Shown in pieces: positions 1 to 64,000 of a stretch of 64,000 bases of DNA. This stretch comes from Phycisphaerales bacterium (GTDB lineage Bacteria > Planctomycetota > Phycisphaerae > Phycisphaerales > UBA1924): the NCBI GenBank assembly GCA_035627955.1, contig DASPKU010000021.1:62001-126000 (forward strand), in the 5' to 3' direction. Below the pieces are notes generated by a model, which searched no databases, was not told the origin of the DNA, and saw only the letters and a program-made list of their open reading frames with translations. The position numbers were made by a program, and so were the translations under genes. Position 1 is the first letter of the stretch. Each line of letters starts with the position of its first letter.

Positions 1-93
1 GGCCGCTGCCCCAAGTGCGGCTATGACCGCCGCGGGCTTGCGAGCCACGCGGCAGCCTGCCCGGAGTGCGGGACGGCGGTGGGAACACGGTGA
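1..93 (+). CDS. C-terminal fragment of a zinc-ribbon protein
   Basis: The first 30 codons of the window stay open in frame 1 and end at a TGA. The peptide carries CPKCGYDRRGL, then CPECG after a short linker. This is a four-cysteine zinc ribbon of the kind repeated in two other proteins and one broken gene here (around 35.0-37.2 kb and 59.8-60.4 kb). The start lies outside the window, so the function cannot be named. In relatives the ribbon sits next to transmembrane segments, but here it is at the extreme C-terminus. The 180 bases that follow hold no convincing gene. Confidence 0.6.
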   Translation, partial: GRCPKCGYDRRGLASHAAACPECGTAVGTR

Positions 94-276
94 ACGTTGG
101 GAACGAGCCCGGAACGCAGTGACGGGTTCTGGGTTGAACCCTGCGCTTGGGAAGACTCGGTCCGCTCACTTCGTTCGGGGCTCGTTGCGAACGCGACCGC
201 GGTGACTCGCGGTCCTGTGGTCAACGCGAAAGGCACATAGCGACGCAGAGCCGTCGCCATGGCACGCAAAAAAAAG

Positions 277-302
277 CCACCGAGATGAGGGCATCTCGGT
301 GG
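277..302. repeat. Palindromic repeat copy 1, acting as dnaA terminator
   Basis: A perfect 11-base inverted repeat (CCACCGAGATG / CATCTCGGTGG) with a 4-base centre. Eight A residues lie immediately to its left, so transcription from dnaA on the minus strand would meet a strong hairpin followed by U8. That is the layout of an intrinsic terminator, 32 bases past the dnaA stop. The same palindrome recurs about ten times in the window, so a dispersed repeat appears to have been co-opted or preferentially retained here. Confidence 0.8.
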
Positions 303-333
303 CACGGGTAGACGTGTCGTTGCGCTCAGCGGG

Positions 334-1995
334 TCACAGGCCCGCGGCGTGGCGGACGATCTGCCTGCTGAGGGCGTCGATCAGCTCCATCAGGGTGCTG
401 CCGGCGTGGTTGGGGACGAGCTCGGCGGGGATAGGGTCCTTCTTGGCGATGTCGCGCTCCACGCGCCGGTGGGCGGTGATGACGGTGGAGTGGTTGCCGC
501 GGCCCATGGCGCGGGCGATCTCGGGGAAGGACAGCGTGGTCAGCTTGCGGCAGACGAAGCTGGTGACCGAGCGGGCCAGCACCACGCGGGGGTGGCGGCC
601 CTTGCCCATGAAGTCGTTGAGCTCGACGTTGAGGGCGCGGCACACCTCGGCGATGATGGTCTGGGCCGCGATGGGGCGGCGGGGGCGGAGGGCGGGGGCG
701 GGGCCGTCCGTCTTGGGCTCGTCGGCGGCGTTGAGGCCCAGGGCGCGGCGGACCAGGCCGAGGCTGATCTCGCCGTGGTTGGGCGTGGCGTCGGGCAGCA
801 GGCGGTGGATGGCCTCGATCTGGATGAGCAGGCCCTCGAGCTCGCGGACCGAGCCGCCGAAGCCGCCGAGGCTGCCGATGGAGCGGGCGCTGCGGTCGCA
901 CAGCAGCTTCACCGAGGCGTCGTCGAGCTTCATGCTCCGCTCGGCGGCGAGGTGGCGGATGAGGCTGGTGCGGAGCTCGGCGTCGGGGGTGTCGATCTTG
1001 ACCACCGCCCCCGCCATGAAGCGAGAGACCAGCTTGTCACTGAGCTTCTTGATCTCGCGGGGGTGCTCGTCGCTGGCGAGCACCACGCGGGCGCCGTCCA
1101 GGCCGATGGCGTCGAAGGTGTGCAGCAGCTCGGTCTGGGTGGCGTCCTTGTTGGAGAGGAAGTGCACGTCGTCGATGCAGAGCAGGTCCACCTTGCGGTA
1201 GGCCTTGCGGAAGGCGTCGACCTTTCCGGTGCGGACGGCGGTGATGAACTCGTTGGTGAAGGCCTCGGCGGTGGTGTACTTGACGTTGGCGGTGGGGCGG
1301 CGCTCCAGGAAGCGGGTGACCGTGGCCTGCAGCAGGTGCGTCTTGCCCAGGCCGCAGCTGCCGTGCAGGAAGAGCGGGGCGGCGGGGGCGGCCTCCTCCG
1401 CGAGGCGGAGGCACGCGGCGTGAGCGAGCTTGTTGGCGGCGCCGACCACGAAGTTCTCGAAGCGGTAGCGGCCCACGGGCTTGGGGGCGGGGCGGTGGCG
1501 CTGGCTGGCGCGGAGCGACGCGGGCGTCGGGGCGGGGGCGGGCTGGGCGCCGAAGGCGGCACGGTCGACGGTGAAGTGGACCTCGACGGGGGTGGCCCCG
1601 GGGACGGCGGCCGCGGCACGCTTGATGTGCTCGCCGAACTGGCTGCTGAGCATGCGGGCGAGCAGGTTGTTGGCGACGGTGACGTCGAGGCGGTCGCCGA
1701 TCATGGTGAAGCGGGTCTGCCCGCTGAAGTAGCGCTGCATTTTGTCGTGGCCCAGGTCGGCTTCCAGCCGCTCCAGCACCCGCTGCGCCGTCGTCGTCTC
1801 CTTGTGCTCCGCCTCGCTGCTGATCTCCGCCGCCGCCGCTCCACCATCCACACGCGTGCTCATCATCGTCATGCCCGGCTCCATCAGGCTCACCACCACG
1901 GACGATTCCTTGAACCGGTGGCCACCCTCGGCGCGAGGGATGACCGTGGGCGCGATCGTGTCCATGCGATCGCGCCTGCGCCCGGCACATACCAA
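334..1995 (-). CDS. dnaA: Chromosomal replication initiator protein DnaA
   Basis: DnaA is the AAA+ initiator that binds DnaA boxes and melts the origin. Domain I is visible at about residues 70-145. The AAA+ module has Walker A GSCGLGKTHL (about 212-220) and Walker B LLCIDDVHFL. The C-terminal DNA-binding domain IV contains GRGNHSTVITAHRRVE. Length is 553 residues from the longest start, against 450-500 usually. The extra N-terminus suggests initiation further in: ATGs occur at codons 11, 38, 42, 44 and 45, and codon 38 (base 1884) has a purine-rich GGTGGTGAG just upstream. No dnaN follows, which fits the scattered replication genes seen in planctomycetes. A T-tract hairpin at 277-302 ends the gene. 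Identity is certain; the start is not. Confidence 0.95.
   Translation of the reverse strand: MVCAGRRRDRMDTIAPTVIPRAEGGHRFKESSVVVSLMEPGMTMMSTRVDGGAAAAEISSEAEHKETTTAQRVLERLEADLGHDKMQRYFSGQTRFTMIGDRLDVTVANNLLARMLSSQFGEHIKRAAAAVPGATPVEVHFTVDRAAFGAQPAPAPTPASLRASQRHRPAPKPVGRYRFENFVVGAANKLAHAACLRLAEEAAPAAPLFLHGSCGLGKTHLLQATVTRFLERRPTANVKYTTAEAFTNEFITAVRTGKVDAFRKAYRKVDLLCIDDVHFLSNKDATQTELLHTFDAIGLDGARVVLASDEHPREIKKLSDKLVSRFMAGAVVKIDTPDAELRTSLIRHLAAERSMKLDDASVKLLCDRSARSIGSLGGFGGSVRELEGLLIQIEAIHRLLPDATPNHGEISLGLVRRALGLNAADEPKTDGPAPALRPRRPIAAQTIIAEVCRALNVELNDFMGKGRHPRVVLARSVTSFVCRKLTTLSFPEIARAMGRGNHSTVITAHRRVERDIAKKDPIPAELVPNHAGSTLMELIDALSRQIVRHAAGL
1949..1976. promoter_or_regulatory. Perfect 10-bp hairpin at the dnaA 5' end
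   Basis: GGCGCGATCG and CGATCGCGCC form a perfect 10-base stem around an 8-base loop, and the loop contains one of the candidate dnaA start codons (ATG at 1965). If translation begins at a downstream ATG the hairpin lies in the 5' untranslated region. If it begins at 1965 the start codon itself is in the loop. Either way the structure could influence dnaA translation. This is an inference from sequence symmetry only. Confidence 0.45.
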
Positions 1996-2399
1996 CCTGG
2001 TTGGAGAGTCCTTTCACGGTTCCGTCGACGCGCAGTCACAGCGGCCCGCGTGTGCGGGTCACTCTCCCAACGGTGAAGTCGGGCCCAACGGAGATGTCGG
2101 GGTGCGACGGGTGTGAGGTCCCCGTGCGCGGGTCGGACGAACGGCCAGTCCATGGCCTTCTGAATCCCCCAGCCGTCGCGTCGCTGCGGCGTCTGGTGCG
2201 GGGCGGAAGGTAAGCGAACCCGCGCGGGTCTTCAACGCCCCGGACCTTCACTCACACGCGTGTCCCACGCCGTTGTCGCTTTCTGGCATGTGCGGCGCAA
2301 TGACTTAGTGCAGTGAAAAAAATCTTACACACGGGGCGTGGAGTGTTCAGCGTGGATAAAGAGTGTGCAAACTGCCTCTGAGAAAACTCTCATGCGAGG
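1996..2399. other. Intergenic region upstream of dnaA, candidate origin
   Basis: This 404-base gap holds no credible gene. Its distal third is locally AT-richer than the surroundings (runs such as GAAAAAAATCTTAC). It has one near-consensus DnaA box, CGTGGATAA at 2351-2359 (8 of 9 to TGTGGATAA). A short palindrome ACACGCGTGT lies near 2254. One box is too little to call an origin, but the position directly upstream of dnaA makes this the obvious candidate in the window for an origin or for DnaA autoregulation. Confidence 0.35.
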
Positions 2400-3410
2400 T
2401 CAGCGCGCAAGTCCCCGGACGGGCCGCACGAACGCGATCCGCTCACCGAAACTCCTGAAGCCAAGTGCCCCGTACAGGCGGAGCGCCGGGGCGTTGCGGC
2501 GGTCCACGGCCAAGGTCATCGGCCATGTCGCGTGCCTGCGGCGGAGCTCCTCAATGCCCTGCAGCAAGAGGTGCTTTCCCAGGCCCTTGCCACGGATCTC
2601 CGGGGAGAGGCCCAGGTAGACCAGCTCGGCGGACGCGGCGTCGGGGACGGCGCTGAAGAGGGCGCAGCCGTGCGGCTCGCCCTGATAGGTGACCAGCCAC
2701 CACGTGTGGGGGTCGAACTTCCCGGTGTCCTTGTGGGAGGCGAGGATGTCCCTGGTCTCGCGCAGGCCGCAGAGCTCGGGGCAGTCGAGAGTGTCGACGT
2801 AGGAGCGGTCCATGGCGGCCACGAGGGCGGCGTCGACCTTGGACTTGGGGAGGTCGCTGACGCGGGTGAGGGTGACGCCCTCGGGCGTCTGGAAGGGTTT
2901 GACAGGGCGGGGCGTTGGGCCGGCGGGGCGGCGGAGATAGCTGAGGTGCCCGACCATGGTGAAGCGGGCGTGGGTGAGGGCGTCCACGAACCACGGCTCG
3001 GTGGGGTCGGGCAGGGCCTGTGCGATGTGCACGCGCTGGCTGGGCTCCTGACCCAGGTGATCGCAGGCAGCATCGAGCACGGCGACGCGCTCGGCGAGGG
3101 CTTGGGCGGCGTCCTCGCCCTCCGGCATCGGCTCGCTGAGGAAGAGCATGGCCGTGCGTCCGGCGCCGGGGACGGCGAGGCAGGCCTGGCGGACGCGTCG
3201 GCGCTGGTCGAGGGTGGCCCAGATGAGGGAGAGGTCGATGCCGTGGGACGGGGCGGAGGCAACGAGGCGTCGTGCGGCGGCCTCGGTGTCATTAGAGGCT
3301 TGGGAGACGAGGCGTCCCGCGGCGGCGAGCGCCAGGTCGGGGGATATCCTGACCGCGATTGGGCGGCCAGCCGAGGCGGGATTTGGAACCGAACGGCTCA
3401 CGGTGCGCAA
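2400..3410 (-). CDS. GNAT-family N-acetyltransferase
   Basis: The C-terminal ~150 residues form a GCN5-related acetyltransferase domain. ELVYLGLSPEIRGKGLGKHL contains the RGKGLG acetyl-CoA pyrophosphate loop, and NAPALRLYGALGF is the usual motif B region. GNAT enzymes move an acetyl group from acetyl-CoA to an amine; the substrate cannot be told. The protein is 336 residues, about twice a single domain, and the N-terminal half has a weak GNAT-like layout, so it may be a tandem GNAT. The longest reading starts at TTG, and a GTG three codons later is equally possible; no clear ribosome site decides. It is divergent from the Tat-exported gene, sharing a short promoter region. Confidence 0.75.
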   Translation of the reverse strand: MRTVSRSVPNPASAGRPIAVRISPDLALAAAGRLVSQASNDTEAAARRLVASAPSHGIDLSLIWATLDQRRRVRQACLAVPGAGRTAMLFLSEPMPEGEDAAQALAERVAVLDAACDHLGQEPSQRVHIAQALPDPTEPWFVDALTHARFTMVGHLSYLRRPAGPTPRPVKPFQTPEGVTLTRVSDLPKSKVDAALVAAMDRSYVDTLDCPELCGLRETRDILASHKDTGKFDPHTWWLVTYQGEPHGCALFSAVPDAASAELVYLGLSPEIRGKGLGKHLLLQGIEELRRRHATWPMTLAVDRRNAPALRLYGALGFRSFGERIAFVRPVRGLAR

Positions 3411-3478
3411 CGGTACGTCGGTTTGACGGGGCGGAATCCGCCAGTAGACTGGACGGCTTGCCTTATTGGGAACCCACG

Positions 3479-4129
3479 ATGAAGACTCGCACCAACCGCC
3501 GCTCGTTCTTCAAACTCGCCGGCCTGCTGGCCCTCTCGGCCGCCGCCCTGGTGGGGGTGGGTTCCAGCATCGGCATGGGCCCCGAGCCCGACCCGATCCC
3601 GAAGAAGTGGGAGCTGACGGTCGATCCGGGCGCGCTGCGGTACGCCAGCGTTGATGACGGCAACGGCGCCAAGGGGTACTTTTACTTCACGTACACGGTA
3701 ACCAACGCGACGGGCAAGGACATGCTGTTCACGCCCTCATTCGAGATGTGCAACGACCAGGGGGACGTGGTGCGCTCGGGGCGGGACGTGCCCGCGGCCG
3801 TGACCAAGGCCTTGCTTGAGAAGCTGGACAACCAGTTCCTGCAGGACCAGATCAGCATCGTGGGCACGCTGCTGCAGGGCGAGAGCAACCAGAAGCAGGG
3901 GCTGGTGGTGTGGCCGGCGACCACGCTGCGGTTCAGCGAGATGGAGATCTACGGCTCGGGGTTCAGCGGCGAGACCAAGAGCATCGAGACCAAGGACGCC
4001 AAGACCGGCAAGACCACCAAGGTGATCCTGCGGAAGACCCTGTGCCTGAAGTACCAGCCCACGGGCGAGGTACGTGACCAGGGCTCCAAGCCGTTTGAGC
4101 TGATCGAGAAGCGGTGGGTGATGCGGTAA
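3479..4129 (+). CDS. Tat-exported protein of unknown function
   Basis: A 216-residue protein starting MKTRTNRRSFFKLAGLLAL. The RRSFFK motif followed by a short hydrophobic stretch ending near AAALVGVGSS is a classical twin-arginine signal. The mature part begins with acidic and proline-rich sequence, then a beta-rich domain (YFYFTYTVTNATGKDMLF) that resembles a secreted immunoglobulin-like or DUF-type fold. No catalytic motif is seen. The upstream in-frame ATG at 3359 would bury the signal, so this start was preferred. The protein is probably folded before export to the periplasm; its role is unknown. Confidence 0.7.
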   Translation: MKTRTNRRSFFKLAGLLALSAAALVGVGSSIGMGPEPDPIPKKWELTVDPGALRYASVDDGNGAKGYFYFTYTVTNATGKDMLFTPSFEMCNDQGDVVRSGRDVPAAVTKALLEKLDNQFLQDQISIVGTLLQGESNQKQGLVVWPATTLRFSEMEIYGSGFSGETKSIETKDAKTGKTTKVILRKTLCLKYQPTGEVRDQGSKPFELIEKRWVMR

Positions 4130-4298
4130 GTTCCTTGGGGTGCTCGGGTTGCCCCTAGGCCTTCCCCAAGGTGGGCGGCACTTGTACGGTGATTGATGCG
4201 CGGCCCGCGCCTCGACTCGGCGGGGGCAGGCGTCTAATCTTCCCTCCCATTCCAGAGAGTTCCGGGCCCTGAACGCCCGCTTTGAGAGGTACTTCGTC

Positions 4299-4589
4299 AT
4301 GGCACACAAAAAGGGCCAGGGTTCAACCAAGAACGGTCGTGACTCCAATCCGCAGTACCGCGGGATCAAGCTCTACGGCGGCGAGGTCGCTCAGCCGGGC
4401 TCGATCATCGTGCGTCAGGTCGGCACGCCCTTCATGGCGGGCTACAACGTGATGCGCGGCAAGGACGACACCCTGTTCTCCGTCGCCAACGGCACGGTGA
4501 TCTTCCGCGGCCGCAAGGTGCACGTGAAGCCCGCCGACGAGAAGGCGAACCAGCCGGCGTGGATGCGGGCTGAGACGGCGAAGGCCTGA
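4299..4589 (+). CDS. rpmA: 50S ribosomal protein bL27
   Basis: A 96-residue protein beginning [20 protein letters not shown] and continuing with the conserved bL27 core ([31 protein letters not shown]). bL27 lies near the peptidyl-transferase centre of the large subunit and its N-terminal tail reaches the P-site tRNA. Its usual partner rplU is absent just upstream, so the gene is unlinked from rplU here. A strong hairpin and T-run follow 27 bases after the stop. Confidence 0.97.
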
Positions 4590-4616
4590 GGCGAGCGACA
4601 TCATCGAATATCGAAG

Positions 4617-4643
4617 ACCCGCCGGTGAACGGCGGGTTTTTCT
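4617..4643 (+). terminator. Intrinsic terminator of rpmA
   Basis: ACCCGCCG and CGGCGGGT form an 8-base stem around a 5-base loop, followed directly by TTTTCTTT. It lies between the rpmA stop and the LysR gene start, so rpmA is transcribed alone. Confidence 0.85.
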
Positions 4644-4661
4644 TTGGGGTAGTCTCCGCGC

Positions 4662-5543
4662 GTGGAACTGACGCCGCTCCGCTACTTCATCGCGATCGCG
4701 ACCGCCGGGCACATGACGCGAGCGGCGCGGGCGCTGGGTGTGACGCAGCCGGCGTTGTCTGCGGCGCTGAGGAAGCTGGAGGCGGAGGTAGGCGCGGAGC
4801 TGCTGCACCGCACGGGGCGCGGCGTCGAGCTGACGGAGGCGGGGCGGGTGTTCCTCGCGGCGGCGGAGGACACGGTGCGTCGGGCCGAGGGCGCCGTGCG
4901 GGCGGTGCGCGAGGTGGTTGGGCTGGAGCGCGGGTCGATCCGCGTGGGTGGCGGTGCGACGGCGACGACGTACCTGTTACCAAGGGTGGTGAGCGCGGTG
5001 CGGGCAGCGCACCCGGGGCTGCGGTTCTACGTGCGCGAGGCGGGGTCGCGGGCGGTAGCTACGGCGGTATTGGCCGGGGAGCTGGACCTGGGGATTGTCA
5101 CGCTGCCGCTGGAGCAGGCGGTGGCGCGGGAGCTGGTGGTCGTGCCGCTGGTGGAGGACGAGCTGCGGCTGATCGTGCCGGCGAAGCACGCGCTCGCGGG
5201 CAAGCGGCAGTTCAAGTGGCAGGACCTCGCGGGCGAGGGCGTGGTGGCGTTCGAGGCGGGCACGGCGGTGCGCGAGATGATCGACCGCGCGAGCGCCGCC
5301 GCGGGGGTGTCGCTGAACGTGGTGATGGAGCTGCGATCGATCGAGTCGATCAAGCAGATGGTGGCCGCGGGGATCGGTGTGGGGTTCGTGTCGCGGTTCG
5401 GGCTGCGCGAGGGCGAGGGGCTGACGTGCCGCGATGAGCGGCTGGCGCGCCGGCTGGCGATCGTGCGGCGGGCGGACCGGGCGGCGAGCGCGGCGGTGGC
5501 GGCGTTCGAACGGGCGGTGCGGAGCGCGAAGGCGCCGAGGTGA
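4662..5543 (+). CDS. LysR-family transcriptional regulator
   Basis: A 293-residue regulator. The N-terminal winged helix-turn-helix is unmistakable (LRYFIAIATAGHMTRAARAL, then GVTQPALSAALRKLE and LLHRTGRGVELTEAG). The C-terminal half is the periplasmic-binding-protein-like effector domain (ELDLGIVTLPLE, VAAGIGVGFVSRFG). LysR proteins usually control a divergent neighbour or their own gene; here both neighbours are unhelpful (rpmA upstream, a convergent aminotransferase downstream). The effector is unknown. Initiation is at GTG shortly after the rpmA terminator. Confidence 0.9.
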   Translation: MELTPLRYFIAIATAGHMTRAARALGVTQPALSAALRKLEAEVGAELLHRTGRGVELTEAGRVFLAAAEDTVRRAEGAVRAVREVVGLERGSIRVGGGATATTYLLPRVVSAVRAAHPGLRFYVREAGSRAVATAVLAGELDLGIVTLPLEQAVARELVVVPLVEDELRLIVPAKHALAGKRQFKWQDLAGEGVVAFEAGTAVREMIDRASAAAGVSLNVVMELRSIESIKQMVAAGIGVGFVSRFGLREGEGLTCRDERLARRLAIVRRADRAASAAVAAFERAVRSAKAPR

Positions 5544-5555
5544 TGGTGAGTCGAA

Positions 5556-5581
5556 CCACCGAGATGAGGACATCTCGGTGG
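5556..5581. repeat. Palindromic repeat copy 2
   Basis: Perfect CCACCGAGATG / CATCTCGGTGG palindrome in the 50-base gap between two convergent genes. The bases to the right (CACGGTT) also match other copies, which gives the element an orientation and a length of about 32 bases. It may serve both genes as a terminator hairpin, though no T-run is present. Confidence 0.85.
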
Positions 5582-5593
5582 CACGGTTGATCA

Positions 5594-6787
5594 TCACGCC
5601 CGGGTCAGATTTTCCTTCTTGATCAGCAGCTCCAGCGTGCTGGCGACCGCGTCGACCTGTCGGGCGGTCATGTCGTTGAAGAACGGCAGGGCGATGGTGC
5701 GCTGGCTGACGCTCTCGGCGATGGGGAACATGCCGGGGCGGAAGCCGAACTGCTCCTGGTAAAAGGGCTGGAGGTGGATGCAGGGGAAGTAGTCGGAGGC
5801 GCCGATGTCGTTGGTGCGCAGGCCGCGGATGATGCGGTCGCGCTCTTCGCCGGTGTAGCTGGGCTCAAGGCGGACGACGTAGACGAACCAGCTCATCTCG
5901 CTCTCTTCGTCGACGGTGGGGAGGATGAGGTGGGGGTGGCCGCCGAGGCGGTCCATGTACATCTGCGCGACCTTCTGGCGCTTGGCGATGATCTCGTCCA
6001 GGCGTCGCATCTGGCCGACGCCGATGGCGGCGTTGACCTCGCTCATGCGGTAGTTGTAACCAAGTCGTTCGTGGTGGAGCCAGGACCCGGTGGGCTTGCC
6101 GCCGACAGTTGCCTCGCTCGCGCCCGCGCCGCCGCGGAAGCCCAGGGCGCGCCCCTGGTTGCGGAGGGAGCGGCACATCTCGGCGAGGCGCTGGTCGTCG
6201 GTGACGATCATGCCGCCCTCGCCGGTGGTGATCTGCTTATTGGGGTAGAAGCCGAAGACGCCGACGCGCCCGAAGTGGCCGGCGGGGCGGCGCTTGTGGG
6301 TGGCGCCCAGGGCCTCGCAGCAGTCCTCGATGAGCGGGATCTCGTGGCGGGCCGCGATGGCCGCGTACTGGTCCATGTGCATCGGGTTGCCGAAGGTCTC
6401 GACCGCGAGAATGGCCCGGGTGCGCGGTGTGATGGCGGCCTCGAGCGCCCTGGGGTCCATGTTGAGGCTCTTGGGGCAGATGTCCACGAACACAGGCTTG
6501 GCGCCGACCATCAGGATGACGTTGGACGAGGCGATGAAAGAAAAGGGCGTGGTGATGATCTCGTCGCCCGGGCGGATGTTGAGGGCCAGCAGCGCGAGGT
6601 GCAGGCCGCAGGTGCCCGAGGACACGGCGACGCCGTAGCGGCAGTCCGCGGCGGTGGCGACGAGGGTCTCAAACTGCTCGGTGAGCGGGCCCATGGCCAG
6701 GCGCCCGGAGCGGAGCACCTTGAGGACGAGCTGCTCCTCGAGGTCGGTGATGTCGGGGCGGGAGAGGGGGATTTCGATGGCGGACAT
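5594..6787 (-). CDS. DegT/DnrJ/EryC1/StrS-family aminotransferase
   Basis: A 397-residue PLP-dependent sugar aminotransferase. Landmarks are IPLSRPDI at the N-terminus, GTCGLHLALLAL (phosphate pocket), the cofactor-binding Asp in PLIEDCCEALG (about 155), and the Schiff-base Lys in FYPNKQITTGEGG (Lys184). The closing region NYRMSEVNAAIGVGQ is typical. These enzymes aminate keto-sugar nucleotides for surface polysaccharide or glycan synthesis. No other sugar-nucleotide genes lie nearby, so the exact substrate is open. Confidence 0.9.
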   Translation of the reverse strand: MSAIEIPLSRPDITDLEEQLVLKVLRSGRLAMGPLTEQFETLVATAADCRYGVAVSSGTCGLHLALLALNIRPGDEIITTPFSFIASSNVILMVGAKPVFVDICPKSLNMDPRALEAAITPRTRAILAVETFGNPMHMDQYAAIAARHEIPLIEDCCEALGATHKRRPAGHFGRVGVFGFYPNKQITTGEGGMIVTDDQRLAEMCRSLRNQGRALGFRGGAGASEATVGGKPTGSWLHHERLGYNYRMSEVNAAIGVGQMRRLDEIIAKRQKVAQMYMDRLGGHPHLILPTVDEESEMSWFVYVVRLEPSYTGEERDRIIRGLRTNDIGASDYFPCIHLQPFYQEQFGFRPGMFPIAESVSQRTIALPFFNDMTARQVDAVASTLELLIKKENLTRA

Positions 6788-6824
6788 GGGGGAAGGGTAC
6801 TCCCGGAGGATTGCGGCGCTGCGG

Positions 6825-7232
6825 CTAAGCCCCGTGGGGCCCGAGCACCGTCAGATTGGCAATGTTGGCAAAGTCGCGCTCGTTATTGGTGACGAGCGGG
6901 ATTCCGAACTCAATCGCGGTTGCCGCGATCCAGCAATCACTCTCGCCGATTCGGCGGCCCATCCGGTTACGTGCCACGAAGACGTCTGCCCAGATCCGGG
7001 AGGTCGTTGGCGTCAACGGCACCACGATGTGGCGTCGGATGGCATCCTCGAGCGCTTGCTGTCGGCGGGGGCCCCACTTATGGATGAGCGCCCATCGGTA
7101 GAGCTCGGCGACCACCATGGCGGAAAGGACCGGTTCAGCCCTTTCGAGGTGCCGCTCAAACCGCGCGCGGCGCGTGTCCTGCTTGAGCATGTAGGAGAAC
7201 ACGTCAGTGTCCACCGCAACGCGCGAGGTCAT
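6825..7232 (-). CDS. PIN-domain VapC-like toxin
   Basis: A 135-residue PIN nuclease. The acidic metal-binding set is present: Asp8 in VDTDVF, Glu43 in VVAELYRW, Asp99 in GESDCWIAA and Asp120 in TNNERDFANI. VapC-type toxins cleave RNA, commonly tRNA or rRNA, when not held by their antitoxin. Its start overlaps the stop of the upstream small gene by 4 bases (ATGA), the classic arrangement of a toxin-antitoxin operon. The closest style is VapC/FitB. The RNA target is unknown. Confidence 0.88.
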   Translation of the reverse strand: MTSRVAVDTDVFSYMLKQDTRRARFERHLERAEPVLSAMVVAELYRWALIHKWGPRRQQALEDAIRRHIVVPLTPTTSRIWADVFVARNRMGRRIGESDCWIAATAIEFGIPLVTNNERDFANIANLTVLGPHGA

Positions 7233-7510
7233 CGACGATCCTTGATCGACCGGATGAACTCATCGACGTCGAAGTCTGCGAAGAGCTCGGCGGAGCCTAT
7301 CTCGTCTAATGATCGGAGCGGGCGTACGCCCTGTTCCCTTGCAAGCTCATCCAAGGACGGCGGGTTCTTCGCCAGGTGGTCGGCGCGCCGGATAGCGTCC
7401 TCACGAGACGAGTCGACCACTGGCTGGAACTCAATAGGCGTCCCGTTGGGGAAGCTCACGTCCCCATCGGGCTTGATGACACCATCCTGGTACACGCCTC
7501 GGTAGTCCAT
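7229..7510 (-). CDS. Putative antitoxin of the PIN toxin
   Basis: A 93-residue protein whose N-terminus (MDYRGVYQDGVIKPDGDV, then FPNGTPIEF) matches the AF2212/DUF104-like antitoxin fold, in which a small beta domain with a GVI.P motif is followed by a flexible C-terminal tail that wraps the toxin. The acidic tail (ELFADFDVDEF) fits toxin neutralisation. It is translated just ahead of, and overlapping, the PIN gene. The role as cognate antitoxin is inferred from this coupling. Confidence 0.75.
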   Translation of the reverse strand: MDYRGVYQDGVIKPDGDVSFPNGTPIEFQPVVDSSREDAIRRADHLAKNPPSLDELAREQGVRPLRSLDEIGSAELFADFDVDEFIRSIKDRR

Positions 7511-7574
7511 CTCGTTGATTATCGTAACCCCCCCGCCCGGTGGTGCAATCTACGGTCTTCCGGCGGGGGTAGGG

Positions 7575-7603
7575 CGAGATGAAGACTTCTCGACGTCACG
7601 GTT
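7575..7603. repeat. Diverged palindromic repeat copy 3
   Basis: CGAGATGAAGACTTCTCG followed by ACGTCACGGTT aligns with the consensus CGAGATGAAGACATCTCG, GTGGCACGGTT with four mismatches over 29 bases. The palindrome is partly decayed. It lies upstream of the type II secretion-like operon. Confidence 0.6.
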
Positions 7604-7717
7604 ACCGGCCGCCCTGCCACCCTGCGCCCGTCCGCCCCGGCCCCACCTGTGGGCAGTCTGACCCCTTAACCGCTCCCCTTCCCAAGCCCCCCCGAACAGT
7701 CACTAGACTTCCCGCCA

Positions 7718-8932
7718 ATGACAGGCGTGAGCAGGGCCTCTCCCCCATCCCAGTACCTCTACCTCGCGGCCAAGCCCGACGGGGGCCGCACGCTCGGGCT
7801 GCGCAAGGCCCGCAGCCAGCGTCACCTCTCCGAGGACCTCCGCCGGCAGCGGCTGGTCGCCCTCAAGACGTGGACGGTGCCGGCGTGGGCGGGGCGGGGG
7901 GAAGACAAGGTCAAGCTGAAGGATCAGGCGGAGCTGCACCTGCAGCTCGCGCAGCTCTTGACGCGGGCCGTGCCGCTGGTGGAGGCCCTGGAAGTCACGG
8001 CCACGGCGGTGGCGCCCAAGACGCGCCCACGCGTGGAGAAGATGCGCGAGATGGTGGCGGCGGGCTCGAGCTTCTCCGATGCCGCGGAGGCCGTGGGTGT
8101 GTTCGACCGCGTGACGATCGCGGTGTACCGCTCGGCGGAGCGGACGGGCGATCTTGCGGGCGCGGCCAAGCAGCTGGCGCACACGACGCGCCGGCAGCTG
8201 GCGATCACCGGCAAGGTCGGCACATTGATGATCTACCCGATCATCGTGCTGTCGCTCAGCGTGCTGGTGTCGGGGTTCATGCTGATGGTGATCGTGCCGC
8301 GCATCGGCGCGGCCCTGGCGTCCTCGGGCACGGAGGTGCCGTGGATCACGCAGAAGATGGTGTGGCTGGGGACCACGCTGGGGGCGAACTTCGCGTGGGT
8401 GGCGCTGGTGCTGGCGCTGCTGACTGTGGTGGTGTTCGGGCTGCGCGCTCACATCTTCCGCGGCGCGATGCGGTTTGCCCGCGTGGCGCCGGTGCTGAAG
8501 GACGTGGTGCTGACGCAGGAGTCGGCCCGGTTCTTCACGGTCATGGCCGCGATGACCCGCTCGGGCGTGACGCTCGCGGATGCGCTGGGCGTGGCCACCA
8601 CGGCGATCGGTCACCCGCGCCTGCGGCAGCAGCTGACCCTGCTGCGGACGCGCCTGATCGAGGGCGGCGTGCTGCGCGTGCTGATCGATTCGGTGGACGC
8701 CCTGCCGCTGGCGACGCGTCGGCTGCTGATCGCGGCGGAGCGCTCGGGCGACCTCGAGTCGGCGTTCGACACGCTGGCCGAGGACATGGCCGTGGAGCTG
8801 GACCGCAAGAGCACGCGGGCGCTGGCGGCCCTGGAGCCGGTGCTGATCATCTTTATGTTCCTCATCATCGGCAGCATGGTGCTGGTGATCATGATCCCGC
8901 TGATCAAGTCCGCCGCGGCCGCGGGCGGCTGA
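7718..8932 (+). CDS. gspF: Type II secretion inner-membrane protein GspF
   Basis: A 404-residue polytopic protein with two T2SSF modules (about 75-195 and 278-400). Both show the family pattern ending in a Ser-Gly-Asp motif (YRSAERTGDLAGA, AAERSGDLESAF), and hydrophobic segments follow each module. GspF/PilC is the platform that couples the cytoplasmic ATPase to pseudopilus assembly. It opens a tightly packed operon of pseudopilins and assembly proteins, but no GspE ATPase or GspD secretin gene is in the window. A PilC-type pilus platform is the alternative; the pseudopilin set favours type II secretion. Confidence 0.88.
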   Translation: MTGVSRASPPSQYLYLAAKPDGGRTLGLRKARSQRHLSEDLRRQRLVALKTWTVPAWAGRGEDKVKLKDQAELHLQLAQLLTRAVPLVEALEVTATAVAPKTRPRVEKMREMVAAGSSFSDAAEAVGVFDRVTIAVYRSAERTGDLAGAAKQLAHTTRRQLAITGKVGTLMIYPIIVLSLSVLVSGFMLMVIVPRIGAALASSGTEVPWITQKMVWLGTTLGANFAWVALVLALLTVVVFGLRAHIFRGAMRFARVAPVLKDVVLTQESARFFTVMAAMTRSGVTLADALGVATTAIGHPRLRQQLTLLRTRLIEGGVLRVLIDSVDALPLATRRLLIAAERSGDLESAFDTLAEDMAVELDRKSTRALAALEPVLIIFMFLIIGSMVLVIMIPLIKSAAAAGG

Positions 8933-9013
8933 TTGCTGCGGGCAAACCGACGAACAAACCCGCGGGGCTGGCCAACAACCCCCGTGGAACACGCAGAAGA
9001 CTGGAGATTGAAC

Positions 9014-9430
9014 ATGGTCCGGAATGCAACCGCCCGTCGTACACGCCGCCGCGCCTTCTCGCTGCTGGAGCTGATGCTCGTCGTGGCGATCATGGGCATC
9101 CTTATGGCGGTGGTGGGGTTCAACGTGCTGGGCTCGGGCGAGCGAGCCAAGAAGCGGGCGACGGAGGCAACGCTGAAGAACGTGCAGACGGCGCTGAAGG
9201 CGTACCACCTCGAGCAGAGCGCCTTCCCGCCGGACCTGCAACTGCTGATCACCACCAAGCACCTGGACAACGTAAAACTGGCGGACGGCTGGGGCACCGC
9301 CCTCATCTACAACCCCACGGCTGCGTCCACTGCCCCCGACGTTGACCAGCCCTATCAGCTTGGCTCGGCCGGCGCGGACAAAAACCCCGGAACCGCCGAC
9401 GACATCAGCGTCTGGACGATCAATCGCTGA
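9014..9430 (+). CDS. gspG: Major pseudopilin GspG
   Basis: A 138-residue pseudopilin. After a basic leader (ARRTRRRA) comes the prepilin site and hydrophobic helix FSLLELMLVVAIMGILMAVV with the conserved Glu at +5. The C-terminal part has the GspG signature (FPPDLQLL, then DGWGTALIYNP and GSAGADKNPGTADDISVW), including the Asp-rich calcium-binding loop. GspG is the main subunit of the pseudopilus that pushes substrate through the secretin. The ATG was chosen because CTGGAG lies a few bases ahead and the leader length is normal. Confidence 0.93.
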   Translation: MVRNATARRTRRRAFSLLELMLVVAIMGILMAVVGFNVLGSGERAKKRATEATLKNVQTALKAYHLEQSAFPPDLQLLITTKHLDNVKLADGWGTALIYNPTAASTAPDVDQPYQLGSAGADKNPGTADDISVWTINR

Positions 9431-9521
9431 GACCGGCTTGCACATGCACGCTGGGCACGCACACTGGATGCTGCCGCACGCCGATCCCTCACCGCACACC
9501 AGAGAGTCAGAGGCACCCAGG

Positions 9522-10244
9522 GTGGAACCCGCACGCCACAACCCCCGCAGGACTCGCCGCTCGCTGCGGCGGGGCCTCACGTTCATCGAGACGGTGTGCG
9601 CGGTGGCGCTGCTGGGGATCGTCGCGGCCACCGTGTACGCCACCTTCGGCACCATCATGGGGACGCAGGACCGCCAGCAGCACCGCCTCAACGCGATGGA
9701 GGTGGCGAACCGGCTGATCCTCCAGTACCTGGACGACGCCCGCACCATGCCGCAGGCGGGGCTGCCGGTGGAGTACGGGAAGTACCGCTACCGGTGGGAG
9801 CTCACCGAGGTCCCCGTGCGGCTGGTGCCCAGCCGCCAGGACATCGCCGACGAGCGGGCAAGCGCGGCGCCGATCAGTGTTGACCGCATGCAGGCGCTGG
9901 CCGTGAAGGTGTGGCTGAGCGAGGAGTCGGGCGGGTCGCTGCAGTACGACACGGCGGTGCCGGCGGTGGCGCTCACGCGCCTGATGGACCCGATCGCTCT
10001 GCGGAACCCTGACACCAACATCCTGCTCGCCACCGACCAGCACAAGCAGTCCGAGTTCCTGGAGCGGTTCAACCGCATCGGGCGGAACGCGACCAACCGC
10101 GGGCGGAACAACGCGTCGGGCACGACGCCGCGTTCGAACCCAACGCCCCGCGCCCAGCCGACCACGACGCCGACGAACACGCCGACGAAAGGGGGCAACC
10201 CGCAGCCGCGGGGCAGCAAGCCTCTGACCGGGGGCGGCAAGTGA
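9522..10244 (+). CDS. Minor pseudopilin, GspI-like
   Basis: The N-terminus has RRGLTFIETVCAVALLGIVA, a prepilin leader with Gly before the cleavage site and Glu at +5. The remainder is short, with a C-terminal tail very rich in Asn, Thr, Pro and Gly that is probably disordered. Position between GspG and a GspJ-like gene fits GspI, a tip subunit that initiates the pseudopilus. The GTG start is preferred because GAGG sits at the right distance. The stop overlaps the next start by 4 bases. Confidence 0.72.
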   Translation: MEPARHNPRRTRRSLRRGLTFIETVCAVALLGIVAATVYATFGTIMGTQDRQQHRLNAMEVANRLILQYLDDARTMPQAGLPVEYGKYRYRWELTEVPVRLVPSRQDIADERASAAPISVDRMQALAVKVWLSEESGGSLQYDTAVPAVALTRLMDPIALRNPDTNILLATDQHKQSEFLERFNRIGRNATNRGRNNASGTTPRSNPTPRAQPTTTPTNTPTKGGNPQPRGSKPLTGGGK

Positions 10245-11608
10245 AGCGCCGCGCGTTCACACTCCTGGAGACGATGCTGGCGGCGGGCATCGGCAGCGTG
10301 GTCGTGCTCGCGTGCGTCGCGATCATGTACTCCATGCAGCGCACCGACCGCATGATGGAGTCGCGGGCGGAGGAGCGGGCGGCGCTGGGCCGGATCCGCA
10401 CAGTGATGGAGCGGACGTTCAGCTCGCTGCTGATGTCCGACGAGCCGCAGAGCCTGTACAACCCCGAGGCGAGCGACGCGGAAGAGACGGGCCAGTTCAA
10501 CGGGCGCCTGCCGACGAACCGCCGCACGAACACAGCGGGCAACAACACCGCGAATGGCACTTCGGGCAAGACGCCTGGCCGCACACCGTCGACCGTTGCG
10601 GGCGGCGACACCAAGGCGGGCGAGAACGCCTCGGCGGAAACGCCGCGCGAGCCGCGGGTGCCGCCGCTGCCACGGATGATCCTGGGGCTGGACACCAACG
10701 CGCCGCTGGCGCTGCGCTACCAGCCCTCGAAGGATCTGGAAGCGGTGGACATCGCGCCGCAGCGGCTGGAGGTGGTGCTGCATCGCTCGCCAGTGCCGCA
10801 GGCGACGATCGACCCGCTCGAGATGCCGCTGCCCCCCCGCAGCTACCGCCGCAACCGCAGTTCGACGCCCGAGGAGGAGACCGAGGGCGGGCGCAACATC
10901 GAGAATGTGGGCATGGGCAACGAGGAGGCCCAGGAAGCGGCCGCGGATGCCGAGGCCGAGGACGCCGCCCTGCCCGTGCGGGCGGTGCGCGGCGTGTTCG
11001 AGCTTCACCCCCAGCCGCCGCGCAACTGGCGGGCCCCGGGTGTGCCGCAGGCCCCCGCGCCGGATCCGCGTACGGGCGGCTACGAGGCGACGGGGCTGTG
11101 GGAGCTGTGGTGGGTGCCGCTGCCGCCGCCCAACTCCGAGGGGCTGGAGCTCACGCGTCAGGAGGCGATGTTCTCGGGGCTGGGACGGCCCTTCCTGGTG
11201 GCGGGTGACCTGAAGTACGCGCGGTGGACGGCGTTCTTCCGCCGCAGCAAGCGGGCGGATCTGATCAGCACGTGGACGAGCGATCTGCCGGCGTACATCG
11301 AAATGCAGGTGGAGACCGCGTCGGGGCTGCAGTCCAACTGGATGTTCGAGCTCGACTGGGCGAGCGGGCCGGAGGTGGCCAAGCGGCCCGATACTACTGG
11401 TGAGGCTGGCTCCCAGACGGCGCAGGGCACTGATGAGAGCGCCACCGGCGGCACGGCAATCAACCGCAGCGACCGGCCGACCACGCGTGCTGGCGGGGGG
11501 CGCACGCTCGGCCGCCCGGCGAGCAAGGGCGGGAGCCCATCGCCGAGTCGCTCCACGCGCCCCGCGCCGATCCAGGCTTCACCGAACCCCGAGGGGGCCA
11601 AGCCGTGA
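10241..11608 (+). CDS. Minor pseudopilin, GspJ-like
   Basis: A 455-residue protein beginning with RRAFTLLETMLAAGIGSVVV, a prepilin-type leader and helix (Glu at +5). GspJ is about 200 residues in proteobacteria; this one is more than twice that, with Asn/Thr/Gly-rich and Glu/Ala-rich low-complexity stretches and a Thr/Ser/Pro-rich end. It is assigned by order after G and I and before K. It uses GTG and overlaps the preceding stop (GTGA). The size and insertions are unusual. Confidence 0.7.
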   Translation: MKRRAFTLLETMLAAGIGSVVVLACVAIMYSMQRTDRMMESRAEERAALGRIRTVMERTFSSLLMSDEPQSLYNPEASDAEETGQFNGRLPTNRRTNTAGNNTANGTSGKTPGRTPSTVAGGDTKAGENASAETPREPRVPPLPRMILGLDTNAPLALRYQPSKDLEAVDIAPQRLEVVLHRSPVPQATIDPLEMPLPPRSYRRNRSSTPEEETEGGRNIENVGMGNEEAQEAAADAEAEDAALPVRAVRGVFELHPQPPRNWRAPGVPQAPAPDPRTGGYEATGLWELWWVPLPPPNSEGLELTRQEAMFSGLGRPFLVAGDLKYARWTAFFRRSKRADLISTWTSDLPAYIEMQVETASGLQSNWMFELDWASGPEVAKRPDTTGEAGSQTAQGTDESATGGTAINRSDRPTTRAGGGRTLGRPASKGGSPSPSRSTRPAPIQASPNPEGAKP

Positions 11609-12450
11609 GCGCCCGTCTGACTAGATCGGATACGCGCCGCGGGTTCGCCATGGCCATCGTGCTCATGCTTCTGGCGGTGAGCGGCGTGGTCATCGCGTTC
11701 ATGCTGGACCGCCAGGCGAACCAGACGCGCACCGTGCAGCGCGAGATCGAGTCGTACACCTTCCACCACATCTCCCGCGGCATCCAGGAGGCGGTGGAGG
11801 CGTGGATCCGTAGCAACGGGAACAACCCGCTCGGCCCCGCGCTCTCAGACGACGGGCACGCGTTTGATCTTGTCGTGGAGCGCGGGCAGACGGTGGAGGT
11901 CTACTTCCTAGACGCCCAGGGCGCGGTGCTCGCGGAGTTTGCGGGCCTGACCGGCGACAGCCTGGACATGGCCATCGACATCCTCCAGCAGCTACGGCGG
12001 GCGGAGAACCGGCGCACGGCGGAGTACATCCGACGGGAGGGGCCGGTGGCGATCAGCATCAACGTGGCGCCCGAGCCGGTTCTGCGGGCGGTGATCTCCT
12101 CGGTGCTCGATCAGATCCAGACCAACGCCCTGGTGCGCGAGATCATGACCGCCCGCGCGGCGGAGGTGATCGACCGGGCCAAGCTCGAGGCGATCTTCCG
12201 TGATGCGGACACGCCCGGGGCGAACATCCCCAAGCTGACGGCGCTGCTGGCGACCGAGCCCGTGCTGTGGCAGGTCATCGCCCAGGCAAAGTCGCCCGAG
12301 GGCGTGTGGCCCCCGCCCCGGGGGACGATCCGATATGGAGGGCTGGCGCTGGTGTCGACCGGCGCCGCGGCAGCGGGGCGGAACCGCTCGGCCGACCTGC
12401 AGCGGTCTTCATCCATGATCTCTTGGGAGAACCTGAGCGAGCAACCGTAG
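11605..12450 (+). CDS. Minor pseudopilin, GspK-like
   Basis: A 281-residue protein with TRRGFAMAIVLMLLAVSGVV, a helix that like GspK lacks the +5 Glu and has the long leader-proximal hydrophobic stretch. A helical alpha domain follows, and the middle (ARAAEVIDRAKLEAIFRDAD, then NIPKLTALL) resembles the helix-hairpin-helix region of GspK. GspK caps the pseudopilus tip together with I and J. Start overlaps the previous stop by 4 bases, supporting co-translation. Confidence 0.72.
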   Translation: MSARLTRSDTRRGFAMAIVLMLLAVSGVVIAFMLDRQANQTRTVQREIESYTFHHISRGIQEAVEAWIRSNGNNPLGPALSDDGHAFDLVVERGQTVEVYFLDAQGAVLAEFAGLTGDSLDMAIDILQQLRRAENRRTAEYIRREGPVAISINVAPEPVLRAVISSVLDQIQTNALVREIMTARAAEVIDRAKLEAIFRDADTPGANIPKLTALLATEPVLWQVIAQAKSPEGVWPPPRGTIRYGGLALVSTGAAAAGRNRSADLQRSSSMISWENLSEQP

Positions 12451-12490
12451 TATCGTTTGGGGGCTGAACGGGAGCGGCCCCGCAGGAACC

Positions 12491-13339
12491 ATGGCCATGA
12501 GCATGAGCGCACTCAGCAAGCAGAAGGCAACCACCCTCACCAGGGCGGCCCAGGGCGCCCTCGCGCTGCTCGTCGTCGCGGCTGGCGCGGCGGTCGCCAT
12601 GTCCTCGCGCTTCGCCAGCGACCCCGAGCGGGCCGGGCCGCTGGTGCTCCCCACGGTGGACCTGGGCAACGGCAAGAACACGCCCGCGCCCATCAACAAC
12701 AACATCGACTTTGCGGCTGTGGGTGATCGGCTCGGTGCCGTGTCGAACCATCCCAAGCCGGTCGTGGTCGCTACGAACAATGCGCCCGGCGCAGCCCAAC
12801 CGCCGCCGCCCGCGCCGGTGAACGAGATGAAGTACCTGGGCGCGGTGGGGGTGGGCGCCAACAAGGTGGCCCTGATCTCCGACAACGGCAGGCAGCGCTT
12901 TGTGAGCGTCAACGACGACCTCGCCGGCGGCAAAGTGGAGCAGATCACCGACACCGAGGTGCGGGTGGGCGGCGCGGCGTCGAAGGTGATCACCCTCGCG
13001 AGTCGCTCAAGCGATGTGGTGACCCGCGCGGGGGCGCCGCGACCCGCGACGCCGGGCGTGAACACGGCGAGGGCTCCGATGCCCGGCACGCTCCAGGCTT
13101 ACCAGCCCACGCCGCAGCCCGTGGACGAGGCGCTGCGGGTGAAGGGCAACATCCCCGACTACGTGCCCCAGGGCGAAGAGCGCGAGTTCATGATGGTGCG
13201 TGAAGAGCTGCGGGCCACGACCAAGTTCGCGAGCGAGGATGAGCTCAACGAGATCGCCTCCAAGACCTGGGAGGAGAAGAAGGGAACGACGCCGGAGATG
13301 GAGCGGTACCGCAAGATGCAGGAAGGGAAGGAGAAGTAA
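12491..13339 (+). CDS. GspC/PilP-like inner-membrane protein
   Basis: A 282-residue protein with a single N-terminal membrane segment (GALALLVVAAGAAVAM), a proline-rich linker, and a small beta domain (MKYLGAVGVGANKVALISD, VSVNDDLAGGKVEQITDTEV) that matches the layout of the homology region of GspC or PilP. That domain usually contacts the periplasmic end of the secretin. The C-terminal ~80 residues are charged and helical. It sits 41 bases after the GspK-like gene and 6 bases before the GspL-like gene, as expected for an assembly-platform component. Confidence 0.6.
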   Translation: MAMSMSALSKQKATTLTRAAQGALALLVVAAGAAVAMSSRFASDPERAGPLVLPTVDLGNGKNTPAPINNNIDFAAVGDRLGAVSNHPKPVVVATNNAPGAAQPPPPAPVNEMKYLGAVGVGANKVALISDNGRQRFVSVNDDLAGGKVEQITDTEVRVGGAASKVITLASRSSDVVTRAGAPRPATPGVNTARAPMPGTLQAYQPTPQPVDEALRVKGNIPDYVPQGEEREFMMVREELRATTKFASEDELNEIASKTWEEKKGTTPEMERYRKMQEGKEK

Positions 13340-13344
13340 GCGCA

Positions 13345-14964
13345 GTGACCGTCCGCGTCTGCTATCTCTCCAGAACCTCCCTCGGCTCCTCGATCCGCTC
13401 GCTGCGGCTTGTCGGGCACGCCTCCGATGAGGCATGGCCCACCGGCCAGGGCGTTGTCGACGCGGACCACGCGGCCCAGTGGGTCCGCTCGCGCCTCGCG
13501 AACCTGCGCTCCACCAACTCGCTCGCGCTGCTGTGCCTGGATGTCGAGGGCGGCGTGTGCTCGTGGCTCTCGGCCCCGTCGGGCAGCCCGGCAATGGTCG
13601 CGGCCATCGCCCGCGGTGGGTCTCTCGCTGCAGACGATGCGCCCGCGCGGGCCGGTTCGTCGCCGATTGAGTTTTACGCGGGTGATCCCTACGCCTCCTC
13701 GATCCAGCCGCTGGACCACGTGAACGGCGCCACCAAGGCCGAGACACGGCGGATGCCGGTGCTCGCGATCAGCGATGTTCCGGGCCGGCTGCTGATGGAC
13801 GCGCTGGACCGCGTGAACATCAGCGTCGAGGCCGCGGCCACGCTGTGGCACGTGATGGCGCACACCTGGGACCCTGGTTCGCCTCGGGCCGGGACGCCCG
13901 CGACCGGCGATCACGAGGCGCCGACGGACGCGCCCGTCTCGGGCGTGGTGATGGTGGACCCGGAGAATGCGCGGCTTCTGTGGACGTGGTCCCAGGCGGG
14001 GCGGTTGCTCGTGGCCGGCTCCATGCGGCTGCGGCGTGCCGCGGTAGAGACCAATGCGATCACCGAGTCGGATTCCGACGCGGCGGCCCCGATGACCATC
14101 GCGTACGGGGCCGAGGACGTGTCGCGTCTCACGGTCGAGTGGCTCTCGTGGGCGGCGCAGGTGGGGCAGGTGCCGACGCGGATCGTGTGCATCACGCCGG
14201 ATCAGGCGCAGGCGGGTCCCTTCGGGCGGGCGCTGGGCCAGGCGTGGAACGGCGCGACGGTGGACGTGGTGGTGCGGCCGGACCCGATCGGCGACACGCT
14301 GGCACGGGCCGCGAGCATCATCGAGAACACGCCCAAGGCGGCCGACGACGACCCGCAGCTGGCGCTGGTGGAGCTCAGCAGCCGCCCGGGGCGGTCGCAC
14401 CGGCGGCTGTTCATGTGGTGGTCCGCGGCGGTGGCCGTGGGCGCGGTGGCCTTGGGGCTCTTCGGATGGCAGCTCCAGCAGAACGCGGCGGAGGCCCGCG
14501 AGGCGGCCCTCACGTGGCGCGATCAGCAGGGCGAGGCCATCGCGGAGGTCATGCCCGGCGCGAAGACGGGCGTCGGGCCTGAGGGCTCCCTGTACAACCA
14601 GCTTCGCAACGAAGTGACAAGGCTCGAGAAGGCGGCATCCGGGCCCCGCCGCAACGACAACCCGCTGCCGGTGCTCCAGGAGCTGGAGACGCTGTCGCTG
14701 GTGATCGGCAACAGCGGCCTCGCGCTGGACACGCAGGGGCAGGGCATCGAGATCGACTCGCGGGGGGCGCGCATTCGAGTGCTGACGAACACCACCAGCG
14801 AGGCCGAGGCGCTCTTCGAGGCCTTCAAACGCGTGTCGGGGTCCAACCTCGTCGACTGGACATTCAACCCGCAGAGCCGCACCGAGGGCGAGGCCGTGCG
14901 TGTGCGCGGCGAGTACACCGCGCGGTGGGACCCCAGGCTCAAGCCGCAGGAGGCTCCGCGATGA
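13345..14964 (+). CDS. GspL-like assembly protein
   Basis: A 539-residue bitopic protein. About 350 cytoplasmic residues precede one clear membrane helix (MWWSAAVAVGAVALGLFGW, about 352-370), and a coiled coil (AAEAREAALTWRDQQGEAI) and ferredoxin-like periplasmic domain follow. This is the topology of GspL (PilM and PilN fused), which recruits the ATPase to the inner membrane. Sequence identity to textbook GspL is low, so the name rests on topology and on a following GspM-like gene. Its stop overlaps that gene's start. Confidence 0.6.
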   Translation: MTVRVCYLSRTSLGSSIRSLRLVGHASDEAWPTGQGVVDADHAAQWVRSRLANLRSTNSLALLCLDVEGGVCSWLSAPSGSPAMVAAIARGGSLAADDAPARAGSSPIEFYAGDPYASSIQPLDHVNGATKAETRRMPVLAISDVPGRLLMDALDRVNISVEAAATLWHVMAHTWDPGSPRAGTPATGDHEAPTDAPVSGVVMVDPENARLLWTWSQAGRLLVAGSMRLRRAAVETNAITESDSDAAAPMTIAYGAEDVSRLTVEWLSWAAQVGQVPTRIVCITPDQAQAGPFGRALGQAWNGATVDVVVRPDPIGDTLARAASIIENTPKAADDDPQLALVELSSRPGRSHRRLFMWWSAAVAVGAVALGLFGWQLQQNAAEAREAALTWRDQQGEAIAEVMPGAKTGVGPEGSLYNQLRNEVTRLEKAASGPRRNDNPLPVLQELETLSLVIGNSGLALDTQGQGIEIDSRGARIRVLTNTTSEAEALFEAFKRVSGSNLVDWTFNPQSRTEGEAVRVRGEYTARWDPRLKPQEAPR

Positions 14965-15545
14965 GCCGGTCCATGCCCGCGCACCTGGCTCCCATCGAGG
15001 ACGCCCGCATCGAGCAGGCCGCGGCCGCGGCCCGCACCGCCCGCCGCAACCAGCCCAAGGGGCTGCTGTTGCTGGCGTCGGTGCTGCTGGTGGGCGCGAT
15101 CATCTATCTGACCATGGGCTTCCTCGCGCAGCGCGAGGCGGCTGGCGAGCTGAGGGATGCCCGCGAGCAGGCGCAGGAGACGGTCGCGTACGCCGCGAGG
15201 CTGCGGGCGCTCAAGGCCGCGGCCGCCTCGGCCCCCCAGGCCAACGCCAGCGTGAGCTTCCTGCGGACGCGGATCGAGCAAGCGGGCATGGAGGCGGGGC
15301 TGACCGAGGCCGTGCGGCTGCCGCGTGAGACGCCGGAGAACGTGCAGCAGTCGCTGGGCTCGCGCAAGCGGAACTTTGAGTACACCATCAGCGACCCGTC
15401 GATGGGCGCGCTGCTGTCGTGGATGCAGCGGGCGGTGGCGGCGGTGCCGGGGCTGGAGATCAGCAGCGTCAGCATCACGCCCGAAGCCAACAAGTGGCGG
15501 GTGCGGGTGATCTTCTCCCGGTGGGAGAAGTGGGAAGGGGCCTAG
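14961..15545 (+). CDS. GspM/PilO-like assembly protein
   Basis: A 194-residue bitopic protein with a short N-terminal cytoplasmic segment, a membrane helix (GLLLLASVLLVGAIIYLTMG), a coiled coil (REAAGELRDAREQAQETV) and a small C-terminal alpha/beta domain ending KWRVRVIFSRWEKW. GspM/PilO has this plan and dimerises with GspL. Translation is coupled to the GspL-like gene through an ATGA overlap. Confidence 0.62.
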   Translation: MSRSMPAHLAPIEDARIEQAAAAARTARRNQPKGLLLLASVLLVGAIIYLTMGFLAQREAAGELRDAREQAQETVAYAARLRALKAAAASAPQANASVSFLRTRIEQAGMEAGLTEAVRLPRETPENVQQSLGSRKRNFEYTISDPSMGALLSWMQRAVAAVPGLEISSVSITPEANKWRVRVIFSRWEKWEGA

Positions 15546-15549
15546 AGGC

Positions 15550-16176
15550 ATGAAGATGAGCAAGAGCATCCTGCTCGCGTGCGGGGTCGGTCTGTCGGTG
15601 CTTGGCCTTTCAGCCGGGTGCGCCTCGAACCGCGCCCCTGTGGTGACGGCTCCGAGCGAGGCCGACCTGCGTGCCGCGATGGCGATCGCCGCGCGCGGGC
15701 AGGAGGAGTTCAACCGCCGCAACTACGACCGCGCGATTGACCTTTTCCGCGAGGCCCTCACGCTCCGGCCGGACCTGGGCAGCGTGTACAACAACCTGGG
15801 GCTCGCCCTCCAGGCCCGCGGCAACGACCTTGACTACCTCAACGCGATCGACGCGTTCAAGCGCGCCGCCGACCTGCTGCCTGTCGACGAGCGGCCCTAT
15901 CAAAACCTGGGCGTGCTCTACCACGAGCGCGGCTTCGCCGACGAGGCCCACCGCTACTTCAACCTCGCCCTGGAGCGCAACCCCAACAACCTTGAGTGCC
16001 TCCGCGGCTCGATCGGGGCCGCGAAGCTGCTGCTCCGCAGCGAGGAGGCGGGCCTGCAGCGGGTGAACCGGGCCCTGCTGATCGACACCGACCCGGCGTG
16101 GCGGAAGATCCAGGAGTTCGAGCGCGTGCGGATCCAGCACGACCTGGCTGAGGCGGCGATGTCGGCGACGCGGTGA
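15550..16176 (+). CDS. TPR lipoprotein, possible pilotin
   Basis: A 208-residue protein with a lipoprotein signal (LGLSAGC lipobox) and at least three tetratricopeptide repeats (EFNRRNYDRAIDLFREAL, then SVYNNLGLALQ and PYQNLGVLYHERGF). Outer-membrane TPR lipoproteins of the PilF type help secretins reach the outer membrane. It follows the secretion-like genes by 4 bases, which supports a role in that machinery. A generic scaffold function is equally compatible. Confidence 0.7.
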   Translation: MKMSKSILLACGVGLSVLGLSAGCASNRAPVVTAPSEADLRAAMAIAARGQEEFNRRNYDRAIDLFREALTLRPDLGSVYNNLGLALQARGNDLDYLNAIDAFKRAADLLPVDERPYQNLGVLYHERGFADEAHRYFNLALERNPNNLECLRGSIGAAKLLLRSEEAGLQRVNRALLIDTDPAWRKIQEFERVRIQHDLAEAAMSATR

Positions 16177-16223
16177 CGAGCCCGACGCGCAAGCGAGGGT
16201 CTGGACTCAAAGTTGGCTGAAAC

Positions 16224-17336
16224 TCAGACCGTGCGCGGGTCAAGCCGCCCACGGACCAGCATCGCTCTTGCCAGCCGCCGCTGCTCCTGGTCGAGCTCCT
16301 TGCCCACGACCCGCTGCAGGTGCGCGGGCTGCACGAGCAGCATCAACTGGTTGATTAGCTTCTGCTCCGCCTGCGGCAGGATGCCCAGCAATGAGCCGAG
16401 GCGTGCAAGGCTCAGGGCCTGCATCGCCTCCTCCGTGGTCAGCAGGCGGGCGCTGGTGAGCAGGCCCCACGCCCGCCACACCTGGTCCTCCAGCACCGTG
16501 CGGCGCTTGCTGACCAGGTCGCGACGGGACTCGCGCTCGTACTCCACCACCCGCGGGATGATCTGGCTCTCCAGGTCGTGCAGTATGGTCGCCTCGGTGC
16601 GCCCCAGCGTCGTCTGATTCGAGAGCTGGTACAGATCGCCCACGGCGTCGGAGCCCTCGCCGTAGAAGCCTCGCACGGCGAGGTTCATGCCGTCGGCGGC
16701 ACGCTTCACCTTGTCAATGTCGCCGGTCAGCCGCAGCCCGGGCAGGTGCAGCATCACGCTCATCCGCAGGCCCGTGCCCACGTTGGTCGGGCAGGCCGTG
16801 AGATAGCCGAAGCGCGGCGAGAAGGCGTAATCGAGCCCCGCCTCCAGCTTGTCGTCCACCTGATCGACGTCGCGCCACGCGGCCGAGAGGGCCAGCCCGC
16901 TGCGGATCCCCTGGATGCGCAGGTGGTCCTCTTCGTTCACCATGATCGAGAGGCGCTCTTCGGGGATGGAGATCGCCACCGCCCGCGGGTCCTCGCCGGG
17001 CGTGCCGGTGCCGGCCTTGCCCTTGCTGTGCTGCTTGCTGATCAGGTGCCGCTCGACGAGCATTGAGCGGTCCAGCACCGGGGCCTCGTGCAGGTCGACC
17101 CAGATCATCCGCTCGGCAATGTTCGCCCGCAGGATCTGGTTGCGGCAGGCTTCGAGGGTGGCGAGGCGGTCCTTGCGGCTGGCCTTGGCGGCGAAGGGGG
17201 CGCCGGCGATGTTGCGGGCCAGGCGCACGCGGGAAGAGAGGACGACGTCGAAGCAGTCGCCCTCGCCGCGCAGCCATTCGGTGGTCGCTTCAAAGGCGGG
17301 CAGCGGCTTCTTGGGATCGAAGGGGCCGGAGGTCAT
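16224..17336 (-). CDS. mcsB: Protein-arginine kinase McsB
   Basis: A 370-residue guanidino-phosphotransferase. Recognisable blocks are VVLSSRVRLARNIAGAPF near residue 30, IMVNEEDHLRIQ (the NEEDH loop), GYLTACPTNVGTGLRMSVML, and RGFYGEGSDAVGDLYQLSNQ. McsB phosphorylates arginines on proteins and marks them for ClpCP degradation in Firmicutes. It is cotranscribed after mcsA, 15 bases apart. ctsR and clpC, the usual Firmicute neighbours, are not adjacent. Confidence 0.93.
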   Translation of the reverse strand: MTSGPFDPKKPLPAFEATTEWLRGEGDCFDVVLSSRVRLARNIAGAPFAAKASRKDRLATLEACRNQILRANIAERMIWVDLHEAPVLDRSMLVERHLISKQHSKGKAGTGTPGEDPRAVAISIPEERLSIMVNEEDHLRIQGIRSGLALSAAWRDVDQVDDKLEAGLDYAFSPRFGYLTACPTNVGTGLRMSVMLHLPGLRLTGDIDKVKRAADGMNLAVRGFYGEGSDAVGDLYQLSNQTTLGRTEATILHDLESQIIPRVVEYERESRRDLVSKRRTVLEDQVWRAWGLLTSARLLTTEEAMQALSLARLGSLLGILPQAEQKLINQLMLLVQPAHLQRVVGKELDQEQRRLARAMLVRGRLDPRTV

Positions 17337-17351
17337 GGTCGCGTGTGTTTC

Positions 17352-17942
17352 TCAGGCGGGCTTGGGTGGCTGGTTGGGGCCCGCATCGCTCATCTTCTTG
17401 AGCTCATCGCGCAGCTTGGCCGCCTCTTCGTACTTCTCCGCGGCCACGGCGAGCTCCAGCTGCCGGCGGATCTTCCGCAGGCGTGCGGCGCGGTCGTCGA
17501 GGTCAACAACCGGTCGCGGCGCGGGCTTCGGAGCGGCAGGCGCCGGCCCCGCGGCCCCGCCCAGCATCCGCTTGGGCAGCTTGCCCGCGTGCTTGATGCC
17601 CCCGTCGTGGGCCCGCTCCAGCAGCGGACCGAGCTGGGCCTCGAACACGCGGTAGCAGTCGGGGCAGCCCAGCAGCCCATGCTGGCGGAACTCATTGAAG
17701 GTGGTCTTGCAGGTGGGGCAGACGTGGGCGCGCCCCTGAGCGGCGGAGGTCGCGGGGATCTGCGTGAGGCCGTGGGAGAGGACGTAGTGCTTGATGAGCT
17801 CGTTAATGGGGGTGGCGGGCTGCACCGCAATGCCCTGCTGGGCGGCGCAGCCTTCGCAGAGGTGCTTCTCGATCTTGACGCCGTTGCGGACGGTCATCTC
17901 GTGGACCGTCGCCTCGTTGTCGCAATGATCGCACTTCTTCAT
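17352..17942 (-). CDS. mcsA: McsA, zinc-finger activator of McsB
   Basis: A 196-residue protein with three CxxC pairs, CDHCDNEATVHEMTV, CPTCKTTFNEFRQHGLLGCP and CPDCYRVFE, matching the zinc-binding repeats of McsA. A C-terminal UVR motif (RKIRRQLELAVAAEKYEEAA) follows. McsA activates McsB arginine kinase. The alanine- and proline-rich linker before the UVR motif (PAPAAPKPAPRPV) is longer than usual. Confidence 0.92.
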   Translation of the reverse strand: MKKCDHCDNEATVHEMTVRNGVKIEKHLCEGCAAQQGIAVQPATPINELIKHYVLSHGLTQIPATSAAQGRAHVCPTCKTTFNEFRQHGLLGCPDCYRVFEAQLGPLLERAHDGGIKHAGKLPKRMLGGAAGPAPAAPKPAPRPVVDLDDRAARLRKIRRQLELAVAAEKYEEAAKLRDELKKMSDAGPNQPPKPA

Positions 17943-18055
17943 GGCAGATGAAGTTTACGGGCGGCAAACGGGCGGGCCACCCGGGTTTTCGGCTTTGCAT
18001 GCGGGTTTATCCCGCCTGTTAGGGGCCGGCCACCAGCTTGGGCGGAGGTGGACCG

Positions 18056-18565
18056 ATGGCCGCCGACATCGAACATGCGGGGGAGGAGCACTTCTCCCAG
18101 GAGCGGCGGGAGTGGGTGATCCAGCGCACCGCCTGGGCGGTGATGGCGCTGATCCTCGTCGCGGCCCTCCTCGGGTTGTTCGGCAACGGCCCCCTGAGCA
18201 AGAGGGTGGTCGAGAGCGACCCGGCGGGCCTGCGGATGGAGTACCAGCGGATCGTGCGGTACCAGGCGCAGACGCAGCTGAAGCTGCGGATCGATGAGGT
18301 TCAGGGCGAGGAGGTCACCGTAACCTTCGGCGACGGCTACTTCGAGCACTTTGAGCTCGACACCGTGGTGCCCGAACCCGACGAGCAGCGCTCGGGCGAT
18401 GGGCAGCTCGTCCTCGTCTTCAAGCCCGCCCGGGAGCGTGGCCCGGTCGAGGTCAGCGTGCGAGCGAAGGTCGAGAAGCTGGGCACCATCGATGGCAGCG
18501 TGAGCGTCGAGGGTGCCGGCGACGTGCCGCGCCGCCTCCGTTTCGAGCAGTTCGCCCTTCCCTAG
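18056..18565 (+). CDS. Single-pass membrane protein, unknown function
   Basis: A 169-residue protein with an acidic N-terminus, one membrane helix (AWAVMALILVAALLGLFG) and a beta-rich outer domain (KLRIDEVQGEEVTVTFGDGY, then VEVSVRAKVEKLGTIDGSVS). No known motif. The ATG was taken because GGAGGTGG lies six bases upstream; a TTG six codons earlier is less likely. It is followed after 9 bases by a DUF421 gene, so the two probably act together at the membrane. Confidence 0.7.
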   Translation: MAADIEHAGEEHFSQERREWVIQRTAWAVMALILVAALLGLFGNGPLSKRVVESDPAGLRMEYQRIVRYQAQTQLKLRIDEVQGEEVTVTFGDGYFEHFELDTVVPEPDEQRSGDGQLVLVFKPARERGPVEVSVRAKVEKLGTIDGSVSVEGAGDVPRRLRFEQFALP

Positions 18566-18574
18566 GAGGCCGCG

Positions 18575-19030
18575 ATGGACGCCGTCATCCGTGTGGTCGC
18601 GATATACGTGTTCCTGATGCTGGTTTTCCGCCTGTCGGGCAAGCGGACGCTCGGGGAAGCGACCCCCTTCGACCTGCTGCTGCTGCTGGTGATCAGCGAA
18701 ACGACCCAGCAGGCAATGGTGGACGACGACCACTCGATGACCCACGCCTTCCTGCTGATCCTCACGTTCGTGGTGCTCAACCTGGGTATGTCGCTGCTCA
18801 AGCAGAAAAGCCAGAAGGCCGAGCGCGTCCTCGACGGCGTGCCGGTGATCCTCGTGGACAACGGGCGCTTCCTCAAGGAGCGGGGCGACAAGGAACGCGT
18901 GGACGAGGAGGACATCCTCGAGGCCGCCCGTCAGACGCACGGCCTCCAGCGGATGGACCAGGTGAAGTACGCGGTCCTCGAGCGCGACGGCAAGATCGCG
19001 ATCGTGCCCAAGGAGGGCGCAGGCGGGTGA
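18575..19030 (+). CDS. DUF421/YetF-family membrane protein
   Basis: A 151-residue protein with three hydrophobic segments, then a soluble domain. FRLSGKRTLGEATPFDLLLLL and VISETTQQAMV are the hallmark DUF421 core, and VLDGVPVILVDNGRFL and VKYAVLERDGKIAIVPK form the YetF C-terminal domain. YetF in Bacillus spores affects germination and membrane integrity; the molecular activity is not settled. A 12-base perfect hairpin overlaps the stop codon. Confidence 0.85.
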   Translation: MDAVIRVVAIYVFLMLVFRLSGKRTLGEATPFDLLLLLVISETTQQAMVDDDHSMTHAFLLILTFVVLNLGMSLLKQKSQKAERVLDGVPVILVDNGRFLKERGDKERVDEEDILEAARQTHGLQRMDQVKYAVLERDGKIAIVPKEGAGG

Positions 19031-19056
19031 TCGATAGAGAGCCGCTCTATCGATCA
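19028..19056 (+). terminator. Hairpin overlapping the DUF421 stop codon
   Basis: TGATCGATAGAG and CTCTATCGATCA form a perfect 12-base stem around AGCCG. The TGA stop of the DUF421 gene is the first three bases of the stem. A clear T-run is missing, so it could be a terminator or a 3' stabilising element. Confidence 0.55.
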
Positions 19057-19118
19057 GAATCGGGCTTCGTTTGATCGATGAACCGCGTGGATATGCAAGG
19101 TCCGGGAGAGCAATGAAA

Positions 19119-19143
19119 AAGGGCGGCCTCTTGGACCGCCCTT
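19119..19143 (-). terminator. Intrinsic terminator of rpmB
   Basis: AAGGGCGG and CCGCCCTT pair around a 9-base loop. Read on the minus strand the hairpin is followed by TTTTTCATTG, a good U-tract, 24 bases past the rpmB stop. Confidence 0.85.
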
Positions 19144-19167
19144 CGTCAGTTCAGCTGTGCTTCGGGC

Positions 19168-19446
19168 TCAGTGCCCGGCCGCGGCCTTCTGCTGGCGGGT
19201 GTAGCCGTACTTGCGCTTGAGGGGCTTCACCACCAGGCCCGTGCGGATGGCCTTGGTGGAGACCTTCACGCGCTGGGGGACGCCGTCGATCAGCGCGGTC
19301 AGGGTCTGCAGGTTCGGCTTGAACGTGCGGCGGGTGATGCCCGTGGGCTTGAGGCCGAAGCCGCCCTTGGACACGGCCTGGCCGCGCCAGGCGCGCTTCA
19401 TGCCGCGGGAGGTCTTCTTACCAGTCAGGGCGCAAACGTTGGGCAT
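19168..19446 (-). CDS. rpmB: 50S ribosomal protein bL28
   Basis: A 92-residue protein starting MPNVCALTGKKTSRG, with the bL28 core (GLKPTGITRRTFKPNLQ, TKAIRTGLVVKPL). bL28 is a structural protein of the large subunit. The internal ATG at 19446 is used because upstream codons add residues foreign to the family. The C-terminal tail (KRKYGYTRQQKAAAGH) is slightly longer than in most bacteria. Confidence 0.96.
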   Translation of the reverse strand: MPNVCALTGKKTSRGMKRAWRGQAVSKGGFGLKPTGITRRTFKPNLQTLTALIDGVPQRVKVSTKAIRTGLVVKPLKRKYGYTRQQKAAAGH

Positions 19447-19684
19447 ACCACACCTCAAAAGAGAACCCGGCCCGGTCTGGGCAGGGCCCAAAGTATTGGC
19501 CGGTCAGGGGCGGGCGGCAAGGGGGCTGTCCGAAGTCCTCGAGCCGAGGCATCGGGCCAGGCCAACCTAAGTCCCAGAACAGGGGGTGGTTGGAGAAGAA
19601 GGACTGTACTGATTGAAGGGCCCGCCCCACAGGTTCATGGGCCCTGATCAGCGGCCTGCACCGGCACGGAATCGCACGTTCCCC

Positions 19685-21541
19685 ATGCGGGAGGAACTTC
19701 GCGTGCTGGACAAGGCCCTGATGAGCGTGGAACGTCTGCTGAACGGCACCTCGGGTCACCCCTTCGAGCAGCTCGAGGGAAGGGCCCTGATGTCGGGGGA
19801 TGCCCTGGGTCTTGGTGATCTGGCCGACCAGCCGCGCCTCGCCCGGCCGGTGGAGGTCGCGCCGGCGCGGAGCTGGGGGTTGGGGATCCTGGCGTTGCAG
19901 GGGGGGATGCACGGGGCGCGCCCGAGCGTGGGCTTGCTGATGCCGGTGGTCACGTCGATCACGGGCACGGCCTCGAGCGTGGTGCTCAAGTGGTCGGGGG
20001 TTGATGCCACCGCGACGGCGGTGATGGTGCAGCGGTCCAGCGACGGCGTGACGTGGACCAGCTTCGCGGTGAGCAAGGCGGCCGTGGGGTACACGGATAC
20101 GACCGTGTCGCCCGGCGCGGGGTACTTCTACCGCGTGTTCGTGAAGGGGCCCGCTTCATCGATTGCGTCCAAGGCGATGACGGTGAAGGCAGCCCTCTCG
20201 ACCCCGGTTGCCAGCGCGTCGGTCTCGGGCAGCACGGCCACCGTCACGTGGAGCGACACCAACCCAAAGACCGTCAGTTACCAGGTGTACCGCTCGAAGG
20301 ACGGCGTGAACTTCGCGCTCGTGAAGAACGTGGCCGCGGGCGCGGCCAAGAGTTTCAGCGAGTCCATCAGCGCCGGCTCCACGTTCACCTACCGCGTGCG
20401 GGCGGTGTACCAGACGAAGGTGTCAGCGGACTCGCCGAAGGTGGTCGCGAAGAACGCGGCCCCCGTGAGCACGGCGACGATCGCATGGCGGTACGGCACT
20501 GAACTGGTCATCACCAGTCCAGCGTCGGACACCATCAGCGTGGCCCAGAGTGGCGGGGCCCTGGCGGTCACCATCGGCGGCGTGACCACCACGCTGACCA
20601 TGCCCAAGAGCCTCTTCATCTATGACCGCGGCGGCACGGACACCATCTCCGTGGCCTCGTCAGTCACCGTTCGCACCACCATCACAGCCCTGAGCGGCGC
20701 GGCCACCAAGGTCAGCAGCAGCGGCAACAACGTCAGCGTGTGGCTGGACTCCACGGACACTTTCGCCGGCAGCGGCAACGTCCACTGGGTCTCGAGCTTC
20801 GCGGGCGGGGTGAGCAAGGCCGTGGGGGCGTCGCTGGCGAACCCGGCGGATTCCGATGCGGTGTTCAAGGTGTCGGCGTCGCTCTGGGGTGCGGCGCCGA
20901 CGCCCGACGACATCAACCAGGGCGCGGTGGGCGACTGCTACTTCCTGGCGCCGCTCGCAGGGCTGGCGCTGGAGAACCCGGCGGGGCTGATGGAGACGGC
21001 GGTGGACATGGGCGACGGCACGTACGTCGTGCAGATGTACAAGAACGGCGTGCCGCAGTTCATCCGCGTGAACAGCGAGATGCCTAAGGGGCCATGGAGC
21101 GGGTACATGTACGCCCACCCGGGCGCGAGTGGGGCGGTGTGGGGCGCGGTGCTGGAGAAGGCGTGGGCCTACGCCCGCACCGGCGCGAACACGTACGCCT
21201 CGACGAGCTCGGGATGGATGGAGGAGTCGTTCCGGGCCCTTGGGTTCAAGGCGACCAGCTTCAGCGTGTACACCACCGAATCGGCGTTCTACTCGATGGT
21301 GTCGAGCAGCCTGGGCGCCGGGCAAACGGTAACGATCGCGACCGAGACGACCTCCACGCTGCTGGTTGGCGGGCACGCGTACACCGTGGTCGGGGCGTAC
21401 ATGGACGCGGGCAAGTCCTACTACCAGGTGCGCAACCCCTGGGGCGTGGCGGGCACCGACTACGAAGGCAAGACCGGCTACGCGGTGCTCAGCTTCGATC
21501 AGGTCAAGAGCGAGTGCTACGCGGGCGTGCGGGTGGCGTGA
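19685..21541 (+). CDS. Secreted calpain-like cysteine protease
   Basis: A protein of about 618 residues. Near the N-terminus FEQLEGRALMSG resembles the LEPR-XLL motif of planctomycete surface proteins. Two fibronectin-III-like domains follow (about 85-175 and 180-265), then a beta-rich linker with repeated TISVA strands. The C-terminal ~210 residues form a calpain (C2 family) core: catalytic Cys418 in NQGAVGDCYFLAPLAGLA, His564 in VGGHAYTVVGAY and Asn584 in YQVRNPWG. All three catalytic residues are present. The start is uncertain (19637, 19685 and 19718 are all possible) and no clear signal peptide is seen before the LEPR-like motif. Likely an extracellular or surface protease. Confidence 0.85.
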   Translation: MREELRVLDKALMSVERLLNGTSGHPFEQLEGRALMSGDALGLGDLADQPRLARPVEVAPARSWGLGILALQGGMHGARPSVGLLMPVVTSITGTASSVVLKWSGVDATATAVMVQRSSDGVTWTSFAVSKAAVGYTDTTVSPGAGYFYRVFVKGPASSIASKAMTVKAALSTPVASASVSGSTATVTWSDTNPKTVSYQVYRSKDGVNFALVKNVAAGAAKSFSESISAGSTFTYRVRAVYQTKVSADSPKVVAKNAAPVSTATIAWRYGTELVITSPASDTISVAQSGGALAVTIGGVTTTLTMPKSLFIYDRGGTDTISVASSVTVRTTITALSGAATKVSSSGNNVSVWLDSTDTFAGSGNVHWVSSFAGGVSKAVGASLANPADSDAVFKVSASLWGAAPTPDDINQGAVGDCYFLAPLAGLALENPAGLMETAVDMGDGTYVVQMYKNGVPQFIRVNSEMPKGPWSGYMYAHPGASGAVWGAVLEKAWAYARTGANTYASTSSGWMEESFRALGFKATSFSVYTTESAFYSMVSSSLGAGQTVTIATETTSTLLVGGHAYTVVGAYMDAGKSYYQVRNPWGVAGTDYEGKTGYAVLSFDQVKSECYAGVRVA

Positions 21542-21552
21542 GCGCCGAGACC

Positions 21553-21651
21553 ACCACGGAGGGACGCGGAGGGAGCGGAGGTGCGCGGAGTTGGATCGAG
21601 CACCTGACTTGAACTCCGCGAAACTCCGCTCCTCTCCGCAAACTCCGCGGT
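21553..21651. repeat. Imperfect long inverted repeat before acnA
   Basis: Two 40-base arms built of GCGGAG units (left) and CTCCGC units (right) match at roughly 28 of 40 positions and are separated by about 19 bases. The arms end in GCGGAGTT and AACTCCGC. CTCCGCG-rich stretches of similar style occur near 32,469 and 56,693. It may terminate the calpain gene. Confidence 0.5.
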
Positions 21652-21771
21652 GATGCCTTCCAAAACTAACGGTTATCAATCCAGCGAGTCCGATTGATTG
21701 GATTCATGCACTCCGGAGGGCGATAGTTGCTCCATCGGGACCTCCCGTCCCGCCATACACGGAGCACCAGC

Positions 21772-24531
<2,760 letters not shown>

Positions 24532-24569
24532 CGCCTTCCGACCCGCTGCGGTGCAAGTCTTACTCAAAC

Positions 24570-24597
24570 GCGGCCCCGCCCTCGCCGGCGGGGCCGC
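24570..24597 (+). terminator. GC-rich hairpin downstream of acnA
   Basis: GCGGCCCCGCC and GGCGGGGCCGC form an 11-base perfect stem around CTCGCC, 38 bases past the acnA stop. The following bases are only partly T-rich (GTCGTTCC), so it is probably a terminator but not a textbook one. Confidence 0.65.
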
Positions 24598-24652
24598 GTC
24601 GTTCCTGGGCCTTGCACCCTCTGGTAAGCTCGTGCGGCACAAAGGGGGTGGC

Positions 24653-25945
24653 ATGGACGCGAGCGGAGAGCGGGACCGAAAACTGGCCGAGGCAGTGCGC
24701 CTGCTCGTACGCGAGCTGCTGTGCACCCGCCCCGAACTGGCTTCGAGCATCGCGGTATTGGCCGAACTGGTCTCCGAGGAGGCCGCGGCACTGGCGGAGG
24801 CCGAGTCCGCCGCAACCGTGCCGCCGGTGTCGGGGGAGGCCACAGCCCCGCCTGCGCCGCAGCCACAGGAGGACGTGGCTCCGTCGAATGAGGAGCCCTC
24901 GGCGCCCGCAGTTCCCTCCGCGGCCAAGCCGGCAGCACAGGTGGAGGTGAAGTCGGTGGCGGCCGCAGCGCCACCCCCGCTTCCTGAAACCTCGGCCATT
25001 CTCAAGCTCAAGATCGGGGACGACTCCACCCACCTGAAGGTCGCCGGCACCCGCGCGGACATCTACGCCGCCCGTAGCTCCATCCAGGAACAACAGCCGG
25101 CGCAGGAGCCGCGGGAGAACCCGGCCGGATGGCAACTGCCGGACCTCACCCAGGTCACCGAGCGTTGCGCCGCAAAGGCGGAGGCCTGCCGCGCCCTCGC
25201 CGCGCTGGAAGACGCTGGCGCATGGCAGCCCCGAGAGGCCGAAAAGGTGCGGGTGCTCTTCGAGAAGGCACAACTCGCGCACGTGCACATCCACTGGACC
25301 ATGACACGGGCAAAGCCCGGAGCGGACGCGGTGCGGCTGGTCAGCGAGGGCTACGCCAACCTCTCCCACGCGGCCCGCCTCGCCCATCACACGCCCGCCG
25401 GCAGCGCCCGCCGATCGGGCGCGTTCCAGCTGCTCGCCGAAGCGCAGTCGGCCCTGCGGCTCGCACTCGCGGGCGCGCTGGTGGACCGGGACGACGCCGA
25501 CCAGTGGGCCTCATACCAGTTCCTCGCCATGTTCACCAAGTACGAGCAGATCTTCGTCCCCCGCCACATGCGGCTCGACGACGCCGCGGACCCCGCCAAC
25601 TGGCAGGACCTCCGCACGCGCCTGCAAGCGGCGCTCCAGCCCATCGACGCGGCGGCCAGGCGTGAACATCAATCGAGTTCCTTGATCAAGAAGCTCGCCT
25701 ACCACGTGAAGCGGATCGTCCACGACCGCAGCCATGATGAGCACGCGGACTGGCTGAAGGTGGAAGAGTCGCTACGGGCACTCGCCCAGCACGGCGTCGG
25801 CGGGGATGATCCTCGGGTAGTTGACCGGCTCCGGCTGATCGCGGAGCGGCTCCGGCGACGCTCGACCTGCCGCTTGTCCGCAAAGCCCTGGCGGAAGACA
25901 GCCATTCCGACGATGAGCCGCAGCCGGAGCGCGAGTACAGCGTGA
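24653..25945 (+). CDS. Unknown helical protein paired with DUF2325-like gene
   Basis: A 430-residue soluble protein not recognised by family. The first ~55 residues are helical (KLAEAVRLLVRELL), followed by a Pro/Ala/Glu-rich linker to about 110. A mostly helical region to the end has repeated KAEACRALAALE- and KLAYHVKRIVHD-like helices, and a Trp/His-rich stretch HVHIHWTMTRAKPG lies mid-protein. No membrane segment or signal peptide. Its last codons overlap the next gene by 4 bases (GTGA), so the two are co-translated and likely form a complex. Confidence 0.65.
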   Translation: MDASGERDRKLAEAVRLLVRELLCTRPELASSIAVLAELVSEEAAALAEAESAATVPPVSGEATAPPAPQPQEDVAPSNEEPSAPAVPSAAKPAAQVEVKSVAAAAPPPLPETSAILKLKIGDDSTHLKVAGTRADIYAARSSIQEQQPAQEPRENPAGWQLPDLTQVTERCAAKAEACRALAALEDAGAWQPREAEKVRVLFEKAQLAHVHIHWTMTRAKPGADAVRLVSEGYANLSHAARLAHHTPAGSARRSGAFQLLAEAQSALRLALAGALVDRDDADQWASYQFLAMFTKYEQIFVPRHMRLDDAADPANWQDLRTRLQAALQPIDAAARREHQSSSLIKKLAYHVKRIVHDRSHDEHADWLKVEESLRALAQHGVGGDDPRVVDRLRLIAERLRRRSTCRLSAKPWRKTAIPTMSRSRSASTA

Positions 25946-26304
25946 ATGTCGGCGCGGTCCGAAAGCTGCTCGCGGGCTCGAGGATCGTTCTGATCGGCGG
26001 CGAGCCCCGTGATGACGCGGTCAAGCGCATCGAGCACGCCTTCGCCCTTGAGGAGTGCGACTGGACCACCGTCCGCGACCACGCCAGCAGCGCGCCCCTC
26101 GAAGCCCCCATCCGGCGCGACGAGACCCGACTGGTGCTCATCCTCATCGGACTGGCCAACCACCAGACCGTTGACGATGTCACCGCGTGGTGCATCAAGT
26201 ACGGTAAGCCGCTGGTTCGCCTGCCCGGCAAGGGCTACAACCCCGAGCGCATCGCGGCCGAGGTGCTCGAGCAGGTGAGTGGGAAGCTGGAGGGCGGCAA
26301 GTAG
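25942..26304 (+). CDS. DUF2325-like small protein
   Basis: A 120-residue alpha/beta protein. SRIVLIGGEPRDDAVKRIEH opens with a Rossmann-like strand-glycine turn, and LVLILIGLANHQTVDDVTAW and GKPLVRLPGKGYNP follow. The spacing of the GG turn, a mid-protein region in the position of the family's His/Asn motif, and the GKP.VRL strand resemble DUF2325 proteins, whose biochemical role is not established. It starts at GTG inside the preceding stop. A bidirectional hairpin separates it from the next, convergent gene. Confidence 0.6.
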   Translation: MNVGAVRKLLAGSRIVLIGGEPRDDAVKRIEHAFALEECDWTTVRDHASSAPLEAPIRRDETRLVLILIGLANHQTVDDVTAWCIKYGKPLVRLPGKGYNPERIAAEVLEQVSGKLEGGK

Positions 26305-26340
26305 CCGGCTCCGCGAAAGACCCGCATCCATGCAATGAAA

Positions 26341-26362
26341 ACGCCCGGCCAGCGCCGGGCGT
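26341..26362. terminator. Bidirectional terminator
   Basis: ACGCCCGGC and GCCGGGCGT form a 9-base perfect stem around CAGC. The left flank is ATGAAAA and the right flank is TTCG, giving a T-run on the minus strand. It lies between convergent genes and can end both transcripts. Confidence 0.8.
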
Positions 26363-26409
26363 TTCGATCCTGAAGGCCGATCACCGCTCAACGCGGGCGA
26401 GGATCCGAA

Positions 26410-27990
26410 TCAGCACGTCCCCCCGCCCAGCACGCGGAAGAACGCCTCGATGTCCTGATCCGTGCCGGTGTCGCCATCGCCGTTGAAGTCCGCGCCCCCG
26501 TGCCAGCACGTGGGGCAGCAGTTCCCGCCCAGGCACGCGAAGAACGCCTCGATGTCCTGGTCCGTCCCGCTGTCGCCGTCCTGGTTGAAGTCCTGCGGCC
26601 CGCACCCCAGCACCGGCGACGCGAAGATCACCAGCTGCGGCTCGACCAGGCTCCCGTGGCTGATCCCCGCGTACGGCGCCGCCACGCTCGACCCACCGGG
26701 CGACAGCAGCAGCGTCAGCGTGCCCGCGCCCGACGAGATCTCGTTGAACACGGCCTCGGCTCCGGGCGTGTTGCTGCCGCCGGCGGTATAGATCGTGCGG
26801 GCGTCCGCCCCCGCACCCGACGAGAACGACCAGCTCGCCACGCTCAACGCATCGGGGTAGTTGCTCGCGAAGGTGTTGAACCGCGTGCCCGTGTTGCCGG
26901 GCGTGAGGTTCACGCCATCGGCGTTGGTGTACCGCAGCAGCACCGAACCGCTGCTGCTCACAGGGTCCACGGCCCTCATCATGTTCAGCGAGATGCGGTC
27001 GATCGTCCAGCCGTTGGGGTACACCGAGTTCAGGGCCGCGACAATGGCCGCGTTGGTGAACCGGGCCGCGGCGTACGCCGGCGCCGGCCGCCCGTCGACA
27101 TCTTCCACGCCCGTGCCCTGCACCCGCCACATGGTCGTGTCGGGGGACACGCCGGAGTTGAGCACGAACGCGGCGCTCGCGGCGGTGAGGATGACCGCCC
27201 CCTCGCAGAAGTCAGGCTGCGCGTCGGCATCCACGTCCGTCAGCGTGCCGCGCTTGAGATCGGTGCAGTCGATCATGCCGTTCTGGTCGCAGTCCAGCGA
27301 CGGCTGCGCCACGATCTCGCACGCGTCCAGCTGCCCGTTGGTGTTGCAGTCGTTCGCGGGGTCCTGGAGCTCGATGTTGTCGTCGATGTTGTTGCCGTTG
27401 CAGTCCGGGCCCGTGGTGCACGAGTGCGTGGGCGAACTGCTGTTCCGCGGCGTTGGCGTGCCGTTGGAGAAGTCATTGGTGTCGTTGCCCGTGTCGGTGC
27501 AGCCGCCGTTGGCACGCCTGATCGCGTCCGAGCCGTTCATCGCCCCCGCGGGGAACGCGGGCTCGCACAACACCTCGCCCCACAGCACGAGGTCGACGGT
27601 GCTGTCGAGCGACGGACAGTGCGAGATCAACCCCGACTGGTTGTTGGAGATCATGATCTTGCCGCCGATAGGGTCGCCGGTGATCAGGCCGGTTGCGTCG
27701 GGCGGGGGCAGGGGCAGGCTGCCGCTGGCGGGCGCGAGCTCCACGAGGAAGTAGCCGTGCGCGGGGATGGATCCGCTCAGCGGCGCGACGTTCCACTGTG
27801 AGCACCCGCCGCAGAAGGCGATCTTGATCGACCAACCATTGAGGCTCACCGGCGCGTTCCCCGCGTTGAACAGCTCCACGAAGTCGCTCTGGTACACCGT
27901 GCTGCCAATGTGCAGCTGGCTGATCGTCACCTGGGCGTGCGCGCTGACGGCCAACCCACACGACGCGATCGCGGCGAGAACAGACTTCAT
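26410..27990 (-). CDS. GC-type dockerin protein with lamin-tail domain
   Basis: A 526-residue secreted protein. After a signal peptide (MKSVLAAIASCGLAVSAHAQ) comes a lamin-tail-like domain (YQSDFVELFNAGNAPVSLNG) of about 150 residues. A DxNxNxxxD calcium-loop region follows (DCNGNNIDDNIELQ, then DCNTNGQLDACE and DCDQNGMIDCTD). The C-terminus is two cassettes, DFNQDGDSGTDQDIEAFFAC and DFNGDGDTGTDQDIEAFFRV, ending GGGTC. This tail is known as the GC-type dockerin of Phycisphaerales and presumably anchors or sorts the protein at the cell surface; the partner is unknown. Three similar proteins lie at 48-54 kb. Confidence 0.85.
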   Translation of the reverse strand: MKSVLAAIASCGLAVSAHAQVTISQLHIGSTVYQSDFVELFNAGNAPVSLNGWSIKIAFCGGCSQWNVAPLSGSIPAHGYFLVELAPASGSLPLPPPDATGLITGDPIGGKIMISNNQSGLISHCPSLDSTVDLVLWGEVLCEPAFPAGAMNGSDAIRRANGGCTDTGNDTNDFSNGTPTPRNSSSPTHSCTTGPDCNGNNIDDNIELQDPANDCNTNGQLDACEIVAQPSLDCDQNGMIDCTDLKRGTLTDVDADAQPDFCEGAVILTAASAAFVLNSGVSPDTTMWRVQGTGVEDVDGRPAPAYAAARFTNAAIVAALNSVYPNGWTIDRISLNMMRAVDPVSSSGSVLLRYTNADGVNLTPGNTGTRFNTFASNYPDALSVASWSFSSGAGADARTIYTAGGSNTPGAEAVFNEISSGAGTLTLLLSPGGSSVAAPYAGISHGSLVEPQLVIFASPVLGCGPQDFNQDGDSGTDQDIEAFFACLGGNCCPTCWHGGADFNGDGDTGTDQDIEAFFRVLGGGTC

Positions 27991-28134
27991 GATGTGGCTC
28001 CTGAGTAAGGGGGGCGGGTTCAGGCCCCTCCCGCTCGCACCAGACTACCGGTTTCCCTGTGGCGGCACACCCGGCCAGAGTAAGAACAGCACGGTTTTCC
28101 AAGCGGGTTCCGCTCGCCTGCCGCACCCGCGACC

Positions 28135-29052
28135 ATGCAGCGCGGTACACCACTCTGGATGGATGCGATCTGCGGTGGCAGCACGGGACGTGGCAGTGCG
28201 CGTGGGTTCACCCTAGTGGAACTCGGCGTGTGCATCGTCGTCGCTCTCTTGATCGCACTGCTCGTCGCCCCACTGCTGCGGGGCAAGGGTCGCACGGGGC
28301 CCCACCACTCCAAGGACCCAACGCAGGTCCGCGGCATCCACCAGGGCCTCGTGATGTGGGCCCAGAACAACCAGGACCGCTTTCCGCTCCCCTCGCAACT
28401 GGACGCCGCCGATGACACCGTGCTCGCACCCGCCGCGAGCAAGGACACCACGTCCAACATCATGTCCGTGCTTATGTACAACGGCTTCTTCGGCCCGGAG
28501 ATCTGCATCAGCCCCCAGGAGGTCAACCCGCAGATCGCCCAGATGACCACCTACGCCTACTCCATGCCCACCATGGCTAACCGCCCCGCCAAGGCCCTCT
28601 GGGACCCCGCGTTCAACGCCGACTTCTCCGCGCCGGGCGGCGGGCACTTCAGCTACGCCCACACGCTTCCCTCGGGGCCGCGCCTCAAGCACTGGGTGTC
28701 CACCTTCGCCGCCGACGTGCCGATTGTCAGCAACCGCGGCCCGCAAGTCACCGCGATGACCTGGGGCACGCTGGGCGAGGCGCTACCAACGTATGACGCC
28801 AAGAGCAACACACTCCGCATCCACGGCTCGCCGAAGACCTGGGAAGGCGCCGTCGTCTACGCTGACAACCACGTGAACTACGAAGTGGACCTCTCACCGC
28901 CGACCGCGACGTTCCTCAATCGCACAGGCAAGCGCACGACCGACTGCCTCTTCTTCGACGAGCCCGAGGACGCCACCGGCGAGAACGCCCTGCTCGCGAT
29001 CTGGACCAAGAGCGGGGCCGCGCCCGAGCAGTTCTGGACTGTGTGGGACTGA
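28135..29052 (+). CDS. Pseudopilin paralogue 1 of a tandem trio
   Basis: A 305-residue type IV pilin-like protein. A leader ending SARG precedes FTLVELGVCIVVALLIALL, with Glu at +5. The large C-terminal domain contains TSNIMSVLMYNGFFGPEICI, PAFNADF, GGHFSYAH and TTDCLFFDEPEDA, blocks shared by the two following genes. No other pilus gene is adjacent, so these may be surface or secretion-linked pseudopilins matured by a prepilin peptidase encoded elsewhere. Start could be this ATG or one eight codons later; neither has a strong ribosome site. Confidence 0.8.
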   Translation: MQRGTPLWMDAICGGSTGRGSARGFTLVELGVCIVVALLIALLVAPLLRGKGRTGPHHSKDPTQVRGIHQGLVMWAQNNQDRFPLPSQLDAADDTVLAPAASKDTTSNIMSVLMYNGFFGPEICISPQEVNPQIAQMTTYAYSMPTMANRPAKALWDPAFNADFSAPGGGHFSYAHTLPSGPRLKHWVSTFAADVPIVSNRGPQVTAMTWGTLGEALPTYDAKSNTLRIHGSPKTWEGAVVYADNHVNYEVDLSPPTATFLNRTGKRTTDCLFFDEPEDATGENALLAIWTKSGAAPEQFWTVWD

Positions 29053-29145
29053 CACACCAAAACAAGCCGAATCGTGCGCAACCTCTATACCGCCTGCACC
29101 GCGCCGCGCTCGCCGCCGGTAGCACAGGTATTTGGAGGTTCGATT

Positions 29146-30033
29146 ATGCGAAACAACCTGTGCATCGCCGGCAAGAGAATGGGCTTCACTCTGGTGGAGC
29201 TGCTGATCGCAGTCGTCGCGTCCATCGTGGTCGCGTTCATCGGCCTTGTGCTCATCGACGCCAGCCGCCCGCGCTGCGGAGGCCGCCAGATCAAGGACTC
29301 CACCCAGGTCCGCGGCATCCACCAGGGCCTCGTGATGTGGGCGCAGAACTCCAAGGACCAGTACCCCGTTCCCAGCGACTACGACAAGATGAACACAACC
29401 CTCCAGGTCCCCGCCGCGGAGAAGGACACCACTTCTAACATCATCTCAATCCTCATCTACAACGGCTTCTTCGGCCCCGAGCTCTGCGTCAGCCCCGCGG
29501 AGAGCAACCCGGCCATCAAGCAGATGGCCAACTACCAGTACTCCAACCCCACCAGCGCGGCCAGCCCCGGAACGGCCCTCTGGGACCCCGCGTTCAACGC
29601 CGACTTCACCGCCGCGACCGGCGGCCACTTCAGCTACGCGCACCTCATGCCCGCCGGCGAGCGCCGCGCCGACTGGTCGAACACGTTCAGCGCGACCACC
29701 GCCGTGGTCAGCAACCGCGGCCCGCAGGTCCAGAGCGTCACCTACAGCGCCGCCCACGTCCCGATGCCGACCTTCCGCGCCAACAGCAACACCCTCGCCA
29801 TCCACGGCGGCCGCACCACCTGGGAGGGCAACGTCGTCTACAACGACAACCACGTGAACTTCGAGACCCGCATGGCCCCCGACACCCTCACTTTCAAGGA
29901 CTCGGCCAACGCCGACTGGGGCGACTGCCTCTTCTTCGACGAGCCCGAGGACGTCAGCCAGCGCAACGCCCTCCTCTCGATCTGGACCCGCAGCGGCGCC
30001 ACGCCCGCTGAGTACAAGGCGATCTGGGACTGA
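29146..30033 (+). CDS. Pseudopilin paralogue 2 of a tandem trio
   Basis: A 295-residue protein. GKRMGFTLVELLIAVVASIV is the prepilin leader and helix, and the C-terminal domain again has STQVRGIHQGLVMWAQNSKD, NGFFGPELCVSPAESNP, PAFNADF and CLFFDEPED. It is most similar to paralogue 1, with long stretches of identical residues, which points to recent duplication. The ATG is chosen because GGAGG lies seven bases ahead. An upstream in-frame ATG would give a 24-residue extension unlike the family. Confidence 0.85.
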   Translation: MRNNLCIAGKRMGFTLVELLIAVVASIVVAFIGLVLIDASRPRCGGRQIKDSTQVRGIHQGLVMWAQNSKDQYPVPSDYDKMNTTLQVPAAEKDTTSNIISILIYNGFFGPELCVSPAESNPAIKQMANYQYSNPTSAASPGTALWDPAFNADFTAATGGHFSYAHLMPAGERRADWSNTFSATTAVVSNRGPQVQSVTYSAAHVPMPTFRANSNTLAIHGGRTTWEGNVVYNDNHVNFETRMAPDTLTFKDSANADWGDCLFFDEPEDVSQRNALLSIWTRSGATPAEYKAIWD

Positions 30034-30120
30034 TCCGATATGGTGATGGACAGTCGCCCGCGCCCGCGGCCGCGCGATCGGCCGCGGGCAGTTGTCGTAT
30101 GAGACCATGGAGTCGGAACG

Positions 30121-30972
30121 CTGAACCGCGCCTTCACACTCAAAGAGCTGCTGATCTGTGTCCTGATTATCGGGATACTCGCCGCGCTCGCGGTGGTTGC
30201 CCTCTCCCGTGCACGCGCCGCCGCCAGGCAGAACTATGACTCGACGCACGTGCGTGCTTTGCACCAGGCGCTAGTGATGTCCAGCACGCAGAACGACAGC
30301 TTCGTTCTGCCTTCGTGGGTGGACAAAGTGGACACCACTGTGGCGGGCGATCCGTCTGCAAAGGACACGACCGCGAACGTCGTGTCGTACATGATCTACA
30401 ACGGGTTTATCGGCCCCGAACTCTGCGTCAGCCCGGCGGAAACCAACCCAGCCATCCAGATCAACACAACGTTCCAGTACTCAAACCCCGCTGCGGCCGT
30501 GGAGCCTGCGATGGCCCTCTGGGACCCAGCTTTCTCGGTGGACTTCACGAACGGGAAGGTCGGGAATTTCAGCTACGCCCACCTGTTCCCGTTCGGCACG
30601 AGAAAAATCAAGTGGTCAAACTCCTTCTCTGCGACTGAACCTGTCATCGGGAACCGTGGGCCGCGGGTCAGCTCAGTCGACTACAGCAGTGATCCGATGC
30701 GACCACAGATGGTTTACGACCGAAACAGCTTCACGATGGCCATCCACGGCCCCAGGCGCAGCTGGGAAGGTCACGTCGCATACAACGACAACCACGTCGA
30801 CTTCGAAACCACTCTTGCACCGAAGGCGTCGACCTTCAAGAAGTCGAGCATCTCATTCGCGGATTGCCTGTTCTTCGACGAGCCCGAGGACACCGACGAC
30901 CTCAACACCCTGCTGGGTATCTTCACCACGGCCGGTCCCGCAAACATCGACTGGACCCACATCTGGGACTGA
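30121..30972 (+). CDS. Pseudopilin paralogue 3, probable CTG start
   Basis: A 283-residue protein, the most diverged of the three. The prepilin segment NRAFTLKELLICVLIIGILA lies upstream of the first conventional start (GTG at 30193), which would remove the leader completely. The only start that keeps it is CTG at 30121, eight bases after GGAG, because a stop lies in frame at 30100. Downstream are the family blocks NGFIGPELCVSPAETNP, GNFSYAHLFPFG and CLFFDEPEDTDD. CTG initiation is inferred from homology to its two neighbours. Confidence 0.72.
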   Translation: MNRAFTLKELLICVLIIGILAALAVVALSRARAAARQNYDSTHVRALHQALVMSSTQNDSFVLPSWVDKVDTTVAGDPSAKDTTANVVSYMIYNGFIGPELCVSPAETNPAIQINTTFQYSNPAAAVEPAMALWDPAFSVDFTNGKVGNFSYAHLFPFGTRKIKWSNSFSATEPVIGNRGPRVSSVDYSSDPMRPQMVYDRNSFTMAIHGPRRSWEGHVAYNDNHVDFETTLAPKASTFKKSSISFADCLFFDEPEDTDDLNTLLGIFTTAGPANIDWTHIWD

Positions 30973-31105
30973 AGCCGCGTTCCGCCACGGCCTCATGCAG
31001 GCGATCGTCCAGCTGGAACTCCCTGCCCCCACCCGATTTAGACGCTTCTCAACGGTGATCGACCTTCACCGGCCACACTCTGGCCAACAAGGAAGGAGTA
31101 CCACC

Positions 31106-31351
31106 ATGATTGGTCTACGTCCCCAGCACACCGAGGGGCCCGTCGCCCGCGCGATCGAAGAGCAGACCGCCAAGCTGCCCAGCGACCTGTTCCTCTGGGC
31201 CGCCGTCGGCTCCATGGTCGTCTCGGCCGCGTTCCAGGCCACCGGCAAGAAGAACGCGTCGATGTTCGTCGGTCAGTGGGCCCCCTCGTTCCTCATCCTG
31301 GGCCTGTACAACAAGCTCGTGAAGATCGAAGGCCACGATCAGCTGAGCTGA
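31106..31351 (+). CDS. Small membrane protein of unknown function
   Basis: An 81-residue protein with a central pair of hydrophobic segments (LPSDLFLWAAVGSMVVSAAF and MFVGQWAPSFLILGLYN) and a charged C-terminus. No family recognised. The ATG is preceded by AAGGAG at good spacing, strong support for a real gene. A palindromic repeat followed by CTCTTTT lies 71 bases after the stop and probably terminates it. Confidence 0.7.
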   Translation: MIGLRPQHTEGPVARAIEEQTAKLPSDLFLWAAVGSMVVSAAFQATGKKNASMFVGQWAPSFLILGLYNKLVKIEGHDQLS

Positions 31352-31422
31352 TCGGCTCGACAAACCTGTACGACCCGTACGAGACCGGAGCGCGAGCTCC
31401 GGACGAGTACGACGCAGCCGCG

Positions 31423-31448
31423 CCACCGAGATGTCTTCATCTCGGTGG
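31423..31448. repeat. Palindromic repeat copy 4, terminator-like
   Basis: Perfect CCACCGAGATG / CATCTCGGTGG palindrome followed on the plus strand by CTCTTTT. It sits between the small membrane protein gene and comF, where a plus-strand terminator would be expected. The centre is TCTT. Confidence 0.85.
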
Positions 31449-31476
31449 CTCTTTTCGTGCGCGGTACGCTGCCGCC

Positions 31477-32451
31477 ATGCCCGCGCACTTCCAATGGCCA
31501 CCGCGACCGCTGCCGGAGCAAGAGCTCGGCGCCCCGGCATCGCCGCGCTACTGGAAGCCGCAACCAGCCAAAGAGCCGATCGCGCAAGCGATCGAGTCCC
31601 CTGCCTCCTCACCATCCGACACCTCGCCTCCGGAAGCAAAGCCTGTCCGAACAGCCGCCACCGCTCCACCCGAACCTGCGCGACCGATCCCCGCGCGCGC
31701 TTCGGCCCCATCGCTCCTCTCGACCGCCTTCCGCCACATCGAATCCACCTACCTCGGCCTCACCCGCCCACCCTTCGCCCAGCGAGCCGCCGACGCCAAC
31801 TGGCATCCCGACCTCCCCCACGAGTACTGCCCCCGCTGCGCTTCCACGACCGGCGTGCACGAAGCGACCACCGCCGGCTGCACGCGCTGCGCGCACCTGA
31901 AGCTGCCGTGGGACCGGGCCGTGCGGCTAGCCCGCTACGAAGGCCTGCTCCAGTCCTGCATCCACGAGGTGAAGTTCTCCGCCTGGAAGCGGCTGGGGTT
32001 GGACCTCGGGCGCGAGCTCGGCCACCAGCTCGCACCCCACCTCGAGCACGTCGACAAGACCCGCCTGGTACTGATTCCGATCCCCGCCAGCTGGTGGCGC
32101 CGGGTCTCACGCGGCATCGACCACACCACTGTGATCGCCAAGGGCGTGCACCAGGTGGTGGGGGGCACCCTCGCCCCCGCCCTCCGCCGCCGCCACCGCC
32201 GCCCGCAGGTGGGCCTGTCTAACACCGACCGCGCCCGCAACGCCGCGGGATCGATGCGCCTCCGAGGCCACCCCCGGTTTGAGGGCTGCACGCTTGTCCT
32301 TATAGACGACGTGCGCACCACCGGGGCAACCATGGGTGAGGCGGCCAAGGTGCTCCGACGAGGGCTGACCAGGCTGGGCCAGAAACCCGCCGCGATCTGG
32401 TCCTGCACCCTGGCGGTCGCGGAGTTCGGCGACCGCTCCCCGCCCATCTGA
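31477..32451 (+). CDS. comF: ComF-family phosphoribosyltransferase-like protein
   Basis: A 324-residue protein. A four-Cys cluster (CPRCASTTGV, CTRCAHLKLPWD) is followed by the type I phosphoribosyltransferase fold with PRPP loop VLIDDVRTTGATM. ComF/GntX proteins act in competence and DNA uptake in several bacteria; the catalytic role of the fold is unclear. An extra ~110-residue Pro/Ser/Ala-rich N-terminus is unusual. It contains the in-frame 28-base repeat shared with the region after the 16S gene. Translation is assigned to the ATG 28 bases past the palindrome. Confidence 0.82.
   Translation: MPAHFQWPPRPLPEQELGAPASPRYWKPQPAKEPIAQAIESPASSPSDTSPPEAKPVRTAATAPPEPARPIPARASAPSLLSTAFRHIESTYLGLTRPPFAQRAADANWHPDLPHEYCPRCASTTGVHEATTAGCTRCAHLKLPWDRAVRLARYEGLLQSCIHEVKFSAWKRLGLDLGRELGHQLAPHLEHVDKTRLVLIPIPASWWRRVSRGIDHTTVIAKGVHQVVGGTLAPALRRRHRRPQVGLSNTDRARNAAGSMRLRGHPRFEGCTLVLIDDVRTTGATMGEAAKVLRRGLTRLGQKPAAIWSCTLAVAEFGDRSPPI
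31573..31600. repeat. 28-bp repeat inside comF
   Basis: GAGCCGATCGCGC plus AAGCGATCGAGTCCC is 27 of 28 identical to bases 34,905-34,932 beyond the 16S terminator. Its centre is a CGATCGCGC/GCGATCG near-palindrome. In comF it is read in frame as EPIAQAIESP within the low-complexity N-terminal extension, so it may be an inserted mobile repeat that was tolerated there. Confidence 0.65.
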
Positions 32452-32646
32452 CTTGGAGTCCCGGCCTTTCTCCGCGCCTCCGCGAGCCCCGCGAGAGGTT
32501 CTCCCCCTAGACTCCCCCGGAAAACTCAAGTTTTCGTCCCCAGCCTCTCCACACCGCATCCGCAGGTTGGAGGATGGAGAAGAAGGTAAGTGTCCGGTCA
32601 GCAAGGGTTTGTGACGCGGGTCGCAAAAACCTTTTCGTCGAAAAGC

Positions 32647-32676
32647 TTGACTGCCAACGACGACAAGCCCTAGACT
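32647..32676 (+). promoter_or_regulatory. Sigma-70-type promoter of the 16S unit
   Basis: TTGACT (-35, 5 of 6) and TAGACT (-10, 4 of 6) are separated by 18 bases. A-rich and T-rich tracts directly upstream (GCAAAAACCTTTTCG) could serve as an UP element. It points into the 16S leader; transcription would begin near 32,683. Confidence 0.65.
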
Positions 32677-32742
32677 GACCCCCCACCGAAAGCCGCAAGG
32701 CAATCGCCGGTGAGAACCGGGGAGTTGCAGTGCCGAGGTGGC

Positions 32743-32755
32743 TGATCTTTGAAAA
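32743..32755 (+). promoter_or_regulatory. boxA-like antitermination site
   Basis: TGATCTTTGAAAA matches the rRNA boxA consensus TGCTCTTTAAAA closely. It lies near the start of the transcribed leader, the usual place for binding of the Nus antitermination factors. Confidence 0.6.
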
Positions 32756-32759
32756 GTGA

Positions 32760-32774
32760 ACAGTTGGGTTCCGC
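32760..32774 (+). other. 5' half of the pre-16S processing stem
   Basis: ACAGTTGGGTTCCGC pairs with GCGGTACCCAACTGT at 34,800-34,814 over 14 of 15 positions, enclosing the whole 16S gene. This is the expected layout of an RNase III processing stem. The half-sites are about 2 kb apart, which would be improbable by chance. Confidence 0.75.
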
Positions 32775-33171
32775 ACGAGAGTGTGTGATCTCTGGCACGG
32801 CGTTGCACGCCGCCCTTCCACCAAGGGGCCAGGGTCAATGATCACCGATGTCCTGTCCCGTACAAGGCTGGTCGTCGGGGTGGAGTCTTGAGGTCACAGT
32901 CAAGACTGGTCTTACTCTCTCGTGCAGACCTGCCCGTCGATCTGAGCGCTTCAGTCGGCGGGCAAAAGAGAGTGAGCCTAATCCATCGGTTTAGCCACCG
33001 ATGGCGGCGGTCCTGAAGTCCTCCCTCCCCGGGAGTGACGGAAGTCCCGTCGTTAGACCGGCCACGCAGAGCTGCAGCCGCAAGGTTGTGGTGAGTGTGG
33101 TTTTTTTCATGGTCCAAACCACTCATTGAAGTATTGGAACCCTCGGTGAAAGCCGAGGACTACGAAAAATC

Positions 33172-34842
<1,671 letters not shown>

Positions 34843-34877
34843 CAACACCCATCCAACGATGGGTGTTGTTCGTTTTT
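34843..34877 (+). terminator. Intrinsic terminator of the 16S unit
   Basis: AACACCCATC and GATGGGTGTT pair perfectly (10 bases) around CAAC, followed by GTTCGTTTTTGG. It closes the 16S transcription unit without a 23S or 5S gene. Confidence 0.88.
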
Positions 34878-34904
34878 GGCCCCGCGTGCGCGCTCGTCAG
34901 GGGA

Positions 34905-34932
34905 GAGCCGATCGCGCCAGCGATCGAGTCCC
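34905..34932. repeat. 28-bp repeat, second copy
   Basis: 27 of 28 bases match the repeat at 31,573-31,600 inside comF (GAGCCGATCGCGC, then CAGCGATCGAGTCCC here). This copy is intergenic, between the 16S terminator and a broken zinc-ribbon gene. Confidence 0.6.
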
Positions 34933-34966
34933 TCCTCAACGTGCCGCCCCTCCGCCCGACCACACC

Positions 34967-35851
34967 TCACGGCATCACCGCGCACGCCCCCGCCTGCTCC
35001 CAACTTGTAATCACCTTCTCGCCCGGCCCGAGCGCCTCCAACCGCACCCGGGCTGACGCCCCCGTCACTACCCGCGGCAGCTCCAGCAGCAGCACCCCCA
35101 TCTGCGAGCTCGGCCCCACACGAATCCAGGCCCTCTGCTCAGCCGGCGTGACCGGAGGCTCGTCTTTAAGCTGGTACTCCACGACCACCAGCGCCAGGTA
35201 CGGCGCGGCCTCCGTCCCGCCCGTCCGCGTCGGACCCACCACGCACCCGACCACGCTCGGCTCGGCACCCTGCGGGAACAGCGCCAGCTTCGCCGGGAAG
35301 GCCTGCCGGCAGTACCGCTCCCATTGATCGCGCTCCACCCGCCCCTGCGCCCATGCGGTCTCGACCAGCTCGCCCCACCACGGCGCCCACCGAGCGCCAT
35401 GCGGCTCGCCCTGCCGCGTCAGACCTTCCTCCACCAGGCCGCGCAGGTGGTCGTCACTGACCTGGCCCATCTCAAGTCGGCGGGTCCATCGCGGAGCGGC
35501 TGTCCGCGCGGGCGTCCCGGACCAGCACCGACTCCAGGGTCACCCACTGGGGCTTGAACCTGCGGACCAGTTCAGAGTTGTACAGGAGGGTCTGGCCGAG
35601 AGCGAGCAGCATGAGCAGCACGCCGAGGGCGACCAGCCACCCGCGCCGTTCGCGCCGGCCGCGCCATGGAGCAACACGGGCAAGGTCGGGCAGCCCGCAC
35701 CGGACCGCTCGCCGAGCTCGAACCCGCATCGGGCGCAGGTGATGGCCGCGCCAACGCGCCGGCCACGGAGTCCGAGGGCCAGCATCCACGCTCCCATGGC
35801 GGCGTTGACGCACAGCAGCCCAATGCACACCCAGGTCCAGACCCAGCTCAT
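34967..35851 (-). pseudogene. Frameshifted copy of the adjacent zinc-ribbon protein
   Basis: Three pieces in two frames line up with the intact protein upstream. Piece one (from ATG 35,851) is MSWVWTWVCIGLLCVNAAMG plus the start of the ribbon, CARCGFELGERSGAGCP. Piece two, in another frame, is RRERRGWLVALGVLLMLLAL and FKPQWVTLESVLV. Piece three, back in the first frame (34,967-35,470), is DDHLRGLVEEGLTRQG and the C-terminal domain. The equivalents in the intact protein are RRKRPGFLVVGGLLLLFG, VKPHWLLVQ and VLHGLARQG. Only half of the ribbon cysteines survive. Either the gene is decayed or two sequence errors are present; the last piece could still be translated alone, as its ATG closely follows the stop of piece two. 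Confidence 0.65.
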
Positions 35852-35861
35852 GAGGCTGAGC

Positions 35862-37214
35862 TTACCGGCGCTCGACAGGAACATCGGGCACCACGAGCTC
35901 CCCGTTGCAGACTTCCTCGATGTCCACCGTCGATTCAGCGTGCATGGGGTCGGCCCGCAGAACGACGTCAACGCGTTTGGCACCGAAGTCCGCGGGCATC
36001 AGACCGCCTACCCCGTACCCGATGGGCTGGCTCGCGGTGACGCTCGCGATCCGCCACTCCTTGACGGTGCCATCGGGCTGCCGCTCGACCGCGAACGCGG
36101 TGAACGCGACCGGCATTGGGACGCTGGAGAAGAACACCGTGAGATCAAGGGAGCGCTGCTCCTTGTCAAACAGCTTGTAAGGCGCGCTGACGCGCAGGGT
36201 GGCCGATTGGATCCTGAACTGCTCGCGCAGCTCGGGGCGGTCCACCATCGTCACCGAGGACCGACCCCGTGGCAGGACCTCGACGAGCTGCTCGTGGGTG
36301 AGCTCGTAGCGCTCGCTGCCGATGCTGAGACGGGTGACCGCCGCGGCCTTCCAGGTCCCGGGCGCCAGGGGCGTGTCGCCAACCTGCACGAGACCGCCAA
36401 GTGACGCGGCGCCGGCACCGCCGATGATCAGGCCGCCGCCGCCGGGGACGCGTTTCGTGACCACAGCCCCTCCGGGCCCGGTAAGTACAACGTCGATTCC
36501 CTTCACTTCGATTCGATAGGTGGCATTCGCGGCCCCGCGGCCCGGGAGATACCGCAGCCGGTACGGCAGGTTTTTCCCCGACTCGACGCGACCACGCAGC
36601 TGCAGCGTTGGTTGGCATTGGTTGAGGACGAACTGCCGTTGTTGCTCGGGCGAGAGCTCGCCCGATGCATGGGCGTCCATTAGCAGGTCGCCCCAGAGCG
36701 GTGCCCATTGCATGCTCGGATCGCCCTGGCGCGCGAGGCCGTGCAACACGAGGGTTCGGAACTGTTCGATAGGAAGGGTTCCGCCGGCGCGCCTCGCCAG
36801 CAACTCCTTCAGCACCCCGTCATCCGGAGGCCCCGCGCTGGTCGCCTGCTGCACCAGCAGCCAGTGAGGTTTGACGGTGTTCCAGTCGAACCGAGCCGCG
36901 GCGCTCCAGATGGCGAGGCCCGCGGATCCCAGCCCGAACAGCAGCAGAAGACCGCCGACGACAAGGAACCCGGGGCGTTTGCGGCGTGCGCCGTGCTGGA
37001 TCACGCCTTCGTCGAGCAGGCCCGCGCCGCACTCCGGGCACACGCCTTCACCGCCCGCGAGCACGCGCTCCGCGATGCCGGCGAGGTCGAACCCGCAGCG
37101 GCCGCACACCGGGCGCGTGTCGATCCGCTTGCCCCGCAGCCCTCGCCAGAGCAGGTAACCGCCGAGGATGATCCCCGACCCGCCAAGCCACAGGACCCAC
37201 AGCCACGTGTTCAC
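35862..37214 (-). CDS. Zinc-ribbon membrane protein, unknown function
   Basis: A 450-residue protein with an N-terminal membrane helix (LWVLWLGGSGIILGGYLLW), a zinc ribbon (CGRCGFDLAGIAERVLAGGE then CPECG), a second membrane helix (PGFLVVGGLLLLFGLGSAGL), and a ~330-residue beta-rich domain presumably outside the membrane. No catalytic motif is apparent. It is the intact paralogue of the frameshifted gene downstream, 10 bases away, so the pair arose by tandem duplication. A sensing or envelope role is only a guess. Confidence 0.75.
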   Translation of the reverse strand: MNTWLWVLWLGGSGIILGGYLLWRGLRGKRIDTRPVCGRCGFDLAGIAERVLAGGEGVCPECGAGLLDEGVIQHGARRKRPGFLVVGGLLLLFGLGSAGLAIWSAAARFDWNTVKPHWLLVQQATSAGPPDDGVLKELLARRAGGTLPIEQFRTLVLHGLARQGDPSMQWAPLWGDLLMDAHASGELSPEQQRQFVLNQCQPTLQLRGRVESGKNLPYRLRYLPGRGAANATYRIEVKGIDVVLTGPGGAVVTKRVPGGGGLIIGGAGAASLGGLVQVGDTPLAPGTWKAAAVTRLSIGSERYELTHEQLVEVLPRGRSSVTMVDRPELREQFRIQSATLRVSAPYKLFDKEQRSLDLTVFFSSVPMPVAFTAFAVERQPDGTVKEWRIASVTASQPIGYGVGGLMPADFGAKRVDVVLRADPMHAESTVDIEEVCNGELVVPDVPVERR

Positions 37215-37235
37215 GCCGCCAGCGTAGCGGATTGC

Positions 37236-39026
37236 TCAGCGGAGCGAGCCGGCGCACGCGCGCGACCAGAGGCCGCGCAGCATCGCGGCGAAGCGGTCGG
37301 CGTACCCGGGCTCGTCGCAGATGGGTGACGCGAGCAGGCATGGGCGCAGCGTGCGGCGGAGCTCCGCGCGACGTTCCACATCACGGGCCAGCGGGACCGC
37401 GGTGGCGATAAACTCCTCTTCGTCCGCCGCGATGAGTTCCTCGAGCCCCACGTTGGTGAGCAGCGACACGCCCACGCGCGACGCGTGCATCGGGCCGGCC
37501 ATGGTGACGACCGGCACGCCCATGTACAGGGCGTCGCAGGTCGTCGTCGTTCCGTGGTAGGGGAAGGTGTCAAGGGCGACGTCCACGCGCCCGTAAGTCG
37601 CGAGGTGCTCGCGCATGCTGGCCTGCTTGGAGACGAGCTCGAACTGCTCGGGCCGGTAGCCCAGGCCAACGAGACGCGCCCCCATGGACTCGCGGATCTC
37701 GGCCTGGATGAGGCCGTGGTTCTTGAGGAGCAGGCGCGATCCCGGCACCGCGTCCAGCACACGCTTCCATCGCCGCAGCAGCGGGTCGTTGATCTTCTGA
37801 AGCACGTTGAACGAGCCGAAGACCACGCCGCCCTCTGCGCCGCCGGTGCCGCGCAAGTTGGGCGTCAGCTCCGGCTGCGGAGCGTCGATGGGGGGGCGGT
37901 AGCACAGGAAGCTCGGGTCGAGCCTTACGAGCTCCTCCACGCAGTGGCTCTCGCTGCTCGGCGGGTCCGTGAGAGTGTCCACCACGCGAAAGTCGATGGT
38001 CCGCAGCCCGCTGGTGGCGGGGTAGCCGAGGTACGTGACCTGCACCGGCGCGGGGCGGTACTGCATCACCGCGAGGCGGCTGCTGTCGGTGTGGCCGCTC
38101 ATCTCGATGAGGATGTCCACGTTGTCGCGCCGGATCGCTGCGGCCATGTCGGGGATCGAGAGCTGCGCGATGTCGCGCCACAGGTCGGCCTTGCCGCGCA
38201 GCCGCTCGGTCACCTTGTCGACGGTGAGCGTGGTGTAGTAGCAGGCGAGCTCGAGGTCGCGCGGGTGCCGCGCCTTCAGGTGCTCCAGCAGCGGCTCAAA
38301 GAAGAACGCGACCGAATGCGTGCGGAAGTCGCCGGAAAGAAAGCCCACGCGCACGCGGCGGGCGGGGTAGGGGTTGCGCACCGGCGGGCGGGCCGGCGTC
38401 GGCACCACGCGCTCCATGATCTCGCCGAAGCGGCGGTGCGCGCCCACGACTTCCGCGGGCGTGACGCCGGCGAGGTACGTGGTGGTCTGCGCCACGCCCG
38501 AGGCCACCGCTCCGTCGAGCGGGCGCAGCTGGGCCGTCTCGCGCATGAGGGCGTACGCCTCTTCACCGCGCCCGGTGTTGATGTAGGCCGCGGCGAGCGT
38601 GCTGCGGAGATCGCCATCAGCGGGCGTGTGCCTCAGCCCCTCGCGGCACTCGGCGATCACCTCCGCGAACCGGCTGTGCTGGAAGAGGATCTCGCACATC
38701 CCCGCACGGGCCTGGGCGTGCCCGGGGTCGACCTTGAGGGCCGCCCGGTAAGCGGCGGCGGCCGCGTCAGCCTTGCCAAGGTTGAAGAGGGCGTTGCCGT
38801 GGAACACGTGCAGGTCGGCGGTGCCCCCCAGCTCCGCGGCCCGTCCGGCGTAGAACGCGGCCTGATCGAGCTGCCCCGCCTGGTTCGCGGCGATCGCCAG
38901 CAGCCGGTGCACCTCCGGGTCGCGCGGCGTGCGCCGAAGCTGCCGTACCAGCAGCTGGCGGGCCCGCTCGTGCTCGCTGCGGGTCAACAGCTCCGCGGCC
39001 TGCTGGAGGGGCGTGGGCTTCAGCAT
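37236..39026 (-). CDS. TPR protein with O-GlcNAc transferase-like domain
   Basis: A 596-residue protein. The first ~200 residues are tetratricopeptide repeats (DPEVHRLLAIAANQAGQLDQ, ADLHVFHGNALFNLGKADAA). The rest is a glycosyltransferase family 41 (OGT/SPINDLY-like) domain: VGFLSGDFRTHSVAFFFEPL, IEMSGHTDSSRLAVMQYRPA, YLGYPATSG, FGSFNVLQKINDP and LDTFPYHGTTTTCDALYMGV. These enzymes add a sugar to Ser/Thr of proteins. Its start overlaps the phoU stop by ATGA; longer starts run through phoU out of frame and are rejected. Target proteins are unknown. Confidence 0.85.
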   Translation of the reverse strand: MLKPTPLQQAAELLTRSEHERARQLLVRQLRRTPRDPEVHRLLAIAANQAGQLDQAAFYAGRAAELGGTADLHVFHGNALFNLGKADAAAAAYRAALKVDPGHAQARAGMCEILFQHSRFAEVIAECREGLRHTPADGDLRSTLAAAYINTGRGEEAYALMRETAQLRPLDGAVASGVAQTTTYLAGVTPAEVVGAHRRFGEIMERVVPTPARPPVRNPYPARRVRVGFLSGDFRTHSVAFFFEPLLEHLKARHPRDLELACYYTTLTVDKVTERLRGKADLWRDIAQLSIPDMAAAIRRDNVDILIEMSGHTDSSRLAVMQYRPAPVQVTYLGYPATSGLRTIDFRVVDTLTDPPSSESHCVEELVRLDPSFLCYRPPIDAPQPELTPNLRGTGGAEGGVVFGSFNVLQKINDPLLRRWKRVLDAVPGSRLLLKNHGLIQAEIRESMGARLVGLGYRPEQFELVSKQASMREHLATYGRVDVALDTFPYHGTTTTCDALYMGVPVVTMAGPMHASRVGVSLLTNVGLEELIAADEEEFIATAVPLARDVERRAELRRTLRPCLLASPICDEPGYADRFAAMLRGLWSRACAGSLR

Positions 39027-39781
39027 CACTTCTTCGCGGGGGCGCGCCGCTTCTCGTGGCGGATGATCTCGCCAGTGGCGAGGTACACGACGTCCTCGGC
39101 AACGTTGGCCATCAGGTCGCCCACGCGCTCCAGCTCGCGCCCGACGCGGTAGACGTACATGCCGGTGGCGAGGTCGGCGTCGCTCTTGCCGCCAACCTTC
39201 ATCATCTCCATGACCTCCTCGAACAGGCGGCGGTCCAGGGTGTCGATCACCTTGTCGGCGGTCACAATCTGTCGCGCAGCCTCCACGTCCTCGTCCATGA
39301 CCGCCTGGATGAGCGAGTGGCACAGCGCGGGCACACGCTGGCCGAGCTCGGTGAGGGAGGTCGGCCACTTGATGGCGGCGGGCGCACCCTCGCGCTGGCG
39401 GGCCTCGGTGATCTTCTTGACGGCCTTGGCCACCGACGACGCGTGATCCGCGACGCGCTCGAAGTCGGCGTTGGCCCGCAGGATGAAGGTGAGCACGCGG
39501 AAGTCGCGGGCGAAGGGGTGGTGCAGCGCGAGGATCTCGTACGTTTCCTGCTCGATCGCGACCTCTTCGCTGTCGATGCGGTCGTCGCTGAGCCGCACGT
39601 TCATCGCGGCGTCCAGATCGAGTGGCCACAGCGCCGCCATAGCCGCCTCGAGCATCGAGACCGCCATCGTGCCCTCGCGGAGCAGTCGCCGCTTGAGCGC
39701 CAGGATCCGCCGGTCGGTGGTGAAGAGTGGGGCCCCGGGCTGGGGCGGCTGCTCGAAGGGCGGGGTCGGGGTCTGGCTCAT
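39026..39781 (-). CDS. phoU: Phosphate uptake regulator PhoU
   Basis: A 251-residue protein with two PhoU helical repeats (EEVAIEQETYEILALHHPFA, ANADFERVADHASSVAKAV; MYVYRVGRELERVGDLMANV). PhoU represses the Pho regulon together with the PstSCAB transporter. Neither pst genes nor phoBR are adjacent. The ATG is supported by CCCGGAG upstream; the ATG eight codons earlier is a second option. The stop overlaps the OGT-like gene, an unexpected pairing. Confidence 0.9.
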   Translation of the reverse strand: MSQTPTPPFEQPPQPGAPLFTTDRRILALKRRLLREGTMAVSMLEAAMAALWPLDLDAAMNVRLSDDRIDSEEVAIEQETYEILALHHPFARDFRVLTFILRANADFERVADHASSVAKAVKKITEARQREGAPAAIKWPTSLTELGQRVPALCHSLIQAVMDEDVEAARQIVTADKVIDTLDRRLFEEVMEMMKVGGKSDADLATGMYVYRVGRELERVGDLMANVAEDVVYLATGEIIRHEKRRAPAKK

Positions 39782-39830
39782 GGTGGCTCCGGGTGGCTGC
39801 GCCATCTTAACAGTGTCGGGCCTGCGTGCG

Positions 39831-42800
39831 TCAGCGTTTCTTCCTGTCGGCATCGCGGCGCATGGCGTCGGCGAAGCTCAGCGACTTCTTAGCGCTTCCT
39901 TGACCGTCGGTGGCGGGGGCGGCCACCGGCGAGGCGGTGGGCGCGGCGACCAGACGCGGCTCCATCAGCCGCCGCTTGAGCACCGCCACCAGCGTGGTCG
40001 GCTCCATGTACTCCTCGGGCGGGCGGAAGTAGACCTCGCTGAGCTCGCCAACCTTGGGCGGCAGCACGCGGACGGTCGCCTCCTCGGCAGCGCGGGTTGC
40101 GGAGTTTGCCCGCAACCGCGACGCCACCGGCCCCGGGTCGCTCGCGAGCAGCACCACGTCCTTCTCGCGGATCGTGATGGTCTTCACCCCCAGCGAGTGC
40201 GCCAGCACCCGCACCTCCGCGAGGTCCAGCAGCCGCTCCGCGGCCTTGGGCGGGTCGCCGTACGCGTCGACAAGGTCCTTGCGGACCTGCGCGAGCGACT
40301 CGAGGTCTGGGGCTGTGGCGAGACGCCGGTACGCCTCCAGACGGCGGGCGTCGGAGGGGATGTACGACTTCGGAATAAGTCCGCTGACGCCGATCTCGAT
40401 GCTGGTCTGGCTGGGCTGGGCGGGCTGCGGCTCGTTCTTCAGCGTGTGCACCGATTCCTCGAGCAGGCGGCAGTACATCTCGTAGCCCACGGCCGCGATG
40501 TGGCCCGACTGCTCGGCGCCCAGGATGTTGCCCGCGCCGCGGATCTCCAGGTCGCGCATGGCAATCTTGAAGCCCGCGCCCAGCATGGAGTACTGCTCCA
40601 CGGCCTTGAGCCGCTTCTGCGCGACCTCCTTGATGGTGCGGTCGGGCGGCAGCAGCAGGTAGCAGTACGCACGGTTCTTGCTGCGGCCCACGCGCCCGCG
40701 GAGCTGGTGCAGCTCGGCCAGGCCGTAGCGGTCGGCGTCGTCGATGATCATCGTATTGGCCGTGGGGATGTCGATACCCGACTCGATGATGGTCGTGGAC
40801 ACGAGCACGTCGGCCTCGCGGCGCATGAACTTGAGCATGACGTCCTCGAGCTCCTTGGGCTCCATCTGGCCGTGGCCGACGACGATGCGGGCGGCGGGCA
40901 CGAGGCGGCGGACGTTGTCGGCGACGGTGCGAATGTCGCCGATGCGGTTGTGCACGTAGAAGACCTGGCCGTCGCGGGAGAGCTCGCGCTCGACCGCCTG
41001 CTGGATGCGGCGGGCGTTCCACGGGATGACCTCGGTCACGATGGCCCGCCGGTCCAAGGGCGCAGTGGTGAGGCTGGAGATGTCGCGGATGCCCAGCATC
41101 GCCATGTGCAGCGTGCGCGGGATGGGTGTGGCGGACATCGTGAGCACGTCCACCGTGAGGCGCAGGCGCAGCAGGGCCTCCTTGTGCTCGACGCCGAAGC
41201 GCTGCTCCTCGTCGACGATGACCAGGCCAAGGTCCGCGAAGTGCACGTCCTGTGAGAGCAGGCGGTGCGTGCCGATGATGAGGTCAACGTGCCCCTTGCG
41301 GAGCGAGGCGAGCACCTCACGGACCTCCCTGTCGCTCTTGAAGCGCGAGATGCTCTCGACGCGGAACGGGTATCCCGCAAAGCGCGAGCGGAACGTGCGC
41401 TCGTGCTGCTCGGCCAGCACCGTCGTCGGCACCAGCACCGCGACCTGCTTGCCGAACTCGCAGGCCTTGAACGCCGCGCGGATGGCCATCTCGGTCTTGC
41501 CGAAGCCCACGTCGCCGCACAGCAGGCGGTCCATGGGGCGGGGCGAGGTCATGTCCTTCTTGATGTCGGCGATGGCCGCGAGCTGGTCGGGCGTCTCTTC
41601 GTAGGGGAACTCGGCCTCGAACTCGCTCTGCCACTTGGTGTCGCCGGGGTACTGGATGCCGGGCATGTGCTCGCGCGCGGCCCGGACGCGGAGCAGCTCG
41701 CCCGCCAGGTCGCGGACGGACTCGGCCACCTTCTCCTTCTGGTGCTTCCACTTGACGCCGCCGAGGGTGGAGAGCGGTGGCTTGCCCGCGAAGCCGCCGA
41801 TGTACTTCTGCACCTTGTCGATCTGCACCGCGGGCACGTGCAGCTTGGCCTTCGCGGCGAACTCGAGGGTGAGGTACTCCTCGGGCTGCACCTCCTGTTT
41901 CGGTGCGCCGGGCGCCACTTTGGCGGGCACCTCGCGCGGCTTCATCAGTGTGAGGCCGACGTAGCGGGCGATGCCGTGCTCCACGTGCACGACGTAGTCA
42001 CCCTCCTGGAAGTCCAGGAAGGTGTCCATGGCCCGCCCGCTCTTGATGCGGCCGGCGCGACGGCGGACGGTGAAGCGGTTGAGGAGCTCGTGGTAGGGGA
42101 CGATGGCAACGGAAAGTGGCAGAGTGGCAGAGTGGCCAAGTGGCAAAGTGCCTCTAGCCCTTTCATCACTCTGCAACGTTGCCACTTCGCTACTTTGCCA
42201 CTTCTCCGAGCCACTGCCCCACACGAACCCTCGGTGCAGGTACCCCTGCGTGCGCTCCACGCGCGCGGCGCCCTCGCCGCCGAACTCCACCAGCAGCTCG
42301 CCCAGCCGCTGCAGCTCGCCCTTGTTCTGGCACGTGACCAGCACGCGCGAGGCGATGGACATCGCGACCAGCTCCCGCACGGCCTCGCTCACGTCCTTGC
42401 TGAAGGCCGGCAGTGCGGCGGTGGGCAGTTCGACGCGAACGTCGGCACTGGCTGCGCCGGCGGAGAACTGGTTGAGCTCAGCGAGGGCGTGGAACCGCGT
42501 CTCCAGCACCTTGAGCACGGCCGGCGGGCCGATGACGCTCCCGCCGTCCACCACGCGTTCGAAGTAGCCGCGCCCCTGCTCCACGACCTCCATCGTCTCG
42601 GCCAGCAGGGCGACGGCGGTGGGGGGGAGGAGCTCCAGGAACGTGACGCTGCGTTCCTCCTTCATCACTCTCGCGACGTCCACCGCGACGAGGTCTACGC
42701 TCGCGATGGCCCGGTCGGTGGCCATGGTGTCGAGGTCGATCTCGGCGATGCGGTCGACCTGATCGCCGAAGAAGTCGAGGCGCACGGGCGTGGCCGCGCT

Positions 42801-43481
42801 GGAGGAGGACGCGAAGGCCTCGCCGGCGCCCCCGCTGCCGGTGGGAGGGAAGACGTCGAGGATGCCGCCGCGCACGGCGAAGTCGCCGGGCTCTTCCACC
42901 GCCTCGACGCGCCGGTACCCCGCGTTTCCCAGCCACTCGACCAGGCCGGTGAGCGAGACGGTGTCGTCTTTGCGGAGGGTGCGCACGAGCGCGGGCATGC
43001 GCGCCGGGGAGACGACGTACTGCATGAGCGCCTGGATGGGCGCGATGATCACGGCCGGCTCGCCGCCGCGCTGCACGAGGTCGAGCACGCTCTTCACCAC
43101 GCTCAGCCGCTCGGCGAAGAGCTCGAGCGAGATGTTGGTCTCGCCGGGGAGCGTTTCCATCGCGGGCAGCCGCAAGGCCCGCACGCCCGCGCCGGTGAGC
43201 TCGTCCAGGGCTTCGTCGGCGTCATCAACGTGGGCCAGCACCAGCACGACGGAGCGGCCGGTCGTGCGCATCACGGCCCCGGCCGTGAGCGCGACCACCG
43301 CGCCCGAAGCGCCGGTGGCGACGACGCGCCGGCGGCTCTCCAGCTGGGCGCACAGGCCGCGCACCGACGGGTCTGAGGCGATCAGCCCGACGAGGTCGAT
43401 CGGTGCTGCGGTGGGGCCTTGCTCCGGCAACCGAGGGCTCCTGTGCTTGACGAAACCAAAAACGCGCGCAGGCGCGAGCAC
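39831..43481 (-). CDS. mfd: Transcription-repair coupling factor Mfd
   Basis: A protein of about 1,216 residues that removes stalled RNA polymerase and recruits UvrA. The N-terminal UvrB-like part is followed by the RNAP-interaction module (FQEGDYVVHVEHGIARYVGL), the RecG-like motor with Walker A CGDVGFGKTEMAIR and DEEQ box VIVDEEQRFGVEHKE, helicase motif VI region QLRGRVGRSKNRAY, and the C-terminal TRCF domain. Start is unclear: GTG at 43,481 begins near conserved sequence, while an ATG at 43,646 would overlap the divergent gene. A foreign 95-base palindromic element is inserted in frame at about residues 425-456. Confidence 0.92.
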   Translation of the reverse strand: MLAPARVFGFVKHRSPRLPEQGPTAAPIDLVGLIASDPSVRGLCAQLESRRRVVATGASGAVVALTAGAVMRTTGRSVVLVLAHVDDADEALDELTGAGVRALRLPAMETLPGETNISLELFAERLSVVKSVLDLVQRGGEPAVIIAPIQALMQYVVSPARMPALVRTLRKDDTVSLTGLVEWLGNAGYRRVEAVEEPGDFAVRGGILDVFPPTGSGGAGEAFASSSSAATPVRLDFFGDQVDRIAEIDLDTMATDRAIASVDLVAVDVARVMKEERSVTFLELLPPTAVALLAETMEVVEQGRGYFERVVDGGSVIGPPAVLKVLETRFHALAELNQFSAGAASADVRVELPTAALPAFSKDVSEAVRELVAMSIASRVLVTCQNKGELQRLGELLVEFGGEGAARVERTQGYLHRGFVWGSGSEKWQSSEVATLQSDERARGTLPLGHSATLPLSVAIVPYHELLNRFTVRRRAGRIKSGRAMDTFLDFQEGDYVVHVEHGIARYVGLTLMKPREVPAKVAPGAPKQEVQPEEYLTLEFAAKAKLHVPAVQIDKVQKYIGGFAGKPPLSTLGGVKWKHQKEKVAESVRDLAGELLRVRAAREHMPGIQYPGDTKWQSEFEAEFPYEETPDQLAAIADIKKDMTSPRPMDRLLCGDVGFGKTEMAIRAAFKACEFGKQVAVLVPTTVLAEQHERTFRSRFAGYPFRVESISRFKSDREVREVLASLRKGHVDLIIGTHRLLSQDVHFADLGLVIVDEEQRFGVEHKEALLRLRLTVDVLTMSATPIPRTLHMAMLGIRDISSLTTAPLDRRAIVTEVIPWNARRIQQAVERELSRDGQVFYVHNRIGDIRTVADNVRRLVPAARIVVGHGQMEPKELEDVMLKFMRREADVLVSTTIIESGIDIPTANTMIIDDADRYGLAELHQLRGRVGRSKNRAYCYLLLPPDRTIKEVAQKRLKAVEQYSMLGAGFKIAMRDLEIRGAGNILGAEQSGHIAAVGYEMYCRLLEESVHTLKNEPQPAQPSQTSIEIGVSGLIPKSYIPSDARRLEAYRRLATAPDLESLAQVRKDLVDAYGDPPKAAERLLDLAEVRVLAHSLGVKTITIREKDVVLLASDPGPVASRLRANSATRAAEEATVRVLPPKVGELSEVYFRPPEEYMEPTTLVAVLKRRLMEPRLVAAPTASPVAAPATDGQGSAKKSLSFADAMRRDADRKKR
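42112..42206. repeat. Palindromic element inserted in frame in mfd
   Basis: AAGTGGCA-type units on the left (repeated four times) and TGCCACTT-type units on the right form an inverted repeat with an AT-richer centre. On the mfd strand it codes for KWQSSEVATLQSDERARG and so on to LPLSVA. This low-complexity stretch interrupts the join between HRGFVWGSGS and AIVPYHELLNR, where other Mfd proteins run through without an insertion. Base composition differs sharply from the flanking GC-rich gene. No second copy was seen in the window. Confidence 0.75.
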
Positions 43482-43621
43482 CGGCTCGGTTTCCCAAGCC
43501 GGTGTCTCGCTGGAACGTGCACGGGAGATGATAGGTTCCCATTGCCCCACGCCCCAATCGGGCCAGGCTCCGGCTCGGGCGGCAGCAACCCTCGACCCTG
43601 GCTTCCTACTAACCTCTCGCC

Positions 43622-44113
43622 GTGCCCGCCGAGTACATGTGCCCATCCTGCGCCCGCCTTGTTGGGAGACGCGACAAGTTCTGCGATGGCTGCAACACCG
43701 ACCTGCGGAAGTCGCGCCCGAAGCGTGTCCAGGGCACGAAGGACAGCCCGCTCGCGCTGATGCGCTCGGCGTGGGTGGTCTGGCTGCTCGCGTCGGTGCT
43801 GCTGTTCCTCCTGGCCCACGCGGGCGCGCTCGGCCCCGGGTGGGCGCGTGCGTACAGGTGGACCTTCATCGGCTCGCTCTCAATCGCCTCGCTGCTCGTG
43901 CTCGCGGCTAAGGCCTCCGAGGGGCTGGTCGAGCTGGTGTACTTCTGCATCGACTCGCGCTGGTTCTTCCGCGACGACCCGCTGGACAAGTGGGTGTGCG
44001 TGATTGCCGCGCTGGCGCTCGAAGGCCTCGCGTTCATGCACCTCATCATCAGGCCGGGGATGCCGCCGGGGTGTGTCTTGGTGGCCTTGAACTGTGTACG
44101 ACGCGGCGGTTAG
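43622..44113 (+). CDS. Zinc-ribbon protein with membrane helices
   Basis: A 163-residue protein with an N-terminal ribbon CPSCARLVGRRDKFCDGC followed by about three hydrophobic segments (VVWLLASVLLFLLAHAGAL, TFIGSLSIASLLVLAA, VIAALALEGLAFMHLI). Not a known family. It starts at GTG and is divergent from mfd; the last four bases overlap the convergent SGNH hydrolase gene. Its ribbon differs from the CxxCGYxL type of the other membrane proteins here. Confidence 0.68.
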   Translation: MPAEYMCPSCARLVGRRDKFCDGCNTDLRKSRPKRVQGTKDSPLALMRSAWVVWLLASVLLFLLAHAGALGPGWARAYRWTFIGSLSIASLLVLAAKASEGLVELVYFCIDSRWFFRDDPLDKWVCVIAALALEGLAFMHLIIRPGMPPGCVLVALNCVRRGG

Positions 44114-45681
44114 TCCGGCTGACTTCCGTACCCCGAGATCGACCGGATCACACGGGCCAGCACGCTGCGTGACGCAAGGAACCCAAGGATGTTCTGCAGG
44201 TTCTCCACGACCTTGGGCAGGTCCATGAGGAGTGTGTCGTTCGCGATGATGGCGTCCCAGTCCAGGCGCGCCGGGTCGGCGCCGGGCACGCCCAGTGACC
44301 GCATCGTCAGCAGCGCCTCATGGGCCATGATGCCGTAGCACACGGTGGTCGGGTGGATGCCGTCGAGGCTGAAGAGGCCGCCGCGGTGCTTCTCCTGCAT
44401 CTTGCGGAAGTCAGGCTCGTCGGGCATCGCTGACTTCACGTTGATGTAGCGCGTGTCCAGCAGCACGCGCTGGCGGCCGTCGACATCATCGGCGAACACC
44501 CGCCAGGCGGTCTTCGGGTTGCGCCTCAGGGCGCCCACCATGGCCTCGGGGAAGCGGTAGCTGGGCACGCCGTCGTTGCGGCGGAACGCCAGGCCGTCAA
44601 GCACGCGGCAGAAGTCCACAATCCCCCAGCCGTGCCGCGCAGCGGTCTCGCGAATCAGCGTGTTGTAGCCGTCGATGGTGCGGTCGATGGTCTCGGCGTC
44701 CTCGCGGGTGAGGTGCGGGTAGGCGTGGGGGTCCTCGCAGAAGTCGTCGTCCCACACCCAGAAGTGCGTGTAGTACTCGTAGTAGCCGCGGACGCGCTCG
44801 GGCACGCGGTGGGCTTTGCCGAACTCACTGCGGGCGTAGGGGCTGATGCCGCGCGCAACCGGCGCGATGGTGACGTGCGGGACAGTTCCGATGATGACCT
44901 GGCCGATGCCGCCGGCCCGCTGCATGCCGGTGATGCGGGCGGCCACCCGCTCCAGCAGCACCTTGAAGTGCTCGACCTCCCAGATGTTGCACGTGCGCTG
45001 GTGCGCCAGCTTCCGGAAGTCCGCCGACTGGCTCCACCGCACCTCCAGGCTGGTGCACGTGCCCAGCACGTTGTTGGAGCCCAGCGCCAGCAGCAGCGTG
45101 CCCACCGGCCCCTGCTCATCGATGAGGCGCTCCACCGCGCCGAGCTGCGTCAGCTCCTCGTAGCGGAACGCGAGCATGGGGTTGAGCACACGGCGCGCCG
45201 TGCGGTACATCGCCATCTCGGGAATCTGGTTCTGCACCCACAGCTGGTCGCGCGCGGGCGGCATCGAACGCCGGCACAGCGCCTCGGTCAGCGTGTCGCA
45301 ATCGCCCAGCTCGAAGCCCCATACCGCCAGGTTGTGGTGCAGCGGGCCGGTCGCGCTCTCGCCCGCGCCGGCGCCTCGCTCCCAGTAGTCCTCGACGCCT
45401 CCGAGCATCCTGCCGATGGTGCCCAGCGCGGCCGTGTACTCGCCGATGTTGATGTGCGTGCCGTAGGACTCGCCCAGGCGGCGGAACAGCCGCTCGAGGT
45501 TCACCGGCAGCCCGCCCTCACCCGAGAAGTCCGGCACGCGGAAGTCAGCCTCCGGCCCGCCGACGCTGAGCCCCAGCGCCCGCGCCATCATCGCCGGGTA
45601 CGACCAGTCGGCCCGCGAGATCGCCCCGCTCTGGAACCCCTGCGTGAGGCTGTCACCCACCGCGACCAGCGTGTTCGCCAT
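44110..45681 (-). CDS. SGNH/GDSL-family hydrolase
   Basis: A 523-residue protein. The SGNH blocks are VAVGDSLTQGFQ at the start (nucleophile Ser in GDSL), the oxyanion Asn region LLALGSNNVLG, and the catalytic Asp/His in SLDGIHPTTVCYG. These enzymes are esterases or lipases with many substrates. The protein is longer than a single SGNH domain (about 200 residues) because of helical insertions. The ATG is chosen eight codons inside the longest frame because it begins directly at MANTLVAVGDS. No signal peptide, so probably cytoplasmic. Confidence 0.83.
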   Translation of the reverse strand: MANTLVAVGDSLTQGFQSGAISRADWSYPAMMARALGLSVGGPEADFRVPDFSGEGGLPVNLERLFRRLGESYGTHINIGEYTAALGTIGRMLGGVEDYWERGAGAGESATGPLHHNLAVWGFELGDCDTLTEALCRRSMPPARDQLWVQNQIPEMAMYRTARRVLNPMLAFRYEELTQLGAVERLIDEQGPVGTLLLALGSNNVLGTCTSLEVRWSQSADFRKLAHQRTCNIWEVEHFKVLLERVAARITGMQRAGGIGQVIIGTVPHVTIAPVARGISPYARSEFGKAHRVPERVRGYYEYYTHFWVWDDDFCEDPHAYPHLTREDAETIDRTIDGYNTLIRETAARHGWGIVDFCRVLDGLAFRRNDGVPSYRFPEAMVGALRRNPKTAWRVFADDVDGRQRVLLDTRYINVKSAMPDEPDFRKMQEKHRGGLFSLDGIHPTTVCYGIMAHEALLTMRSLGVPGADPARLDWDAIIANDTLLMDLPKVVENLQNILGFLASRSVLARVIRSISGYGSQPD

Positions 45682-45717
45682 GGCCGACAGTCTACCGGCA
45701 GGCAAGCCGCTTGCCGG

Positions 45718-47517
<1,800 letters not shown>

Positions 47518-47583
47518 AGCCCCGATGGTAGGAGCCCGGTTTCTGGAGTTCGGTAGCTATCGGGAGCGCAGCGGGCTTGGCGG

Positions 47584-47955
47584 TCAGGCTCGGGCGTCCC
47601 ACTCCGCGAGCACCTTCTCGATCTTCGATACGAGGTCGGGCAGGTCAACGGTCACGGTGTGCCACAGGCGGTCTGCCCTTACGCCCCAGTAGACATGCAC
47701 CATGATCTGACGGACGCCGACAACATCCTTCCACGGAAGTTCCGGAAGCCGCATCCGCGCGGCCGGGCTGATTTTCGAAGCAGCCTCACCGATCTCCTGA
47801 ACGCAACTCATGAGCGCCCGCAAGAGCAGCCTGCTTGATTGCAGGTCCTCGATCGTCTTGCCCGCCACAAAACCCATTGCTTCTCTCGCGGCCTCGAGCA
47901 TGTGCAGATATCGCGTGCGATCGTCGGGCTCGCCGCGCTGTGCCTTACGCGGCAT
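47584..47955 (-). CDS. HepT-like toxin (DUF86)
   Basis: A 123-residue HEPN-fold protein with the R-x4-H-x-Y motif at R82, H87 and Y89 (RQIMVHVYW). HepT-type proteins are RNases neutralised by an MNT-family partner, which modifies them by nucleotide transfer. The upstream MNT-like gene overlaps its start by 11 bases, giving the typical MNT-HepT operon. It could act as a stress toxin or, as in some strains, as a defence module. Confidence 0.85.
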   Translation of the reverse strand: MPRKAQRGEPDDRTRYLHMLEAAREAMGFVAGKTIEDLQSSRLLLRALMSCVQEIGEAASKISPAARMRLPELPWKDVVGVRQIMVHVYWGVRADRLWHTVTVDLPDLVSKIEKVLAEWDARA

Positions 47956-48247
47956 ACTGCACCGCCGCCAATCGCATTACTTCATCCCGGAAGTACCGCG
48001 ACAGTGTTTCCGGCTCGTGGAGGTCGACCGTCCGGCCGAACATTTCGGACAGGTCCTGCTGCATCCGCCCCAGCTTGAACAGGCCAAACTTGGCCTCGGG
48101 CGGGAACTCCACGAGCACGTCGATATCACTTTGGGGCCCGAACGCCTCGGTAAGGATGGAGCCGAAGAGCGACAGCCTGGCCACGCCATGCTCACGGCAG
48201 AACGCGGCGATGCGATCAGGGTCGAAGTAAATCCCGTGCAGGACCAT
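47945..48247 (-). CDS. MNT-family nucleotidyltransferase antitoxin
   Basis: A 100-residue minimal nucleotidyltransferase. LSLFGSILTEAFGPQSDIDV carries the GS motif (residues 29-30) and two metal-binding Asp (D41, D43). MNT proteins silence HepT toxins by adding AMP groups to the Tyr of the HEPN motif. Translation is taken from MVLHGIYFDPDR; a longer form starting upstream adds a non-conserved tail. The gene overlaps the toxin gene. Confidence 0.84.
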   Translation of the reverse strand: MVLHGIYFDPDRIAAFCREHGVARLSLFGSILTEAFGPQSDIDVLVEFPPEAKFGLFKLGRMQQDLSEMFGRTVDLHEPETLSRYFRDEVMRLAAVQYAA

Positions 48248-48302
48248 ACAGGAATGGTACCACCGCACGGGACCTTCAGGCACGCGCCCCGCTGCAGAGG
48301 CG

Positions 48303-49928
48303 CTAGCACCCATGCCCCCCGACCACCCTGAAGAACGCCTCGATGTCCTGGTCCGTCCCGGCGTTGCCGTCGTTGTTGAAGTCCGGGCTGCCGCAGAGGG
48401 CGCAGCAGTTCCCGCCGATGCACGCGAAGAACGCCTCGATGTCCTGATCGGTCGCGGTGTCGCCGTCGTTGTTGAAGTCCGCCGAGCAGTGCATCACCCG
48501 CGGCAGGTCCATCCGCACCACCGTGATGTCGAAGCTCGGGGCATCGGCCGACAGCGGGTCCGGCGCCGACTCGCCCACCACCAGCAGCGCCCGGCGCGAG
48601 GCGTCGAGCTTGAGGTCCTTGCCCCGGTACGACCGCGGCGTCGAGCCCACGTTCCCGTACCGGAACGACCACCCCGGCGTCCCGTCGCTGATGCGGTACT
48701 GCTGCACGACCCAGTCGATGTCGGTGTAGCTGAACGAGGGGCCGTTGCCCGCGGAGATCAGCACCACCGCATTGCCCTGCCCGTCGGCCACGATCCCCTG
48801 GCAGGTGTCTGACGTGACCCCCGGCCCCGTCCAGCGGCGCGACCACCGCTGCACGCCCGCCGTGTCGTACGCCACGAGCAGCACGTCCTCGTCGACCGGG
48901 AAGTTCCCGTCCTCGAAGACCTGCGTCATGATGACGATGCGGTCGCGCTCATAGTCGAACAGGGTCTTGACAGGCCGCTGCGAGTCCCCGAACAGCCCGG
49001 CGAACGACCGCTTCCACGCCATCGCCCCGCTCGCGCCCGAGAGCTTCATGAGCCCCGTGTCCCACTGGCTGGACTGCCCGCCGCGGGCAAACACGACGAA
49101 CAGGTTGTTGGCGGGGTCCACATCCAGGTGCGTGGTGCCGTTGAAGTGGTGCACGTCCTCGGTGTCGCGGAACACCCACTGCCGCTGGCCCTCGACGTAC
49201 TTGATCACGGTCGTGCGCAGGCCCGAATCAAACGTCGGCGCGATGCCCGTGAACCCCACCACCACGAGGTTCCCGTCCCGGTCGATCTTCGCGTCCATCA
49301 CCACGTCCGGCGCGTTCATCTGGAACGGCTCCGACGGGACGTGCTCGAAAATGTCCGTCCACGTGACCTCGCCGGTCGAGGGATTGAGGGCCACCGCGTA
49401 CATCGCGGTGTCGTGCCCGAACACGCCGTTGTGCGTCGTGCCCACGACGTAGACCTCGCCGCCGGGCCCCACCAGCACCCTCGTCACCTGATCATCGAGC
49501 CCGAAGAAGTTCAGCTGCCGCTGCCACACCAGCGTGCCTTCGGGCGTGTACTTGGCCACCATCCCGTCGAACTCGGTGTCCTCATCATCGATGAGCCCGC
49601 CCACGATCACGTTGTCCTCTGCATCAGTCGCGACCGTCACCGCCCGGTCGAAGGTGATCGTGCCGCTCCCGTCCAGCCGCCGCTCCCATTGCCGCCCACC
49701 CGGCCCGTACTTCAGCGTGATGAACGCCTGCGACTCGAAGTTCGCCGGCGAGCTCGCGGCCACCACCAGGTTCCCCTGCCGGTCCAGCACGCTCGCCCAC
49801 GCCAGGTCCACGCTCGAGTCCGGCCCGTTGTAGCGGTCTTCCCACACCGGCGTCAGCTGCCCCATTGCCGCGCCCGCCAGACCCGAGACCACCGCCGCCG
49901 CCAGCCCATGTTGACGCTTGAGGTTCAT
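48303..49928 (-). CDS. GC-type dockerin protein with beta-propeller-like repeats
   Basis: A 541-residue secreted protein. A signal peptide (LKRQHGLAAAVVSGLAGAAM) is followed by a series of ~50-residue repeats with VVAASSPANFESQAFITLKY, IVGGLIDDEDTEFDGMVAKY and VYVVGTT, typical of a PQQ- or SBBP-like beta-propeller. The C-terminus has the two cassettes DFNNDGDTATDQDIEAFFAC and DFNNDGNAGTDQDIEAFFRV ending GGHGC. The ATG at 49,928 is chosen because GGAG lies at the right distance. Likely surface-bound or secreted; ligand unknown. Confidence 0.83.
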   Translation of the reverse strand: MNLKRQHGLAAAVVSGLAGAAMGQLTPVWEDRYNGPDSSVDLAWASVLDRQGNLVVAASSPANFESQAFITLKYGPGGRQWERRLDGSGTITFDRAVTVATDAEDNVIVGGLIDDEDTEFDGMVAKYTPEGTLVWQRQLNFFGLDDQVTRVLVGPGGEVYVVGTTHNGVFGHDTAMYAVALNPSTGEVTWTDIFEHVPSEPFQMNAPDVVMDAKIDRDGNLVVVGFTGIAPTFDSGLRTTVIKYVEGQRQWVFRDTEDVHHFNGTTHLDVDPANNLFVVFARGGQSSQWDTGLMKLSGASGAMAWKRSFAGLFGDSQRPVKTLFDYERDRIVIMTQVFEDGNFPVDEDVLLVAYDTAGVQRWSRRWTGPGVTSDTCQGIVADGQGNAVVLISAGNGPSFSYTDIDWVVQQYRISDGTPGWSFRYGNVGSTPRSYRGKDLKLDASRRALLVVGESAPDPLSADAPSFDITVVRMDLPRVMHCSADFNNDGDTATDQDIEAFFACIGGNCCALCGSPDFNNDGNAGTDQDIEAFFRVVGGHGC

Positions 49929-50078
49929 GACGCACTCCATGCCCGCCCGCCCCCAGCAGGCGCGGCCAATCGCAGCAGTTCGCCGCCGCCGCAGGCCCAA
50001 ACCACCCGGCGGCACGCGGCGGATCCGATCCACGCACCCACTGATGTCCCATGCGACGGACGCATTGCACCCGTACGA

Positions 50079-50100
50079 CCGAGATGCCTTCATCTCGGTG
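50079..50100. repeat. Palindromic repeat copy 5
   Basis: GACCGAGATG / CATCTCGGTG with centre CCTT; one outer base differs from the consensus. It forms a tandem pair with the next copy at a period of about 40 bases, including matching flanks (ACCCGT on the left, GCTT on the right), which suggests local duplication of a unit longer than the palindrome. Confidence 0.8.
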
Positions 50101-50115
50101 CTTGACGCACCCGTG

Positions 50116-50141
50116 CCACCGAGATGTCTTCATCTCGGTGC
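50116..50141. repeat. Palindromic repeat copy 6
   Basis: CCACCGAGATG / CATCTCGGTG with centre TCTT, second of a tandem pair. Its right end lies next to the stop of the dockerin-tail remnant. Confidence 0.82.
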
Positions 50142-50142
50142 T

Positions 50143-50331
50143 TCACCCGGTTGAACTATTCGTGACCTCAAAGCACCCCGGCTCAGCAGCCCTCGCCCAG
50201 CACCCAAAGAACGCCTCGATGTCCGCATCGGTCCCGATGTCCCCGTCGCCGTTGAAGTCCGCCGTGCACGGCAGCGTGACGATGAACAACCCGGGGCTCG
50301 CATCCGTGATGCTCCCAATGGTGGTGTTGTG
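50143..50331 (-). pseudogene. Remnant of a GC-type dockerin protein gene
   Basis: On the minus strand the open frame after a TAA at 50,332-50,334 reads through LPCTADFNGDGDIGTDADI then EAFFGCWARAAEPGC and ends at TGA 50,143-50,145. It has one clear cassette (with TDADIEAFF instead of TDQDIEAFF) and a decayed second one, but no start, signal peptide or N-terminal domain. It is probably the 3' stub of a lost member of the dockerin family. Confidence 0.6.
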
Positions 50332-50506
50332 TTAGTCGAGAGCATCAAGCCGCACGCAAACCCACCAACGCGCAACCCTGCAACCCGTCCTTGCAGCACC
50401 GGAGGAAGAACTATTGGAAAAACCGCCCGTTCCGGTATGCTACCGGCCGCCTCGGCATTCTCCCAGGCGACGGCAGGGGGACCGAGGTCAACGCCCCGTT
50501 ACCGCG

Positions 50507-50531
50507 CCACCGAGATGTCCCCATCTCGGTG
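50507..50531. repeat. Palindromic repeat copy 7
   Basis: CCACCGAGATG / CATCTCGGTG with centre TCCC, about 125 bases upstream of the next gene. The left arm is the full 11 bases; the right arm loses the final G. Confidence 0.8.
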
Positions 50532-50655
50532 CTCGGCCGACGCTCGACAACTCACATCGCGGCCACCCTCTTCCGGCCGCGTCTTCCTCCGCAACACGCA
50601 CAGAAGAGCGTTACATCCAGCCCCGTCTCTCGTGGGTCACAGGAGTCCTCCGTCC

Positions 50656-52839
50656 ATGCCGCACCGCACCACCGCCCTGCTCGCCGCACTGTCCGCCACC
50701 AACGCTGCGCTCGCCCAGTGCACCCTCGAGCTCGTCGACCGCGGCGAGCTCGCGGGCGTCAACGGGGTCGTGCACTCCTCGACGCTGTGGGACACCGACG
50801 GGGACGGCCCGCTGCCGCCAATCGCCGTGTTCGCGGGTGAGTTCACGCAGGCCGGCAACGCGCCGATCTCGGGCGTCGTCGGTTGGGATGGGCAAGACTG
50901 GGTCGCGCTCGCCCCTAACGCCACCAATGTCCTGAAGGTCGTCGCGACAGGCGCCGGCCTTGCCGTGCGCGGCTCGGTCGCGGGCATCCCGACCCCCCTC
51001 GCCCTCTGGGACGGCGAAGCATGGAACGCCGTTGGCACGCCCACCGACATCATCACGGATCTCGGCACCGACGGCGAAGGCAACCTCATCGGCGCCGGCC
51101 AGCTATGGCTTCCCGACGGCTCCAGCGTGGGCCTTGCTGTATGGACCGGGTCCGCATGGACGCCGCTGGGCGTCAACCCGCCGAACTTCGTTGCATACCT
51201 GACCCAGTTCAACGGCACCCCAGTGGCCCTGCACTCCGTGTTCCAGTTCTGCGGGCCGAGCCGCTTCCGTACCTTCCACGCGTCCCGCCCCATAAGCGGC
51301 GCCTGGCAGCAGTTCGGCGGATTCCAGTGCATCGACTACTCGCCGTTCGCCTCCACCGTGCACGACAACCAGTTGTGGCTGCTGGGCAAGCGCTTCGACG
51401 CCGCGTTCACCCAGGTCACCGAGGTGCCTTACTCCAACTTCTGGTTGCCGGGCTTCCAGGCGCGGGCGATGGCGAGCCACAACGGTCAGGTCTTCGTCGG
51501 CGGTAACCTCACCGGCAGCCAGAACGAGTTTCACGCAACGAGCGAGTCCAGCCAATGGAGCTCGGGCCCGCTCACCGGCGGCGCGATCAACACGCTGCTG
51601 CCCTTCGACGGAAGCCTGATCGCCGGCGGCACCTTCACCCAGGGCCAGGGCGTCAACCCCTTCGAGTACTACTCGAAACCGCAGCAGATCGGCTATCACG
51701 AAACCACCGGCATCCGCCCGCTCCGCGGCACCGACGGCGCTCCGCGGTTCTTCAGCGTGGTGGATAACACCCTCTACGCAGGCGGCGAGTTCACCTCGCT
51801 CAACGCCGGCAGCGCGCCACTGGTCTCCTTCGACGGCACGCAGTGGCACGCGGTGGCCAACCGCGCCACCGCCCACCTGTTCGCCGCGGCCAAGTTCAAC
51901 GGCGAGCTGTACGTGGCCGCGCACACCTACAACCCCATCGTCGGACAGCTCCACAGGGTCACCGGTGGCCAGACCGTCCCGATCGGCCCCGCCGGCCCGG
52001 TGTACCGCGACCTCGTCGTGCACAACGGCGTGCTCTTCTGCATCGGCTCCGACATCTCGCAGTTCGACGGCGCCTCATTCACCGCGACCGATGCGCTCGC
52101 CGACGGGGCGCCGCCCTACGCCCTCGCAAGCACCGCGGTTGAGTTCAACGGCGACCTGGTGGTGGCCGGCAACTTCGGCTCTGTCGCTGGCGTGACTGCC
52201 AGCAACGTTGCACGCCGCATCAACGGAGCGTGGCAGCCGATGGGTGCCGGGCTCTTTGGGTCCGTGAATGACCTTGCCATTTCCCATGGGCAGCTGCTCG
52301 CCGGGGGGAGGTTCTCTCTTACCAGCGGCGGGCCCCTGATCAGCCTCGCCGTGTGGAACGGGGAAAACTGGAACGCATACCCCGACGCTGTGATCAACGG
52401 CCCCGTCAACGCCATCGTGCAGCGCCGAGCCGAGCTTGTCATCGGCGGCAACTTCACCCAGATCAACGGCCAGCCCATCAAGCACCTCGCGGCCACCACC
52501 GGCGGCCCGTGGACAGCCTTGGCCGATCTCGACGCGCAGGTGACTGCACTCGGTGTCCATGGCGAAGACCTCCACGTCGGCGGCCGCTTCACCACACTCA
52601 ACGGCAGCCCCGCCCACTCCTACGCCCGGTTCTCGACGCCGTACGGCTGCTGCCCCACCTCCGACTTCAACAACGATGGCGACATCGGCACCGACCAGGA
52701 CATCGAGGCCTTCTTCGCGTGCCTGGGCGGCACCTGCTGCCCCACCTGCGACTCCGCCGACTTCAACCACGACGGCGACATCGGCACCGACCAGGACATC
52801 GAGGCCTTCTTCCGGGTCCTCGGCGGCGGCACCTGCTGA
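50656..52839 (+). CDS. GC-type dockerin protein with beta-propeller-like domain
   Basis: A 727-residue secreted protein. A signal peptide (TTALLAALSATNAALAQ) precedes ~40-50-residue repeats with the pattern FAGEFTQAGNAPISGVVGWD and VVAGNFGSVAGVTASNVARR, likely a large beta-propeller as in the other members. The C-terminus has cassettes DFNNDGDIGTDQDIEAFFAC and DFNHDGDIGTDQDIEAFFRV ending GGGTC. The ATG follows CAGGAG. It is divergent from the gene at 48-50 kb and convergent with the next. A three-unit palindromic array begins one base after its stop. Confidence 0.83.
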   Translation: MPHRTTALLAALSATNAALAQCTLELVDRGELAGVNGVVHSSTLWDTDGDGPLPPIAVFAGEFTQAGNAPISGVVGWDGQDWVALAPNATNVLKVVATGAGLAVRGSVAGIPTPLALWDGEAWNAVGTPTDIITDLGTDGEGNLIGAGQLWLPDGSSVGLAVWTGSAWTPLGVNPPNFVAYLTQFNGTPVALHSVFQFCGPSRFRTFHASRPISGAWQQFGGFQCIDYSPFASTVHDNQLWLLGKRFDAAFTQVTEVPYSNFWLPGFQARAMASHNGQVFVGGNLTGSQNEFHATSESSQWSSGPLTGGAINTLLPFDGSLIAGGTFTQGQGVNPFEYYSKPQQIGYHETTGIRPLRGTDGAPRFFSVVDNTLYAGGEFTSLNAGSAPLVSFDGTQWHAVANRATAHLFAAAKFNGELYVAAHTYNPIVGQLHRVTGGQTVPIGPAGPVYRDLVVHNGVLFCIGSDISQFDGASFTATDALADGAPPYALASTAVEFNGDLVVAGNFGSVAGVTASNVARRINGAWQPMGAGLFGSVNDLAISHGQLLAGGRFSLTSGGPLISLAVWNGENWNAYPDAVINGPVNAIVQRRAELVIGGNFTQINGQPIKHLAATTGGPWTALADLDAQVTALGVHGEDLHVGGRFTTLNGSPAHSYARFSTPYGCCPTSDFNNDGDIGTDQDIEAFFACLGGTCCPTCDSADFNHDGDIGTDQDIEAFFRVLGGGTC

Positions 52840-52946
52840 TTGGGTGGAGCACTCACTCGTGAGTGCTGAAGGCCTTGGGTGGAGCACTCACTCGGTGAGT
52901 GCTAACGGCCTTGGGTGGAGCACTCACTCCGTGAGTGCGCACGGCC
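52840..52946. repeat. Three tandem 35-36-bp palindromic units
   Basis: Three near-identical units (52,840-52,874; 52,875-52,910; 52,911-52,946), each TTGGGTGGAGCACTCACTC followed by GTGAGTGCT and a short tail ending GGCC. Each unit contains an AGCACTCAC / GTGAGTGCT palindrome. The third unit is followed by a GGCCGCG-CGCGGCC hairpin. The array starts directly after the stop of the dockerin-tailed gene. Three contiguous units without spacers is not a CRISPR array. Confidence 0.85.
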
Positions 52947-52991
52947 GCGCTTCGCGGCCGTGCTCCTCAGACCCAACGAACACGAAACGAA

Positions 52992-53019
52992 GAGGGCCGC
53001 CCCACCCGGGGCGGCCCTC
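52992..53019. terminator. Bidirectional terminator between dockerin genes
   Basis: GAGGGCCGCCCC and GGGGCGGCCCTC form a perfect 12-base stem around ACCC, followed on the plus strand by GTTTGTT. It separates two convergent genes and can serve both. Confidence 0.85.
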
Positions 53020-53049
53020 GTTTGTTCCAATCACTGACTCAACGAACGC

Positions 53050-54432
53050 TCAGCACGTCCCCCCGCCCAGAACGCGGAAGAACGCCTCGATGTCCTGGTC
53101 CGTCCCCGCGTCACCATCCCCGTTGAAGTCCGAGCCCAGGTACCAGCAGCTCGGGCAGCACGTCCCGCCAAGGCACGAGAAGAACGCCTCGATGTCCTGG
53201 TCGGTCCCGAAGTCGCCATCGCCGTTGTAATCCTGCGAGCCGCACGGCGGGCACGAGGTCCACGCCGCGAGCTTGGCCGCGGCCACCGTGCCCACGCTCG
53301 TGAACGACCCGCCCACGAACATGTTGCCCTCGTGCGTGAACAGCTTGAACACGGACTGGCCCGTGGTCGGGACCCCGCCCGCGTGGGCGACCCATTGGTT
53401 CCCGTCCAGCCGCGCCATGCGGTTGAGCGGGGTGGGCGGCGTGCCCGCGGAGTTCACGAACGTCCCGCCCGCGTACAGCTTCTCGCCGCTGCCGTCGTTG
53501 AAGGGAGTCAGGCTCCACACGCGACCTGTCGTGTTCTGCCCCACCGCGGTCCACGTCGTGCCGTCCCACTTCGCCGTCTGCTGCAGCGCGCCGTTGACCC
53601 GCATGTTGGTGCCGCCCATGTACAGCGCGCCGTTCCACGAGATGAGCGTGTCCACCTCGGCCGTGATGATGGTGTTGCCCAGGTTCGTCCCCACGGCCGA
53701 CCAGGTGGTGCCATTCCACCGCGCCACGTTCAGGATCGTCTGCCCGTCGATGCTGTTGAACCGCCCGCCGATGTACAGCTGGGGCCCGCCGCCCATGCCG
53801 TCATCGTGGATCACCATCGCCGTGACCAGCGGGTTGATGCTGCCGGCCGACGAGGTCAGCGTCGGCATGCTCGAAACGATGGGGGTCACGGTGGTCCCGT
53901 CGTACATCCCCACGTGCGCCGCCGGCGCCCCGTTGAGCGTGTCGAAGCTGCCGCCGAAGAACAGCCGTTCCCCGAACCCGATGTTCCCGCTCACCATCGA
54001 CCACACCGAGGTAACCCCGTCAGGATTCCAACCGGTCACAATGGAGTGGTACTGCGTGCCGTCCCAACGGGCGATGCTCTTGGTGTCGGTCACGCCCCCG
54101 GCGTCATGGAAAAACCCGCCGATGATGAGGTCGCCGTTGAACACCGCGAACGACGTCCCGAACCCGTTGCTCAGCCCCAGCCCCATGCCCCCTCCGATCG
54201 ACGACCACGTGTGCGTGGCCGGGTCGTAGTGCGCCAGTACGGCCGTGCCCGGCACGCCCGCGGTCGTGAACGACCCGCTCACCGCGAGCCCGCCGTTCCA
54301 GGGGATCATCGCGCCCACATACCCGTCCAGGGCCGCGTTCCCGTGGGAGCCGTCCCAGTGGGGCGTGCACTGGGCCATCACCGAACCCGCCGCCGCCGCC
54401 AGCACGCCCACGCCAATCAGTACATTCCGCAT
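53050..54432 (-). CDS. GC-type dockerin protein, third of the cluster
   Basis: A 460-residue secreted protein. Signal peptide MRNVLIGVGVLAAAAGSVMA, then Kelch/propeller-like repeats (LIIGGFFHDAGGVTDTKSIA, LYIGGRFNSIDGQTILNVAR, MFVGGSFTSVGTVAAAKLAA) and the C-terminal cassettes DYNGDGDFGTDQDIEAFFSC and DFNGDGDAGTDQDIEAFFRV ending GGGTC. The ATG lies after GGAGAGAGAGCG, an excellent ribosome site; a longer frame upstream lacks a signal peptide and is rejected. Confidence 0.85.
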   Translation of the reverse strand: MRNVLIGVGVLAAAAGSVMAQCTPHWDGSHGNAALDGYVGAMIPWNGGLAVSGSFTTAGVPGTAVLAHYDPATHTWSSIGGGMGLGLSNGFGTSFAVFNGDLIIGGFFHDAGGVTDTKSIARWDGTQYHSIVTGWNPDGVTSVWSMVSGNIGFGERLFFGGSFDTLNGAPAAHVGMYDGTTVTPIVSSMPTLTSSAGSINPLVTAMVIHDDGMGGGPQLYIGGRFNSIDGQTILNVARWNGTTWSAVGTNLGNTIITAEVDTLISWNGALYMGGTNMRVNGALQQTAKWDGTTWTAVGQNTTGRVWSLTPFNDGSGEKLYAGGTFVNSAGTPPTPLNRMARLDGNQWVAHAGGVPTTGQSVFKLFTHEGNMFVGGSFTSVGTVAAAKLAAWTSCPPCGSQDYNGDGDFGTDQDIEAFFSCLGGTCCPSCWYLGSDFNGDGDAGTDQDIEAFFRVLGGGTC

Positions 54433-54576
54433 CGCTCTCTCTCCAATCGTGTGTGAAGTACAACCAACGGCGCGAACGCGCCTCCGGAACCCACCCCTAC
54501 GCGGCCGCCCCCACCCGGTTCCTGCCTCCAACCTTGATCGCCCGGAACCTTCAACTGCCCTCGGCGTCCGAATGAC

Positions 54577-55710
54577 ATGCGCACCCTCATGTGGGCACTG
54601 GTTGTCCTTTGCTGCTTCACGCCGTCCATTTCCGCCCAGAACAGCCCATCCGAGCCGCGTGCTGCTGTGACACTCCCTCCCCCTGCACCCGGCGCTCCCA
54701 AGGCCGCCATCATCACGATCGGGGAGCGAGACCGCGACATCGTCGGTATCCATATCACTCACGAAATGATCGCGAAGATCGCCGAGATACTCGAGCCTGA
54801 ACTCGGCAAGGATCAGAAGGGGATCGTCGTTCTCCGCATTCACTGCATCGGCGGTGATGAGGGCATCGCACGGGAAGTCGCAGCGCTGGTACGCAGCCGG
54901 CTTGGCACACAATGGAGGACCGTCGCCTGGATCGACAAGGCAAACGGCGCCGGGGCGATCGCCAGCTACACCGCCAAGGACTTCGTTTTCACAAGGGAAG
55001 GTTCGATGGGGCCGCTGGGCGGCTTCGCCGGGCACGGTCACGGCGGAAAAGCCCGCGGCCGTCAGGCCTTCGATCAAGCGGTGGCCAAGGACGAGGAGCT
55101 TTCGGTGCAAGTGGGGCGATCCCCGCTGCTATTGCGATCCATGCGCACACTCGCGCCGTTGTCCGCGGACATCGGCGATGATGAAACAAGGTTCTTCCCG
55201 GACGCCAAGACCGGCAAGTTCCTCGTGAACCGTTCGGGCGAGTTCCTGATTCTCAATGCACACGTTGCCGCGTTCATCCGCTTCTCGGCGGGGACGGCCG
55301 ACGCGCTGGCTGAACTCGCCCGCGTTCTCGGCCATGAAGAGCTCGACTGGGTCGGTGACCGCACGCGCGCGACTCCCACCGAGCCCTGGCCCGTCACTCA
55401 GGCGGAGCAGTGGAATAGAGAAGAGCGAGCCCGGATACACCGGCAAGTGGAGCGGCTCGAAACACTCTCCAGAGAACTCAACACCAATGTCCGCGATGCG
55501 GCGAGCAGGCTCCGGGACGAACGCACGCTGCCGATCAAGCGAGCGAAGGCCGCGCTCACCGAAATTCGACAGCTTGCTACCGACCATCCGCTGCTTCTCA
55601 CCTTCACACTCGGATACCAGAGCCTTGCCGAGTTCGACGAAGTGCACGACGAGCTCCTCCGGAGGCTCGATGCACTGCGCGGCCCGGCGCCGGTACCGGC
55701 GTCCAAGTGA
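54577..55710 (+). CDS. ClpP/SppA-like protein lacking the catalytic Ser
   Basis: A 377-residue protein with a signal peptide (MRTLMWALVVLCCFTPSISA). The ClpP-class fold is visible (GIVVLRIHCIGGDEGIAREV, TVAWIDKANGAGAIASYTAK, DFVFTREGSMGPLG). In SppA and NfeD proteases the strand after the first motif carries A-S-A-G with the nucleophilic Ser; here it reads NGAG (Gly124), so peptidase activity is doubtful. The C-terminal ~110 residues are helical. It could be an inactive scaffold relative of NfeD/SppA membrane proteases. Confidence 0.68.
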   Translation: MRTLMWALVVLCCFTPSISAQNSPSEPRAAVTLPPPAPGAPKAAIITIGERDRDIVGIHITHEMIAKIAEILEPELGKDQKGIVVLRIHCIGGDEGIAREVAALVRSRLGTQWRTVAWIDKANGAGAIASYTAKDFVFTREGSMGPLGGFAGHGHGGKARGRQAFDQAVAKDEELSVQVGRSPLLLRSMRTLAPLSADIGDDETRFFPDAKTGKFLVNRSGEFLILNAHVAAFIRFSAGTADALAELARVLGHEELDWVGDRTRATPTEPWPVTQAEQWNREERARIHRQVERLETLSRELNTNVRDAASRLRDERTLPIKRAKAALTEIRQLATDHPLLLTFTLGYQSLAEFDEVHDELLRRLDALRGPAPVPASK

Positions 55711-55963
55711 TCATTAAGTCCCCGGCCCGTAGGCACGCTCCCATCATCGCAAGCGCCTGGCGGAGTGATGGTTAGGGCCTTCCGCCCACCCGAATTCCAG
55801 CCCCACCCTGCAATCGACCACCCCCACCCCCGTTCTGCTTGTGGCGAGGCTAGCCAGCACTAACCCTGGCCCGCCCCCACCAGCACACAACCCGGCGCGG
55901 GACACCAAAACGGCTCAAACCCCGCCCGCGCCGGAAGGTCCAAAAGGTCAGAAGGAGTCAGCC

Positions 55964-56605
55964 ATGTTCGCCCGCTTCAGCCCCAAGCTTGGTCGAGTCC
56001 TCACCCTCAAGAACACCCGCAAGGCCGGCCTCATCGCCCTCCCCCTCATCGCCGCCACCTTCATCGCCCCCTACGCCCTCGCGGACGGCCCCCGCGACGA
56101 CGACCGCCGTTCCCGCAGCGAAGACTGCTGGGAGCGCAACCGCGACTGGCGCCACCGCGACAACGACTGGCGCGGCGACTGGCGCGACAAGGACCACGAC
56201 CACCATGGCGGGCGCGGCGGCGGCACCATCGTCATCCGCCCCGAAATCGTCATCGGCCGCCCCAGCAAGCCCGACGTCGTCGTGATCGAGAAGCACTACC
56301 CCCGCCGCCGCGTCGAAGTCGCCCCCTACGAGATCGCCTTCAAGGCCTACCAGTCGCAGGACCGCATCATCGTGAACATCGAGGGCGCTAACCGCACCTC
56401 CGGCTTCGACATCAAGCTCACTTCGCCCGAAGAGGGCCTGATCGAGATGTGCAACCTCGCCCCCGCCGACAGCTGCGCCCAGATGATCACGCCCTTCTGC
56501 CTCACCGCGTCCATCAGCGCCTGCCGCCCCATGCACTGCGTGAAGGTCTGTGTCGCGGGCCGCACCTACACCGTGCCCGTGACCCAGTCGCAGAGCCTCT
56601 CGTAA
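55964..56605 (+). CDS. Exported Arg/Asp/His-rich protein
   Basis: A 213-residue protein. After a basic start comes a hydrophobic segment (AGLIALPLIAATFIAPYALA) with AxA-type cleavage. A ~60-residue stretch is rich in Arg, Asp, Trp and His (DWRHRDNDWRGDWRDKDHDH). The C-terminal half is beta-rich with several Cys (MCNLAPADSCAQMITPFC, CRPMHCVKVC). Not a known family; metal or acid binding is a guess. GAAGGAG upstream supports the ATG, and a T-tract hairpin follows. Confidence 0.7.
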   Translation: MFARFSPKLGRVLTLKNTRKAGLIALPLIAATFIAPYALADGPRDDDRRSRSEDCWERNRDWRHRDNDWRGDWRDKDHDHHGGRGGGTIVIRPEIVIGRPSKPDVVVIEKHYPRRRVEVAPYEIAFKAYQSQDRIIVNIEGANRTSGFDIKLTSPEEGLIEMCNLAPADSCAQMITPFCLTASISACRPMHCVKVCVAGRTYTVPVTQSQSLS

Positions 56606-56625
56606 ACGCAGCTACTCTTCATGAC

Positions 56626-56659
56626 AACGCCGCGGGGCCCGACCAGCCCGCGGCGTTTT
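56626..56659 (+). terminator. Intrinsic terminator
   Basis: AACGCCGCGGG and CCCGCGGCGTT form an 11-base stem with a 10-base loop, followed by TTCTC within a TTTT run. It ends the exported Arg/Asp-rich gene. Confidence 0.85.
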
Positions 56660-56743
56660 CTCATTTCCTCCACTCCTCTACTCCTCCGCTCCCCCTCCAC
56701 CTCCGCGTCCCCGCGTCTCCGCGAGAGATTCCTACCCTCCGCC

Positions 56744-57460
56744 ATGGACTTCAAGGTCATCTCCATCGGCGCCCTCGCAAGCAACCCGCTCTGGAACGAG
56801 CGCTCCGCCGTGCGTACGGGCCACGCCACCACCACGCTGATCACCAGCGGCAAGCACAAGATCCTGGTCGACCCCGGCCTCCCCGAGCAGGCGCTGGCCG
56901 CGCGACTGAACGAGCGCACTGGCCTCAAGCCCAAGGACATCACCCACGTCTTCCTCACCAGCTTCCTGCCCGACACCCGGCGCGCCCTCCCGCTGTTCGA
57001 TCACGCCACCTGGTGGATCGCCTCCGCGGAGCGCGAGTTCATCGGTGGCATCCTCGCCACCAACCTCAAGGAAATGCTCACGAGCGAGCAGGGCGGCGAG
57101 GGTGAGAAGTCCGCCGCGCGTTCCGACCCCGCCCTCCGCCAGCTCCTCGAGACCGACATCGCCATCCTCAAGCGCTGCTCCCCCGCGCCCGACCACCTGG
57201 CCGACCGCGTCGACCTCTTTCCCCTCCACGGCGTCACCCCCGGCCTCTCGGGCCTCATCCTCTCCGGCGAACGCTTCACCACCGTCATCTGCGGCGACGC
57301 CATCCCCACGCAGGAGCACCTTGAATCCGGCAAGCTCCTCCCCAGCCTCGCCGACGCCGAGAAAGCCCGCGCCAGCTTCGAAGAAGCCGTTGAGGTCGCC
57401 GACCTCCTCATCCCCGGGCGCGACAACCTGACGGTGAACCCCACGCGTCGCCCGTTCTGA
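56744..57460 (+). CDS. Metallo-beta-lactamase-fold protein with degenerate metal site
   Basis: A 238-residue protein with the MBL fold order: LITSGKHKILVDPGLP, THVFLTSFLPDTRRALPLF, DLFPLHGVTPGLSGLIL and TVICGDAIPTQEH. Where active enzymes have HxHxDH after the T-H-h-h-L-T-H strand, this protein has TSFLPD, so two or three of the first metal ligands are lost. The later Asp in ICGDA and a His remain. Hydrolytic activity is uncertain. It is preceded by a terminator and followed by a palindromic repeat. Confidence 0.72.
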   Translation: MDFKVISIGALASNPLWNERSAVRTGHATTTLITSGKHKILVDPGLPEQALAARLNERTGLKPKDITHVFLTSFLPDTRRALPLFDHATWWIASAEREFIGGILATNLKEMLTSEQGGEGEKSAARSDPALRQLLETDIAILKRCSPAPDHLADRVDLFPLHGVTPGLSGLILSGERFTTVICGDAIPTQEHLESGKLLPSLADAEKARASFEEAVEVADLLIPGRDNLTVNPTRRPF

Positions 57461-57465
57461 CCGTG

Positions 57466-57490
57466 CCACCGAGATGTCCTCATCTCGGTG
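57466..57490. repeat. Palindromic repeat copy 8
   Basis: CCACCGAGATG / CATCTCGGTG with centre TCCT and left flank ACCGTG, directly after the stop of the metallo-beta-lactamase-fold gene. Orientation is opposite to copy 2. Confidence 0.82.
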
Positions 57491-57519
57491 CCCTCGCCCC
57501 AAAGGGGCGCTGAGTGTTG

Positions 57520-57555
57520 CCACCAGTAGAGCGAGTCTTCGAGCGCCACTGGTGG
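57520..57555. repeat. Palindrome with AGCGAGTC core
   Basis: CCACCAGT and ACTGGTGG flank AGAGCGAGTCTTCGAGCGCC. The core AGCGAGTC..CGAGCGC also appears, with a different outer stem, in the element at 60,902-60,941. Different stems around one core suggest a related family whose arms evolve together. Confidence 0.55.
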
Positions 57556-57716
57556 ATCAGGGCGCAATCGCGCTCCCGCCCCGACGGGGCGGCGGAACTG
57601 CCTACTCACTGCTCCACCGTCCAACGCGCAACTCCCGCGCCCCCTCTTTTCCCGGACGTTCCCTCAACTCACCCCTGAATCCCGCCGATCCCGTGATCAC
57701 ACATCGGAGATCGGAC

Positions 57717-58022
57717 ATGCACCTCACCCTCACCGACGACCGCCGCCACCTGCCCCGCCGCCCCATCAAGGGCCACGCCATGGCCGTGTTCTCCACCGGC
57801 CCGACTACCACCAAGCTCGCCCGCGTCGAACTGATCGATGCCTCCTGGACCGGCATCGGCGTCAAAACCACCGACCCCATCGAGCTCGGCACCGCCGTGT
57901 CGCTCACCCCCGAAGACTCCATGTGGCCCCGCCAAACCGGCATCGTCATCCGCTGCGAGAAGCTCGACAACGGTGCCTACCACCTCGGCCTCGCGACCAG
58001 GCGCAAGCAGGCCGTGGCCTGA
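57717..58022 (+). CDS. PilZ-domain protein
   Basis: A 101-residue single PilZ domain. An Arg-rich N-terminus (DDRRHLPRRPIKGHAM) gives the RxxxR c-di-GMP motif, and ELIDASWTGIGVKTTDP is the D/NxSxxG motif. PilZ proteins bind cyclic di-GMP and switch partners that control motility, secretion or surface glycans. No diguanylate cyclase is in the window. The partner is unknown. Confidence 0.83.
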   Translation: MHLTLTDDRRHLPRRPIKGHAMAVFSTGPTTTKLARVELIDASWTGIGVKTTDPIELGTAVSLTPEDSMWPRQTGIVIRCEKLDNGAYHLGLATRRKQAVA

Positions 58023-58060
58023 GCCGTTTCCTCTGCACTCCTCTTCGATCCTCTCCGTTC

Positions 58061-59389
58061 CTACCTGCGCGGGCGCTCCTCCCCCGTGATCAGCCGCGCC
58101 CCGCGCTCGAAGAAGAAGTACGACCACGCCCAGTCGATCATCACCATCAGCCGCGTCCTGAACGAAATCAGGAACGCGACGTGCACCAGCGCCCACAGCA
58201 CCCACGCGACAAACCCCTTCACCACCCCAAACGGCAGCGCGGCCACCGCCCGCGCCCGCCCGATCGTCGCCAGCGTGCCCTTGTCGCGGTAAACGAACCG
58301 TGCCACCGAGATGTCCTCGTCTCGGCGCCCCTTCGCACGCCGCGCCAGCAGCCGCCCCACAAACCGCCCCATCTGCATCGCCGCGGGCGCGATCCCCGGC
58401 ACCCACTCACCCTTCGCGTCCTTCACGGCCGCGAGGTCCCCAAGCACGAACACCTCCGGCCGCCCCTTCACCGATAGGTCCGGCTCCACCACGACGCGCC
58501 CGCTGCGGTCCACCTCGCCGAGCATCCGCCCCAGCGGCGAGGCCGACACCCCCGCCGCCCACACCACATTCCGCGCCGCGATGCGCTCGTGCCAACGAGA
58601 TGTCTTCATCTCGGTGTCTTCGCGTTCGCCAGCTGCTGAACGCTCAATCTCCACCCCACCCCCATCCATCCCCACGACCCGCCACCCCAGCCGCACCTCG
58701 ACACCCAGCTCCTCCAGATCTCGCAGCGCCCGGCGCGACAGCGCATCCGGGAACGCCGGCAGCACCCGCTCCCCCGCCTCCACCAGCACCACCCGTGCGC
58801 TCTTGGTGTCGATCGCGCGGAAGTCCCGCGGGATGATCGTGCGCGCGATCTCGACCATCGCTCCCGCCAGCTCCACCCCCGTCGGCCCCGCGCCCACGAT
58901 CACGAACGTCAGCTCCGCCCGCCGCTTCTCCGCGTCCTGCTCGCGCTCCGCCTCTTCGAATGCCAGCAGGAACCGCCGCCGGATCGTCACCGCGTCGTCG
59001 ATCGTCTTCAGCCCCGGAGCCCGCTCCGCCCACTCCTCGTGCCCGAAGTACGAGTGCGTCGCCCCCGCGGCCACCACGAGGTAGTCATACTCCACCTCAC
59101 CCCCATCGATCAGCACGCGCCGCCGGTCAAGGTCAAAGCCGCGCACGTCCGCCAGCAGCACGCCCGCGTTCTTCCAGCGCGACAGCACCTTGCGAATGGG
59201 CGCCGCGATCTGCGCCGGCGACAACGCCGCCGTCGCCACCTGGTACAGCAGCGGCTGAAACAGGTGGTGGTTCCGCCGATCAATCACCGTCACCCGCACG
59301 CCCGCGCGGGCCAGCACCTTCGCGCACGACAACCCCGCGAACCCACCCCCGATGACCACCACATGCGGCGCGTCTGCCTTCATGTTCAC
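58061..59389 (-). CDS. ndh: Type II NADH dehydrogenase with two in-frame inserts
   Basis: A 442-residue FAD enzyme passing electrons from NADH to quinone without proton pumping. Blocks are VVVIGGGFAGLSCAKVLARA (FAD), FVIVGAGPTGVELAGAMVEI (NAD), VFVLGDLAAVKDAKGEWVPG and FVYRDKGTLATIGRARAVAA. Two palindromic repeats lie inside the frame: residues about 257-268 (DTEMKTSRWHER) and 353-365 (GRRDEDISVARF). Both sit in loops between conserved blocks and keep the frame. The same element is read in two different frames. Its start (GTG, with an ATG two codons later) overlaps the cupin stop. Confidence 0.92.
   Translation of the reverse strand: MNMKADAPHVVVIGGGFAGLSCAKVLARAGVRVTVIDRRNHHLFQPLLYQVATAALSPAQIAAPIRKVLSRWKNAGVLLADVRGFDLDRRRVLIDGGEVEYDYLVVAAGATHSYFGHEEWAERAPGLKTIDDAVTIRRRFLLAFEEAEREQDAEKRRAELTFVIVGAGPTGVELAGAMVEIARTIIPRDFRAIDTKSARVVLVEAGERVLPAFPDALSRRALRDLEELGVEVRLGWRVVGMDGGGVEIERSAAGEREDTEMKTSRWHERIAARNVVWAAGVSASPLGRMLGEVDRSGRVVVEPDLSVKGRPEVFVLGDLAAVKDAKGEWVPGIAPAAMQMGRFVGRLLARRAKGRRDEDISVARFVYRDKGTLATIGRARAVAALPFGVVKGFVAWVLWALVHVAFLISFRTRLMVMIDWAWSYFFFERGARLITGEERPRR
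58303..58330. repeat. Palindromic repeat copy 9, inside ndh
   Basis: CCACCGAGATG / CGTCTCGGCG with centre TCCT: left arm perfect, right arm with two changes. Read on the ndh strand it gives RRDEDISVAR just before FVYRDKGTLATIG. It adds about ten residues compared with the usual NDH-2 spacing. Confidence 0.82.
58593..58617. repeat. Palindromic repeat copy 10, inside ndh
   Basis: CCAACGAGATG / CATCTCGGTG with centre TCTT. Read on the ndh strand in a different frame from copy 9 it encodes TEMKTSRWHE, just before NVVWAAGVSASPLGRML. It adds about a dozen residues to the family pattern. Confidence 0.82.
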
Positions 59390-59742
59390 TTTTCACTCTG
59401 CCTGTCCACGCCCGTCTTCTCGCTCACCGGGCTGAACACATCCATCACCACCGAGTCCTCAATCGCCTCCGCACCGTGCTCCACTCCGCCGGGCAGGTGC
59501 AGCACCTCGCCCGCGCGCACCACGCGCTCGCTGCCCGCCAGCGTGAACCGCAGCGCCCCCGAGATCACGCACACCATCTGCTCGTTGCTGTGCGAATGCG
59601 GCGGCACCACGAACCCGCGCTCCAGCGTCACATGCGAGATCATCACGTTCGCGCCGACCACCCGCCGGCGCGTGATCCTCTCCATCGGCCGGTCCACCGC
59701 CAGCTCGCTCCACCGGTACACCGTCGCGGTCATGCTCAGCAC
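59386..59742 (-). CDS. Cupin-domain protein
   Basis: A 118-residue single cupin. Metal-binding motif 1 is VPPHSHSNEQMVCVISGAL and motif 2 is LPGGVEHGAEAIED. Cupins of this size include dioxygenases, isomerases and binding proteins; the activity is not clear. Translation begins at this ATG or three codons in (MTATVYRW). The stop overlaps the ndh start, so the two are co-translated. Confidence 0.8.
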   Translation of the reverse strand: MLSMTATVYRWSELAVDRPMERITRRRVVGANVMISHVTLERGFVVPPHSHSNEQMVCVISGALRFTLAGSERVVRAGEVLHLPGGVEHGAEAIEDSVVMDVFSPVSEKTGVDRQSEK

Positions 59743-59788
59743 TCCTGATTCAAGCCAAGCCTTTTGCTACACACTCAAACACGCGGCC

Positions 59789-60379
59789 TCAAGTCCGCAT
59801 CAACCACAGCCCCAGCATCAGGCACGTCAACCCGCCAGTCAACGCACTCACGACCACCCGCCCGTACCACCCGCGCTCCTCCAGTGCCCGTCGGTTCGCC
59901 GCCCACACCCACAGCGCCCCAAGCGGCAAAGCCAGCACCAGCAGCGCCCCGTACATCCGCGCCGTCAGCAGCGTGGGCTTGGCCACCGTCATCGACACCC
60001 ACCATCCGATCAGCAGCAGGCATAACCCGCACAAGCACAAGTACGACATCGGCACCGTTGGGAACAGCCGCGCAGTCTCTCGCGGCCTTCCCCGCAGCCG
60101 CTTCACCGCGAGCGACTTCCCGCAACCCGGGCATTCCTCACCCTCAACACCGCGCACATCCGTCCCGCAATGAATGCACCACAGCCGGTGCGACGGACGC
60201 GTGCCCTCCGCGTCCCTGTTGAGGTCGTCGGTCCCCGGGCGCGGGATCACATACCCGCACTCCGGGCACAGCGGCTCGGTGATGTTCCTCAGGTTGTAAC
60301 CGCACCGCTCGCACGTGAGGTCGTGGCGCGCGAGGAACTCCCGCAGCATCGGCGTCGAGTTCGCGGGCTTCTCCTCCAC
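59789..60379 (-). CDS. Double zinc-ribbon membrane protein
   Basis: A 196-residue protein with two ribbons: CERCGYNLRNITEPLCPECG and CIHCGTDVRGVEGEECPGCG. About three membrane segments follow (SYLCLCGLCLLLIGWWVSM, MYGALLVLALPLGALWVWA, VVVSALTGGLTCLMLGLW). Same ribbon style as the fragment at the start of the window. The gene starts at GTG within a CTCCTCTACTCCTC repeat, or at an internal ATG ten codons later. Confidence 0.7.
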   Translation of the reverse strand: MEEKPANSTPMLREFLARHDLTCERCGYNLRNITEPLCPECGYVIPRPGTDDLNRDAEGTRPSHRLWCIHCGTDVRGVEGEECPGCGKSLAVKRLRGRPRETARLFPTVPMSYLCLCGLCLLLIGWWVSMTVAKPTLLTARMYGALLVLALPLGALWVWAANRRALEERGWYGRVVVSALTGGLTCLMLGLWLMRT

Positions 60380-60383
60380 TCCT

Positions 60384-60827
60384 CTACTCCTCTACTCCTC
60401 CGCTCAGCGCTCCCCGCAGCTTCCCCGCCAACTCCACCCGCTCCCCCTCACCCATGCTCCCGCGCAGCTGCTCCGCCGTCCACCCCCACACCGTCGCCCG
60501 CGGCGTCGGGTCGTCCGCATGCCGCGGCACCACGTGCCAGTGCACGTGCGGCGCCACGTTCCCCAGGCACTCATAGTTGATCCGCACCGGCCCGAACACC
60601 GAGCGCACCGCCGCGGCCACCCGCGCGACCTCGCCAAACACCCGCTCCTGCCGCGCAACGCTCAGCTCCGCCAGATGTTCACAATGTTCCCGCAGCACCA
60701 GCGTGCACCACCCCCGCGCGCCCTGGTTGTCCCCCAGAATCACCACCGTCTCCGCGAGTTCGCCCACCACCTGCGGATGCTCCCCGCGCCCCACCCGCCC
60801 CACCACCTCGCACAGCGGACAACCCAT
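60384..60827 (-). CDS. HIT-family hydrolase
   Basis: A 147-residue histidine-triad protein. The motif HVHWHVVPRH (HxHxHxx) closes the nucleotide-binding site, and NYECLGNVAPHVHWH is the usual context. HIT proteins hydrolyse or transfer nucleoside phosphates (for example adenosine 5'-monophosphoramidate). The start MGCPLCEVVGRVG keeps the family's CxxC-type N-terminus; longer frames upstream add repeat-coded sequence and are rejected. Its C-terminus (GGVEE) lies in the CTCCTC repeat. Confidence 0.85.
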   Translation of the reverse strand: MGCPLCEVVGRVGRGEHPQVVGELAETVVILGDNQGARGWCTLVLREHCEHLAELSVARQERVFGEVARVAAAVRSVFGPVRINYECLGNVAPHVHWHVVPRHADDPTPRATVWGWTAEQLRGSMGEGERVELAGKLRGALSGGVEE

Positions 60828-60871
60828 GCGCTCTGCTCCTGAACTTGAGTCCCCACACGGAACGCTCCGCT

Positions 60872-60976
60872 CCCGAACCCGCGCAGCGGGTGCCCAAAAA
60901 TAGCCCAGGGTGAAGCGAGTCCGCGAGCGCAACCCTGGGTTGCCGTCGCCGGCCCCCCGAACCCGCGCAGCGGGTG
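60872..60976. repeat. Composite repeat upstream of the HIT gene
   Basis: Two direct 21-base copies of CCCGAACCCGCGCAGCGGGTG (60,872-60,892 and 60,956-60,976) flank a palindrome AGCCCAGGGT / ACCCTGGGTT (60,902-60,941) whose centre is AAGCGAGTCCGCGAGCGC. Each direct copy contains a CCCGC-GCA-GCGGG hairpin. The nested pattern suggests repeat-in-repeat insertion. Confidence 0.7.
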
Positions 60977-61013
60977 ACTCTTCCTCATCCAACCCGCATC
61001 CGACCAAATGAAA

Positions 61014-61038
61014 AAGGCCCGGCTCGACGCCGGGCCTT
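61014..61038 (-). terminator. Intrinsic terminator of the DNRLRE gene
   Basis: AAGGCCCGGC and GCCGGGCCTT pair over 10 bases around TCGAC. On the minus strand TTTTTCATTTG follows, an evident U-tract. Confidence 0.85.
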
Positions 61039-61059
61039 CTGCTTCAACTCAACACGCTC

Positions 61060-61779
61060 TCACCGCCGCCGACGCAGCGCCAGTCCCGCCACACCCAGCA
61101 GTGCCACCGACGCCGGGGCCGGGACAACCGTGTACTCCACGTTCAGCACCGGCTGCAGGAGCTCATTGTCGGAGAACTCGCGAGACGCGAACCGCTTGGC
61201 CGTGCCGTTCACGGCGTCGCCGATCAGCATCCAGCCGAAGTTGCTCGAAGGGTCGTTCAGCCAGCCCTGCACGTCGGCCACCATCGCCACCGAGCTGGAC
61301 CACGTGTACGCGCCCGAAGAGCCCACGCTCTTGCTCGAGCTCGCGCCCGCGACGAAGTCGCCGCCCGCGCTGCCCCAGCCCGCGATCCCGAACTCCGCGT
61401 GCGTCCACGTCGCCTCGCCGGGCTGCGCCGGCGCGCCCTGGCCGCTGCCGGCGCTGGCGCCCTCGCCCCAACCGGTCGTCACGCGGTGCAGCCCGATGTT
61501 GATCGCCCCACCGGCGGTCTGCACCATGTTCAGCGTCACGCTCGCACCGGTGATGGTCGCGTTCGCGGGGATGCTGGACAGGTCGAACGAAATCAGCGCC
61601 CGGCGCGTGCCGCCCTGCAGCGTGTTGCCCACGAACAGGCCCGTGCCCGAGCCGTTGCTGTGAGTGGGCAGCTCTGAAAAGATCGAGTTGTCGTGGTTCG
61701 CCGAAAGCGCCGCCGTGTCCGCCAGGGCCGACGCCGCCAGCCCAGCCGACACCACCGCCGCCAATGCACAGATCTTCAT
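61060..61779 (-). CDS. DNRLRE-domain protein with PEP-CTERM-like end
   Basis: A 239-residue secreted protein. Signal peptide MKICALAAVVSAGLAASALA, then a DNRLRE-type beta domain (LSANHDNSIFSELPTHSNGS, RRALISFDLSSIPANATITG, TWTHAEFGIAGWGSAGGDFV). The C-terminus VPAPASVALLGVAGLALRRRR is a PEP-CTERM-like sorting signal (motif, hydrophobic stretch, basic tail) with VPAPAS in place of VPEPS. The ATG follows GGAGAGAG. Likely exported to the surface by an exosortase-type route. Confidence 0.8.
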   Translation of the reverse strand: MKICALAAVVSAGLAASALADTAALSANHDNSIFSELPTHSNGSGTGLFVGNTLQGGTRRALISFDLSSIPANATITGASVTLNMVQTAGGAINIGLHRVTTGWGEGASAGSGQGAPAQPGEATWTHAEFGIAGWGSAGGDFVAGASSSKSVGSSGAYTWSSSVAMVADVQGWLNDPSSNFGWMLIGDAVNGTAKRFASREFSDNELLQPVLNVEYTVVPAPASVALLGVAGLALRRRR

Positions 61780-61920
61780 GGTCTCTCTCCTCCGGTCCAT
61801 CAGCCTACCACGCCCGGGCGGAACGCCAAGCCCGATCAGCAGGCCCATTCGCTGAAAGGTAGGCGTCGGGTGCGGTCAGACGCTACAGACCCACCCGCCG
61901 CCGGACCAGAAGACCCGTTA

Positions 61921-62691
61921 TCAGACGCGCCGCCGCCGGCGTGCCGCCAGGGCAAGGCCACCCGCCAGCACCGCCCCCACACCCGGCGAGGGGACTGTGT
62001 AGTTCACGATCAGCGTTGGGCGGGCCGACACATTGCTCGCCTCCCCCGAGGAGATCCGCTTGGCGATGCTGGTCAGGAACTCGAAGTGGCTGGTCATCAT
62101 CCAGCCGTAGTTCGGCTGGTTCCCGTTCACCCACGCCTGCACATCGGCGACCATCCCCGCACCCGTGAAGGTGTAGTTGCCGATGCCCCCGATCATGGCC
62201 GTGCCGCGGATGTCCGGCGAGAAGTCCCCCCCCGGCGTGGCCCACGCGCTGCTCGCGTCGCCGAAGAACCGGTAGTTCCACGTCGCGTCCCCCGCCGCGG
62301 CGTTGGTCCCCGTCCCCTGCCCGCCCGCGTTGCTCGCCCCCTCGCCCCAATCCGCCAGCATGCGGTACAGGTCGAACTGGTAGGTGCCCGCGATGGTCTT
62401 GGTCACCTGAATCCGCAGCGTGGCGCTGGTGATTGTCGCACCCGCCGGGATGCTCGAGAGGTTGAAGTGCAGCAGAGACCGCCGCCGGTACGCGTTCCCA
62501 AGCTCGTTCTGCTGGGCGATACCCCCCGCGAACAGGTCACCCTGCCCGCTGCTCAGGTCCGGCAGCCCCAGCATCTCGAACAGCGTGTTGTCCTTGTCCG
62601 GCGTCAGCGAGGCCGTCTGGGCCTGCGCAGCTGCACCCGCGAGCATCGACAATGCCACCAAACCCAGCGCACGCATTCTGGTGTCGGTCAC
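61921..62691 (-). CDS. DNRLRE-domain protein, second copy
   Basis: A 256-residue paralogue of the adjacent gene. Signal peptide (ALGLVALSMLAGAAAQAQ), DNRLRE-style domain (LTPDKDNTLFEMLGLPDLSS, RRSLLHFNLSSIPAGATITS, GMVADVQAWVNGNQPNYGWM), and the tail VPSPGVGAVLAGGLALAARRRRRV. The GTG start has GGGAGAG at good spacing; an ATG five codons in lacks one. Both genes share ADVQ.W and NYGWM/NFGWM segments, so they probably act in the same surface layer. Confidence 0.78.
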   Translation of the reverse strand: MTDTRMRALGLVALSMLAGAAAQAQTASLTPDKDNTLFEMLGLPDLSSGQGDLFAGGIAQQNELGNAYRRRSLLHFNLSSIPAGATITSATLRIQVTKTIAGTYQFDLYRMLADWGEGASNAGGQGTGTNAAAGDATWNYRFFGDASSAWATPGGDFSPDIRGTAMIGGIGNYTFTGAGMVADVQAWVNGNQPNYGWMMTSHFEFLTSIAKRISSGEASNVSARPTLIVNYTVPSPGVGAVLAGGLALAARRRRRV

Positions 62692-62911
62692 GGATCTCTC
62701 CCGATCGTTAGCCCACGAGGGTTGGGCTTCGAAAGGACGCTCTCAATCGAAAACTAACACAGCCGTTACCCGCGGCCACCAAACCACCGGATTTCCCGGA
62801 CTTCCCCCCGGGCCCTGCCACCCTCCAGAAGCGCAAACCCCGAATTCCCAACCACCACCCGACCACGCCTGTTACACTGCCCCTGAGGGCCGAGACACCA
62901 AGGGCCGACGC

Positions 62912-63139
62912 ATGGACTGGCGCTTCTGGAAGCACCGCGGCAGCATGGACGAGGGCGCGAGGGCCCGCCTCGAACACTCCATCTGGCTCACCGACGCGAT
63001 CGAGTCCGGGCGCGAGTACCCCCGCATCCCCACCCGCCCCGTCGTCACCGGCGGCTTCTCCCGCCTCCTTGTACGCCGCAACGGTCCCGACCTCGCCCGC
63101 CGCTGGTGGGACGCCGCCCTCTCCCGCGTCAACGACTGA
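62912..63139 (+). CDS. Small conserved-looking protein
   Basis: A 75-residue basic protein, MDWRFWKHRGSMDEGARARL to the end RRWWDAALSRVND. Many Arg and Trp; no signal peptide or membrane helix. It is separated by 49 bases from the next gene and preceded by AGGGCCGACGC, a weak ribosome site. No known family. Could be a nucleic-acid-binding small protein, but there is no proof. Confidence 0.55.
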   Translation: MDWRFWKHRGSMDEGARARLEHSIWLTDAIESGREYPRIPTRPVVTGGFSRLLVRRNGPDLARRWWDAALSRVND

Positions 63140-63188
63140 CCCACTCGGCACGTCAGCGGGGGACCCAGCCCGATACCCTGTCATCCCC

Positions 63189-64000
63189 ATGACCGACACG
63201 ACCGACACCGCCGCCGCCGGACCTGTCACCGCCCCCCTGTCCAAGGGCTGGACCCGCCAGATGGTCCTCATCGCCCTCGCCATGCTGGCGCTGGGCCTGT
63301 GGGGTCTCTACGACGCCACCATCAAGTACCCCGAGCGCGGCAGCCAAGCCGCGGAGTTCCTCGAGTACCAATACCTCCAGACGCTGGAGACCAACCGCAC
63401 CCTTCTCACGGGCGAGGCGAGCATCGCCGACCCCAAGGCGCGCCTGCAGCAGCTCCAGGCCAAGCACCGCGAGGCCGACCTGGGCCCCGGCCCCGAGCGC
63501 GACCTCATGCTCTGGCTCGAGCAGCTCAGCCTCATCGGCAAGCTCGACCCCGCGAACACCACCATCCCCCGCACCGACTTCCGCACCGACGAGAACAAGG
63601 CGCCGATAGCGGTGAAGGCCTCGCCGCAGGACCGCCTGACGTTCCTCCGCAACCGCTGGACCACCGCCACCGGCACCCGCAGCGCTTCCCCCCTGAGCAC
63701 CTTCGACATCCCCTTCCAGTGGATCATCCTTGTCGTGGGCGTCGGCTTCGCGGTCTACCTCTTCGGCCTTGTCGCGATCGCTAAATCCAAGAAGTACTCG
63801 TGGGACGCCGCCCAGCACCGTCTGACGCTGCCCAACGGCGCCACCCTCGTCCCCGCCGACATCGAGGAGTTCGACAAGCGCAAGTGGCACCGGCTGTACA
63901 TCACCCTGAAAGTCCGCGACTCGCACCCCCAACTAGCAGGTCAGCGGATCACCATCGACCTCAAGCGGTATGAGGCCGTGGAGCCCTGGGTACTGGAGAT
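63189..64000 (+). CDS. Membrane protein, truncated by the window end
   Basis: Open from an ATG to the last base (about 270 residues, no stop). Two membrane helices are clear: MVLIALAMLALGLWGLYDAT near residue 25 and FQWIILVVGVGFAVYLFGLV near residue 178. A soluble domain lies between them, and a beta-rich one follows (AAQHRLTLPNGATLVPADIE, WHRLYITLKVRD). No catalytic motif seen. It may act with the preceding 75-residue gene. The C-terminal end is missing, so no function is proposed. Confidence 0.7.
   Translation, partial: MTDTTDTAAAGPVTAPLSKGWTRQMVLIALAMLALGLWGLYDATIKYPERGSQAAEFLEYQYLQTLETNRTLLTGEASIADPKARLQQLQAKHREADLGPGPERDLMLWLEQLSLIGKLDPANTTIPRTDFRTDENKAPIAVKASPQDRLTFLRNRWTTATGTRSASPLSTFDIPFQWIILVVGVGFAVYLFGLVAIAKSKKYSWDAAQHRLTLPNGATLVPADIEEFDKRKWHRLYITLKVRDSHPQLAGQRITIDLKRYEAVEPWVLE

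Follow-up and report, generated by a model that had tools for sequence, protein, structure and literature searches.

REP elements, together with the RAYTs (HuH-tyrosine single-strand transposases) associated with them, are the closest described relatives of the repeat family considered here. Their tag is GT[AG]G (PMC6006769) and is thought to guide the choice of cleavage site (PMC8266576), and two inverted REPs flank RAYTs (PMC2817692). The available text of PMC3733652 distinguishes GTAG and CGTC superfamilies, with tags that degenerate to GYAG, GYRG, GTRG, GTMG and GTGG and, further, to TGTC and CCTC; it also reports families in Planctomycetes, counts the Rickettsia elements RPE-4 and RPE-6 among the CGTC repeats, and describes in-frame REPs within genes of several species. 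In the corresponding parts of PMC6006769, subclass 2.6 structures are atypical, class 3 has CnGA, and in-frame REPs lie within subclass 2.4 transposase genes. REPs read in frame inside genes are thus already published (PMC3733652, PMC6006769).

What appears to be new here, provisionally, is a family of REP-type elements with the tag GTGC, two copies of which lie inside a gene for NDH-2 (type II NADH:quinone oxidoreductase). Most probably, these two NDH-2 segments are copies of a non-autonomous REP-type element linked to a RAYT. In the main-text passages of the openly available literature covered, we found no GTGC tag described on RAYT or REP repeats, a result that is likewise provisional. The window, as we call the whole 64-kb stretch of DNA that was analyzed, comes from a draft genome that is 95.7% complete and holds nine copies of the palindrome, with the tag CGTGC in six, CGCGC in two and CGTAC in one (Table 1).

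Table 1. Palindrome copies in the 64-kb window and the NDH-2 gene that holds two of them
Feature	Position	Strand	Remarks
NDH-2 (type II NADH:quinone oxidoreductase) gene	58061..59389	-	holds both intragenic copies; 442 aa, GTG start; Pfam and structure match
REP-like copy in NDH-2	tag CGTGC 58588-58592, hairpin 58593-58616	+	encodes TEMKTSRWHE on the minus strand; between two beta strands
REP-like copy in NDH-2	tag CGTGC 58299-58303, hairpin 58304-58327	+	within RRDEDISVAR on the minus strand; helix-strand linker
Copy, tag CGTGC	57462..57490	+	just 3' of the stop codon of ORF 56621-57460
Copy, tag CGCGC	50503..50531	+	in the longest possible frame of ORF 50329-52839; flanks scored non-coding
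Copy, tag CGTGC	50112..50140	+	flanks scored non-coding; direct pair with 50072..50100
Copy, tag CGTAC, one arm change	50072..50100	+	40 bp before 50112..50140, same orientation; flanks non-coding
Copy, tag CGCGC	31419..31447	+	flanks scored non-coding
Copy, tag CGTGC	5557..5585	-	
Copy, tag CGTGC	278..306	-	eight consecutive T come next on the minus strand

The family resembles the GT[AG]G REP/RAYT systems, as far as these are set out in PMC2817692, PMC6006769 and PMC8266576, in being a short, high-copy, 5'-tagged and mostly intergenic palindrome whose genome has a RAYT with inverted tagged palindromes on its flanks; in-frame REPs in genes (PMC6006769) are a further likeness. It differs in its tag, which places it outside the canonical GT[AG]G superfamily, in that the RAYT is flanked by a sister family and not by the window family itself, and in that its neighboring copies are mostly direct repeats, whereas inverted pairs are usual for REPs. 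In the broad sense, it agrees with REPs both as a high-copy palindrome of 20 to 50 nt lying mostly between genes and in its conserved 5'-foot tetranucleotide. GTAG REP families such as that of O. terrae (described in PMC3733652) likewise occur in frame in unrelated genes, sometimes twice per gene; their tag, stems and host differ from those of the window family. The CGTC repeats, RPE-4 and RPE-6 included, are also in-frame palindromes in coding genes, with a CGTC tag, stems of 8 to 9 bp and, according to the same source, no associated transposase. The window family has the tag (C)GTGC, stems of 10 bp and a sister family that flanks a RAYT, and does not belong to them. As closest precedent, the Rickettsia palindromic elements named in the preliminary description give way to RAYT-associated REP elements. 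Class 3 TnpAY1 hairpins, reported in Planctomycetes among others (PMC6006769), are also tagged and lie beside HuH transposases; their foot is CnGA where the tag here is GTGC, and the RAYT here fits the REP-transposase model NF047646.

Anatomy and distribution of the palindrome family

The 107 copies with at most two mismatches give the consensus CGTGC-CACCGAGATG-TCYT-CATCTCGGTG, in which the tag (C)GTGC at the 5' end is followed by a stem of 10 bp with a loop of 4 nt, and the 3' edge is rich in pyrimidines. GTGC stands directly before the stem in 94 of the 107 copies and CGTGC in 85, so that the element is directional although its core is palindromic. The loop is TCCT or TCTT in 88/107, and the base after the stem is G or C in 92% of the 107 copies and is followed mostly by pyrimidines; the flanks of these copies did not reveal a cleavage dinucleotide.

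Within the window, CCACCGAGATG occurs 20 times at one mismatch or fewer, whereas 100 shuffles averaged 1.96 occurrences and never exceeded 6. Genome-wide (4.26-Mb draft), 116 sites were found with up to three mismatches, while the reversed control gave none. We examined 109 copies in detail (108 of these 116 sites and one copy with four mismatches), and 80 of them have perfect arms; the consensus and logos leave out the two copies with three or four mismatches. Outside this genome, the tagged pattern was absent, at two mismatches or fewer, from all 162 other genomes of the same family, and the exact pattern had no match in 391 further genomes sampled from the phylum. A wider contig scan, from which the genome's own records may be absent, gave no match to the exact element. 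Our searches found no second genome of the same genus, and we observed neither movement of the element nor an empty site in a closely related strain.

Of 11 pairs formed by neighboring copies of the window family, 10 are direct repeats. At C7:189388-189505 and C13:257578-257650, the element forms arrays with a 45-bp period and nearly identical spacers, a pattern suggestive of local duplication and not of successive insertions. A second, composite repeat (GTTGCCACCAGTG, CCCCAACGGGGCG, CCACTGGTGG) lies beside several copies of the element (L048, L049, L090, L099), has a near match in the window at approximately 57,495-57,560, and occurs four times in one Y1 transposase locus (L002). The exact GTTGCCACCAGTG was found 10 times in the examined DNA of this genome and not at all in the examined loci of other genomes.

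RAYTs and GTGC-tagged hairpins

The genome has nine matches to Y1 transposases. Five of these were scanned with NCBIfam. One of the five, encoded by an ORF at about 77,465-78,061 of contig C3, is a REP-associated tyrosine transposase by the model NF047646, with 100.8 bits (cut-off 80), the only match over the cut-off in this genome. Three hairpins of the form GTGC-CACGATCAYG-(T)CTT-CRTGATCGTG, with the same tag and anatomy as the window family, flank this RAYT; two are just upstream in opposite orientations and one is at the 3' end. Inverted copies of one repeat flanking a RAYT were thus seen in this draft for the CACGATCAYG sister family (42 copies examined, the three RAYT-flanking ones included) and not for the window family, of which three copies lie 3.5 to 4.2 kb away. 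Stems CACGACCGTG and CACTGGCGG mark further recurring GTGC-tagged families; a loose palindrome pattern gave 88 matches compared to 63 in the reversed control, and these other families rest on the recurrence of identical sequences. These other families, the CACGATCAYG one included, often form inverted pairs with outward-lying tags; among 11 pairs selected from them, the tags are outside in 9 and the pairs direct in 2.

The association of the tag with RAYTs extends beyond this genome. A RAYT-model match was present in 81 of 120 family genomes and passed the cut-off in 69. GTGC-tagged hairpins were found at 15 of 30 RAYT loci (35 hairpins in 97 kb; our own locus included, one per genome, best first, up to about 1.5 kb on each side) and at none of 67 control loci, which span 305 kb and were drawn in part from other genomes of the order. 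GTAG-tagged hairpins were found at none of the 30 loci, GTGG-tagged ones at 3/30 compared to 3/67 controls, and nine other tags at 0 to 3 of the 30. With a looser loop limit, the GTGC count rose to 16, so 14 or 15 of the 30 loci are without such a hairpin. In a tree of the 30 RAYTs, our own is grouped with 10 others (support 99/99); 10 of these 11 have GTGC hairpins, and the label is clustered (6 changes, compared to 10.3 for shuffles). Well-supported branches force at least three label changes, so that a single origin of the GTGC association is not demonstrated; the row for our own RAYT sits on a long branch. Many RAYT-model matches in family genomes sit in open frames of approximately 1,100 to 1,500 residues (e.g., G509:C25, G406:C52, G319:C24); these may be long proteins that include a RAYT-like domain, or simply long open frames of GC-rich DNA.

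In a scan of named genomes, palindromes of the GTGCCACCGA type were found in at least 120 stretches, and among those listed 113 titles name Planctomycetota or its groups; the remaining ones listed come from one metagenome-assembled genome labelled Cyanobacteria (4), from Devosia (2) and from Intrasporangiaceae (1). The pattern itself fixes most of the stem and leaves two pairs free, and both free pairs are complementary in 133 of the 154 listed matches, where chance would give 1 in 16. The four stretches of the Cyanobacteria-labelled genome (L246, L253, L271, L344) carry a palindrome of Phycisphaerales type, and this genome may be mislabelled or a mixed bin.

These data bear on the possibility that the likeness to REPs is superficial and the family is a mobile palindrome of another kind, either RPE-like or a MITE of an IS200/IS605 TnpA. 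That reading is improbable, even though it is the better of the alternatives. The genome does carry other Y1 transposase genes, one of those scanned being IS200-like; neighboring copies are direct rather than inverted; and no RAYT flanked by the exact window family was seen in the draft, from which the cognate RAYT may be missing, if it has not been lost. We found no RAYT remnants in the element loci or in the window. Against it, a search that allowed four substitutions found the element within 1.5 kb of none of the nine Y1 transposases, the RAYT among them, and the GTGC tag is common to hairpins at RAYT loci and absent from control loci. A RAYT-linked REP-type element remains the preferred explanation.

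Position of the copies relative to genes

According to a codon model for which this genome served as training set, seven genes have copies inside them, 8 of 108 in all (one copy near the end of a stretch was left out). These encode NDH-2 (two copies), an AMP-ligase, a glycogen debranching enzyme, a ResB-like protein, a weakly terminase-like protein whose match is below the Pfam cut-off, and two proteins without a Pfam match. Three further copies are at the ends of open frames for an FAD oxidoreductase, a methyltransferase and a solute-binding protein, where the coding score after the element is not positive. A looser gene rule puts 16 of 109 copies inside genes; since the codon model is home-made and flags about half of random positions (157/300 in the window alone), the eight internal copies are a floor. 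Random positions in the same loci fell in genes in 261 of 555 cases, so that the element is strongly depleted there (p = 1.2e-16). The ResB region is longer than in all 17 aligned relatives, by 4 to 15 residues. In the glycogen debranching enzyme, the linker aligns too poorly with relatives for the insert to be sized, and comparison of the AMP-ligase insert with solved structures gave no clear size.

The consensus is open in five of its six frames, the sixth holding a TGA, and the eight internal copies use all five and never the TGA frame. Among the 11 readings of the internal and gene-end copies together, the peptides are EMKTSRWH (4), ATEMSSSR (3), RDEDISVA (2), CHRDVLISV (1) and VPPRCLHLG (1). 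The earlier proposal that the palindrome is open in several registers is thus upheld; its corollary, that such frames enable spread through coding genes, is not supported as a rule, given the depletion just described. Sister GTGC repeats of other Phycisphaerae, whose typical member has six open frames (one example translated), were in genes in only 1 of 123 cases, compared to 195 of 480 random positions by the same rule, with a coding model trained on this genome only; open frames are therefore permissive at most. The frequency for the window family (8/108) differs from that of these sister repeats (Fisher p = 0.014) and not from that of this genome's own CACGATCAYG family (an example has three open frames), which has 2 internal copies and 1 C-terminal copy among 42 (2/42, p = 0.73). 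One of those two internal copies is in an epimerase-like gene (L222), the other in an AIRS-domain gene (L223).

The 89 copies that have a called gene on both sides and lie inside none comprise 27 in convergent, 49 in co-directional and 13 in divergent positions, a placement that resembles that of REPs in the published text of PMC3733652, and in 31 copies the tag is within 30 nt 3' of a stop codon. This last feature would suit a regulatory hairpin under selection, a transcription terminator or uptake signal, in place of a mobile repeat, as would TTTT within 14 nt downstream in 14 of 107 copies. We regard such a role as very unlikely for the family. The other 93 of 107 copies have no such T-run, which sets them apart from intrinsic terminators; every exact 11-letter arm in the window is paired within a palindrome, unlike the single-arm words of DNA uptake sequences; and the family is confined to one of 163 family genomes. 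Individually, the copy at 278-306, with its eight T, could double as a transcription terminator.

The two copies within NDH-2

The NDH-2 protein has the Pfam domains Pyr_redox_2 and NDH2_C, its best sequence match among solved structures is 9mqy, and its AlphaFold model (mean pLDDT 87.9) superimposes on mycobacterial NDH2 (9mqz) with a TM of 0.90. As first proposed, two palindrome copies lie in this gene and are read in different frames, as TEMKTSRWHE (residues 259-268) and RRDEDISVAR (residues 355-364), and the single 442-aa minus-strand frame stays open across both. The hairpins are 24-mers with one change (58593-58616) and two changes (58304-58327) among the 20 arm letters. Folded as single-stranded DNA, the two copies give -6.9 and -8.5 kcal/mol, compared to -15.6 for the consensus; such weaker hairpins would fit older, decayed copies.

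The two copies differ in what they appear to have done to the protein. The TEMKTSRWHE segment belongs to an insertion absent from all 29 NDH-2 relatives in the alignment, which makes the protein approximately 17 residues longer in this region than its nearest relative and approximately 11 longer than relative L018. In the model, it sits between strands 245-250 and 266-271, with mean pLDDT values of 57 (residues 251-260) and 78 (residues 261-270). Judged by this alignment, the 58593-58616 copy is a real and clear insertion. RRDEDISVAR sits in the linker between helix 334-352 and strand 372-376 (block mean pLDDT 74 and 87). Its sequence is found in none of the 29 relatives, yet the copy brings no net gain in length compared to them, since several have linkers as long or longer; from the sequence comparison, then, it is best described as filling a linker of variable length. 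Of the initial suggestion that both segments are insertions lying in loops, the part concerning 58593-58616 stands, whereas for 58304-58327 the predicted structure gives a linker, and insertion in the sense of added length was not seen. The same loop sequences in relatives without the element, which had been named as the observation that would make the segments ancestral, were not found for either copy (0/29).

That the segments are ancestral or chance loop sequences resembling the repeat may be dismissed as highly improbable, for, although the second linker varies in length among relatives and its copy adds none, both segments have the CGTGC tag and agree with the repeat at 18 and 19 of its 20 arm letters where only about two single-arm matches are expected per window, and neither sequence occurs in any relative.

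For the REP-type element, we infer that a RAYT recognizes the tag and hairpin in single-stranded DNA and would copy or move the element. Most surviving insertions would then be intergenic, often just 3' of stop codons, and the few that survive within genes would be those that left the reading frame intact and landed in a loop or linker. One of the NDH-2 copies would have lengthened a beta-hairpin turn, and the other would now fill a variable linker. The inserted peptides are probably without function of their own.

On a wider scale, we cautiously lean toward the idea that a branch of RAYTs across Phycisphaerae uses GTGC as a guide tag not described before, with its cleavage sites shifted correspondingly, and that at least seven proteins of this genome have gained peptides from the repeats, with each of the five open frames used and one enzyme affected twice. 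The tag-guide rule, as presented in PMC8266576, could be tested directly on a naturally occurring RAYT group with a tag that is different at the last base; by the cross-pairing model, GTGC would be expected to select GC or GA and not CT or CA. This genome shows a putatively mobile palindrome adding peptides to proteins in many frames, and entry into genes depends on more than open frames.
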